Below are positions 1 through 37,191 of a stretch of 37,191 bases of DNA, piece after piece. The stretch lies in IMG/VR virus record IMGVR_UViG_3300042311_000159, positions 1 to 37,191 of that record; one strand, 5' to 3'. How positions within the stretch are numbered: position 1 is the first letter of the stretch; every line of letters begins with the position of its first letter. Source of the DNA: a virus. The translations under genes and the position numbers were made by a program. The notes below the pieces were generated by a model. That model searched no databases. It saw only the letters and a list, made by a program, of their open reading frames with translations, and had not been told where the DNA came from.

Positions 1-468
1 AACAGCATTTCTTAAACTCCAATATGTAATTTTACTTTCTCGGCTCAGTTCTGAAACTGACTTTTTTTCTATAAAAACCTCCTCAAAAATTTTCTTATAA
101 TATAAATCTTCGTATACATTTTTATTATCTGAGTTATACCATTTCTCCACAGCTTCTAGTTCCTTACTATTATCTATTTCAAAATATACTAAGTCCTCTA
201 TCTCTAGTTCCTGAAAATCTAAAACATCTATAAAGTTTAGTTTCTTTTTTCTGTGGCTATCCTTATAAAGATTATATAAAGTTACATATACAAAATAATA
301 GTTTACCTCATCTCCGTTGTACATTAAATCTTTGTCGTACTTTTCTAAATACTCATAAATTTTAATATACATATCCTGTACAAAGTCCTCACATAAATAC
401 TCAGGGCAGCCAAACGACCTTAAATATTTTATCCAAGTTGTATGCTGTTTAGCTAGTAATTCTAACAT
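1..468 (-). CDS. ECF-type sigma factor-like protein (3' end off the window)
   Basis: This is an open frame of 156 codons from the ATG at 468 that runs off the left edge. The protein begins MLELLAKQ, has a region-2-like stretch (CEDFVQDMYIKIYEYL) near residues 26-41, and ends in a region-4-like helix-turn-helix (VSELSRESKITYWSLRNAV). The right-module protein at 24208-24696 starts MLEKLYKHH and has the same architecture (YEDIVQETYIKLHLY; LSMRKLAKETGISFVSIFH). Judged by that homologue, about 20 residues are missing here. Sigma-like genes often sit just ahead of terminase genes in Bacteroidota phages and may switch on late transcription; that role is inferred. Its start overlaps the stop of the small gene at 462-611. 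Confidence 0.7.
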   Translation of the reverse strand, partial: MLELLAKQHTTWIKYLRSFGCPEYLCEDFVQDMYIKIYEYLEKYDKDLMYNGDEVNYYFVYVTLYNLYKDSHRKKKLNFIDVLDFQELEIEDLVYFEIDNSKELEAVEKWYNSDNKNVYEDLYYKKIFEEVFIEKKSVSELSRESKITYWSLRNAV

Positions 469-611
469 ACTATTTTAATACTTATAAAACCTAATATAAT
501 GTCAATTTCAGTAAATTCGTCTTCCTCTGTAACATCATCATATTCGTAACTAGGTTTGTATACTATCACTCCGATAGCGAAACCTCTAACTCTTGTCAGA
601 TAAAATTTCAT
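462..611 (-). CDS. Small acidic protein, 49 aa, unknown
   Basis: An open frame from ATG 611 (an in-frame ATG also lies at 617) ends at a TAG that overlaps the start of the sigma-like gene. Its start lies inside the end of the 586-972 gene in another frame. The peptide begins MKFYLTRVRGFAIG, is acidic in the middle (YDDVTEEDEF), and ends with a hydrophobic stretch. It fills an otherwise empty 120-bp gap with the tight overlaps seen across this genome, which supports it as real. No family recognised. Confidence 0.45.
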   Translation of the reverse strand: MKFYLTRVRGFAIGVIVYKPSYEYDDVTEEDEFTEIDIILGFISIKIVC

Positions 612-972
612 TTCCATTTATTTCCTCTATTAAATTGTTTAACTTCTCTGTATGGTTTTTATATAAATCATATAAATACATCAAATTTTCTACATCATAA
701 ATAGGTATATTACTCATTACTTTAATAAAAGTCTCATACACTAAATAAACATCGCTTGTATCTTTTTCTTTCTCTTCCCAAAACTTATCGTAATATGTAG
801 TCTCTATGTTTTCTAATATTCTAACTGCATTGTTTATAATCTGTTTGTCTTTTTTCTGAAACAGACCTACAACGCTTAGCTCGTGTAATTGATTATTTAA
901 TATCTGAGCTGTCATTACACTAGTTACTAATTTGTGTACATATTTTTCTGTTAATTCTTTTTTAGTTTCCAT
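586..972 (-). CDS. Hypothetical helical protein, 128 aa
   Basis: A lysine- and glutamate-rich, predominantly helical protein beginning METKKELTEKYVHKL. No catalytic motif, membrane segment or cysteine cluster is visible. The start ATG touches the stop of the upstream gene (972-1190) in a one-base overlap, so the two are probably translationally coupled. It lies between the small early genes and the sigma-like gene of the left module. I see no counterpart in the right module. Function unknown. Confidence 0.65.
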   Translation of the reverse strand: METKKELTEKYVHKLVTSVMTAQILNNQLHELSVVGLFQKKDKQIINNAVRILENIETTYYDKFWEEKEKDTSDVYLVYETFIKVMSNIPIYDVENLMYLYDLYKNHTEKLNNLIEEINGNEILSDKS

Positions 973-1190
973 TAATATTTATTTTCAAATTCAACTTTAT
1001 ATCCTAATTCTTTTAAAACTGCGTGTAATGCTGTTTCTATATCTTCTCCTAAATATCCATTATCCCATATTTCAGGGTTTGGGTGTTCTAATTCTTTATT
1101 ATTTAAATATAATCTTGTGCCAAAACTTGTACAACAACCATCTCCACAAGTATAGTCCCAATGCTTAAATGTTATTTTAATTGTTTCCAT
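972..1190 (-). CDS. Conserved small cysteine-containing phage protein, 72 aa (left copy)
   Basis: It begins METIKITFKHWDYTC and contains a TCGDGCC cluster near residues 14-20, then PNPEIWDN and a C-terminal helix (ALHAVLKELGYKVEF). A close homologue lies at 34545-34760 in the right module and differs at scattered positions. The cysteine cluster could bind a metal, but no known family was recognised. The first residues differ from the right copy (MET- versus MSD-), which fits gene gain or loss at the start codon. Conservation in both early modules suggests a useful early function; its nature is unknown. Confidence 0.75.
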   Translation of the reverse strand: METIKITFKHWDYTCGDGCCTSFGTRLYLNNKELEHPNPEIWDNGYLGEDIETALHAVLKELGYKVEFENKY

Positions 1191-1377
1191 TTACTATATT
1201 TTTTAATTCTATAAATATAGCTGTTGCATTACCTCCCCAAAACATATCGCAATTATCTGCATCTTCCTCTCTATTAAAAATACCATAAGCTTGTCTTTCT
1301 CCTTCAGGTGCTGTATATCTGTAACATATTTCTTTTGACGGGCATTTATCATCTTGGCATTTAGTTATATCACTCAT
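1177..1377 (-). CDS. Small cysteine-rich protein, 66 aa
   Basis: It begins MSDITKCQDDKCPSKEICYRY, with cysteines at residues 7, 12, 18 and 43, a pattern that could form a small zinc- or disulphide-stabilised fold. It overlaps both neighbours: the stop of the 1370-1534 gene and the start of the 972-1190 gene. The right module lacks this gene at the equivalent place: there, the codons for MSDI lead directly into the HWDYTC protein. That makes it a cleanly inserted or deleted cassette. Function unknown. Confidence 0.65.
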   Translation of the reverse strand: MSDITKCQDDKCPSKEICYRYTAPEGERQAYGIFNREEDADNCDMFWGGNATAIFIELKNIVNGNN

Positions 1378-1534
1378 CTGCTAATTCTTTTATTGCCTCG
1401 TTAATACTTTTTTGTTGATATCCCATTTGAATTAATAAACCTGTAATAATATCTAATACTTCTACAGCTTCTAAATCATCATTTGGTGTTTCTACTGTGT
1501 ATGTATTTCCGTAATGTTGTATTTCTATTTTCAT
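1370..1534 (-). CDS. Conserved small phage protein, 54 aa (left copy)
   Basis: Begins MKIEIQHYGNTYTVET and ends INEAIKELADE. The ATG at 1534 is chosen because the right-module homologue (34753-34917) starts at the same residue and a longer upstream extension has no counterpart there. A short beta-strand-rich N-terminus is followed by a helical half (VLDIITGLLIQMGYQQ). It is probably an immunity or metabolism accessory, but nothing in the sequence says which. Function unknown. Confidence 0.7.
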   Translation of the reverse strand: MKIEIQHYGNTYTVETPNDDLEAVEVLDIITGLLIQMGYQQKSINEAIKELADE

Positions 1535-1752
1535 AGCTTTAAAATTTCTTCTTTTACTTCTTTCCAATATCCAACGCAAGACCAAATCATTTCATCAAAC
1601 TGAATTTGTTGTTGTTTTATCATCTCATCAATTGCTATTAATGCACATTGTTTGGCTGTTGGTGTATAAATCACTGAGTAATCTGATAACTTTACTTTAT
1701 TTAAATTCATATATCTATTTACTAACTCTTCGGCTTTTTCTTTTGGTGTCAT
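1531..1752 (-). CDS. Conserved small phage protein (MTPKEKAEEL family), 73 aa (left copy)
   Basis: It begins MTPKEKAEELVNRYMNL and ends YWKEVKEEILKL. The ATG at 1752 is preferred over an upstream in-frame ATG because the right-module homologue (35026-35259) begins at the same MTPKEK, and because this ATG lies directly after the stop of the replication ATPase gene. The first two thirds are nearly identical between copies and the middle differs (MIKQQQIQFDEM here, a glycine-rich stretch on the right). Similar short helical proteins are common in Flavobacteriia phages. Role unknown. Confidence 0.7.
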   Translation of the reverse strand: MTPKEKAEELVNRYMNLNKVKLSDYSVIYTPTAKQCALIAIDEMIKQQQIQFDEMIWSCVGYWKEVKEEILKL

Positions 1753-1753
1753 A

Positions 1754-2668
1754 TTAAAATGGTGCTTTCTGTTCCTCAATTAATTTTAAAATACTCTTTC
1801 CTCCTATCTCATAACCTACATTATTTTTCATAGCTCGCATCTCTATTGGACTGTCTATGCTATTAGGTCTCCCTCCTGTTTCTATCTCTTTGACTTTACG
1901 CATATAAATCTGAGTTTTCATATAATCTGCTGCGTGGTATATATATCTATGTATTACCATAAAATCATCGCATCGGTTTACAAATTTCCCTCCTCCCTCA
2001 ATATCTGAGCTGTTAGGTGGTACAGGGTGTCCTGCATAAAAGTGTCCGTCTCTATGTACTTTTCTAATACTTTCTGTACTAGGGTGTCCACATATCCACA
2101 TAGCAACTTTATTAACCTTACAAAATATTCTCATTTCACTAGTTGCATAATAATCGTAATCGTGAGAGTTACCTCCTACCGATTTTAGTACCTGACTATC
2201 TTTAGCAATAGAATTATACGGGTCTAGTAATACTCCGTCATAGTCCCAAGCTTCCTTAACTGCCTTACCTAAGTCCAATAACTGCTTATATGTATATATT
2301 CTATCTGTAGCTACAAATTTAAAATGGTCATTTATCCATCCTACTTGGTAATTAAAATCGAAATCGTCAATATGTTGTATCGGCTTTTCACAAAGGTACT
2401 CAACTAATCTACGTATAACTCCGTATGTTTCATTCTCAGAAGTATAAACTAACCATTTAAGATTATACTTTTTTGAATAACATAACATTAAATACATTAT
2501 TACCGAAGTCTTACCTACGTTTGCGTGTCCTAATATAAAATTAAGGTTTGTAGGCTTAAATCTAAAATACTCATCTATTTCAGGTATCTCTAATTTTAAA
2601 CCCTCTTTAATATTTCCTAACTTAACCTGTCTTAATAATTCTATTTGTTGTTCTATTTCTACTAGCAT
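1754..2668 (-). CDS. RecA-fold (DnaB/RepA-like) replicative ATPase, left module
   Basis: A 304-aa protein with a Walker A motif GHANVGKT (residues 47-54) and a Walker B-like YDGVLLDP (143-150, Asp149). A sensor-like segment AMWICGH follows, then a conserved tail around GGGKFVNRCDDF. This is the RecA-type core seen in DnaB-family and RepA-family helicases, without an N-terminal primase or DnaG-binding domain, so it is probably the replicative helicase or helicase-like ATPase of this phage. It follows an SSB-like gene across a terminator-like hairpin and precedes the small MTPKEK gene. The right module has a different RecA-fold ATPase in the same role (28329-29165). Confidence 0.8.
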   Translation of the reverse strand: MLVEIEQQIELLRQVKLGNIKEGLKLEIPEIDEYFRFKPTNLNFILGHANVGKTSVIMYLMLCYSKKYNLKWLVYTSENETYGVIRRLVEYLCEKPIQHIDDFDFNYQVGWINDHFKFVATDRIYTYKQLLDLGKAVKEAWDYDGVLLDPYNSIAKDSQVLKSVGGNSHDYDYYATSEMRIFCKVNKVAMWICGHPSTESIRKVHRDGHFYAGHPVPPNSSDIEGGGKFVNRCDDFMVIHRYIYHAADYMKTQIYMRKVKEIETGGRPNSIDSPIEMRAMKNNVGYEIGGKSILKLIEEQKAPF

Positions 2669-2682
2669 CTTTTATGTGTATT

Positions 2683-2711
2683 AAAAAAGGGGCAACTATA
2701 ACAGCCACCCC
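2683..2711 (-). terminator. Intrinsic terminator between SSB-like and ATPase genes
   Basis: Read on the minus strand, GGGGUGGC (2711-2704) pairs with GUUGCCCC (2696-2689) using three G-U pairs around a 7-nt loop, followed by six U (2688-2683). It sits directly after the SSB-like gene. A hairpin also follows the SSB-like gene in the right module (30727-30750). Confidence 0.6.
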
Positions 2712-2720
2712 ATATTATTA

Positions 2721-3011
2721 TTAAAATGGTAAATCATCTTCTACTTTAGCAGCTACCTCTCTGTCGGGCATATGACTTGAAGCAGGAACCGCAGCTCTTT
2801 TATCTAATTTAGTAATCTTTCCGTAAAACTTATCAGCATCTTTTTTAGACTTTAAAATATCTACAGTTAGCCATCCATTATTCTGAGCAATATATTCTTT
2901 ATGCTCTATTAAAAAATTACTAAACTCTGCTACGTTAAAGTGTAAGTTAGTTACGATAAAATCGTGCTTTGCTTTTTTTGGTATTAAACCATTTACTAAT
3001 ATATTTTCCAT
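2721..3011 (-). CDS. SSB-like protein with acidic DDLPF tail, left module
   Basis: A 96-aa protein from the ATG at 3011, which lies just past the stop of the upstream gene; an in-frame ATG at 3032 would add seven residues. The last residues, EDDLPF, match the acidic tip with terminal Pro-Phe by which bacterial and phage SSBs recruit replication proteins. A short Ala/Pro-rich linker precedes the tip, as in SSBs. The body (residues 1-75) does not show a clear OB-fold signature, so the DNA-binding role is inferred from the tail and from its place next to the replication ATPase. Confidence 0.55.
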   Translation of the reverse strand: MENILVNGLIPKKAKHDFIVTNLHFNVAEFSNFLIEHKEYIAQNNGWLTVDILKSKKDADKFYGKITKLDKRAAVPASSHMPDREVAAKVEDDLPF

Positions 3012-3013
3012 CT

Positions 3014-3391
3014 CTATGAATTTGTTACCCAATTAAATAATATTTCTGCATCTGTAATTATATCCTGAACTCCTACACCTGTTCTCTGAGCATTAAACTC
3101 AGCAGCTGCCTTAATACAAGTTTGTCTAATAATACTAGTCTGAGTATCTACACTCTTACTCTCGTACTTTTTTTCCTGAGGTACAAAGGTTTTAGGTGTA
3201 TCTCTTAGTAATTTAGCATTACCATACTGCTCATTAGTAACTTCATAATTAATAGTATCTCCTATCTTAGCACTAAATTCTCCTTTAGCGAAAAACGTTA
3301 GAGCTTTACCATTAGATAAGGTTACCTTAAATTTGTTCATTCCATTCCATAAGCCGTTTTGCTCGACTTGTTTAACTTGGCTAGTTTCCAT
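3014..3391 (-). CDS. Putative OB-fold replication/recombination accessory, 125 aa
   Basis: The N-terminal half is beta-rich (NKFKVTLSNGKALTFFAKGE; DTINYEVTNEQYGNAKLLRD) and looks like a small OB-fold. A Lys/Gln-rich linker and a C-terminal helical region (IIRQTCIKAAAEFNAQ) follow. It lies directly upstream of the DDLPF-tailed protein, and the two could act together as a single-stranded-DNA-binding pair. No catalytic residues are evident. The OB-fold call is by eye only. Confidence 0.5.
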   Translation of the reverse strand: METSQVKQVEQNGLWNGMNKFKVTLSNGKALTFFAKGEFSAKIGDTINYEVTNEQYGNAKLLRDTPKTFVPQEKKYESKSVDTQTSIIRQTCIKAAAEFNAQRTGVGVQDIITDAEILFNWVTNS

Positions 3392-3554
3392 AGTTTAAAT
3401 GATTATAATTAATAGTTAATATTTCATTACGATTATCGTAATATTCTAATTTTTGAGCTAAATAAAGATTTTCTAATCTTAATCTGTCTAACTCTTTTTC
3501 CATAGCACTCACTCTAAATAGCAAGTATTCTAAATGCTCATCTTTTGTTTCCAT
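3381..3554 (-). CDS. Small coiled-coil protein, 57 aa
   Basis: An open frame from ATG 3554 to TAG 3381 whose stop overlaps the next gene's start by 11 bases. The central region (VSAMEKELDRLRLENLYLAQ) is a heptad-like coiled coil. It is the first gene of the left replication operon, downstream of an AT-rich promoter-like region. Short coiled-coil proteins at the head of phage early operons are common; function unknown. Confidence 0.55.
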   Translation of the reverse strand: METKDEHLEYLLFRVSAMEKELDRLRLENLYLAQKLEYYDNRNEILTINYNHLNYGN

Positions 3555-3581
3555 TTGTTCTAGTTTTAATTAATAATAAAA

Positions 3582-3620
3582 CAAAATTATAAAAAGATTT
3601 TTAATAAAAAAAATAAATTT
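3582..3620 (-). promoter_or_regulatory. Candidate promoter for the left replication operon
   Basis: On the minus strand, TAATTTTG (3589-3582) fits the Bacteroidota -7 consensus TAnnTTTG. Upstream lies a T-tract with ATTAAAAA, a looser version of the element seen at three right-module promoters. No TTTG is present at -33. It lies 28 bases upstream of the ATG at 3554. Moderate to weak evidence. Confidence 0.35.
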
Positions 3621-3673
3621 AATAAAAAAATACAAATATTTTTAAAATTGTAGGAATTATAAGGGTTTCAAAC

Positions 3674-3708
3674 ATAAAAAAAGTGGCTACTAAATGAATA
3701 GCAACCAC
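3674..3708 (-). terminator. Intrinsic terminator after the NinG-like gene
   Basis: On the minus strand GUGGUUGCUA (3708-3699) pairs with UAGUAGCCAC (3692-3683), ten pairs including two G-U, around a six-base loop, followed by a run of U from 3682. It separates the NinG-like gene from the replication operon. Confidence 0.7.
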
Positions 3709-3728
3709 CTTAATACTAAAAGAAAACT

Positions 3729-3759
3729 GAGTTATTAACTCAAACTAGATTAAATCTAG
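3729..3759. repeat. Two adjacent perfect palindromes
   Basis: GAGTTATTAACTC (3729-3741) and CTAGATTAAATCTAG (3745-3759) are each perfect inverted repeats with a one-base centre, separated by three bases. They lie between the NinG-like stop and its terminator. This could be a repressor-binding site or an RNA-processing hairpin; no protein partner can be named. Confidence 0.55.
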
Positions 3760-3790
3760 AACAGAACACAGCAAAGATATGATTAATTTT

Positions 3791-4180
3791 TTAATGTGCA
3801 AATGTTTTATTGATTATTTTATATTTTTCTATCATTTCCTCTAATTCAAAGTCAGATAGCTTTAAAGTTTGTTTAGACTGTATTAATAACTCCTCTGCTT
3901 TATCTTTATTATAAGTAGCATTCAAATATAAACCGAATTTATATTGCTCTCCATATCTCATTACATTACAGGTATAACATTGAACTTGGCAATTATCCTC
4001 ATCCCATCTAGTAGCATAATGCTTTCTACTCATAAAATGCCCACATTGTAACTGCTTTACTTCTTTTACTGTTCCACAGGTTACACACTCAGCCATTCCA
4101 TTTTTAGCGTATCTGTTCCTGATAAAAATACTAAACTCTTTGTCTAGTTTGTCTATTAAACTCTTTCTTTTTGTTTTCAT
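3791..4180 (-). CDS. NinG-like HNH/zinc nuclease, left module
   Basis: A 129-aa protein with CVTC (residues 32-35), QCGHFMSR (45-52) and NCQVQCYTC (63-71). This is the paired-Cys and central CGHF pattern of lambda NinG (Rap) and related HNH proteins. NinG acts at recombination intermediates such as Holliday or D-loop junctions. It lies alone between the spanin pair and a terminator. The right module has a longer relative (26616-27161) with an extra N-terminal zinc knuckle, so the two are not recent duplicates. The ATG at 4180 is only four bases below a TAnnTTTG match, which hints at a very short leader. Confidence 0.7.
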   Translation of the reverse strand: MKTKRKSLIDKLDKEFSIFIRNRYAKNGMAECVTCGTVKEVKQLQCGHFMSRKHYATRWDEDNCQVQCYTCNVMRYGEQYKFGLYLNATYNKDKAEELLIQSKQTLKLSDFELEEMIEKYKIINKTFAH

Positions 4181-4402
4181 ATTTCAAAGGTACAAAATAT
4201 ATTTTAAATAATAGTTTTAATATCTTTTTAATATCTTATTGTAAATTAGTTTTTTAATTTAAAAAATAAACGCTATATATAATGTAGTTACTATATGTTT
4301 CTAATTATATATTCTAATATATAACTAATAATAATTATATATTCTAATTATATAGTATTCTATTATATAGCTATTATATATATAATAATTATATAGGGTT
4401 TT
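4181..4402. other. Very AT-rich gene-free stretch with repeats; possible promoter or origin
   Basis: There is no gene in these 222 bases. On the minus strand TACCTTTG (4192-4185) matches the -7 box TAnnTTTG only four bases before the NinG-like start, with no clear -33 box. The remainder is almost pure A+T and includes a 17-base direct repeat (4302-4318 and 4332-4348). The left module's lysis and early genes meet here, which fits a control region or an easily melted origin. Neither role is proven. Confidence 0.4.
4302..4348. repeat. 17-bp direct repeat pair (iteron-like)
   Basis: TAATTATATATTCTAAT occurs exactly at 4302-4318 and 4332-4348, a 30-base period, with degenerate related copies to about 4392. 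In such AT-rich DNA chance repeats are possible, but the exact length and spacing are suggestive of iterons. Confidence 0.45.
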
Positions 4403-4849
4403 TTAGAAGATTTTATATTCTATATTTATACCAAATTGGGAACTCAGATATAAATTATAATTATTAACTGACAAATAAGAGCCTATATAAAACTTATCAT
4501 AGTTTAATCTGACTGTATTATATAACTCAAACCTATTTGTAATATTACTTCCTATCCTTATATCTAATTTTAAGCTCTTTTTAGATAGTTTATTTATAAT
4601 ATCTTGTTGGTTTAATATAATCTTATCACTAAGTGTATTTAAGTCTCTTAAAACGAGTATTTCATTATCCTTAGTGTTTATTAAGCTATCCTGAAACTTA
4701 GATATGTTTTTTAAGTTATCATATCTAGTCAAATCTTTAACAACTTCTCTAGCTACTTTACTGCTTAATACTATCTTTGTCGTATCTATTTGTGAAAAAC
4801 CTTTCAAGCTCAGCATTACTATAAGTATCAATAACTTTAATCTGCTCAT
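4403..4849 (-). CDS. Putative outer-membrane spanin subunit with C-terminal beta strands
   Basis: A 148-aa protein starting MSRLKLLILIVMLSLKGFSQ, a signal peptide with the GFSQ cleavage region typical of Flavobacteriia, and no lipobox cysteine. A coiled-coil-like middle (residues 45-95) leads to four alternating beta strands ending GINIEYKIF. Its start lies inside the preceding membrane-protein gene, the embedded arrangement typical of Rz/Rz1 spanin genes. In that reading it would be the outer-membrane partner, anchored by strands rather than by lipid. The right module's 33916-34542 protein ends in similar strands (IGIGYYLKIF). An alternative is an unrelated outer-membrane protein. Confidence 0.5.
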   Translation of the reverse strand: MSRLKLLILIVMLSLKGFSQIDTTKIVLSSKVAREVVKDLTRYDNLKNISKFQDSLINTKDNEILVLRDLNTLSDKIILNQQDIINKLSKKSLKLDIRIGSNITNRFELYNTVRLNYDKFYIGSYLSVNNYNLYLSSQFGINIEYKIF

Positions 4850-5081
4850 ATTCTTTTTCTTTAATTACCTTAATTTTATTAATATACTTAGTCTGTGTTT
4901 TAATTATAATCTTTAAACTATCTTTTAAGGCTGTTTTCTTTACTTCTAAGCGATTATTATTAGTTTTTAGGGTATTTATACTACTTCTATTTTTAAAGTC
5001 CTTATAAACGACAAAAGCAATAATCGTTAAAATTACTGCTATCATCCATTTATATTTTTTTATAAACTGTAATACTACCAT
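4758..5081 (-). CDS. Putative inner-membrane spanin (Rz-like)
   Basis: A 107-aa protein with one N-terminal membrane segment (residues 11-27, KWMIAVILTIIAFVVYK) followed by a long charged coiled coil (NTLKTNNNRLEVKKTALKD). This is the topology of an i-spanin: cytoplasmic N-terminus, membrane anchor, periplasmic rod. It overlaps the endolysin gene upstream and contains the start of the putative outer-membrane partner. Spanins fuse inner and outer membranes at the last step of lysis. Assignment rests on topology and gene order. Confidence 0.55.
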   Translation of the reverse strand: MVVLQFIKKYKWMIAVILTIIAFVVYKDFKNRSSINTLKTNNNRLEVKKTALKDSLKIIIKTQTKYINKIKVIKEKEYEQIKVIDTYSNAELERFFTNRYDKDSIKQ

Positions 5082-5502
5082 TCTTGTAAGCTTTCAATAT
5101 TTGTTTACGTGGTTTGCTAGAAAAAGATACGTGAACCCAAGCAGGGTTCTCATCATTTCCGAACTCCCATATAAGTTGGTCGAACTTTAAATTGTCTTTA
5201 ATAAAATTAAATATCTCTGAGTTACTAACTTCTGTATTGTCATTATCAATATCCACTGCCTGACCTATTAAATGTTGCGAATTATGTGCTCCACCTATTT
5301 TTTTATTTAAAGCAGGACTTCTATATCCTGAGGTAATATGTATAGGTTTCTCGAAATGTTCTCTAATTGGCTCTAATATTGTCTCTGCTAGTATTGTTAA
5401 ATTCTTAATACTTTTATCATCAGCTATATTGCTAATTCCGTATCTTTTAGCAGCTGCACTATTGCAAAACTCAGCTAAGGTAAAATGTTTACTTATTCTC
5501 AT
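5050..5502 (-). CDS. M15-type peptidase endolysin
   Basis: A 150-aa protein with the zinc peptidase M15 signature: SGYRSPALN (residues 58-66), then SQHLIGQAVDID with His77 and Asp84, and WVHVS with His124 as third zinc ligand. These enzymes cut peptide cross-links in peptidoglycan. It follows two small membrane proteins (holin candidates) and overlaps the spanin-like gene downstream, completing a lysis cassette. There is no signal peptide, so export should depend on a holin. In the right-module phage an unrelated amidase takes this slot (36601-37011). Confidence 0.85.
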   Translation of the reverse strand: MRISKHFTLAEFCNSAAAKRYGISNIADDKSIKNLTILAETILEPIREHFEKPIHITSGYRSPALNKKIGGAHNSQHLIGQAVDIDNDNTEVSNSEIFNFIKDNLKFDQLIWEFGNDENPAWVHVSFSSKPRKQILKAYKNGSITVYKKI

Positions 5503-5656
5503 CTTTTTTATTTTTATAAGTTTCTATTATTTTTAATACAGTATAAAATATAGAGGCAATTAATAGAATTATTTTTAAAGCGTTTTCTATGTTAGAGAAA
5601 CTTAAAGCCATTGTTATAGTATTTAAAAAATACAATTTTAAATCGTTATTAGACAT
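5489..5656 (-). CDS. Small membrane protein of the lysis cassette, 55 aa (left version)
   Basis: An open frame from ATG 5656, overlapping the stop of the holin-like gene, to TAA 5489, overlapping the endolysin start. It begins MSNNDLKLYFLNT, with one membrane segment near residues 27-46 (ALKIILLIASIFYTVLKIIE) and a charged C-terminus. It could be a second holin component or an antiholin. Its N-terminal two thirds lie in the 127-bp repeat, so the protein at 36998-37165 is identical there and differs only near its C-terminus, where the two genomes part. Confidence 0.65.
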   Translation of the reverse strand: MSNNDLKLYFLNTITMALSFSNIENALKIILLIASIFYTVLKIIETYKNKKDENK

Positions 5657-5682
5657 TTTTACTTTTCATTAAACGTTCAACA
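5556..5682. repeat. Copy 1 of exact 127-bp direct repeat (junction)
   Basis: Identical over all 127 bases to 37065-37191, the end of the window. The base before it differs (G at 5555, A at 37064), and similarity then falls off gradually through the end of the small membrane gene. The exact length equals a common assembler k-mer setting. The simplest reading is that two related genomes enter the same sequence here. Confidence 0.9.
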
Positions 5683-5843
5683 ATATTCGTAACTCCCTCT
5701 ATAGTTATATAAGAAGTAGAAACTATAACCCAATCAGTAGAAGTAATAACTCCAAAGAATAAACCTATCGAAGCTATTACAAATACTGTTAGTTTTCTAC
5801 TTAACCACTTATTTAAAAATAAATCTATTTTCTGTCTAGTCAT
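5649..5843 (-). CDS. Putative holin, 64 aa
   Basis: A 64-aa protein with a basic N-terminus (MTRQKIDLFLNKWLSRK), a strong membrane segment (residues 18-35, LTVFVIASIGLFFGVITS) and a second weaker hydrophobic stretch (DWVIVSTSYITIEGV), ending in a basic tail. Size and topology fit a small phage holin, which would release the endolysin at a set time. It is coupled to its upstream gene by a one-base overlap and to the second small membrane gene downstream. The last ten codons also appear at the right edge of the window. Confidence 0.65.
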   Translation of the reverse strand: MTRQKIDLFLNKWLSRKLTVFVIASIGLFFGVITSTDWVIVSTSYITIEGVTNIVERLMKSKNV

Positions 5844-6148
5844 TACGAAGCAAATATATGTTTAGGGTTTTCTACCTCAATAGCATTAGTAAACTTAATT
5901 TCTTTTTCGCTCATTACGTCATAATGGTAACCATCTGCGTAAACAGGTGCAGTAATTTCATTAAATTCACTATCGTAAGTGCCATTCTCTAAAACGATTA
6001 AACCAATTTCTACAATAGCTTGTATACCTTGTCCATAAGATAAAGTAATTTCTTTGTTAAGGTTTTCTACTTCTACATAAACTTTTTTAGCTAATAAATC
6101 AGCTATTGCAGTTTCTTTGTCTGTGTATTTTAATTTATATATATTCAT
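5843..6148 (-). CDS. Hypothetical late protein between fibre and holin, 101 aa
   Basis: Begins MNIYKLKYTDKETAIADLL and ends VENPKHIFAS. It is a compact alpha/beta-looking protein without membrane segments or signal peptide. It starts two bases after the fibre gene stop and overlaps the holin start by one base, so it is part of the late operon. Proteins of this size next to fibre genes are often tail or fibre accessories, but nothing in the sequence proves that. Confidence 0.65.
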   Translation of the reverse strand: MNIYKLKYTDKETAIADLLAKKVYVEVENLNKEITLSYGQGIQAIVEIGLIVLENGTYDSEFNEITAPVYADGYHYDVMSEKEIKFTNAIEVENPKHIFAS

Positions 6149-6149
6149 T

Positions 6150-7355
6150 TTAGATAGTTGTTAGTTCTGCTAATTCAGCATTTGTTAAACGTGTTTTCCA
6201 AAGTGCAACAGTATTGTATTCAATTTTACCTATAAAGTTAGTATTTGAATATCCTAAATTTAATAAACTTGTTCCGTTTGGCGTTCCACTTGTGTCTGTT
6301 CCTGCAAGTGTACCATCAACATAAGCCACAAAATCATTCGCTTTATATGCAAATCCAAACTTATGTCTTCCATTTGTAAGAGCAAAACTTGTTAAATCAA
6401 TATTACAACCTGTTTCAAAATAAAACTGAATACGACCGTTATCAAAAATTTGTATATATTGGTCTGCTCCTAAACTTAAAATAATAGGGTCATTTGTTTG
6501 AGAAGATAAATTATTAACATAAAAATCTACAAAAACAGTCCCCTCTGTTTGTCCTATTAAATCGCTTATGCCTGTTTTAGTAATTACATCTGCGTTTCGT
6601 GTTACACTTGCAGAAGTTGTAGGTATGTAAGAAGTAGCATAAGAACCTGCTTCTGTTTGAAATCCAAAAGCATAATTTCCAGAAGTTCCATTTCCTAAAT
6701 ATGATATTGATGAAGATGCACTAAACCCATATTGAATACCAAAAATACCAAGTGGAGAAGTGAAAGTTGTTGAAATTCTATACCAACCATTCCCATAATT
6801 TTTAATAGTGGATGTTCCTAAATCTTGACTTGTTATCGTTCCATTATCTAAATCAAAAACTGAAGTTCTATATGCACCCGTTGTAAAACTTCTTATAATA
6901 GCATATCTATAATCTAATTTTTTAACAAAAAGAGATACTGTTAAAACTTGGTTTAAAAATGTTGGCTCAAAATAATAAACTAAATGCTCATCATTTACAG
7001 CCGTAGAAATTATTTTATCAGCTGTGGTATTTCCATCAGGTGAAGTTGTAGCATTAGCTGTTACTGTTGTAGCTTGTTTAGTCCAATAAGCATTGTCAAA
7101 TTGCTCTGAATATAAATTAACATTCGTTCTTTGTGGCTCTACTAATATACTCGGACAACTTCCGTTTGTATAATCTAAACGTGGTACATTAACCGCTACG
7201 CTTTCAATTAAACCTGCACTATTAACTCTTGTTGCTGTTGTTGCTCTTGTAACACTTAAATCTCCTGCACCGCTTGTAGGCTTTATAGCGTATAACTTAC
7301 TCGCCTTGGTTCCGTTTGGTGTTATGCAAAGTGAGGCACTTTCAAATAGACTCAT
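6150..7355 (-). CDS. Tail fibre or spike with LamG-type lectin domain
   Basis: A 401-aa protein. The N-terminal part carries a pattern often seen in phage fibres and head spikes: TRATTATRVNSAGLIE, then VPRLDY and SILVEPQRTN, then SEQFDNAYW. A jelly-roll carbohydrate-binding-like domain follows (about 95-255). The last third reads as a LamG/concanavalin fold (EGTVFVDFYV, FVAYVDG, GKIEYNTVALWKTRLT). The likely job is surface glycan binding during adsorption. It is the last structural gene before the lysis genes. Its start overlaps the end of the GIY-YIG endonuclease gene by 14 bases, which looks like an insertion scar. Confidence 0.75.
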   Translation of the reverse strand: MSLFESASLCITPNGTKASKLYAIKPTSGAGDLSVTRATTATRVNSAGLIESVAVNVPRLDYTNGSCPSILVEPQRTNVNLYSEQFDNAYWTKQATTVTANATTSPDGNTTADKIISTAVNDEHLVYYFEPTFLNQVLTVSLFVKKLDYRYAIIRSFTTGAYRTSVFDLDNGTITSQDLGTSTIKNYGNGWYRISTTFTSPLGIFGIQYGFSASSSISYLGNGTSGNYAFGFQTEAGSYATSYIPTTSASVTRNADVITKTGISDLIGQTEGTVFVDFYVNNLSSQTNDPIILSLGADQYIQIFDNGRIQFYFETGCNIDLTSFALTNGRHKFGFAYKANDFVAYVDGTLAGTDTSGTPNGTSLLNLGYSNTNFIGKIEYNTVALWKTRLTNAELAELTTI

Positions 7356-8049
7356 AATCTTTTAATTTTATTAAATTGGTTTTATTTTTATATTTTCCAT
7401 TAAAAAGCATTCTTAAATAGTTATCTGAAATATTAACTGATTTAGCAGCTTCTTTCATTGTATTAAATATTTGTTTTGTTTCAATATTAATTACTTTTAC
7501 TGCTGCAGGATTTTTACCACCCTTTACTGCATTGCTTTTTTTTATTAATGTTTCTTTTGTAAAAACTTGTAAAGCTCTTTTTTGTTTTATTATTTCTTTT
7601 GTAGCATCAGTATGTTTTTTGTTTTTAAAACAACTTTCTTTTCCTTTTTTAGCTAAAGATAAATTCTCACAGTGAGTTTTACTTCTTACATAATCTAAAG
7701 GCAAATTTCTAATTCCTTTTCTTCTTTCTGATATTTTTTTTCTAACGCTTTCAGTAACATTTTTAGTCCCTTCACCACCATCAGTTAAGTTACATAATAT
7801 ACCTGTTTTGGTATCTTTTCTACCATATAAGCTAATTAAAAAAACTTCTAATTCAATAGCATCTTCAAAAGATAAATTTTCAGCTAAAACTTCAACATAA
7901 TATCCGTGTTTGTCAACTATGTTTTTCCAATATGAACTTCTTTTTGTTTTAGTATATGGTCTTGAGTTATTACCCATTCCAACATAAAAAACACTATTGT
8001 TGTCTTTTGTTATATGCCTATAAACACATTTATCAAAAGATAAACTCAT
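7342..8049 (-). CDS. GIY-YIG homing endonuclease (free-standing)
   Basis: A 235-aa protein with a GIY-YIG domain: CVYRH (residues 8-12), FYVGMG (21-26), Arg30 and Glu68 in place. A basic linker region with NUMOD-like repeats follows, and a C-terminal NUMOD1-like DNA-binding segment (AVKVINIETKQIFNTMKEAA). Such genes are mobile: they cut unoccupied alleles and copy themselves in. It is inserted precisely between the small WGQG protein and the fibre gene without disturbing either frame. It has no structural role. Confidence 0.85.
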   Translation of the reverse strand: MSLSFDKCVYRHITKDNNSVFYVGMGNNSRPYTKTKRSSYWKNIVDKHGYYVEVLAENLSFEDAIELEVFLISLYGRKDTKTGILCNLTDGGEGTKNVTESVRKKISERRKGIRNLPLDYVRSKTHCENLSLAKKGKESCFKNKKHTDATKEIIKQKRALQVFTKETLIKKSNAVKGGKNPAAVKVINIETKQIFNTMKEAAKSVNISDNYLRMLFNGKYKNKTNLIKLKDYESI

Positions 8050-8050
8050 A

Positions 8051-8287
8051 TTATATATTTTCTATATTATTAATTAAACATTGTTTAGCTTCAAAAACCC
8101 CACTATCTGTATCAATTCTTGCTATAAAGTCTATAACTGCTTCTATTTCATTACCTAAAATTTCAGTTTCTCCTGCATTACTAACAGAATAAACAGAACC
8201 CCAAGATATATCATTATTTATAGCACCTTGACCCCAACCTATATCGTTGTTATTTACGCCTTGCCCCCAATCAATATTATTTGCCAT
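8051..8287 (-). CDS. Small virion-associated protein with WGQG repeats and a DxGxFEAxxCL motif, 78 aa
   Basis: The N-terminus has three short repeats around WGQG or WGS with NND (residues 5-31). The C-terminal half contains FIARIDTDSGVFEAKQCL (residues 54-71), which matches two tandem copies at the N-terminus of the 820-aa tail protein (16741-19203). That shared motif suggests it docks to, or caps, a tail or fibre structure. Its function is not known to me. Confidence 0.65.
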   Translation of the reverse strand: MANNIDWGQGVNNNDIGWGQGAINNDISWGSVYSVSNAGETEILGNEIEAVIDFIARIDTDSGVFEAKQCLINNIENI

Positions 8288-8396
8288 TGTTAGATTTTAA
8301 AGTTTCTATTTTTTTTAATTGCTCAACTTTAGCCAAATATAAATTCAGCTTTTTAAAGTTTTTAATCTTTACGTTATTATAAGTACCAGCCACCAT
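8277..8396 (-). CDS. Very small helical protein, 39 aa
   Basis: An open frame from ATG 8396, inside the end of the DUF6712 gene, to TAA 8277, just inside the next gene. It begins MVAGTYNNVKIKNFKKLNLY and continues as a basic amphipathic helix. It exactly fills an 89-bp gap with overlaps at both ends, as is usual in this genome. Unknown function. Confidence 0.5.
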   Translation of the reverse strand: MVAGTYNNVKIKNFKKLNLYLAKVEQLKKIETLKSNNGK

Positions 8397-8889
8397 AGAA
8401 ATTATTAGTATCAGGGTTTACATCCTCGTTATTGTTATTATTATATTCAGGATATGTATTTGTATTATAACACATAAAATCTATAAAACGCTGTGTATAA
8501 CTTTCTGCTATATCCCTTTCTTTTTCTACTAAAAAATCTACTTCCGCTTTGTCTACATTAGTTGAGTTTTCAGAAGTATGTTTAAACAAACCTTTGTTAC
8601 TTAATGTATATGCTGCAAATGGTAAATAATAAACCATTGCCCAATGAATAAGCATAGGTTTAATATATGTAACTAAAAGATTTTTATAATCTACAAATGC
8701 AGTTTCATTAATATCATCGTTTAAAATCAAATCCTGTAACTTTTTGTAAAGTTTAGAACCTAAATAATTTTGAATAGTAATATCTTGACTGATTTTTATA
8801 TACTCGATAAAATCGTCAGCATCTAAATTACCGTTTGTAATTGTAAATTTCTTTACATCTTCTGTACTTATTAATAATGCGTAAGCCAT
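8377..8889 (-). CDS. DUF6712-like head-tail connector protein
   Basis: A 170-aa protein starting MAYALLISTEDVKKFTITNG. A helical body follows (DFIEYIKISQDITIQNYLG; LLVTYIKPMLIHWAMVYYLPF), and the C-terminus is Asn-rich and ends GGWYL. This is the pattern of small connector-type proteins found beside portal genes in Bacteroidota phages (DUF6712 as I recall it). It lies four bases after the portal gene. The role, part of the neck joining head and tail, is from family knowledge and position. Confidence 0.65.
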   Translation of the reverse strand: MAYALLISTEDVKKFTITNGNLDADDFIEYIKISQDITIQNYLGSKLYKKLQDLILNDDINETAFVDYKNLLVTYIKPMLIHWAMVYYLPFAAYTLSNKGLFKHTSENSTNVDKAEVDFLVEKERDIAESYTQRFIDFMCYNTNTYPEYNNNNNEDVNPDTNNFYGGWYL

Positions 8890-8892
8890 ATC

Positions 8893-10701
8893 TTAATTTG
8901 TTTTAGGTAAAAATCCCTTGTTAGGCATATCTATCGGTCTTTGTGCTACTAAATTTGGGTTTTTAATAACGTAACCATATTTCTCTGCTTTAGCACCTGC
9001 TATCTGTTTTGCTTTTGGTGAATTAACATCAATATTTACACCCTCAAAACTTGCGTAAACTTGCTTATTCCACCTATGATGGCAAGCACCACCGCCTTTA
9101 TAAAACCAAACATCTACAAAAGGCGAACCATTAGCACCTAAACCTTTTTGCTCTCCCTCGTTATTAGTTCTAACCTCGTTTACTATTTTGCTTGACATAG
9201 CAACAATATCTTCTTTACGATATATTTTTTTTGCTTCAATCATTTTTTTGCAAAATAATCTACTCTTTGAAGAAGTTTCTCCTGCATATACATAGCGAGT
9301 AATAAATCTTACACCATCTATATTTTCATCTTGCTCACTTCTTGCGTTACCTCTTGCAGTTCCTGTACTTACAAAATTATACGCTTTGCTTAATAAACTT
9401 TGTTTAGGCTCTTTAGATAATAATTCATTTTCTGCATCATCATTATCATAATCTACTTCGCTTTCATCAATTAAAAGCCATTTATCGTTTGCTGTTTCTC
9501 CTAATTGAATTAAAGCATCTGCTACTTCATTATCAGAATTATCTTCGCTTAAACAGCAAGTATGTGCAGATAACTGCGTTCCTGTTTCTTCTGTTACTTG
9601 GTCTGTAGTTTGTGCATTTGTTAAATCTGTAAACTCTAAAGGTTGTATTGTTTTAAAGTATAATTTTAACTTAATATCATTAACAGCTAAAATAATATCT
9701 AAAGCATCAATAATTTCTAATTGATAAGGTTTAATAACTAAATTATCATACAACAAAGTTGCTGTTTTAATTTCATCTGCATTGTTACTAAAACCACCAC
9801 CAGCATCACGAATACCTAAAAGCATTGGCGAAGTAACTCTATGCCCTACAACTAATTTTTCAAAACATTCTTTACTTAAATATTCATAATGTGCAGGTGC
9901 ATCATTTAAAGGAATATCATCTACAGTAGTTTTGTTATCTACCGAGCTGTTAAAACCTACAATTACTTTTTCACCTCTTGCACCTGTTAATTTACGTTTA
10001 ACCTCGTTTGCAATTTCTTCTCTTTTTTCTTCTGGCGGCACACCATTATTAAAGTTTATAACTTTAGTACCACTAAAACCATTCATTACATCGTTAATTA
10101 AATAATCAGATATTTCTTCTTCTAACTTTGCATAAGGTAAAGCACCAGAATAATCAATCGGAGTGTAATAATGATAACCACTAATATAAGGTTTGATAAC
10201 GTAAATTTCAACTTCTTTACCATCACCAAAACCAAAAGCAGGAATGCGTTTTATTTCTTCACTTGGTTTTTTATTTGCCCAATCAGGGTGATAATACCAC
10301 GCTTCAATTTCGCCTTTATCGTTGCATTTTTCAGCTCGTAAAGTATGCATTGGGAAGTGGTCTACAAATTTAACTTCGCCTTTTTCATAACCAACTTGCA
10401 TTGCAGCCATTCCTAAAAGTTTACGCTCTAAACCAATTTTCTTTAAACAATTTGGTTTAATAATAGAAATCATTTTAGCGTACTCATCAGGTTTTTTATT
10501 AGCATCTAATGCTGATATACCTTTTCCGTAAATCATATTAGATACACCTGTTATAATAGCGTTGTTAGTCGTGCTGTATAAATACCTTTCAATTAAAAAA
10601 TTAAAGTAATTATTATCTAAACCGTATTCTACAAATTCACCCTTTTTACTTTCGTTAATTTGTGGTGAAGTATATGCACTTAAATTTAAAATGTGAAACA
10701 T
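8893..10701 (-). CDS. Portal protein with additional C-terminal domain
   Basis: A long protein from ATG 10701, one base after the preceding stop; an upstream in-frame ATG would overlap that gene and is unlikely. Residues about 1-370 read as a phage portal: FVEYGLDNNYFNFLIERY, IYGKGISALD, then a long central helix region (RVTSPMLLGIRDAGGGFSNNADE) and FKTIQPLEFTDL. The C-terminal part (after about 440) adds a separate domain with RFITRYVYAG, and CHHRWNKQVY near the end. It resembles Mu gpF-type minor head domains that other phages encode separately. The portal is the DNA channel of the head. Confidence 0.8.
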   Translation of the reverse strand: MFHILNLSAYTSPQINESKKGEFVEYGLDNNYFNFLIERYLYSTTNNAIITGVSNMIYGKGISALDANKKPDEYAKMISIIKPNCLKKIGLERKLLGMAAMQVGYEKGEVKFVDHFPMHTLRAEKCNDKGEIEAWYYHPDWANKKPSEEIKRIPAFGFGDGKEVEIYVIKPYISGYHYYTPIDYSGALPYAKLEEEISDYLINDVMNGFSGTKVINFNNGVPPEEKREEIANEVKRKLTGARGEKVIVGFNSSVDNKTTVDDIPLNDAPAHYEYLSKECFEKLVVGHRVTSPMLLGIRDAGGGFSNNADEIKTATLLYDNLVIKPYQLEIIDALDIILAVNDIKLKLYFKTIQPLEFTDLTNAQTTDQVTEETGTQLSAHTCCLSEDNSDNEVADALIQLGETANDKWLLIDESEVDYDNDDAENELLSKEPKQSLLSKAYNFVSTGTARGNARSEQDENIDGVRFITRYVYAGETSSKSRLFCKKMIEAKKIYRKEDIVAMSSKIVNEVRTNNEGEQKGLGANGSPFVDVWFYKGGGACHHRWNKQVYASFEGVNIDVNSPKAKQIAGAKAEKYGYVIKNPNLVAQRPIDMPNKGFLPKTN

Positions 10702-10702
10702 A

Positions 10703-11032
10703 TTATTCAAATATTTTATATTCGTTTGTTGTTGTGTGTTGAGTATATTGGTCTTTGTTAATTGTGTAATTTGCAATTACTTGATTTGTACAAAAAACCT
10801 TATCTCTATAAACTATATCCGTTCCATTTAAAATAGTAAGTGTATAGTATTTATTTTGTTTTATTGGGAATATTGCAGAAGTTGCTACGTAATACCTATC
10901 TATTGAAAACGTGCAATTTATTTCTGTTTCTATATTCGTTTCTTCATCTCGCAATACAATAGCATCAGCATTACTACCATAAATTATAGCGTTTAATGTT
11001 TGTGCAGTTGCTTGTTCTCGTAAGATTATCAT
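10703..11032 (-). CDS. Small connector or tail-associated protein, 109 aa
   Basis: It begins MIILREQATAQTLNAII and is beta-rich, with a recurrent pattern in Bacteroidota phages: YYVATSAIFPIKQNKYYTL, then VYRDKVFCTNQ and INKDQYTQ. It sits between the tail-tube terminator and the portal start. The exact virion role is unknown; a neck or tail-tip location is inferred from its neighbours. The start ATG is preceded, five bases away, by the 13-mer GTTTTTAAATAAA. Confidence 0.65.
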   Translation of the reverse strand: MIILREQATAQTLNAIIYGSNADAIVLRDEETNIETEINCTFSIDRYYVATSAIFPIKQNKYYTLTILNGTDIVYRDKVFCTNQVIANYTINKDQYTQHTTTNEYKIFE

Positions 11033-11037
11033 ATTGT

Positions 11038-11050
11038 TTTATTTAAAAAC
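11038..11050 (-). promoter_or_regulatory. Recurrent 13-mer upstream of start codon (copy 1)
   Basis: GTTTTTAAATAAA on the minus strand, five bases before the ATG at 11032. Three more exact copies precede the starts at 13249, 14449 and 21879. It is likely a translation-initiation element, since Shine-Dalgarno sequences are absent here. Confidence 0.55.
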
Positions 11051-11075
11051 ACAAAAGTTGCATTTTTGTTAAAGC

Positions 11076-11108
11076 AAAAAAAAAGCGTATAAATTAATAT
11101 ACGCTTTT
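11076..11108 (-). terminator. Strong intrinsic terminator after tail-tube gene
   Basis: AAAAGCGTATA (11081-11091) and TATACGCTTTT (11098-11108) form a perfect 11-bp stem with a six-base loop. On the minus strand it is followed by more U. It lies just past the tail-tube stop. Confidence 0.85.
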
Positions 11109-11127
11109 ACTACATTAAAAAGATTTC

Positions 11128-11655
11128 TTAAGAACCAACTACAACTGTAAAACCAGCAGCAGTTAAAGTATCTCCAATAAAATTAGCAGGTACTTTTTCC
11201 ATTCCTGTTAAAGTTAAAGTATAACCACTTAAATCTCCCATTGCACCACCTGTAACAATAGTACCACCTGTAACATCCATACCGTGCTGTAAACCTGCGT
11301 AAAAGAAATTACCATTGTTATCTTCTACGATAACTTGAGGGCGACCATAAGCCATTAATTTTAATTCTTTGTTATCCTTAACAGTTAATTTCTTAAATGT
11401 TAATTCTAAAACCTGCTCAAAAAACGTTGTTCCGTTTTCTCTTGAGCTATTAACGTTTTGAGTAAAGGTACTTGCACCTTTTAACTCATATTTGTAAGCA
11501 CTTGGAGTACCTGCAACCGCATCGATTACATCTGTATTTGTAGCGTCGTAAGTGTAACTTGTTGCATCTCCGTAATTAACGAAGTAAACATTTTTTAAAC
11601 CGCCTACGCTATCTTTACACACTTCCAATCTGCCCAAACTTAAATCACAAGCCAT
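11128..11655 (-). CDS. Putative major tail tube protein
   Basis: A 175-aa beta-rich protein: MACDLSLGRLEVCKDSVGGL at the start, then NVYFVNYGD, KYELKGASTFTQNV and LSGYTLTLTGMEK. The alternating strand pattern, the size, and position directly after the major capsid gene with its own terminator fit an abundant tail-tube subunit. No exact family signature can be confirmed by eye. An alternative is a head decoration protein. Confidence 0.65.
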   Translation of the reverse strand: MACDLSLGRLEVCKDSVGGLKNVYFVNYGDATSYTYDATNTDVIDAVAGTPSAYKYELKGASTFTQNVNSSRENGTTFFEQVLELTFKKLTVKDNKELKLMAYGRPQVIVEDNNGNFFYAGLQHGMDVTGGTIVTGGAMGDLSGYTLTLTGMEKVPANFIGDTLTAAGFTVVVGS

Positions 11656-11676
11656 AGTATATATATTTTAAAAGTT

Positions 11677-11709
11677 AAAAAAAAAGGTGGCGTTTATTGC
11701 ACCACCTTT
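11677..11709 (-). terminator. Intrinsic terminator after major capsid gene
   Basis: On the minus strand AAAGGUGGUG (11709-11700) pairs with CGCCACCUUU (11692-11683), ten pairs with one G-U, around a seven-base loop, followed by a run of U. It separates capsid from tail tube and would make their levels independent. Confidence 0.8.
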
Positions 11710-11729
11710 AATTAGTTATTTGTTATTAA

Positions 11730-12662
11730 TTATGCTGGAGTATAAAGTACGATTTCAGAACCGATACCGTATTGAACAGCAGCAGTAAATCTCATAACAA
11801 CTCTTACATTTTGTGAACCATCGATATCTGCCATATCAATCAATTTAACTTCGTTCTGGTCTGATAATAAACCTGTACCGAAGTATAAATTAGATTTTTG
11901 TGCAGCCATCATATAGTTAGCAGCTAAACCATTAGCAACAAAGATTTTAACACCATCAAAAGATAATGAACCGTTGTTAAACCATTGTGTACCCATTGCG
12001 TTAGTACCGTTTGCACCTAAACCAGAAGCAGCAAAACCACCTAAAGCTCTAACGTATGCTCTTGCAACGTTTTGAGAAACGTAAATATGTAAATCTTCTT
12101 TACCGTATAATGCAGCAGGGATAGCATCAACTACTTTACCCAATTCAGCAATAACGTTAGAAGCTGTTACAGTAGTACCAACTACATCAACTACATTAGA
12201 GTCTGCAGTAGCTAAAGCTACAAATCCGTTAAATTCACCTGCATTAGCAGTAGCACCTCTCCAAATGTTAGTTTCGTTTTTCTCTGCTACTTTAGCTGCT
12301 ACGTGAGCAATTAAATAATCAGCAAATGATTTAGGTAAAGTTTCGAAAGCAGACATTCCCATTTCGATAGATTGCCAAGTACTTGCGAAGTCTTTTTTAC
12401 ATAATTCTAAATTTACCTGAAATTCTTCAGGAGTAATAACTCTTTCAGTTAAAGTAACTGTAGAAGTTGCATCAAAAGCACAAGTAGCATCTTTAACGAT
12501 AGCATCAGTAGCTAAACGTTGGATAACTGATTTGTACTTTACGTTTGGCATTACTTCAATTCCACCATTCTCAATAGTAGAAGCTGATAATAATGCAGCA
12601 GATATGTATTTCTTTGAAAACTCACCTGCATAAGTTGTTGTAATACTTGTTGTAGTAGCCAT
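11730..12662 (-). CDS. Major capsid protein (HK97-like fold)
   Basis: A 310-aa protein rich in Ala, Val and Thr: N-terminal arm (MATTTSITTTYAGEFSKKYI), an E-loop-like stretch, TPEEFQVNLELCKKDF, a helix-rich P-domain, and a C-terminal beta segment (NVRVVMRFTAAVQYGIGSEI). This composition and length match Bacteroidota phage major capsid proteins. It follows an acidic scaffold-like protein and an XkdF-type protease, the classic capsid-assembly order. A strong terminator right after it is consistent with very high expression. Confidence 0.8.
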   Translation of the reverse strand: MATTTSITTTYAGEFSKKYISAALLSASTIENGGIEVMPNVKYKSVIQRLATDAIVKDATCAFDATSTVTLTERVITPEEFQVNLELCKKDFASTWQSIEMGMSAFETLPKSFADYLIAHVAAKVAEKNETNIWRGATANAGEFNGFVALATADSNVVDVVGTTVTASNVIAELGKVVDAIPAALYGKEDLHIYVSQNVARAYVRALGGFAASGLGANGTNAMGTQWFNNGSLSFDGVKIFVANGLAANYMMAAQKSNLYFGTGLLSDQNEVKLIDMADIDGSQNVRVVMRFTAAVQYGIGSEIVLYTPA

Positions 12663-12679
12663 TTTTTTTTAATTAATTA

Positions 12680-13249
12680 TTAGTTTGCTATTTTATTCAT
12701 TACTCTGTCGAATGTAGTCATTACTCTGTTTTGTGAGAATAATACTTTTTCAACGTTTGGTTTTGCATCTGGGTTGTGTGTTAAAGGTTGAGCAGATAAT
12801 TCTACTTTTTCTTCAAAAGTTTCAACACTTTTCATAGATGCTAATTCCGTTTTTAAACTTTCGATTTCTGACTTTAAAGCATCAACATCTTCTTTTGAAA
12901 AATGCGACTCTCTAACAGTAGACTCGATTACCTTTTTAGCTGTTGCTGGTGTTTGAGCTGCTTCAACTTCAACTTCTACTTCTGGTGTAGCTTCCTCTTC
13001 AGGTGCTTCAACAATAGCTTCTTTGATTTCTTTGATTTCGCCCTCAACCTCAACTACTAAAATCATTCCGTTATCAAGAGTGTACTCACCTACAGGCAAT
13101 GCAACTCTATCTTCACCATTAACAATAAACACTGCTTGCCCTGCTTCAAAGATTTCAGCTTCAATAACAGTTCCGTTGTCTAATGTCATTTGCTCAAGTT
13201 TGATTTCCATACCAAGCAACTTTTTGATTTCTGTAATTACGTTTGACAT
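12680..13249 (-). CDS. Putative scaffold or capsid-associated protein, 189 aa
   Basis: Residues 1-75 are beta-rich (TLDNGTVIEAEIFEAGQAVF; GEYTLDNGMILVVEVEG). A strongly acidic Glu/Val/Pro linker (about 80-105) follows, then a coiled coil (FSKEDVDALKSEIESLKTEL) and a tail ending FDRVMNKIAN. Acidic linker plus coiled coil just upstream of the capsid gene is typical for a scaffold or delta-domain. It could also be a minor virion protein. The start is preceded, ten bases away, by the 13-mer GTTTTTAAATAAA. Confidence 0.6.
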   Translation of the reverse strand: MSNVITEIKKLLGMEIKLEQMTLDNGTVIEAEIFEAGQAVFIVNGEDRVALPVGEYTLDNGMILVVEVEGEIKEIKEAIVEAPEEEATPEVEVEVEAAQTPATAKKVIESTVRESHFSKEDVDALKSEIESLKTELASMKSVETFEEKVELSAQPLTHNPDAKPNVEKVLFSQNRVMTTFDRVMNKIAN

Positions 13250-13259
13250 ATTTATTAAA

Positions 13260-13272
13260 TTTATTTAAAAAC
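13260..13272 (-). promoter_or_regulatory. Recurrent 13-mer upstream of start codon (copy 2)
   Basis: GTTTTTAAATAAA on the minus strand, ten bases before the ATG at 13249. Confidence 0.5.
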
Positions 13273-13300
13273 AATATTATTTAATTGTTGTTGTATTTTA

Positions 13301-13666
13301 TTAAAATTTTACAGAATTAATTTTGTTGTTTAATTCAGAAAACTGTGTAAATTCTCTTTTTGCGGAATCTCTTGCAAGTCTAGCATCATTCGGTAATGAT
13401 AAACCTAATTCTTTAGCTTGTATTTCTAAAGCATCAACTTCATTAATTACTAATTCAAATGATTTAGAAGCAGATACTGTATTTGCTTTAACAGTTGCTA
13501 TTAATTCACTTACTTTTTTAACAGAACCTAAAGCTTTTTCTTTTAATTTAAAAGCGTTATCTTCTAATTTAATAACTGATTGTAAATTAGCTAATTCTAC
13601 TTTTTGACTTGCTAATTCTGTTTTAGCAAATAATTTTCCAAATACGTTTTTTTCTTGTGGTGTCAT
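13301..13666 (-). CDS. Coiled-coil virion assembly protein, 121 aa
   Basis: It begins MTPQEKNVFGKLFAKTELA, then long amphipathic helices (ELANLQSVIKLEDNAFKLKE; FELVINEVDALEIQAKELG). No cysteines or membrane segments. Its position between the protease and scaffold-like genes suggests a head-assembly accessory. No recognised family. Confidence 0.65.
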   Translation of the reverse strand: MTPQEKNVFGKLFAKTELASQKVELANLQSVIKLEDNAFKLKEKALGSVKKVSELIATVKANTVSASKSFELVINEVDALEIQAKELGLSLPNDARLARDSAKREFTQFSELNNKINSVKF

Positions 13667-13683
13667 TTTTAATTATTTAATTG

Positions 13684-13878
13684 TTATCCGTTTACTCTTG
13701 TTATTACTCTTACTCCGTTATTTTCTGTAACGTTTACAATATCTACTCCTGTAGTTTTACCAATAGCTTGGTTTTGTAAATCACCATTACAACATTCTTT
13801 GCTATATGTGTTATCATCACATAGACAACCCTTTTTACCATTTACTGGACTTGTTTTACTTTTTGTTTTCGTACTCAT
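13684..13878 (-). CDS. Small cysteine-rich conserved protein, 64 aa
   Basis: A basic N-terminus (MSTKTKSKTSPVNGKKG) leads to a cysteine cluster CLCDDNTYSKECC (residues 18-30), then a Gly/Val-rich tail ending VRVITRVNG. Small proteins with the KKGCLC...ECC pattern recur in Flavobacteriia phage structural operons. The cysteines could bind metal. It overlaps the protease gene's end. Role unknown. Confidence 0.65.
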   Translation of the reverse strand: MSTKTKSKTSPVNGKKGCLCDDNTYSKECCNGDLQNQAIGKTTGVDIVNVTENNGVRVITRVNG

Positions 13879-14449
13879 TTATTAAAGATTTAATTTGTTC
13901 AACAATACTTTCGTTTTTACTTAACTGTTTTTTTTCTTCTAACTTATCTGCAAAATAACCCTCAAGGCTAAAACCTTTTACTTTACCTGTTTTAACATAA
14001 TCATTCCAAATAGCATCATCTTCTACTTTAACCGAAGCCATCCAAGTACCTACAGGCACACTTAAATTATAAATAGCTGATTTATCTTTTTCAGTATTTT
14101 CAACAATCCAACTTTCAACAACGGTTAAACCTTTAATTTCTTTTCCGTGTTCTAAAGTCCAATTATTTTGATTACCATTTTTAAAAAATAATTGACTTGC
14201 TTTGTTTACCGTATCTTTTGAAAAGTAAATATAATATTCATCTTCGCCGTTACGTCTATAAATTGGCTTTTCAGGAATTAAAACCGCACCCATTAAAATA
14301 CGTTTCTCTGTATCTACTTGAGCTAATTTAATTTCTTCAGATTTTAACGCTACGAAATTGGACTCTATGGCTGGAGTAGCAACTACGCTAATAGCATCAA
14401 CACCACTTAACTCGTCTTTATCGTCTATTATTAATTCTATAAGGTTCAT
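13856..14449 (-). CDS. XkdF-like capsid maturation protease
   Basis: From the ATG at 14449 (MNLIELIIDDKDELSGVDAI), which the upstream 13-mer supports over an earlier ATG at 14470. The features VVATPAIESNFVAL, RILMGAVLIPEKPIYR, WTLEHGKEIKGLTVVESWIV and GTWMASVKV, then KGFSLEGYF, match the XkdF/prohead serine-protease family (Peptidase_S78_2). The catalytic pair is probably His in LEHG and Ser in GFSLEG. It would trim the scaffold and capsid proteins encoded just downstream. Confidence 0.8.
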   Translation of the reverse strand: MNLIELIIDDKDELSGVDAISVVATPAIESNFVALKSEEIKLAQVDTEKRILMGAVLIPEKPIYRRNGEDEYYIYFSKDTVNKASQLFFKNGNQNNWTLEHGKEIKGLTVVESWIVENTEKDKSAIYNLSVPVGTWMASVKVEDDAIWNDYVKTGKVKGFSLEGYFADKLEEKKQLSKNESIVEQIKSLINEYENKK

Positions 14450-14455
14450 ATTATT

Positions 14456-14468
14456 TTTATTTAAAAAC
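14456..14468 (-). promoter_or_regulatory. Recurrent 13-mer upstream of start codon (copy 3)
   Basis: GTTTTTAAATAAA on the minus strand, six bases before the ATG at 14449. Its position argues for that start rather than the upstream ATG at 14470. Confidence 0.5.
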
Positions 14469-14493
14469 ATTAATTACTGTATTTTGTTATTTT

Positions 14494-16626
14494 TTATCCT
14501 AAACTTGCGTTGTTAATTATATTTCTATCCATACTTTGCTGAGTAGTAACTTGGTTTGCAACTACAAACGCTTGAACAGGTTGCTGATTTCCTAAAGTAC
14601 TTGCTAATTGATTAACACCACTATTACCTACGACGTTAAATTGAGGTGGAGCTGCAGGAATAGATGGTGCAGAACCACCACCACCACCAACATTACCGCC
14701 ACTAGGAGCACCACCACCACCTAAAGCGGCTAAACCTTTTGCAGTTGCTGCTATATTTGATGCAATACCAATACCTGCACCAATAGTATTTATAATTCTT
14801 GCTCTAATACCATAAGTAGGGTCTACAGCATTTAAAGGAGAAGCTGCGGCTACAGCGTTTGCAGTTTGTGTATTAACAATAATTTTAGCAATACCTAAAG
14901 CACTTTCTGCTAACATAGCACCCTTTTGAATACTTTTGTTTTTTTCAAACAATCCTTTTATTAAATTAATACCTTGTGATGCTACATCTAATGAAGCGTC
15001 TTGTATTGCTTTTTTAGCTTCTGCTTCTGCTTGTGCAATTCTAATTTTTTCATCAGCAAGTAACTTTTCTTCTTCTAATTTCTTTTGTGCTTCTGCTTTT
15101 TCTTTTTCATCTGCAGCTAATTTTTTTTCAGCATCTTCAGCAGCAAACTTATCTTCTAATTCTTTTTCTTTTGTGCGTTGTGCTTCTTTTAATGCGGTTG
15201 TGTCTTGCCCAAACTTTGTAGCTTCTTCAATTAATAATCTGTATTGCTCTTGTATTTGTCTTAACTCCTCTGCTCTGCGTTCTGCTTGTGTATCAATTTC
15301 ACCTTGTCTAATACGTTCTAAAGCGTCTGCTTTTTCTTGTTCTAATTTAATAGCTTCATCTTTAGCTTTTTGTGCATCATCGTTTGCTTTATTGTTTGCT
15401 TCTTTTCTTTTTGAAGCCGCATCATTACTCGCTTGTTTGTCTATTGCATTTATAGATAGTTGCATTCCTGCTCTATCATTTTTAAGTTTTTCTAATGCTT
15501 TTCTTTGTTCAGCTATAACCTTATCGCCCTCTGCTTGTGTTTCTTTAGGGTCAAATACAAAAGAAGATATTTTATCAGCACCTAATTTAGTTAGTTTTGA
15601 AATTTCATTTTGAATATTTAAATTAGTTATTTTTTCAAAACCTAAAGTTTCAGCAACTTTATTAGCAGTTAAAATAATTAAGTCTAAAGGTGCTAAAATT
15701 GCTCTAATTGGCAAAATTGACATTTCAATAGCAAAACGCATTAAATCCTGTAAAATGCTTTTATTTTTTTTCGCTGCTTCTGTTTGTGCTTTTGTAGTAG
15801 CAATAGTATTTTCTATTTGTATTTCAGAAGCTTTTATTACTTGGTCTGTTTGAGCTATTTTAATTTTTAAAATATCCTTTTCAGATTTACCTTGTAATTT
15901 TAAAACATTATCTTGGCTACCTATCGTGTCTAGTTTACTTTGTTCTGCATCTAAATTAGTTTGAGCTAATTTGTTTAAATTTTCTTGCTCACTACTTACA
16001 CCATTAACTGCGGTTTTAATATCATCCCAATAAGCAACAACAGCACCTAAAGCAATTAACAAAACACCAATACCTGTAGCTGCTATTCCTGTTCTAATTC
16101 CACTTAAAGCAGCTTTAGCAGAAGTACCCAAAGCTTTAAATGAAGTAGCACCCTCACGAATACCACGTACACCCTCTGCTAACGCCATTGCACCCTGTAC
16201 TTTTAGTATTGCTTGTTCTAATTGTTCAGATTGCCCACCTGTTAAAGCCATTGCACCCTGTACACCTGCAAAAGCAGAAGTAACACCTTGTAAAGCACCA
16301 CCTAATTTAGCATCAAATGTAGTAGCAGCAGCATCTACAGCTAAATCGGTTTTCATTTGTACCTGTCTATAATTACCAACGCTTGCTAATAATTCTTTGT
16401 ACTCATTACTTGCACTTTGCCCAGCTAAAGCTAATTCGTAAAGTCTATCTTCAGCTTCACCCATACGAGCAGTAAGTGGTTTTAAATCACCATAAACTTC
16501 TTCAAATGTAGCATCAACACCTTTAGCAGATTTATCTACTTGCAGTAAAGCATCGTTTAAATTCTTTAAACCACCTACCGCTTGTAAAGAATTAACATCA
16601 ATTTCTATCGTTTTTGTAATTGCCAT
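14494..16626 (-). CDS. Tail tape measure protein
   Basis: A 710-aa protein. The first 180 residues are helical with a Gly/Ala-rich hydrophobic zone (AKLGGALQGVTSAFAGVQG). A membrane-like segment lies near 183-205 (ATGIGVLLIALGAVVAYW). A long Lys/Glu/Ala coiled coil occupies about 370-570. A hydrophobic region (NTQTANAVAAASPLNAVDPT) and a low-complexity Gly/Pro tail follow. This is the usual tape-measure plan; at about 0.15 nm per residue the tail would be near 105 nm. It is a siphovirus marker. Confidence 0.88.
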   Translation of the reverse strand: MAITKTIEIDVNSLQAVGGLKNLNDALLQVDKSAKGVDATFEEVYGDLKPLTARMGEAEDRLYELALAGQSASNEYKELLASVGNYRQVQMKTDLAVDAAATTFDAKLGGALQGVTSAFAGVQGAMALTGGQSEQLEQAILKVQGAMALAEGVRGIREGATSFKALGTSAKAALSGIRTGIAATGIGVLLIALGAVVAYWDDIKTAVNGVSSEQENLNKLAQTNLDAEQSKLDTIGSQDNVLKLQGKSEKDILKIKIAQTDQVIKASEIQIENTIATTKAQTEAAKKNKSILQDLMRFAIEMSILPIRAILAPLDLIILTANKVAETLGFEKITNLNIQNEISKLTKLGADKISSFVFDPKETQAEGDKVIAEQRKALEKLKNDRAGMQLSINAIDKQASNDAASKRKEANNKANDDAQKAKDEAIKLEQEKADALERIRQGEIDTQAERRAEELRQIQEQYRLLIEEATKFGQDTTALKEAQRTKEKELEDKFAAEDAEKKLAADEKEKAEAQKKLEEEKLLADEKIRIAQAEAEAKKAIQDASLDVASQGINLIKGLFEKNKSIQKGAMLAESALGIAKIIVNTQTANAVAAASPLNAVDPTYGIRARIINTIGAGIGIASNIAATAKGLAALGGGGAPSGGNVGGGGGSAPSIPAAPPQFNVVGNSGVNQLASTLGNQQPVQAFVVANQVTTQQSMDRNIINNASLG

Positions 16627-16748
16627 TTTATTGCTCTTTTAAGTTCGGTTAGTGTATCTGGTAATTTATATTTTCCTTTTGCTATATCTATAGCTTCGCT
16701 TGTTCCAAACTTTTGAAATTCAAGCATTTGTATAATTATTTTAAGCAT
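16605..16748 (-). CDS. Small protein overlapping tape-measure start, 47 aa
   Basis: An open frame from ATG 16748, embedded in the last codons of the 820-aa tail gene, to TAG 16605 inside the tape-measure gene. The peptide begins MLKIIIQMLEFQKFGTSEAI and includes KGKYKLPDTLTELKRAIKW. It fills the gap exactly and overlaps both sides. Its position right before the tape measure, where chaperone parts often lie, is suggestive but not proof. Confidence 0.55.
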   Translation of the reverse strand: MLKIIIQMLEFQKFGTSEAIDIAKGKYKLPDTLTELKRAIKWQLQKR

Positions 16749-19203
16749 TTTGTTTTATTACTATTAAATCGTTATTATCACTTTCAATACTATATATTTT
16801 TTCTGCACCAGAAGTATTTGCTTTTGTATCTACTTCTACATAATCTGCACCATTTGTAATAGTTATTATTTGCCCTGTTGGGTCATTTAAAATACTCCAC
16901 GTTAAAGGTTTGTTACTTACTGTATCAAATCTTAAAAGCTGAGCTGTATTACCTATTATTCTTGGCTGTGAATTATTAAAAGTTAAAGTTCTAAAATCTT
17001 GTATCAATTCAAACTTACTTTCAAACGTGTCTAAATCCGTTGTAAAACTATTTATAATATACCTTTTGTCACGTATTATAATTCTATCGTTTAAACGCAA
17101 TGCTAATAGCTCTGAATAAGGTAAACGCATTGCAACCTTAACCATTCTAGATTTCATAGAATATAAGTTATTCAAATAATCAAAATAATAATCTTTAAAT
17201 AACGTGTTATTAATTGTTTGTAAATTATAGCTACTATATTCAACACCCCAATTTAATGTATGTATATTGCTTTGATATTTTACATCTTGCCCAAATACAT
17301 TATAATTTGTAATGTGATTTGTAGTAGAACCATTATTAAAATAAAAATCACAAGTAGCGTTTTCGTATTGGTATAAAATAATTGGTTTTGGAATATATGG
17401 TTTAAAATCTTTGTTAAGAGAATATCCCACTTGTAAATTAGTACCTGTAAATTTATTAAAAGTTAAATTTTCAAATGGTAATTTAATAGTATAATCGGAA
17501 CCATCATTATTAAATTGATAATTTAAACTACCATATTCTTTTGAAGCGTTATCGTAATAAGCACGATTTAAAAAACTTTCAGATTTTTCATATTCAAAAT
17601 TTACTTTTTTATATGGTTTTATCCTTTCGTATTCAAAATCAGTAATACAATTTTCTGAATAATCTTTTATTTCTCCTTGATAATACCAATTTTCTAACTG
17701 TTCTAATGTGTATGTAGTTTCATCAAAACTAAACGCTGTTAGATTAAACATTTTTAAAATGCTACTAAAGAAATCAGATACTTTAATATCTGGCATAAAA
17801 CTTGGTAAATCTAAATTTGCTATTGAAGTGCCACTACCATTACCAGAAGTTGTAAGTGTGTTTAAAGTATTATTTGCATCATCATATTCAAATATATTAC
17901 TTGTAACAGTATTACTATAGGTAACAGCCGAAGTTGTACTTAAATAAACTTTATATGTGCCACCTGCTACAGGTAATTGAAAACTCGCACTAGTACCTGT
18001 ACCTGTTATATTAAAAAGAAAAGCATTGTTATTAAATACACTAACTACATAACTTGTTGAAGATGAAAATGTAAATTCATATAAACCACTTGCTACAAAA
18101 GAATAACCAGATGGCGTACTTGAATTTAATTCGCTTATTACATTTGGGTTAATTACAAAGTTATCAGCATTAATAGTTAAATAATCGTGTCCTATAACAT
18201 CAACAGTATATTCCATTAATATTTTTGCACTTAACGAGCTGAAAACATCTCTATTTTTTAACCACAAATACGCTTTTGTAAATCTTGTTTGAGTTAAAAA
18301 ATTACCATTAAAAGAAACACCATATTTAGTTTCTATTGCATCAAATATTCTAGCTACTTTTAAAGCAGGGAATAATTCGTTATGGTGTATATGGTGTGAG
18401 TTTTGAGATATATCATTTGCACCACCACCGCCATACTGCCAAACTCTATTACTTGAAATTAAAGGGAATGCTATATCAGTATCTGAAGTAGTTGTTATTT
18501 TATTTTGTACAACTGCACCTGTATAACTAATAGTATAATCGTTTAGCTCTGCAATATCTTTTAATTTATCTTCTTTAAATCTATCAGTTAAAGAAATTAA
18601 ATTACCATAAAAAGTAATTTTATAATCTTCAATACGATTATTTTTTACAGTAGCACTTTCTAACTGCCATTTACCAACTCTAAATACTTGAGTATCTATT
18701 TCAATATATCCTGCATATCTTTGATTTTGATTGTAACCGTTATCTAATGCGTTATCGTACCAATGTCTAAATATTTCATTATTATTATCGCTTGCAGGTA
18801 TTGTAAAACTTTGTGAATAATCGGTAAATACTTTTGATATATCATTAACATTTTGAATAGAAGAAGTAATACTAATTTTCTCATCGTTAAATAATTCTAT
18901 ACGCCTAACGTAATCTATTTCTGTTGGTGTTGGTTCTACACCACCTAAATCATTAATTATATTTAATAAACAATTTTCTGCTTCAAACGTACCGCCATCT
19001 GTTTGCACTCTATTAGCAAAATCGCTTATAGTATTTAAAGCAACACCATAAACGCCACCTAAAGAATTAATTTCAGATACTAAACAGCTATCAGCTTCAA
19101 AAGTACCACCATCAGCAATTACCCTTTCTTTAAATTTGTTTACAACTAAATCTACTGAAGCATCAATATTTTTTTTAGTGTATATGTATAAAGCAACTTC
19201 CAT
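16741..19203 (-). CDS. Large tail tip / baseplate protein with tandem DGGTFEAxxCL motifs, 820 aa
   Basis: Residues 24-41 and 62-79 are two tandem copies of FxxRVxxDGGTFEAxxCL, 38 residues apart. From about residue 100 the protein follows the baseplate-hub pattern of Bacteroidota phages (RRIELFNDEKISITSSIQNV; DYSQSFTIPASDNNNEIF; RVGKWQLESATVKNN), then beta-rich domains and a C-terminal Ig-like or receptor-binding region. It probably builds the tail tip around the central hub. The N-terminal repeat is shared with the small protein at 8051-8287, so the two may interact. Confidence 0.7.
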   Translation of the reverse strand: MEVALYIYTKKNIDASVDLVVNKFKERVIADGGTFEADSCLVSEINSLGGVYGVALNTISDFANRVQTDGGTFEAENCLLNIINDLGGVEPTPTEIDYVRRIELFNDEKISITSSIQNVNDISKVFTDYSQSFTIPASDNNNEIFRHWYDNALDNGYNQNQRYAGYIEIDTQVFRVGKWQLESATVKNNRIEDYKITFYGNLISLTDRFKEDKLKDIAELNDYTISYTGAVVQNKITTTSDTDIAFPLISSNRVWQYGGGGANDISQNSHHIHHNELFPALKVARIFDAIETKYGVSFNGNFLTQTRFTKAYLWLKNRDVFSSLSAKILMEYTVDVIGHDYLTINADNFVINPNVISELNSSTPSGYSFVASGLYEFTFSSSTSYVVSVFNNNAFLFNITGTGTSASFQLPVAGGTYKVYLSTTSAVTYSNTVTSNIFEYDDANNTLNTLTTSGNGSGTSIANLDLPSFMPDIKVSDFFSSILKMFNLTAFSFDETTYTLEQLENWYYQGEIKDYSENCITDFEYERIKPYKKVNFEYEKSESFLNRAYYDNASKEYGSLNYQFNNDGSDYTIKLPFENLTFNKFTGTNLQVGYSLNKDFKPYIPKPIILYQYENATCDFYFNNGSTTNHITNYNVFGQDVKYQSNIHTLNWGVEYSSYNLQTINNTLFKDYYFDYLNNLYSMKSRMVKVAMRLPYSELLALRLNDRIIIRDKRYIINSFTTDLDTFESKFELIQDFRTLTFNNSQPRIIGNTAQLLRFDTVSNKPLTWSILNDPTGQIITITNGADYVEVDTKANTSGAEKIYSIESDNNDLIVIKQNA

Positions 19204-20219
19204 TAAATTACATCGTTTATTAAACCGTAGTTAAATTCAAATTCTATTTCGTAATTTATATTTTTATCTTTTAAATGCGTTTTGTAATCAGAAGAAGTAC
19301 TTTTTACTACTGCAGGTTTGTTATCCAATAGTACAACTTCGCTCATTAATAAATCTTGTATCAAATCAAAGTAATTTTCATCTACCCAACCTGTATTACA
19401 TTTTATCTTTTGTTTACCTTGTTGGTTAAACGTTCTTTTTTGCCCTTGAAACACATTATAATTTATGCTACTTGGTAATAGGTTAAAATCTTTACTTGTT
19501 GTTTCTATGCTTTGTAAATTAGCTTTAAAGAATGTAAGAAACTCCCAACCACCAAAACGATTAATAAACGTACAAGTTATAGGAGTATATTTAGGCTCGC
19601 ATAATTGTTCAGGGTTTAATTCGTATAACTCTCCTACTCCATCTTTACTAATCTTTACTACATTGTTTGACAATAATATTCTATACATAGAAGCTTCTGT
19701 TACAGTAAAGGGATATACAGTTATATCATTATCTATATCATAACTACCAACTTCAAAAAATACATTTACATAACTAGTAGTAAAGTCTTTTACATATTTT
19801 TTTATACCTGTATTAAACAAAGGCAAAACTGTATTAGTTTCTGAATTATTATATCCACCTATATAATCTGTATAGCCATTTAAACAAACAAAAGTTTCAG
19901 TAGATAATAACGTATAAGTATTTAAAGTTAATTCCGTATATCTTTTAACTACACAATAGCACCAAGTTAGCTCATCTTCTTCAGCAGGTACAGTAGTTGT
20001 ATATGTTTTAATAGGTTTAATAAACTCTTTAGCATAGTTAGCAATATTATAAGTGTTTTCTCTTTGTGTATTGCTTGCTATCTTTTTACTCAAAGTATAA
20101 ATAGGTAAAATAGGCACACCGTCACTCTTGCTGTATAAATATAATTCTACCTTGCTGCCTAATTGGTTTGCTTCATTTACCTGTATAAAATACGGACTTC
20201 TAATAAATATCTTTTTCAT
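19203..20219 (-). CDS. Distal tail / baseplate protein, 338 aa
   Basis: A beta-rich protein beginning MKKIFIRSPYFIQVNEANQL, with EPKYTPITCTFINRFGGWEF (residues about 210-230), a pattern that recurs in tail proteins of Flavobacteriia and Bacteroides phages, and ending FEFNYGLINDVI. One-base overlaps join it to the neck-type gene upstream and the 820-aa gene downstream. It probably forms part of the distal tail; the function is from context. Confidence 0.6.
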   Translation of the reverse strand: MKKIFIRSPYFIQVNEANQLGSKVELYLYSKSDGVPILPIYTLSKKIASNTQRENTYNIANYAKEFIKPIKTYTTTVPAEEDELTWCYCVVKRYTELTLNTYTLLSTETFVCLNGYTDYIGGYNNSETNTVLPLFNTGIKKYVKDFTTSYVNVFFEVGSYDIDNDITVYPFTVTEASMYRILLSNNVVKISKDGVGELYELNPEQLCEPKYTPITCTFINRFGGWEFLTFFKANLQSIETTSKDFNLLPSSINYNVFQGQKRTFNQQGKQKIKCNTGWVDENYFDLIQDLLMSEVVLLDNKPAVVKSTSSDYKTHLKDKNINYEIEFEFNYGLINDVI

Positions 20220-20731
20220 TATTTTTTGTTTAATGTATATTGTAAAAATTGTTCAACATCCAAACCATACGCTTCAACTAATTCATCTGGCATACGTTCA
20301 AATGCTTTTTCAAATGGTTTAGTAAAAAACAAACTTGGTTTAATACCATTCTTTAATATACCACCTGCAATTAAATAAGCTGTACTTTTAAAACTCATAA
20401 ATTTGCCACTCTCTTTATTACGAAATTGAAACCTACGTTTTGTAACCCAATCTTCAATAGGTTTTAATGGTGGTCTTTTGCTTGAATAACTAAATGGTGT
20501 ATCGTATTTTCTTTTAGTACCACTAACTCCTTTGTCTTGAAATTCACCGTAATTCTCCATTAAAAATTCTAACCTAAAACTATTTGCACTAACCTGTATT
20601 TGACTATCTAAACTATTGTAAAGATTTTTGTTTACATTCTTATTACCTTTAGTTAAATTACTTCTGCTTTGTTGTATAACATACTTTGCAAAGTCGTTTA
20701 AGTATTTGCTTGTATTTTTGTTATCTAACAT
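20219..20731 (-). CDS. gp10-like neck / tail completion protein, 170 aa
   Basis: A 170-aa basic protein: NKNTSKYLNDFAKYVIQQSR at the start, then FLMENYGEFQDKGVSGTKRK with KRPPLKPIEDWVTKRRF. The FQDKGV-type turn followed by a Pro-rich loop and an I..W...R helix is the signature of HK97 gp10-like minor tail or head-closure proteins. It lies between the tail-terminator-like gene and the distal tail gene. Confidence 0.65.
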   Translation of the reverse strand: MLDNKNTSKYLNDFAKYVIQQSRSNLTKGNKNVNKNLYNSLDSQIQVSANSFRLEFLMENYGEFQDKGVSGTKRKYDTPFSYSSKRPPLKPIEDWVTKRRFQFRNKESGKFMSFKSTAYLIAGGILKNGIKPSLFFTKPFEKAFERMPDELVEAYGLDVEQFLQYTLNKK

Positions 20732-21147
20732 ATAGTCATATCGTTTCTAACTAACACATCAAACGTTAATGCCCAACCTGCTAAATCGTTTTCAAAACGT
20801 TCTGTAAATGGTTCAAAATTTGGGCTACCTGTTAATTCCCAAAAGCTATTACGCAAATCACCACGATTTAACCTATCCATAACCCTAACCCCTAACTGCA
20901 TTTGAGTATTCCAAACATCTACTTTATTACTTTCATCTTTTTGGTTAAGCAAATCCATTAAAAGTATAGTAATATTAAACTGAATTACATTACCTTGGTG
21001 CGTTGCATTGTTAATCATTATATGCGATAAAGGGAATAATGTACGCTTTGCTAAATCTACACCAAATATATCACCCTCTGTAACTGTATTTACAAAAGGC
21101 TCATCTAATAAAGCTTCTTTAATTTTATTTATAATACTATATACCAT
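20725..21147 (-). CDS. Tail terminator-like protein, 140 aa
   Basis: It begins MVYSIINKIKEALLDEPFVN. The body matches a widespread Bacteroidota phage family: TVTEGDIFGVDLAKRTLFPL, ITILLMDLLNQKDESNKVDV, NTQMQLGVRVMDRLNRGDL and a C-terminal ending LVRNDMTIC. Size and gene order (chaperone, terminator, gp10-like) support the tail-terminator role, which seals the end of the tail tube. Confidence 0.65.
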   Translation of the reverse strand: MVYSIINKIKEALLDEPFVNTVTEGDIFGVDLAKRTLFPLSHIMINNATHQGNVIQFNITILLMDLLNQKDESNKVDVWNTQMQLGVRVMDRLNRGDLRNSFWELTGSPNFEPFTERFENDLAGWALTFDVLVRNDMTIC

Positions 21148-21295
21148 TACGTTTTAAATTTTTAATTTCTATTTCTGTTTTTTCTTTTTCAAACATTAAC
21201 CACATCATTAATTGAGTGATGGGAAGTTTGGTAATTGCATCAAATCGTAAAACGTTGCCTTGTGCTGCCCCGTAAAGAGATTGATACCATCCATA
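21137..21295 (-). CDS. -1 frameshift extension of the tail assembly chaperone
   Basis: The -1 frame stays open from 21406 to 21137. From the slippery A AAA AAT at 21301-21295 onward it encodes a conserved-looking tail: YGWYQSLYGAAQGNVLRFDA, then LPITQLMMWLMFEKEKTEIE. The length, position and split between two overlapping frames parallel lambda G/GT-type chaperones. A full product would be about 195 codons in frame 0 plus 52 in frame -1 (about 247 aa). The stop overlaps the tail-terminator start. Confidence 0.6.
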   Translation of the reverse strand, partial: YGWYQSLYGAAQGNVLRFDAITKLPITQLMMWLMFEKEKTEIEIKNLKRNGI

Positions 21296-21879
21296 TTTTT
21301 TTCCAAAAGCTTCTTCGCTGCTTCCGATTGTTCCACTTCGCTGTGTAAATAGTCCATCAAACCGTTCACGCAATCGTTCATTAAAGTCGAAAAAAAAACC
21401 AAGCAACCTAAAACTATATCTAAAGGCATATATTTTAAAACCTCGCTGTACTTCTCTGAGCTTTCGTATTCTTCTATTGTATATAAATCCTTAACTTTTG
21501 TTTTTATTGGTCTAAAAAGCACTGCCATTGCTTTATGAAACGTTGCTGTATCACTTAAATAGTTTTCTAAATCTATGTACTCACCAGAAGTCATATCTTC
21601 TAACTTTGGTATAAAGCCAAATTCATAAATACCCAATTTAAAAGTATTAATTAATTTAGGTTTTTGATTTAGCAAATTGTTTAAATGGTTTAACAAATCA
21701 TCTGTATCAGCTAAACGGATACGAGCCACGTCTTTTAATTCTATATTACAAAATATTTCAATAGTTTTTTGATTAACAAATTCACTCGCTTCATTATCCT
21801 TAACCAATTTTTCAAACCTTTGGTATTGATAAAGCGTAATTTCGTTTAGTGTTTCTGGTATTTTAATATCTATTTTCAT
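21208..21879 (-). CDS. Tail assembly chaperone, frame-0 product
   Basis: From the ATG at 21879 (MKIDIKIPETLNEITL), about 223 aa in frame 0, ending FYDLMQLPNFPSLN. It is mostly helical: ITLYQYQRFEKLVKD, then FKLGIYEFGFIPKLEDMTSG and PLDIVLGCLVFFSTL. A second start at 21885 is possible but touches the upstream 13-mer, so 21879 is preferred. Frame-0 and frameshift products together probably coat the tape measure during tail assembly. Unusually, three tail genes separate it from the tape-measure region. Confidence 0.65.
   Translation of the reverse strand: MKIDIKIPETLNEITLYQYQRFEKLVKDNEASEFVNQKTIEIFCNIELKDVARIRLADTDDLLNHLNNLLNQKPKLINTFKLGIYEFGFIPKLEDMTSGEYIDLENYLSDTATFHKAMAVLFRPIKTKVKDLYTIEEYESSEKYSEVLKYMPLDIVLGCLVFFSTLMNDCVNGLMDYLHSEVEQSEAAKKLLEKNMDGINLFTGQHKATFYDLMQLPNFPSLN
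21295..21301 (-). promoter_or_regulatory. Candidate -1 slippery site A AAA AAT
   Basis: In the frame-0 reading the codons are GAA AAA AAT, giving the heptamer A AAA AAT. Slipping back one base opens the frame that encodes KKYGWY. A T9 run at 21398-21390 is a second possible slip site in the same gene. No downstream stimulator was assessed. Confidence 0.5.
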
Positions 21880-21884
21880 AAGCA

Positions 21885-21897
21885 TTTATTTAAAAAC
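21885..21897 (-). promoter_or_regulatory. Recurrent 13-mer upstream of start codon (copy 4)
   Basis: GTTTTTAAATAAA on the minus strand, five bases before the ATG at 21879. Shares three more upstream bases (AAT) with copy 3. Confidence 0.5.
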
Positions 21898-21932
21898 ATT
21901 AAAGTTGATTTTTTGTATAAAATAAAAAACAA

Positions 21933-22091
21933 CTAAATTTGATTAGTTGCTAATTTGTATGCGTGTATTAATTTTTTTATTTCTCCTACATTACGTGGTA
22001 AGTTAATAGTAACTTGTTTACCTGTTTTTTTTAATATGTGTACTTCTACCATATAAATCATTTCGCCATAAGTTGGTTGGTTAGTAGACAT
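21933..22091 (-). CDS. Small protein after large terminase, 52 aa
   Basis: An open frame from ATG 22091, overlapping the terminase stop, to TAG 21933. It begins MSTNQPTYGEMIYMVEVHIL and continues KKTGKQVTINLPRNVGEIKK, a compact beta-alpha pattern. Placement between terminase and chaperone and the overlap support it as a real gene. Function unknown. Confidence 0.6.
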   Translation of the reverse strand: MSTNQPTYGEMIYMVEVHILKKTGKQVTINLPRNVGEIKKLIHAYKLATNQI

Positions 22092-23349
22092 AATAAGAAC
22101 CTTTGTTTGGGTTTACGTTAAACCAAATACGCATCATTAAAGCATCAGAATAATCAGGTGAACGCCCAATACGTTTTTTAATTTCATCTTTACCCATTAA
22201 TCTAATTCTTGAGGTATCTATTTCTTTTGGTAACCTAACCATTTCTAATTCTTCTGTTAAATACTTTTCTATTTTTTCATTACAATCTACATATAATTCA
22301 TTCCTATTTATTTTTTCAGATAAATAATAATAACATTGGTCTTTTAAAGATGCAAAATTATCTTTTATTCCATTTACTTTAATAGGCACACTATTATTTA
22401 CAAATCCGTTACAATGTAAATAATCTACAACACCACCACCTACACCATCTTCATCTACTATAACATTATTACTATTAACATTATATTTTATTTGTAATGC
22501 TTTTATTTCATCTACTATAAAATCTATTCTACTAATATCGTATTCTTTTATTTCAATTACTCTAAAACCATCCCAAACATAAACTACTGTTTTATCTTTT
22601 CCTAAACGTGCAATATCAGCTGTAATATATTTGATACCACTTTCAATATGTGTATTTGAAAACACTTTTAGTATTGATTGATTATTTATTAATTGCCCAT
22701 CATCCTCACTCGCTTCAGCTTCATATAATTCTTTAAATATCTTTTCAGGTAAATCTTTTTTAGCTTGTAATACTTCATCTTCTGAAAGTATACCTGCTTT
22801 AATAGCATCCCAACAAGTTACTTTAAAATAAGCATAGTTTGTATCTGATTTAGATTTTTCTTTTAATTTATGTACCCAATTAGATATACCACCAAAGTTA
22901 CCAATTAATTTACAAGGTGCTTCTGTTGCGGTTAAAGTAGAACGTAATGCAAACCAAGCTTCCTCTTTTGCTCTTGGTGCTTCATCAAATACACAAGCGT
23001 AAACATCTTCACCATATAAATTATCAGGGTTGTCAGCAGATTTAAAATGTATTTCAGCACCATTTGGGCAAGTTATAATTAAATTACTTTCGTTAAAATT
23101 ATAAACGCCGTACTGTGATAAGTTACGGCGTAATCTTTTAAAAGCTATTTTTGATTGCGTGAATACAGGTGCTACCCACCAATAATTTTTACCCTCTGCT
23201 TCTTCGTATTCGTGTGCTTTACCAAACAACCAAATAATATGCGAATGTGTTTTACCTACTTTAGTACTTGCTTCTGTAATTGTAAAACGTGCATCACAAA
23301 ATAAAATATCTTTTTGGTAATCTGTTAAATGTGGTTTGTTTATTTCCAT
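22081..23349 (-). CDS. Large terminase subunit (TerL)
   Basis: A 422-aa protein. The ATPase domain has Walker A ASTKVGKT (residues 27-34), Walker B YACVFDE (117-123) and a coupling motif near LIGNFGG. The RNase-H-like nuclease follows with Asp245 in ITADIARLGKDKT, Asp299 in NVIVDEDGVGGG and a third acidic residue in PDYSDALMMR. It packages DNA into the head, taking substrate from the small terminase encoded directly upstream with a 10-base overlap. Confidence 0.9.
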   Translation of the reverse strand: MEINKPHLTDYQKDILFCDARFTITEASTKVGKTHSHIIWLFGKAHEYEEAEGKNYWWVAPVFTQSKIAFKRLRRNLSQYGVYNFNESNLIITCPNGAEIHFKSADNPDNLYGEDVYACVFDEAPRAKEEAWFALRSTLTATEAPCKLIGNFGGISNWVHKLKEKSKSDTNYAYFKVTCWDAIKAGILSEDEVLQAKKDLPEKIFKELYEAEASEDDGQLINNQSILKVFSNTHIESGIKYITADIARLGKDKTVVYVWDGFRVIEIKEYDISRIDFIVDEIKALQIKYNVNSNNVIVDEDGVGGGVVDYLHCNGFVNNSVPIKVNGIKDNFASLKDQCYYYLSEKINRNELYVDCNEKIEKYLTEELEMVRLPKEIDTSRIRLMGKDEIKKRIGRSPDYSDALMMRIWFNVNPNKGSYYVY

Positions 23350-23600
23350 TCATTCATATCAATTTTAGGGAATTTTAATTCTGTCTTTTGCTCAATAGTT
23401 TGTTTAGGTAAACCATACCTATAACTTAACCATAGTTTAATTGCATTTACATCATTATCTAAAACTTTTGCATATAACATTTTCCAAACTGTATCAGGTA
23501 CAGTAATAGCATCCATAGACTCAATAAGAGAAATTACTTCATCTTTTTTTAATCTTCCGCTATTTGGTCTTGCACCACCTCTTTTTTTTACTTCACTCAT
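23340..23600 (-). CDS. Small terminase subunit-like DNA-binding protein, 86 aa
   Basis: A basic, glycine-rich start (MSEVKKRGGARPNSGRLKKD) as seen in many phage small terminase or DNA-binding proteins. A helix-rich body follows (VISLIESMDAITVPDTVWKM; AIKLWLSYRYGLPKQTIEQK). It overlaps the large terminase start by 10 bases. It is shorter than most small terminases, so oligomerisation and packaging-site recognition are inferred. Confidence 0.65.
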   Translation of the reverse strand: MSEVKKRGGARPNSGRLKKDEVISLIESMDAITVPDTVWKMLYAKVLDNDVNAIKLWLSYRYGLPKQTIEQKTELKFPKIDMNEWK

Positions 23601-23623
23601 TTTGAAAAAATTTGAAATCCAAA

Positions 23624-23995
23624 TTATACACTTTCATTATAAACACGTCTTATATCGGATATATAACCTCTCCAGCAATCTGTACAACTTGTATCAGCTA
23701 TATTAACGTTAAAGATATTTTTATAAATTGCTTTTAATTCGTTTTGTGTTTTGATAGTAATTGTTTCTGGGTTGCGTTCAAAGAAGCTATTAAGATACTG
23801 CATATCATTTTCATTAATACACTCTACTTTTTTATGGTATGGTATTAAGTTATTTAACTTTTCTTTGCGTGCATCACAACCGCAATCAATACCTGTTACT
23901 TCGCTTATTTTTTCTACTACAGCTTTAATACCTGTAGCTGTGGTTATTTGTTCTATTGTATCACCTAACCCTTTTGCTTTTCTACCTCGTGCCAT
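23624..23995 (-). CDS. Conserved cysteine-containing protein upstream of terminase, 123 aa
   Basis: Begins MARGRKAKGLGDTIEQITTA. Cysteines are grouped as CGCDARKEKLN (residues about 38-48) and CTDCW near residue 106, which could bind one zinc ion. This type of protein is frequent next to small terminases in Bacteroidota phages. It may be a late regulator or packaging accessory; function not established. Confidence 0.65.
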   Translation of the reverse strand: MARGRKAKGLGDTIEQITTATGIKAVVEKISEVTGIDCGCDARKEKLNNLIPYHKKVECINENDMQYLNSFFERNPETITIKTQNELKAIYKNIFNVNIADTSCTDCWRGYISDIRRVYNESV

Positions 23996-24206
23996 ATTGT
24001 TTTAGTATTTTTTTATAATAAATTTTGTCTTTTTTTGTTATTGTGTAATTACCTTTTCTGCTTTTGTGTAATGCGTTTGAAATCATAAATATTATATCAG
24101 CGTCAGTATCAATAAAATCTTCTTTAGTTTCAAACTTACTTAAAGAATTAAAATCTATATCTTTATAGTAATTCATTAAAGTATAAATTTGCTTTACTTC
24201 TTCCAT
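23982..24206 (-). CDS. Hypothetical acidic-then-basic protein, 74 aa
   Basis: It begins MEEVKQIYTLMNYYKDIDF, then an acidic stretch (FIDTDADIIFMISNALHKSR) and a basic C-terminus (KKDKIYYKKILKQYGTR). Its start is one base after the sigma-like gene stop and its end overlaps the next gene. No recognised domain. Possibly part of the sigma-linked late-regulation cluster. Confidence 0.6.
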   Translation of the reverse strand: MEEVKQIYTLMNYYKDIDFNSLSKFETKEDFIDTDADIIFMISNALHKSRKGNYTITKKDKIYYKKILKQYGTR

Positions 24207-24207
24207 A

Positions 24208-24696
24208 CTATTTTAAATTATTATAATCTTCTTGAAACAATTCTTTTAACTTTTTTTTGTGTGCTTTTAGTGAATGGAATATAGATACAAAACTGATACC
24301 TGTTTCTTTTGCTAATTTACGCATTGATAAATCGGTATCTCTATAAATAGTAAATAGCTTTTTATCGTACATATCCCAGCTGTTTACTTCTGCCTCGCAC
24401 TTGCTTCTAAACTTATGCCATTCTATTGCGTGTTCTTCATCAAAATCAGGTTCTATTGCTTCATCTACAAAATCTACAATAGTAAACTTATTATAAAACT
24501 GAGTTATGTAAACACTACGTATAACAATAAAAATATAACTTTTGTTTAAATTACCGTTTGTAAAACATTTATCTTCACTTGAGTACAAGTGTAACTTTAT
24601 ATAAGTTTCTTGTACTATATCTTCATAGTTAATCTTATCAAATACTTTAGCGTATTCGATTAATTGCTTATGGTGTTTGTATAACTTTTCTAACAT
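24208..24696 (-). CDS. ECF-type sigma factor-like late regulator (right module)
   Basis: From the ATG at 24696 (MLEKLYKHHKQLIEYAK); the left homologue starts with MLELL, and an earlier ATG would prepend an unlike Cys-rich stretch. A region-2-like segment YEDIVQETYIKLHLY (about 26-40) and a C-terminal region-4 helix-turn-helix (LSMRKLAKETGISFVSIFHS) are present. It heads the structural operon and probably directs RNA polymerase to phage promoters. A 19-base inverted repeat spans its own start codon, which suggests autoregulation. No -10/-35 domain detail can be proven by eye. Confidence 0.7.
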   Translation of the reverse strand: MLEKLYKHHKQLIEYAKVFDKINYEDIVQETYIKLHLYSSEDKCFTNGNLNKSYIFIVIRSVYITQFYNKFTIVDFVDEAIEPDFDEEHAIEWHKFRSKCEAEVNSWDMYDKKLFTIYRDTDLSMRKLAKETGISFVSIFHSLKAHKKKLKELFQEDYNNLK

Positions 24697-24747
24697 TACA
24701 CAAATGTTACAAAAACATTTTATATTATTAAAACATAATTGTAACAT
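24691..24747. promoter_or_regulatory. Operator-like inverted repeats at the sigma-like gene start
   Basis: TAACATT-ACACA-AATGTTA (24691-24709) is a perfect 7-bp inverted repeat that contains the start codon. ATGTTACAA (24704-24712) and TTGTAACAT (24739-24747) form a second 9-bp inverted pair upstream. Both use the same TGTTA/TAACA core, as an operator array would. A hairpin that hides the start codon is an alternative. Confidence 0.5.
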
Positions 24748-24770
24748 ATTTGTATAAAGTTATTAACTAA

Positions 24771-25127
24771 TTACTTAATTGGTTTTAAATACATAAACCT
24801 ATCATCTATATAAACATCAGATAAAGTATTATTCATAAATTTAATTTCTGCTAATTCTTTGTTATGTTCTATTAATTCATTTGTAATAGACATTAATTCT
24901 ATATTATTTTTTGTTTTTCTTGCTGATTTTAAAGTTTCTTCTATTGCTATTCTTTTTGATAAAAACTTTTCAAATTCAAAATTTCTAAAACAAATGAAAT
25001 AAGTATGAATAATTAAAAAAAATAAACTAAACAAAATAATAAGTAAACCTATACCTTCAAATGTTTCCCTATACATTAGATAACACCCAAATAATATTAA
25101 AATAATTGCAATTATAAATCCTGTCAT
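24771..25127 (-). CDS. Two-span membrane protein, 118 aa
   Basis: Two hydrophobic segments (residues 2-18, TGFIIAIILILFGCYLM; 26-46, GLLIILFSLFFLIIHTYFIC) separated by a short loop. A charged helical domain follows (LSKRIAIEETLKSARKTKNN) and the protein ends FMYLKPIK. Cytoplasmic orientation of the soluble part is likely. It lies in the variable stretch between replication and late genes together with a lipoprotein, a place where phages often keep superinfection-exclusion or host-takeover genes. Function unknown. Confidence 0.65.
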   Translation of the reverse strand: MTGFIIAIILILFGCYLMYRETFEGIGLLIILFSLFFLIIHTYFICFRNFEFEKFLSKRIAIEETLKSARKTKNNIELMSITNELIEHNKELAEIKFMNNTLSDVYIDDRFMYLKPIK

Positions 25128-25140
25128 ATATTATTTATTT

Positions 25141-25407
25141 TTATCTACATTCCCCTAATTTTGGAGAAAGACTTTGAATTGTTGTTGTAAATGTTTTTTG
25201 TCTTTGAATTTGTGTACATACATTAATTGTAGTATAAACAGAATAATAATTCATTGCTGGGTTTTGTGGTGTACCAACAACATTAAAAGTCGCTACTTCT
25301 ACAACTTTATCACAATCACAATTTAAAGGTGGAGTAAAAATTGTTTGTTCATCGTTTGAACACGAAAACATAAATGTTGTAAGTGCTGCTAATATAATTC
25401 TTTTCAT
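25141..25407 (-). CDS. Surface lipoprotein, 88 aa
   Basis: Signal peptide MKRIILAALTTFMFSC with a lipobox MFSC (Cys16). The residues after the cysteine, SNDEQ, resemble the lipoprotein export signal that sends Bacteroidota lipoproteins to the outer face of the outer membrane. The mature part has four more cysteines (residues 30, 32, 64 and 87), likely disulphides, and a beta-rich pattern (NYYSVYTTINVCTQIQRQ). A phage-encoded surface lipoprotein may block superinfection; that is inference. Confidence 0.7.
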   Translation of the reverse strand: MKRIILAALTTFMFSCSNDEQTIFTPPLNCDCDKVVEVATFNVVGTPQNPAMNYYSVYTTINVCTQIQRQKTFTTTIQSLSPKLGECR

Positions 25408-25430
25408 ATTTTATTTGTTTTTAAATTGTT

Positions 25431-25667
25431 TTAAATAAATTTACCACACAAAGTACATTCATAATTAACATCTGATTTAGATAATCTATAAGGCAATGGA
25501 TGAAAACATTTCTTGTCTTGTTCTTGTTGCCATTTAGAACATGCTTCAATTATCTGTTGCTTTTCCATTTCTTTGGCTTGGTTAATACTAAATTTAATTT
25601 TTTTAAACTCTTCTTCATTTAAAACAATTAATAACATATGCTCTAACCATTCTACTGTTGTTTTCAT
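25431..25667 (-). CDS. Small protein with C-terminal zinc ribbon, 78 aa
   Basis: The first two thirds are helical (VEWLEHMLLIVLNEEEFKKI; MEKQQIIEACSKWQQEQDKK). The C-terminus has C..H spacing and ECTLCGKFI, a zinc-ribbon-like end. Similar MEKQQIIEA proteins are frequent in Bacteroidota phages. A DNA- or RNA-binding accessory is possible; the role is unknown. Confidence 0.65.
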   Translation of the reverse strand: MKTTVEWLEHMLLIVLNEEEFKKIKFSINQAKEMEKQQIIEACSKWQQEQDKKCFHPLPYRLSKSDVNYECTLCGKFI

Positions 25668-25670
25668 AAC

Positions 25671-25757
25671 TTAAAGAATAAAAAATAATATTGTAAAAAA
25701 TACTACCCAATAAACCGTTATTAATAATACATCTGATAATTTTAATTCTGCTTTCAT
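25671..25757 (-). CDS. Candidate membrane peptide, 28 aa
   Basis: An open frame MKAELKLSDVLLITVYWVVF followed by FTILFFIL, one membrane segment, starting at 25757 and ending at TAA 25671. It lies 35 bases downstream of a promoter-like TATATTTG box and would otherwise leave a gap. Very short, so moderate confidence only. Confidence 0.4.
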   Translation of the reverse strand: MKAELKLSDVLLITVYWVVFFTILFFIL

Positions 25758-25791
25758 AATTTTTTTGTTTTAATTGTTAATAATTATTTGA

Positions 25792-25831
25792 CAAATATAT
25801 AAATACTTTTCTAATAAAAAAACTTTTTACT
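25792..25831 (-). promoter_or_regulatory. Phage promoter with conserved 20-bp upstream element (P1)
   Basis: The -7 box TATATTTG lies at 25799-25792 on the minus strand. AGTAAAAAGTTTTTTTATTA (25831-25812) lies 12 bases upstream. The same 20-mer is exact at 32036-32017 and has one change at 33852-33833. It would transcribe the membrane peptide, zinc-ribbon protein, lipoprotein and membrane protein. A -33 TTTG is absent, unlike the early promoter at 36.5 kb. Confidence 0.65.
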
Positions 25832-25839
25832 ACTTTTTT

Positions 25840-26406
25840 TTATTTTAAATAACTATCAAACATTTCAGGGTTTATATTTCTTAACTTATTCCAATCTTCT
25901 GCAGTATAATCTAATAACATTTTATCCCAAAAATTTTTGTTTCTTAATACTTTATTTGCTTTTAAATAATCAGCTACTTGTAAATTACTCATTAACTTAT
26001 TTACTTTAGTTCTTGTTGGAATGTTTACTTTACGTTTAGGTTCGTAATCTTTACCATCGTAATATTTTTTAAAACTCCATTGTTGTTTATAACTGTCTTT
26101 TTGTTGCTGTATTAAATCGTAATATTTTTTTATATACTCTTTATCTTTGTTTATATATGCTTTTACAATTAGTTTAGAAGCCTTATCTGTTTTATAAGTT
26201 TTCATTTTTTTAAAGTAATTGTAAATATTTGAGCGTTTGCAATTAATATCATTTGTTACGCTACGTAATATTTCTGCTTGTTTTAAGTGCTTTAATTGTT
26301 TATATTGTTGTTCTACGTATAATGCTTTTAAAACTGTATTTACTACGGTTCTATTTTGTAAAGTTAAATCTACTCCTAAAGTTTCTTTTATTTCGTTAAT
26401 TGTCAT
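25840..26406 (-). CDS. Hypothetical basic protein, 188 aa
   Basis: Begins MTINEIKETLGVDLTLQNRT. The rest is basic and helical, with RSNIYNYFKKMKTYK and a Lys/Tyr-rich middle (YINKDKEYIKKYYDLIQQQK), ending NPEMFDSYLK. It overlaps the 26396-26629 gene by 11 bases and ends just before promoter P1. Its basic character suggests nucleic-acid binding. No family recognised. Confidence 0.6.
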   Translation of the reverse strand: MTINEIKETLGVDLTLQNRTVVNTVLKALYVEQQYKQLKHLKQAEILRSVTNDINCKRSNIYNYFKKMKTYKTDKASKLIVKAYINKDKEYIKKYYDLIQQQKDSYKQQWSFKKYYDGKDYEPKRKVNIPTRTKVNKLMSNLQVADYLKANKVLRNKNFWDKMLLDYTAEDWNKLRNINPEMFDSYLK

Positions 26407-26629
26407 TGTTTAAATTTTTATGTAAATGAATAATCGTTTTGTTAATTGCTAAAGTTATTTCTCCTTGTGCTACTGGTTTTGTAAATCGTGTTACTTCGCC
26501 TTTGTATTTGTATTCAATCCACCATTTAAAGTTATTATACGTTGGATAAACTTCATACCCTTGTTTTAATAGTTCGTAATATTGTTTACTTGTATCTTGT
26601 AGGTTTTCTATTTCTTTACGTTTTGCCAT
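26396..26629 (-). CDS. Hypothetical protein, 77 aa
   Basis: From the ATG at 26629 (MAKRKEIENLQDTSKQYYEL), which overlaps the end of the NinG-like gene; an upstream in-frame ATG would run deep into that gene. It continues YPTYNNFKWWIEYKYKGEV and ends in a basic-aromatic helical stretch. No recognised domain. It belongs to the NinG/NinB cluster by position. Confidence 0.6.
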   Translation of the reverse strand: MAKRKEIENLQDTSKQYYELLKQGYEVYPTYNNFKWWIEYKYKGEVTRFTKPVAQGEITLAINKTIIHLHKNLNNDN

Positions 26630-27161
26630 TTGTAAGTTCTTTTGTTTTAACCCTGTATATTGCAATAAGTTCTTTTACATCTTCAATAGATAGTAAAGCT
26701 GGTTTATTCCTATCATTTAGTAGTTGGTTATAATTATCCTTGCTTAAAATATTTTGGAGCCTTAAATCGTATTCTTTTACATTTCCGTGTTTATCTCTGT
26801 TACAGTGTACGCATTGCCCAAAAACATTATTTTCATTAAAGCGTAAGTTTGGATAAGCACCTACTGAAAAAAAATGCCCTGCATCGTATTTACCTACTAA
26901 CTTTTTATTACAGCTTATGCAGTTTTTATCTTTATCCCTTGTACGTATGTAAGTATTAAAAACCTTTTGGCAAATATTTAAGTAATCAGATTTTGTCATT
27001 AACTTTTCTTTTAATACTTTCTTTTCTTTTTGCCAATCTTTTGCTTTTTTACTTTTCATATAATTAATAGCACATTTTGGACTGCAGCAAATTTGCGTAT
27101 TATTCTGCGGTGTAAATTTATCTTTACAGCTTACGCATTTTCTTTGATATACCTTTTGCAT
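26616..27161 (-). CDS. NinG-like recombination nuclease (right module)
   Basis: A 181-aa protein. An N-terminal zinc knuckle (CVSC at 9-12, CC at 25-26, C30) precedes the core CISC (81-84), DAGHFFSVGAYP (93-104) and GQCVHCN (115-121). This is the lambda NinG family layout, with the central GHF and paired cysteines for metal binding. The N-terminal knuckle is missing in the left-module homologue (3791-4180). It starts one base into the methyltransferase-like gene's end. Role: processing of recombination junctions. Confidence 0.8.
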   Translation of the reverse strand: MQKVYQRKCVSCKDKFTPQNNTQICCSPKCAINYMKSKKAKDWQKEKKVLKEKLMTKSDYLNICQKVFNTYIRTRDKDKNCISCNKKLVGKYDAGHFFSVGAYPNLRFNENNVFGQCVHCNRDKHGNVKEYDLRLQNILSKDNYNQLLNDRNKPALLSIEDVKELIAIYRVKTKELTNGKT

Positions 27162-27895
27162 TAGAATAAATTTAATTGTTGTTTCCCCTCGTAAATTGAT
27201 AAAATATGTTTATATAATTCTATTGGAACTCTTGAGCGTTCACAATAATCAAACAAAACTTTTTTAGTACCTCTTTTATTTCCTTTCAAATGGTCGCAAG
27301 TTGCTATATTAGAATGCTTAAAATCTTGTCTTAAATTCATTTTTAAATTACTATAAATGGTTGTTGGTTTTCTACCGAAATTTATATTATCATAACTTGA
27401 ATAATATGTTTTATTTTGATTACCGTTTAAATTATTAAACTTATTTAAGTATTTAAATATTAAACTACTACTTCCATTTTCAACACACCATAATTCAGGT
27501 TTAAATTTCTTTATTAATTCTGCTGTATAAAAAGCTGTTTTCTGACCTAACAATCTATTTTTTTTATATTTTGGTAAAAAATCATTTCCTTTAAAATTTT
27601 TTTGCCAATAAAAATTATATTCATTAAAGTTTCTATTAAAATAAATTACATTTCCAATATTAACCATTACCCACGTTTCACAAGGTGGACTTGCAAAAAT
27701 TATATCTGGCTTCGGTAATTTTTCTAATTTAGTTAAACAAGCTCTTTTACTTAAATCCATTTTTATAAAATTATTAGTTACAGCTGAAGAACTTGGTAAA
27801 CCTATTGAATAAACAATATATTCATCTGAATTTAATTCTTGAGTAATTGCTGTTTCGCTATCAAATAAACTCCAAATTATTTTTTTATTTTCCAT
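27161..27895 (-). CDS. Divergent cytosine-C5 methyltransferase-like protein
   Basis: A 244-aa protein with a motif IV-like DIIFASPPC (64-72, Cys72 the candidate nucleophile), a motif VI-like WCVENG (136-141) and FGRKPTTIYS, reminiscent of the target-recognition boundary in C5 methyltransferases. No FxGxG motif I for SAM binding is visible at the N-terminus (IIWSLFDSETAITQEL). It may be a phage-specific DNA modification enzyme that protects against restriction, or a related pseudo-enzyme. Located between NinB- and NinG-like genes. Confidence 0.5.
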   Translation of the reverse strand: MENKKIIWSLFDSETAITQELNSDEYIVYSIGLPSSSAVTNNFIKMDLSKRACLTKLEKLPKPDIIFASPPCETWVMVNIGNVIYFNRNFNEYNFYWQKNFKGNDFLPKYKKNRLLGQKTAFYTAELIKKFKPELWCVENGSSSLIFKYLNKFNNLNGNQNKTYYSSYDNINFGRKPTTIYSNLKMNLRQDFKHSNIATCDHLKGNKRGTKKVLFDYCERSRVPIELYKHILSIYEGKQQLNLF

Positions 27896-27897
27896 AA

Positions 27898-28329
27898 TTA
27901 TAATTTTAAAGTTAAATCATCGTTTGGACTTGGTAGTGTAACACCAAAGTATTCAAATGTAAAGTTATTTATTTCTGCGAGTAAATCCATAAATTGACTT
28001 GTTGAAAGTTCGGTTGTAGATTTTATTCGCTCTATTACTTCGCCAGTATCTTCATTTACAAATAGTGTTTCTTTTAAAAACTTTAGTTTAATTAAATCGT
28101 GAGTGCTTTCATTTGTCATTATATGCCCAGCTTCTTTTAAACAATTTTGCACTATTGGAATAATCACACCATAATAAAATCTGTTCTGCTGTGTGCTTCT
28201 TTTCTTTTTTGCCTTTTCTATTTTAATTACTATTTGCTTACCCTCAAAAGTTTTTATTGCATCTTTAATTAAATTTGTATTGCGTGTTAAAGTTCCGTTT
28301 TTAACCTCGCTTCTAATTTCATAATTCAT
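27898..28329 (-). CDS. NinB-like recombination protein
   Basis: A 143-aa protein with KKKRSTQQNRFYYGVIIPIV (residues about 40-60), the RSxxQNxxxW/Y pattern typical of NinB (lambda Orf/NinB) family proteins, then a helical body ending NDDLTLKL. Orf helps load recombinases onto SSB-coated DNA. It overlaps the replication ATPase gene by one base and stands one gene apart from NinG-like, as in lambda's nin region. Confidence 0.65.
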   Translation of the reverse strand: MNYEIRSEVKNGTLTRNTNLIKDAIKTFEGKQIVIKIEKAKKKRSTQQNRFYYGVIIPIVQNCLKEAGHIMTNESTHDLIKLKFLKETLFVNEDTGEVIERIKSTTELSTSQFMDLLAEINNFTFEYFGVTLPSPNDDLTLKL

Positions 28330-29165
28330 TATATAAATTCTTGAATTTCTTTAGGTAGCCAATCGTTATCATCTACATTAAATTTAATTTCTTTAAATGG
28401 CTGGTTACGTGAATATTCGCATTTTACTACTGTTACATCATCATCATCTTTTTCTACAAATACAACTGTTTCAGCTTTTTTCAATACACTACTTCCAACG
28501 TGTCCTACAGGTTTTGCAGTACCAAAGTTTTTATGTAATATTCCTGTGCAATGCATTTTACCTTTAGCAGTCCAATTAAGTAACTTTTCTGTTAAACCTG
28601 TACTTTGTTCTAAACTATTAAAATCGGTTACTAAATCTACAAAACCATCTATTGACATTAAACCTATGTTATCTTTAAAGTCGCTTTCAAATACAACCCA
28701 ATCTATAAAATCAAAACGTTCTTTAGGTGTATAACCACGCAATCCAAAAGTTTTATAATAATCACAATTACCACCGATTAACTCTAATACTCTACGCTGT
28801 ACTCTTTGGGCGTGAAAGTGTGATTGTTCTGTATCAAATGAAAGTACAAATTTCTTATCGTTGTTATGCCCTTTAATACTTGGGTTATAAATGTTTGATT
28901 TGCCACCTATATAAGCTGCTTCAATCATAGATTTAAAAAATGTTTTTCTACTTTTAGAAGCACCTACTATGCAACTAAAATCACCATACGAGCCAAAAGG
29001 TATTGGATAACTATTGCCTTTGTAATTACTTTCACCTATGCTTAATGCAATAGGTTGCTGTTTTATTTCTTCTGCAGGGTCAATTAAAGCATCTTTAAAT
29101 ATTTGTTTAAAGTCTAAAATTGGTTCTGCATTATTAGTTAAATCTTCAAAATTAAAATCATTCAT
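28329..29165 (-). CDS. RepA-like replicative ATPase (right module)
   Basis: A 278-aa RecA-fold protein with Walker A GASKSRKT (68-75), a DTE segment in FVLSFDTEQSHFHAQRVQ, Walker B-like IGLMSIDGFVDLV and a sensor region (CTGILHKNFGTAKPVGHVGS). This is the pattern of RepA-type helicases (AAA_25 family), different in sequence from the left-module ATPase but in the equivalent slot. It probably unwinds DNA at the phage origin. It overlaps the 29158-29667 gene by eight bases. Confidence 0.8.
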   Translation of the reverse strand: MNDFNFEDLTNNAEPILDFKQIFKDALIDPAEEIKQQPIALSIGESNYKGNSYPIPFGSYGDFSCIVGASKSRKTFFKSMIEAAYIGGKSNIYNPSIKGHNNDKKFVLSFDTEQSHFHAQRVQRRVLELIGGNCDYYKTFGLRGYTPKERFDFIDWVVFESDFKDNIGLMSIDGFVDLVTDFNSLEQSTGLTEKLLNWTAKGKMHCTGILHKNFGTAKPVGHVGSSVLKKAETVVFVEKDDDDVTVVKCEYSRNQPFKEIKFNVDDNDWLPKEIQEFI

Positions 29166-29667
29166 AATAGTTTACATCTTTTAATAATTCGTTTGCAGTT
29201 TTTACAAAACTTTTTTCTACTAATTCAAAATCCCAATTCTTTTTTAATTGTTCTATAATTTCTTTTTGTTTATCTGAAATTATATTTTTATCGTTTTGCT
29301 TTTGCTCATCTGTTAATAAATTTGGGTTAGAAGTATTTACACCAAGTGAGTTAAAATAATTTGTTAATTCTGTATTGTTTAAATTTTTTTGTAAATATAT
29401 TAAGTTGTAATTTAATGACAAAGATAAATCTGATTTAATTTTATTTATTGCTTCCTCAATACTTCCGTAATACATTAAATTCTGATTTAACTGTATTGCT
29501 AATAATTTAGCATATAATAAATTTTGAGTTACAAATTGTTTGTTTTTATTTTCTAACGCTGTATTTAATAATTTTAATGCTTCTATATCTTCGCTATAGA
29601 TATTATTTTTATTTCGTTTAAATACGTTGTAAATGCGTTTAAATGCGTTTTGTTCAGTCCAACTCAT
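29158..29667 (-). CDS. Hypothetical helical replication-associated protein, 169 aa
   Basis: Begins MSWTEQNAFKRIYNVFKRNK. It is almost entirely helical with Asn/Leu-rich segments (LKLLNTALENKNKQFVTQNL) and a C-terminal part ANELLKDVNYYE. Its place between the organiser-like protein (29664-30329) and the helicase-like ATPase suggests a helicase loader or adaptor, but no motif such as Walker A is present to confirm this. Function unknown. Confidence 0.6.
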   Translation of the reverse strand: MSWTEQNAFKRIYNVFKRNKNNIYSEDIEALKLLNTALENKNKQFVTQNLLYAKLLAIQLNQNLMYYGSIEEAINKIKSDLSLSLNYNLIYLQKNLNNTELTNYFNSLGVNTSNPNLLTDEQKQNDKNIISDKQKEIIEQLKKNWDFELVEKSFVKTANELLKDVNYYE

Positions 29668-30329
29668 AATCTATCTTGTTTAATTTGTTGTTTAGGTGCA
29701 AAAGTTTTATCATTTTTAGCCCAAGTTTCTAATCTTCTGCTTATACTCCAAGTTTGCTGCAATTCAAATTTTAGTTTAGTATTGCTTTTATTTGGTTCTG
29801 TCCAATATCCAAAAAAGTCTTTTAGCATATCAATAGAATATTTTTGTTTAAAAGGTATTAATGAATTTTTAAAAGCGAGTGTGCGAGTTTCTAAACTCGT
29901 TTTATTATTATCTAATTTTATATTATCTTCTCTTATGCCTTTTGTTTCGCTTATGATTTCGCTTTCGTTTGGGTTTTGTTTCGGTTTTGTTTCGGTTTCT
30001 GTTGGGTTTTTTTTAGGTCTTCCACCCTTGCCGCCATTAATAGAATTAGTTTTACTTTTAATTTCAACTTCATTAAGCTGGTTATCTAAAAACTTAATAA
30101 ATATATTGTTTTCTATTAAATCAATAACACCCTCGCTAATAAGTTCGTTTAACTCTGTTTCGTGGTTTAAACGTTTTAAAAGTTGTTCTTTTGTAAGTTT
30201 ACAATTACGTTGCCAATAGTAACTACAAATATTAATAAACAAACCCTGTGCAGATAAACTACAAAAAGAAATATCTTTAGTTAAATATTCTGCTGGTTCA
30301 AATTTAAAGTATGGAAGTTCTTTAGCCAT
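29664..30329 (-). CDS. Putative replisome organiser (DnaD/O-like N-terminal domain)
   Basis: A 221-aa protein. The N-terminal part LPYFKFEPAEYLTKDISFCS followed by LSAQGLFINICSYYWQRNCK resembles the winged-helix domain of phage replication initiators. A low-complexity hinge follows (KSKTNSINGGKGGRPKK), and a C-terminal helix region (DFFGYWTEPNK, ISRRLETWAKNDK). The layout of winged helix, hinge and loader-binding region is typical for replisome organisers that mark the origin and recruit helicase. Confidence 0.65.
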   Translation of the reverse strand: MAKELPYFKFEPAEYLTKDISFCSLSAQGLFINICSYYWQRNCKLTKEQLLKRLNHETELNELISEGVIDLIENNIFIKFLDNQLNEVEIKSKTNSINGGKGGRPKKNPTETETKPKQNPNESEIISETKGIREDNIKLDNNKTSLETRTLAFKNSLIPFKQKYSIDMLKDFFGYWTEPNKSNTKLKFELQQTWSISRRLETWAKNDKTFAPKQQIKQDRL

Positions 30330-30561
30330 TAGTTACCTCACTTTCTGTAATTTTGTTAATTTCTGTGCGAAGTGTTTTAGCAAATTTAATTGCGGTTGAT
30401 TTATCTAATCTAATAAACATATCAGATTTTACTGTATTAAAATCACCTATACTAATATAAATTACATCTTGTTTTTTAGTAAAAAGTTCAATGGTTTCTT
30501 TATTTACTTGAATAAAATGAAATCCATGTGCATCTAAAAATTTTAATTCAAATTTTGCCAT
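30322..30561 (-). CDS. Small protein downstream of candidate RNA, 79 aa
   Basis: It begins MAKFELKFLDAHGFHFIQVN and continues as a compact alpha/beta protein (DVIYISIGDFNTVKSDMFIR; AIKFAKTLRTEINKITESEV). It overlaps the organiser-like gene start by eight bases. The ATG lies 43 bases below the T-run of the structured RNA candidate at 30604-30701, so its expression may depend on read-through of that element. No family recognised. Confidence 0.6.
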   Translation of the reverse strand: MAKFELKFLDAHGFHFIQVNKETIELFTKKQDVIYISIGDFNTVKSDMFIRLDKSTAIKFAKTLRTEINKITESEVTNG

Positions 30562-30603
30562 AATAATAAAGGTTTTAAGATACCTATAAACTATTAAATT
30601 AAT

Positions 30604-30701
30604 AAAAAAATCCCATTCATTTGGTAGTGTTGTGGAACGTACCTCCTGAATAGGATTTTATATAATATTTTAATTTTACGTAATGCGTTCCACTTCATTA
30701 C
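30604..30701 (-). ncRNA. Candidate structured RNA with two hairpins and an 8-bp kissing loop
   Basis: Hairpin 1: GUAAUG (30701-30696) pairs with CAUUAC (30685-30680); its loop holds GUGGAACG. Hairpin 2: AAUCCUAUUC (30657-30648) pairs with GAAUGGGAUU (30618-30609), inner stem GGUA/UACC; its loop holds CGUUCCAC, an exact 8-nt complement to loop 1. A T-run (30610-30604) ends the element. Hairpin 2 has a U-G pair only on the minus strand (C-A on plus), which argues for a minus-strand RNA. A TAnnTTTG box (30713-30706) would start transcription at hairpin 1. It may be a free small RNA or an attenuator. Confidence 0.65.
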
Positions 30702-30705
30702 TTTG

Positions 30706-30713
30706 CAAATATA
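30706..30713 (-). promoter_or_regulatory. -7 box of the structured RNA
   Basis: TATATTTG on the minus strand, five bases upstream of hairpin 1. The -33 region would fall inside the upstream terminator and has no TTTG, so it may be activator-dependent or weak. Confidence 0.5.
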
Positions 30714-30726
30714 AACAATAATATAT

Positions 30727-30750
30727 AACCTGCTAAATTAATAGCAGGTT
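30727..30750 (-). terminator. Terminator after the SSB-like gene (right module)
   Basis: AACCTGCTA (30727-30735) and TAGCAGGTT (30742-30750) form a perfect 9-bp stem with a six-base loop. The T-run is better on the plus strand, so it may work in both directions. It mirrors the terminator after the SSB-like gene in the left module. Confidence 0.65.
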
Positions 30751-30764
30751 TTTATTAACAATTT

Positions 30765-31115
30765 TTAGAATGGTAAATCATCTGCCGCTTGTTGTAAAGG
30801 AGTTTTTACTTCAAAAGTTTCAACTGCTGTATTAGTTAAACTTGGTGCATCTAATTTATCTATTCTCCAACCATTTAAAGAACAATACCATTTACCATTA
30901 TAAGAATTACCTCTAATATTAATTCCTACCTTTACAGCTTGTCCTATTGCGTATTTATCTAATACTTCGCATTTGTCTTGTACGAAATCAATAGGCACTT
31001 CTTGAGGGTGTTCTCCATTTGTTTTAACTACTAATAACCTTTTTTTGAAAGTTCCTGCACTTCCTACTACTTCTGTATTTCCAATGTGGATAATACTACC
31101 AATTACTTCACTCAT
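30765..31115 (-). CDS. DUF3127-type ssDNA-binding protein with DDLPF tail
   Basis: A 116-aa protein: SIIHIGNTEVVGSAGTFKKR, then VIDx-type strands (EVPIDFVQDKCEVLDKYAIG) and GNSYNGKWYCSLNGWRIDKL. The layout matches DUF3127 proteins of Bacteroidota, OB-fold single-strand DNA binders. The acidic C-terminus ADDLPF is an SSB-type docking tip. It lies directly after the recombination-type genes and before the structured RNA. Confidence 0.75.
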   Translation of the reverse strand: MSEVIGSIIHIGNTEVVGSAGTFKKRLLVVKTNGEHPQEVPIDFVQDKCEVLDKYAIGQAVKVGINIRGNSYNGKWYCSLNGWRIDKLDAPSLTNTAVETFEVKTPLQQAADDLPF

Positions 31116-31133
31116 TTTTATTTAATTTAATTA

Positions 31134-31520
31134 TTATTTACGTTTAAAATCTTCGCTTTCATCTTCTCCAAATACTCCCAATTCATAAAATCCTGTTAGT
31201 TTTAATACTGCTCTACTCATTGCTCTTTTTTCAGCCATTTCCATAACATACCAGCTTTGAGTGTTACCATCTTTAAAACTATCTCCCTTTAAGGCAGAGC
31301 CAAAAGTCTCAATTCGTGTATTTTCTTTTATTGCAGTTGCTTTAACTACGCAAAATTTAGGTTCACAAGTTATAACATCATAAGTTATTTGTACTTTTTC
31401 TTTTGCTTGTATTTTATCTATACCACTTCTGGTAATAATAATATAATGCTGATGCTTGTATACATCATCTTTAGTTAATTCAAACTTAACGTAAAGCTCT
31501 TTTAATTTATCTACATTCAT
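31134..31520 (-). CDS. Putative single-strand annealing protein, 128 aa
   Basis: It contains VKATAIKENTRIETFGSALK, then a helix with WYVMEMAEKRAMSRAVLKLT and GFYELGVFGEDES. The AEKRAxSRAVLKL helix followed by an acidic GEDES tail is a pattern I associate with phage annealing proteins of the ERF/Rad52 type and their relatives in Bacteroidota phages. Position upstream of the SSB supports a recombination role. It is shorter than most annealing proteins, so the call is tentative. Confidence 0.5.
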   Translation of the reverse strand: MNVDKLKELYVKFELTKDDVYKHQHYIIITRSGIDKIQAKEKVQITYDVITCEPKFCVVKATAIKENTRIETFGSALKGDSFKDGNTQSWYVMEMAEKRAMSRAVLKLTGFYELGVFGEDESEDFKRK

Positions 31521-31523
31521 AAT

Positions 31524-31967
31524 TTAGTATTTTACTGTTAAACTATCTGCTGAATATTTAATACTTACTTTTGGTATCTCGCATCCATCAGAATCATACA
31601 AAGGTTCTGTTTGTTTTAAAGCTATTTTTAAAACTTCCTCACGTTCTTTTAATTTTCTGTTTAAATCTGCCCAAAGTTCATCTTCTGCAAATTGTATCAT
31701 TTGCCTACCATTTACAGGGTTAATTTCTATTCCGTATGCAATTTGCTTTTCACGTGGTAAAGATGCTTTTAATTCATCTCTAACGTTGCTTATTGCAGTT
31801 GTTAAACGTTCTGCTTGTGCAAAGGCTTCTACTTTGTCAATATCACCTGCATCAATTAGATTTTTAGCGAATGTTTTAGATGATAATTCTAATTCCTTTT
31901 TACTTGGTAAAAAATTGTTAGTTGCAATTTCTTGCATTTGCATTAATTCATAAAGATTTTTACTCAT
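31524..31967 (-). CDS. Hypothetical helical recombination-cluster protein, 147 aa
   Basis: Begins MSKNLYELMQMQEIATNNFL. It has long amphipathic helices (KVEAFAQAERLTTAISNVRD; LWADLNRKLKEREEVLKIAL) and a short beta tail (IPKVSIKYSADSLTVKY). Directly downstream of promoter P2 and upstream of the annealing-type gene. Such Lys/Glu-rich proteins often partner exonuclease or annealing proteins, but no nuclease motif is present. Confidence 0.6.
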   Translation of the reverse strand: MSKNLYELMQMQEIATNNFLPSKKELELSSKTFAKNLIDAGDIDKVEAFAQAERLTTAISNVRDELKASLPREKQIAYGIEINPVNGRQMIQFAEDELWADLNRKLKEREEVLKIALKQTEPLYDSDGCEIPKVSIKYSADSLTVKY

Positions 31968-31995
31968 AATATTTTTGTTTTTGATTAATAATAAG

Positions 31996-32036
31996 CAAAT
32001 ATAAATATAATTTATTTAATAAAAAAACTTTTTACT
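31996..32036 (-). promoter_or_regulatory. Phage promoter with conserved 20-bp upstream element (P2)
   Basis: -7 box TATATTTG at 32003-31996 (minus strand) and the 20-mer AGTAAAAAGTTTTTTTATTA at 32036-32017, 13 bases upstream. It would drive the 31524-31967, annealing-type and SSB genes. The 20-mer is identical to that of P1. Confidence 0.7.
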
Positions 32037-32044
32037 AAAATAAT

Positions 32045-32584
32045 TTAAATTAATATTAATTGTTTTTCTATAATTTTATTTGATTTGCTTAAATTTTCTT
32101 TTGCCCATAATGGTTGAAAATTAGTGTAATGATTTAATTTAATTATATCTTCTTCTGTATTTGCTGATGCTAATGGTATTATATGGTCTAAATGCCATTT
32201 ACCGTGATTTTCAAGCATCATTCCTTTAGTAAACTTGCTTTGTATGTAATTTATAAATTCTTCTATTGTGCAAGCTAATATAAATTCTGTATTAGCATTT
32301 TTATTAAATTGATTTTTACCACGTTTAAAAGAACTATAAATATTACTTCTTATATTACAATTAAACCTAAATACTTCATCTTTTTCTTTTCTGTTATTTT
32401 TATAATCTTTATCGTAATATTTTTTATTATAAATTTTTAATTTTATAATATTATTTTTTCTCCATAATATTAATGATTTTTTTTTACATTCTTTACAATT
32501 AGAATTTAAACCATCTTTTTTAGTTTTGTCTTTACCAAAATTAATTAATTCTTTTTCTACCTTACATTTTGTACATATTTTCAT
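32045..32584 (-). CDS. HNH endonuclease (mobile)
   Basis: A 179-aa protein with an N-terminal zinc finger (Cys4, Cys7, Cys30, Cys33), a basic linker, and an HNH core: HLDHIIPL (131-138), NFQPLWAKENL (155-165). Free-standing HNH enzymes of this type are mobile and cut the empty allele of their site. It separates promoter P2 and its operon from the upstream genes; its own gene lies between two otherwise linked gene groups, as an insertion would. Confidence 0.8.
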   Translation of the reverse strand: MKICTKCKVEKELINFGKDKTKKDGLNSNCKECKKKSLILWRKNNIIKLKIYNKKYYDKDYKNNRKEKDEVFRFNCNIRSNIYSSFKRGKNQFNKNANTEFILACTIEEFINYIQSKFTKGMMLENHGKWHLDHIIPLASANTEEDIIKLNHYTNFQPLWAKENLSKSNKIIEKQLILI

Positions 32585-32586
32585 AA

Positions 32587-32859
32587 TTACTCTGTTATCA
32601 TAGTATAATTTTTTCTAATAACTGTATCTATCTTATATGCAAGTTCGTTTAAATACGTTCCTTTAGATATTTGTTTGCTTTCAAATATTGCTTCCATCAT
32701 TGGTTCAAGTGAATTTTCTAATTCTTTTCCTTTGTCTATAATTTCTTTTGCTAAAAAACTATTAGCTTGTATGTCGTTTAATTCTGTAATTAATAAATAA
32801 GTTAATGTAGCAATTTTATGGCTACTTAAATTATGCTTTTTGTTAGTTTGTAGTTTCAT
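32587..32859 (-). CDS. Hypothetical helical protein, 90 aa
   Basis: It begins MKLQTNKKHNLSSHKIATLT. Helical segments LLITELNDIQANSFLAKEII and ENSLEPMMEAIFESKQISKG follow. No metal-binding or membrane motifs. It sits one codon downstream of the 32862-33143 gene in a run of small early genes. Function unknown. Confidence 0.6.
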   Translation of the reverse strand: MKLQTNKKHNLSSHKIATLTYLLITELNDIQANSFLAKEIIDKGKELENSLEPMMEAIFESKQISKGTYLNELAYKIDTVIRKNYTMITE

Positions 32860-32861
32860 AA

Positions 32862-33143
32862 TTAATTTTGTATTGGGTGGCTAAATACTGCATCATTAAC
32901 CGTTGTATAAGGTAAAGCTGCACGTCTATTAAAATAATTGCTTACATTGTTATTTTCTTGTATTGCTTCTAATTTACGTTTACTTAATTCCTCTTCAAAA
33001 TCACGTTTTAATTCTAAAAATAAATTAATACTTTGTGCAGTTGTTTTATCTCTGAATAAAATAATTTTTAAATCTGCTAATTCCTCGTTTTGGTTTTTAA
33101 CTCCTGTTATAATATTCCAGTAATTTGTTAATCTGTTTTTCAT
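32862..33143 (-). CDS. Hypothetical protein, 93 aa
   Basis: It begins MKNRLTNYWNIITGVKNQNE. A long charged helix (NLFLELKRDFEEELSKRKLE) suggests a coiled coil, and the C-terminal part ends YTTVNDAVFSHPIQN. It lies two bases downstream of the HNH-flanked gene run and four bases after the HTH gene. Unknown role. Confidence 0.6.
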   Translation of the reverse strand: MKNRLTNYWNIITGVKNQNEELADLKIILFRDKTTAQSINLFLELKRDFEEELSKRKLEAIQENNNVSNYFNRRAALPYTTVNDAVFSHPIQN

Positions 33144-33147
33144 AATT

Positions 33148-33360
33148 TTAAACTTTAGTTATAATTTCGTTTTCTACTAATATTAAATCTTTATCAATTA
33201 AACCTTTTTGCTTTAGTATTTTAGCAAGGTGTACAGCTTCTTTTAAATTGTATTGCTTTTTCTTTTGATAGTGTAATAGTTGAGTGCTTACTCCTGTGTG
33301 CTTACTTAACCTGTATGCGGTTAAGTCTGTTTGCCTTAATAATTGTTCTATTGCATTCAT
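33148..33360 (-). CDS. Cro/XRE-like helix-turn-helix protein, 70 aa
   Basis: A short protein with an HTH-like N-terminus: LLRQTDLTAYRLSKHTGVST followed by LLHYQKKKQYNLKEAVHLAK. The order (helix, turn G-V, recognition helix, basic stretch) matches small Cro-type repressors. As the only clear small transcription factor in the early operon it is the best candidate to regulate the early promoter, but the target is unknown. Confidence 0.65.
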   Translation of the reverse strand: MNAIEQLLRQTDLTAYRLSKHTGVSTQLLHYQKKKQYNLKEAVHLAKILKQKGLIDKDLILVENEIITKV

Positions 33361-33569
33361 TATTTTATTTGGTTTTTAAGTTGTTCAATAGTTGCTTCTA
33401 ATTCTTTGTTATGCTTTTCTAATTTTGTTAAATAATCTTCTATTTTAATAAATGCCAAACCTATTTTAGTTTGCTGCATTACTTCAAAATCTACAGCTTC
33501 ACTACAATACAGCTCGTGTATGTCTACTGCTAAATCTTCTAAATCGGTTCTAAATAAATTATTTGCCAT
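33360..33569 (-). CDS. Coiled-coil protein, 69 aa
   Basis: It begins MANNLFRTDLEDLAVDIHEL and ends in a heptad coiled coil (LTKLEKHNKELEATIEQLKN). It shares one base with the HTH gene. Leucine-zipper-type dimerisation is likely; function unknown. Confidence 0.6.
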   Translation of the reverse strand: MANNLFRTDLEDLAVDIHELYCSEAVDFEVMQQTKIGLAFIKIEDYLTKLEKHNKELEATIEQLKNQIK

Positions 33570-33780
33570 AAAATAAATTGTCTAAAGGGTTAATAAAATT
33601 AAATTCTTTTACTTCTAATGCATCAAATAAATGCATCATTTCAATTACTCTTAAATCAATCCAAGATACTTTTGTTTGTAAAGCTTGAATTAAATTGTTA
33701 GCAATACTTGGATATTGCTCTTTGTAATTTTCTAACTTGGTTTTGTTTTCTTGTGTTAATTTTTCATAAAGTGTTTCCAT
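33559..33780 (-). CDS. Hypothetical helical protein, 73 aa
   Basis: It begins METLYEKLTQENKTKLENYK and includes IANNLIQALQTKVSWIDLRV and a C-terminal NPLDNLFYGK. First gene after promoter P3. Overlaps the next gene by 11 bases. No recognised domain. Confidence 0.6.
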   Translation of the reverse strand: METLYEKLTQENKTKLENYKEQYPSIANNLIQALQTKVSWIDLRVIEMMHLFDALEVKEFNFINPLDNLFYGK

Positions 33781-33811
33781 AATTTTGTGTTTTAATTATT
33801 AATTGATAAGG

Positions 33812-33852
33812 CAAATATAAAACGAATAATTTTAATAAAAAAATTTTTTACT
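33812..33852 (-). promoter_or_regulatory. Phage promoter with conserved 20-bp upstream element (P3)
   Basis: -7 box TATATTTG at 33819-33812 (minus strand), and AGTAAAAAATTTTTTTATTA at 33852-33833, 13 bases upstream, one change from P1/P2. It lies directly after the terminator of the spanin-like gene, so it starts a new operon (33780 down). Confidence 0.7.
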
Positions 33853-33866
33853 ATATTTTTTTGCAT

Positions 33867-33891
33867 AAAAAAAGGTTAGCACTCGCCAACC
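33867..33891 (-). terminator. Terminator after the spanin-like gene
   Basis: On the minus strand GGUUGGC (33891-33885) pairs with GCUAACC (33880-33874) with one G-U, loop GAGU, and seven U follow. It cleanly ends the first early operon. Confidence 0.75.
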
Positions 33892-33915
33892 CTTTAAAAC
33901 ATTGATAAAATTAGT

Positions 33916-34542
33916 TTAAAATATTTTTAAATAATATCCTATACCTATTCTTTTTTCGGTATCAAATGAAGCATTTAGTATATTACCACGTTTATTTTTA
34001 ATGCCAATTCCTGCAGAAAAAAGCGGTTTGTTTAGTTGCAAGTTATTTGCCACGTTTACACCTAAATATAAATTGTTTTTTGGTTTTGGTGCATCTACTT
34101 TTAATTCTTGTGGCTTTATTGTGTAGTCTAAACGCATTTGCTTTACATTACCCATAACTTCGCCTGAAACTTGAGCGTTTATATAGTTATCGTCAAATGA
34201 TTGCCTAAAAGCGTTTATTTCGATTGCTTTGTTATACGCTTGTATTTGTTGCAAACTATCCATTTTTAAAAACTCTAATTGCATCTTATTATTTTCTTCA
34301 AATAGTTTATCTATTTGAGCCACATAAAAGCCAGTACCTGAAGTATCACGTACCTTTTTAGTTATTGGTACGTGTACTATATTGGTTTTAATAATTGTTT
34401 CGCCTTTTATTTCTTTTGTAATTACCTTAATTTTCTCGGCAGTTTGTGGTTTAGGTTCGCAACCACGAAAAAATAACACGATAAATAATAATACCTGCCC
34501 TAACCAAGTTAAATAATTTATTCTTTTATTAGTTGTTTCCAT
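33916..34542 (-). CDS. One-piece spanin-like protein, 208 aa
   Basis: One N-terminal hydrophobic segment (about 10-26, YLTWLGQVLLFIVLFFR) is followed by Cys28, then a long periplasmic region with coiled-coil stretches (LFEENNKMQLEFLKMDSLQQ). The C-terminal 50 residues form alternating beta strands (LYLGVNVANNLQLNKPLFSA) ending IGIGYYLKIF, like the end of the left-module outer-membrane spanin candidate. It therefore looks like a fusion of i-spanin and beta-strand partner. Whether Cys28 is lipidated is open. Located in the early operon rather than next to the amidase. Confidence 0.5.
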   Translation of the reverse strand: METTNKRINYLTWLGQVLLFIVLFFRGCEPKPQTAEKIKVITKEIKGETIIKTNIVHVPITKKVRDTSGTGFYVAQIDKLFEENNKMQLEFLKMDSLQQIQAYNKAIEINAFRQSFDDNYINAQVSGEVMGNVKQMRLDYTIKPQELKVDAPKPKNNLYLGVNVANNLQLNKPLFSAGIGIKNKRGNILNASFDTEKRIGIGYYLKIF

Positions 34543-34544
34543 AA

Positions 34545-34760
34545 TTATTTATTTTCAAATTCTACATTGTAACCTAATTCTTTTAAAACTGCGTGTAATG
34601 CTGTTTCTACATCTTCGCCTACATAATTATTATCCCATATTTCAGGGTTTGGGTGTTGTAATTCTTTATCGTTTAAATATAATTTTGTACCAAAACTTGT
34701 ACAACAACCATCGCTACAAGTATAATCCCAATGTTCAAATGTTATTTTAATATCACTCAT
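34545..34760 (-). CDS. Conserved small cysteine-containing phage protein, 71 aa (right copy)
   Basis: It begins MSDIKITFEHWDYTC and has TCSDGCC near residues 14-20. It is the homologue of 972-1190 in the left module with scattered substitutions. The start differs: here the first four codons match those of the left module's cysteine-rich gene (MSDI), so the start codon region is a recombination seam. It overlaps the 54-aa gene upstream. Function unknown. Confidence 0.75.
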   Translation of the reverse strand: MSDIKITFEHWDYTCSDGCCTSFGTKLYLNDKELQHPNPEIWDNNYVGEDVETALHAVLKELGYNVEFENK

Positions 34761-34917
34761 CTGCTAATTCTTTTATTGCCTCGTTAATACTTTCTTGTTG
34801 GTAACCCATTTGAATTAATAAACCTGTAAAAATATCAAACATTTCTACCACTTCCAAATCATCGGTTTGAGTTTCTACTGTATAAGTAGTTCCGTAATGT
34901 TTAATTTCTATTTTCAT
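34753..34917 (-). CDS. Conserved small phage protein, 54 aa (right copy)
   Basis: Begins MKIEIKHYGTTYTVET and ends INEAIKELADE, the homologue of 1370-1534 with substitutions mostly in the middle (DDLEVVEMFDIFTG). The ATG at 34917 aligns with the left copy. The stop overlaps the next start by eight bases. Function unknown. Confidence 0.7.
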   Translation of the reverse strand: MKIEIKHYGTTYTVETQTDDLEVVEMFDIFTGLLIQMGYQQESINEAIKELADE

Positions 34918-35023
34918 ATTTTATTCTTAAAATTTTATGATATATTTTATTAACGCTTTCTTTATTACAACCTCTGTTATAATTAAATTTTATAATTCGT
35001 AATACTCTTTGTAAATCTGACAT
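34901..35023 (-). CDS. Very small basic protein, 40 aa
   Basis: An open frame from ATG 35023, two bases after the MTPKEK gene stop, to TAA 34901, overlapping the next start. It begins MSDLQRVLRIIKFNYNRGCN and is strongly basic. Fills an otherwise empty gap. Not present in the left module at this position. Confidence 0.5.
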   Translation of the reverse strand: MSDLQRVLRIIKFNYNRGCNKESVNKIYHKILRIKYENRN

Positions 35024-35025
35024 AG

Positions 35026-35259
35026 TTATAGCTTTAAAATTTCTTCTTTTACTTCTTCCCAATATGAATAAAATCTTTTGCCGCCATTTCCAAATGGTGC
35101 ATTTCCATATAATAAACCTAAATCAATTATCTCATCAACTGCTATTAATGCACATTGTTTGGCTGTTGGTGTATAAATGACTGAGTAGTCTGATAACTTT
35201 ACTTTATTTAAATTCATATATTTATCTACTAATTCTTCGGCTTTTTCTTTTGGTGTCAT
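35026..35259 (-). CDS. Conserved small phage protein (MTPKEKAEEL family), 77 aa (right copy)
   Basis: Begins MTPKEKAEELVDKYMNL and ends YWEEVKEEILKL. Homologue of 1531-1752, nearly identical through about residue 45, then differing (glycine-rich FGNGGKRF here). It is two bases after the phosphoesterase stop. Function unknown. Confidence 0.7.
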   Translation of the reverse strand: MTPKEKAEELVDKYMNLNKVKLSDYSVIYTPTAKQCALIAVDEIIDLGLLYGNAPFGNGGKRFYSYWEEVKEEILKL

Positions 35260-35261
35260 AG

Positions 35262-36458
35262 TTAAAATATTATAGGGTTAATACTTTTTTGGTTTTCGTA
35301 ATAGTTAAAAACAATAAAACTACTATTTGTATTTTTGAAGTTAGTTTTTACCCAGTCGCTTGGTGGAGAAAAAGCACCAAAGTTTTGATATTCAAAAGCA
35401 GATGATGAAGTAAAATCTAATAATAATTGGTGGCTATCACCTTTGCTAAATTCAATTTTGTAATTATGCAATTTATATTCATCAATATAATTTTTAATCT
35501 TTTCAATTTGTACAGCGTCTAAATGTGGTTTAAAACCAAACTTCATATTTTTATCATCTTTACCGTGAGTTAAAATAAAACATCTGTTTTCTACGATATA
35601 ATGGTCTATAAATTTTCTTTGATTGACTACCTTAACATTTTCGTATTTAAGTTCTATATACGCTTTAAATGCAGAATTAACGATATAACCAAAACTTCCA
35701 GCGTGGTTATCGTTACAAATATTAATACATTCTATTTTATTATAGTAAGGAATTAAAGCATCTATTAAACGTATTTTAAAACTTAACCCAACATCAAACG
35801 CTTTTTGGTTATCCATATTTTGCGGTAAACTATGCCCACCACGAGTAGTAACAGCATCGTAGCCATCCATAAAATCGCCTAATTCGTGTATATGTAAAAT
35901 ATCTGATTGTTTGTTAATTAAAGTTTGTGAAACCATAGTTGCTAAACGCTTGTCTACTTCTGCTTCATTCCAAGCACCATCGTATAAACTATATCCGTTT
36001 TGGTTTACTTCCATTCCAATATGCACGTCGGTATAAACTAACCTATCAAATAAGGATATAGCCTTAAAATTGTTATCGTAATTTAAGGTTATAGGCTTAA
36101 TTTTATCTTTGAAAATATTTGTAAAATCAATTTCTTTTTCTACTTCTTTTTCAGGTTCTACAAAGTTTGGGTTTTTAACAAAAATACTACTTTTCTTTGT
36201 TTTTAACCACATGTGCTTAACTGAAGTATTTGGTACGTCTAATTCATCTGTTGCATCAAATACGCCCTCGTGTGTATCTAATAAACGCTTTCTATTTCTT
36301 TTAACGTAGGTGCGAAGCAAATCTACTTCTTTACTTTGATAACAGCTTTCTGTTGTTTTTAATAATTTCTTTGCAATTTCTGTGTCTGTATTGTTCCTAT
36401 TATCTTGTAATAGTTCCGTTAATTGCAAATCGTAATTTTTCCATTTTGAAACGCTCAT
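35262..36458 (-). CDS. Metallophosphoesterase with N-terminal helical domain, 398 aa
   Basis: The C-terminal two thirds carry the calcineurin-like phosphoesterase motifs: YTDVHIG (Asp144, His146), LGDFMDG (Asp195), CNDNHAG (Asn251, His252), LTHGKDD (His298) and KGDSHQ later. The N-terminal part (LQDNRNNTDTEIAKKLL, then LLRTYVKRNRKRLL) looks like a helix-turn-helix DNA-binding domain. Mre11/SbcD-type nucleases share the catalytic core, so a DNA-processing role is possible, as is RNA or nucleotide hydrolysis. First gene of the early operon. Confidence 0.75.
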   Translation of the reverse strand: MSVSKWKNYDLQLTELLQDNRNNTDTEIAKKLLKTTESCYQSKEVDLLRTYVKRNRKRLLDTHEGVFDATDELDVPNTSVKHMWLKTKKSSIFVKNPNFVEPEKEVEKEIDFTNIFKDKIKPITLNYDNNFKAISLFDRLVYTDVHIGMEVNQNGYSLYDGAWNEAEVDKRLATMVSQTLINKQSDILHIHELGDFMDGYDAVTTRGGHSLPQNMDNQKAFDVGLSFKIRLIDALIPYYNKIECINICNDNHAGSFGYIVNSAFKAYIELKYENVKVVNQRKFIDHYIVENRCFILTHGKDDKNMKFGFKPHLDAVQIEKIKNYIDEYKLHNYKIEFSKGDSHQLLLDFTSSSAFEYQNFGAFSPPSDWVKTNFKNTNSSFIVFNYYENQKSINPIIF

Positions 36459-36483
36459 AATTTTTTTTGTTTAAAAGTTTTAA

Positions 36484-36514
36484 CAAATATATAAAAAAGT
36501 TTTGTATAAACAAA
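36484..36514 (-). promoter_or_regulatory. Main early promoter (minus strand)
   Basis: TTTG at 36514-36511 and TATATTTG at 36491-36484 on the minus strand with exactly 19 bases between, the Bacteroidota housekeeping consensus (-33 TTTG, -7 TAnnTTTG). Transcription should start about 20 bases before the phosphoesterase ATG. It is the head of the whole early operon. Confidence 0.8.
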
Positions 36515-36531
36515 TATTTGTATTATATTTG
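36501..36531 (+). promoter_or_regulatory. Divergent plus-strand promoter
   Basis: TTTG (36501-36504) and TATATTTG (36524-36531) on the plus strand, again with 19 bases between. Its -33 box lies inside the 19-base spacer of the minus-strand promoter, so the two promoters overlap and should compete. Confidence 0.7.
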
Positions 36532-36537
36532 CGTATT

Positions 36538-36598
36538 CATAATTTGTTTTGATTAATAGTTAAGAAAAAACCCTTGCAGTATTTGTAAGGGTTTTTTT
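36538..36598 (+). ncRNA. Candidate ~60-nt plus-strand RNA between promoter and terminator
   Basis: The plus-strand promoter would start near 36538 and meet the hairpin at 36571-36591 with its U-run. No open frame of note lies between. On the plus strand the stem CCCUUGCA/UGUAAGGG is complete with one G-U pair; on the minus strand that pair becomes A-C. The stem therefore fits a plus-strand transcript better. It would be the only plus-strand RNA of the phage. Confidence 0.5.
36565..36597. terminator. Bidirectional terminator between amidase and early operon
   Basis: AAAAAACCCTT (36565-36575) and AAGGGTTTTTT (36587-36597) form a stem flanked by A- and T-runs in both directions. It ends the late operon (after the amidase stop at 36601) on the minus strand and the short RNA on the plus strand. 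Confidence 0.85.
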
Positions 36599-36600
36599 GA

Positions 36601-37011
36601 TTAAATATTTTTGTATTCTTGTTTGGCTTCAAAACTTGGGCAGGCTTTTTTAACTCCTTCAAAATCTTTATGTCCTTGAATTATTGCATTTGGAAATTGT
36701 TTTTTAGCTTGTTTAATTAATTCTAATAAAGCAAATTTTTGTTTTGGCGTTCTTGTATCTTTTGGCTTTCCTTTTTCATCTATGCCGCCAATATAACTAA
36801 AATGTATTGAAGTAGAATTAAAACCTTTAACACCATTAGTAGGTTTTTCGTATTTTTCTAGTTCGTAAATAATACCGTTTGCATCTATTAACCTATGGTA
36901 ACCTACAGACTTCCATTTTAAAACATCTTTCCAATAATTTAAAATTGATTGTTTAGTAGCAGTTGGTTGAGTAGCTGTGCAGTGAATTACAATATAATTA
37001 ATTTTTCTCAT
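36601..37011 (-). CDS. N-acetylmuramoyl-L-alanine amidase (T7 lysozyme-like endolysin)
   Basis: A 136-aa Amidase_2 domain: YIVIHCTAT (residues 6-14, zinc ligand His10), VGYHRLIDANG (36-46, catalytic Tyr38), IQGHKDF (111-117, ligand His114) and KKACPSF with Lys122 and ligand Cys124. This is the zinc site and catalytic set of T7 lysozyme. It cuts the amide link between glycan and stem peptide. No signal peptide; holin-dependent. It takes the slot of the M15 peptidase in the left module, with the same two small membrane genes upstream. Confidence 0.88.
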   Translation of the reverse strand: MRKINYIVIHCTATQPTATKQSILNYWKDVLKWKSVGYHRLIDANGIIYELEKYEKPTNGVKGFNSTSIHFSYIGGIDEKGKPKDTRTPKQKFALLELIKQAKKQFPNAIIQGHKDFEGVKKACPSFEAKQEYKNI

Positions 37012-37165
37012 TATTTTTATTTTTATAAGTTTCTATTGTTTTTAAAACTGTATAAAATATAGAAGCAATTAATAGAATTATTTTTAAAGCGTTTTCTATG
37101 TTAGAGAAACTTAAAGCCATTGTTATAGTATTTAAAAAATACAATTTTAAATCGTTATTAGACAT
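36998..37165 (-). CDS. Small membrane protein of the lysis cassette, 55 aa (right version)
   Basis: It begins MSNNDLKLYFLNT, the same as 5489-5656 over its first two thirds, then departs: VLKTIETYKNKNNEKN replaces VLKIIETYKNKKDENK. The stop overlaps the amidase start. The membrane segment is near residues 27-46. Holin partner or antiholin; the change of C-terminus marks the crossover between the two lysis cassettes. Confidence 0.65.
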   Translation of the reverse strand: MSNNDLKLYFLNTITMALSFSNIENALKIILLIASIFYTVLKTIETYKNKNNEKN

Positions 37166-37191
37166 TTTTACTTTTCATTAAACGTTCAACA
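37065..37191. repeat. Copy 2 of exact 127-bp direct repeat (window end)
   Basis: Identical to 5556-5682. The window stops exactly where copy 2 stops, inside the holin gene. That is what an assembler leaves when a contig ends at a branching k-mer of 127. Confidence 0.9.
37158..37191 (-). CDS. C-terminal end of holin (cut by window edge)
   Basis: The last ten codons (VERLMKSKNV) and stop of the holin gene, the same as in 5649-5843. The remainder would be supplied by joining to 5683 onward, which supports closing the circle at this point. Confidence 0.8.
   Translation of the reverse strand, partial: VERLMKSKNV

Follow-up and report, generated by a model that had tools for sequence, protein, structure and literature searches.

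How might two hairpins with exactly complementary loops, lying between an SSB gene and the replication genes of a phage, act on the genes that follow them? The first-pass annotation of the window (the whole stretch of 37,191 nt analysed here, positions 1 to 37,191 of the IMG/VR virus record IMGVR_UViG_3300042311_000159) had proposed that they form a new structured RNA on the minus strand, with an 8-bp kissing loop and an intrinsic terminator, acting either as an attenuator that tunes replication or as a free regulatory RNA. Transcription control in Bacteroidota phages has been little studied, and the nearest relatives of the window in the searched collections include Flavobacterium phages.

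Architecture of the element

The two hairpins with complementary loops, the promoter box and the seven U residues are all present on the minus strand at 30713-30604, as had been described. Together with their neighbors, the parts are as follows.

30765..31115, minus strand: upstream gene, SSB/DUF3127-like (ORF list and protein similarity)
30706..30713, minus strand: −7 promoter box TATATTTG, of the Bacteroidota TAnnTTTG form (read from the sequence)
30680..30701, minus strand: hairpin 1, with stem P1 (GUAAUG/CAUUAC), at or adjoining the predicted 5′ end of the transcript
30686..30693, minus strand: kissing word K, GUGGAACG, in the loop of hairpin 1 (paired with K′ in 100% of cells across ten leaders)
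30660..30679, minus strand: AU-rich spacer (family median, 20 nt; an extra hairpin occurs here in some members)
30607..30659, minus strand: hairpin 2, composed of outer stem P2a and inner stem P2b
30659-30648 with 30618-30607, minus strand: P2a, AAAAUCCUAUUC with GAAUGGGAUUUU (fold prediction and covariation)
30643-30640 with 30626-30623, minus strand: P2b, GGUA with UACC, 4 bp flanking the loop word (missed by the first-pass annotation)
30632..30639, minus strand: kissing word K′, CGUUCCAC, in the apical loop of hairpin 2, complementary to K
30604..30610, minus strand: U-run of seven U, intrinsic-terminator-like
30570..30585, minus strand: small extra hairpin AGGU-AUCUUAAA-ACCU, upstream of the start codon (by reading the window and its relatives)
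30322..30561, minus strand: downstream ORF of 79 aa, phrog_33177, of unknown function (ORF list and phrog match)

Hairpin 1 is laid out as GUAAUG-AA-GUGGAACG-CAUUAC (30701-30680, minus strand). Upstream of the −7 box, the window element has TTTAGC and its relatives have TTTTGC; another terminator-like hairpin lies on the minus strand between the SSB/DUF3127-like gene and the kissing leader. The fold of the window element has an MFE z-score of −3.1, with the kissing pairs uncounted, and the plus strand obtains the same folding score because the same inverted repeat folds there as one long hairpin. In the relatives, U-G alternates with U-A, which settles the strand assignment as minus, the strand originally chosen.

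Covariation of the stems and the kissing pair

Relatives found by protein similarity alone carry two hairpins downstream of SSB with different loop words (GUGAGAAG/CUUCUCAC, GUGAGACG/CGUCUCAC, GUAGGAGC/GCUCCUAC, ACUGGUACU/AGUACCAGU and more). When ten related leaders were aligned by sequence, standard pairs occupied 99.3% of 295 base-pair cells, compared with 36–47% in slid controls, and 18 of the 30 pairs had changed on both sides, a figure that 0 of 500 shuffles reached. The paired cells amounted to 98.3% in P1, 100% in K:K′ (5/8 pairs changed on both sides), 100% in P2a (7/12) and 97.5% in P2b (3/4). A second subtype gave 92.7% paired cells with both-sided changes in 16 of 26 pairs, and in the GUCGUCG class, compensated variation was also present in the outer stem of hairpin 2. 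The compensating changes that the first-pass annotation had proposed as a check are therefore found in both stems and in the loop pair, in the ten leaders as well as in the second subtype.

A descriptor consisting of the promoter box, a hairpin and a complementary loop inside a second hairpin was run over 1.07 Mb of phage loci, which are partly redundant; it produced 77 matches at a score of at least 56, and none when the sequence was Markov-shuffled. Because this descriptor demands a perfect K:K′, counting covariation solely in its matches would be circular reasoning, and K-blind tests were therefore used. First, K-blind covariance models recovered the other subtype and further members, and the new matches inspected show K:K′. 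Second, hairpin-1-only searches covered all IMG/VR viral contigs. With the GUCGUCG hairpin 1, the complementary word lay downstream in 46 of 48 distinct cases, and one further case (locus L175) keeps K′ through a U-G pair; with the GUGRRAMG hairpin 1, in four K variants, each variant had its own complement downstream in 35/36 distinct cases. Compensatory changes and the matching of each K variant with its own complement thus bear out the 8-bp kissing pair as genuine. At locus L195, a GUGAGAAG-type hairpin 1 occurs near an ORF without a matching hairpin 2, perhaps a natural truncation.

Over all loci, 182 distinct matches lie outside long reading frames (a few of them doubtful), 166 of them with an ORF directly downstream; about 165 distinct leaders bear dozens of different loop words. 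In some records, several credible copies occur and their words differ. Of 120 ordered pairs of words from within a locus, 2 were able to cross-pair, against 8.7 expected (permutation P = 0.057), which is suggestive only of the words in one locus avoiding cross-pairing. Loop words vary among copies but complementarity is retained, as would suit an undescribed family of putative gene-control RNAs in phages, whose fold and position are well supported.

Could the conserved feature be the DNA itself, an inverted repeat used as an operator or as a recombination or replication site? A long inverted repeat is indeed present in the DNA, and the plus strand folds equally. However, U-G alternates with U-A on one strand only, K′ of L175 is kept solely through a U-G pair, the stems covary separately, and the element keeps a fixed orientation to promoter and ORF. 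We regard a DNA-level role as very improbable, and a plus-strand or DNA element was rejected on the U-G pairs.

The AGGAGGU in hairpin 2, singled out earlier for its complementarity to the 16S 3′ end, was a separate candidate. An anti-Shine–Dalgarno role was dropped: AGGAGG occurs in 14 of 166 members and is not conserved, and its GGU belongs to the covarying P2b, which varies as GGUA/UACC, AGCA/UGCU and GGCA/UGCC. An upstream ORF was likewise rejected. In the window, a 34-codon frame begins at the AUG of P1; the GUGAGAAG leaders, examined by eye, instead read AUG-AAG-UGA at once, so the frame is not conserved.

Position between promoter and gene

In a scan without a promoter requirement, a TAnnTTTG box was located within 26 nt upstream in 32/39 strong matches, against a background of 6.8%. 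Hairpin 1 begins 4–6 nt past the −7 box in 39 of the 57 members of the first set, the start site being a predicted one, and a TTG occurs 18–19 nt upstream of the box about 25 times among these 57. This spacing of TTG and TAnnTTTG is the Bacteroidota promoter layout. On the other side, an ORF starts 5–53 nt past hairpin 2 (median, 21) in 57/57; in the larger set, an ORF follows in 166 of 182, with its start codon at a median of 16 nt downstream. From hairpin 1 to the ATG the leader measures about 100 nt; the median 5′ UTR in F. psychrophilum is 24 nt (PMC9723704).

A T-run of at least 5 directly after hairpin 2 was found in 79% of the 166 leaders, compared with 3.7% of position-matched controls before other ORFs, so the U-run noticed in the window is conserved across the family. 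In about 7% of members there is no T-run of 4, and termination is therefore perhaps not universal, though kissing is.

The 115 downstream proteins include about 20 HNH endonucleases, helicases, primase-polymerases, primosomal proteins and an antirepressor, in a list that is biased because many loci were fetched around SSB or via the hairpin-1 sequence; the phrog_33177 ORF was seen 14 times. The link to the junction between SSB and replication genes accordingly does not hold, since leaders of this build also stand ahead of HNH endonucleases, helicases, primases, an antirepressor and others. One leader precedes different ORFs in the window and in locus L002, and leader and gene are therefore exchangeable.

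A promoter, a structure of about 100 nt and a terminator would also yield a discrete RNA, which might be released as a free small RNA acting in trans, and in L134, L138, L146 and L177 extra sequence parts the leader from the next ORF. Nevertheless, an ORF follows directly in nearly all members, and the loop words, which pair in cis, are not the same from one copy to the next. We consider such a free RNA unlikely, and it was set aside as the main reading given ORF starts 5–53 nt past hairpin 2. The extra sequence in those four loci, between a GTCGTCG leader and the ORF, starts with TATATAACG, and in L146 and L177 it has inverted-repeat structure.

A proposed conditional terminator before the start codon

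What, then, does the leader do? What can be read directly from the sequences is the fold, the K:K′ pairing, the placement between promoter and ORF, and the U-run, and on these grounds we give about an even chance to a cis-acting 5′ RNA that works as a conditional terminator. In this process, the host RNA polymerase would start at the Bacteroidota promoter, and the first nucleotides would fold into hairpin 1 with K exposed in the loop. K′ would emerge about 40–60 nt later, in the loop of the future hairpin 2, and K would pair with it, tethering the 5′ end of the transcript to hairpin 2. Hairpin 2 and the U-run would constitute an intrinsic terminator right before the start codon, so that the polymerase would either stop, leaving an RNA of ~100 nt, or read through into the gene. 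Kissing may alter the speed or geometry of hairpin 2 formation as the polymerase reaches the U-run. We infer termination at the U-run, regulated read-through, and kissing as the switch; the direction of the switch, likewise inferred, might depend on how fast the polymerase moves or on a factor that acts on the structure, given that there is no conserved loop sequence for a trans factor.

Attenuation is the best fit, since in 57/57 members of the first set the element follows a promoter of its own and precedes the next ORF; that part of the original proposal is supported. Covariation of all four helices, the K-blind models, the association with promoters, the proximity of ORFs and the U-run are its supporting points. 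As in attenuator leaders with an intrinsic terminator, the order is promoter, structured leader, terminator hairpin with U-run, and start codon, the leader coming after the promoter and ahead of the first codirectional ORF. In contrast to those leaders, the main type here lacks an alternative antiterminator stem, a uORF and a ligand core, and the feature conserved in addition is kissing with the loop of the terminator. Since K′ lies in that loop, kissing leaves the terminator stem uncontested, unlike in classical attenuation. A second complementary site ahead of K′ exists only in part of the GGTCAG subfamily (L171, L126, L155, L072, L044 and L119), where the loop of hairpin 1 matches not only K′ but also an upstream site in or near the 5′ arm of hairpin 2; this dual complementarity could make a true two-state switch.

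The main rival to conditional termination is a stabilizer of the 5′ terminus, in which kissing would clamp the 5′ end into hairpin 2, keep nucleases off and prolong the life of the mRNA, the U-run being incidental. Hairpin 1 stands at the expected 5′ end, 4–6 nt past the box in those 39 of 57 members, and is weak by itself (median, −2.4 kcal/mol), with K:K′ adding about −10; 5′ stem-loops do stabilize bacterial mRNAs (PMC3997798). Stabilization accounts for a free loop sequence with conserved pairing, but it leaves the terminator-like U-run unexplained (79% versus 3.7% of controls), and we hold it to be somewhat doubtful. Attenuation and 5′ stabilization could both operate at once.

The HK022 put RNA consists of two promoter-proximal hairpins in phage early transcripts, by which polymerase passes terminators without a phage protein. 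By analogy, the folded nascent RNA here might let polymerase pass downstream terminators: two adjoining hairpins stand at the start of phage non-structural genes, and structure is kept rather than sequence. The likeness is one of architecture, the second hairpin here is itself terminator-like, and we know of no terminator at the second hairpin of put; we rate this reading as improbable.

Relation to known systems

Attenuator leaders and kissing loops are each already known. In the cobalamin riboswitch, a leader hairpin kisses the expression-platform hairpin through L5-L13 (PMC10907184), as hairpin 1 does with a downstream hairpin here, whereas the present family has no cobalamin core (no Rfam match), its loops are hypervariable, and its platform hairpin is terminator-like. 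In RnaG-icsA, whether the leader undergoes intrinsic termination is decided by kissing between RNA hairpins (PMC5394118), a feature shared with the proposed switch; RnaG, however, is an antisense RNA acting in trans, whereas both hairpins here belong to one transcript.

Portability has its own parallel. The PeSL cassettes of T4-type phages combine a promoter and a stem-loop into a portable unit found ahead of a variety of phage genes, as is the case here; to our knowledge they have no kissing pair or terminator-before-ORF design.

Searches of the window against Rfam 15 at gathering and relaxed thresholds returned nothing credible for the element, Flavo-1, DUF805 and riboswitches included, and in 15 loci the sole matches were a tRNA and an unrelated DUF805b site. 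The proposal of a new structured RNA, for which this search had been suggested, accordingly stands, and the searchable literature contained no description of a kissing leader element. The DUF805b RNA itself lies at 2126-2160 of L096, upstream of a ParB-like gene in phage morran9-1.

Two exact hairpin-1 sequences were absent from 395 sampled Bacteroidota genomes, where other words and unsampled prophages are possible, and viral contigs contained them in 75 and 51 stretches; within this limited sampling, the family therefore looks phage-borne. One weak host-genome match to covariance model R1 among 296 genomes (L113) was rejected as a plain terminator without K:K′. Among cultured Flavobacterium phages, the leader is carried by snusmum6-1, mumin9-1, morran9-1, stinky9-1 and filifjonk9-1, in which the family is amenable to testing; no convincing element was found in Fpv5, phi19:3 (first 50 kb) or P12024L.

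These leaders add a covariation-supported structured-RNA family to Bacteroidota phages, mark, in many uncultured phages, the promoters and opening genes of operons for DNA metabolism and of HNH endonucleases, and supply dozens of natural kissing-loop pairs of 6–10 bp with built-in sequence variation. We tentatively suggest that they may be self-addressed RNA switches, whose leader-specific cis kissing words differ within a genome and whose sequence-free structure would be read directly by the transcription machinery, controlling a set of replication and homing-endonuclease genes.

Further features of the window

The small hairpin AGGU-AUCUUAAA-ACCU has counterparts in L073 (CCGU-AGCUUAAA-ACGG) and L078 (CGGU-AAUCUUUAA-ACCG), the three having similar loops and compensatory stem changes. 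It was noted solely alongside a family of ORFs of 70–83 aa, downstream of the kissing leader and ahead of the phrog_33177 ORF, and is perhaps a candidate binding site for the phrog_33177 protein. Similar gene cassettes lie near both ends of the window, at 972-1779 and 34545-35259, and at 5489-5656 and 36998-37165.
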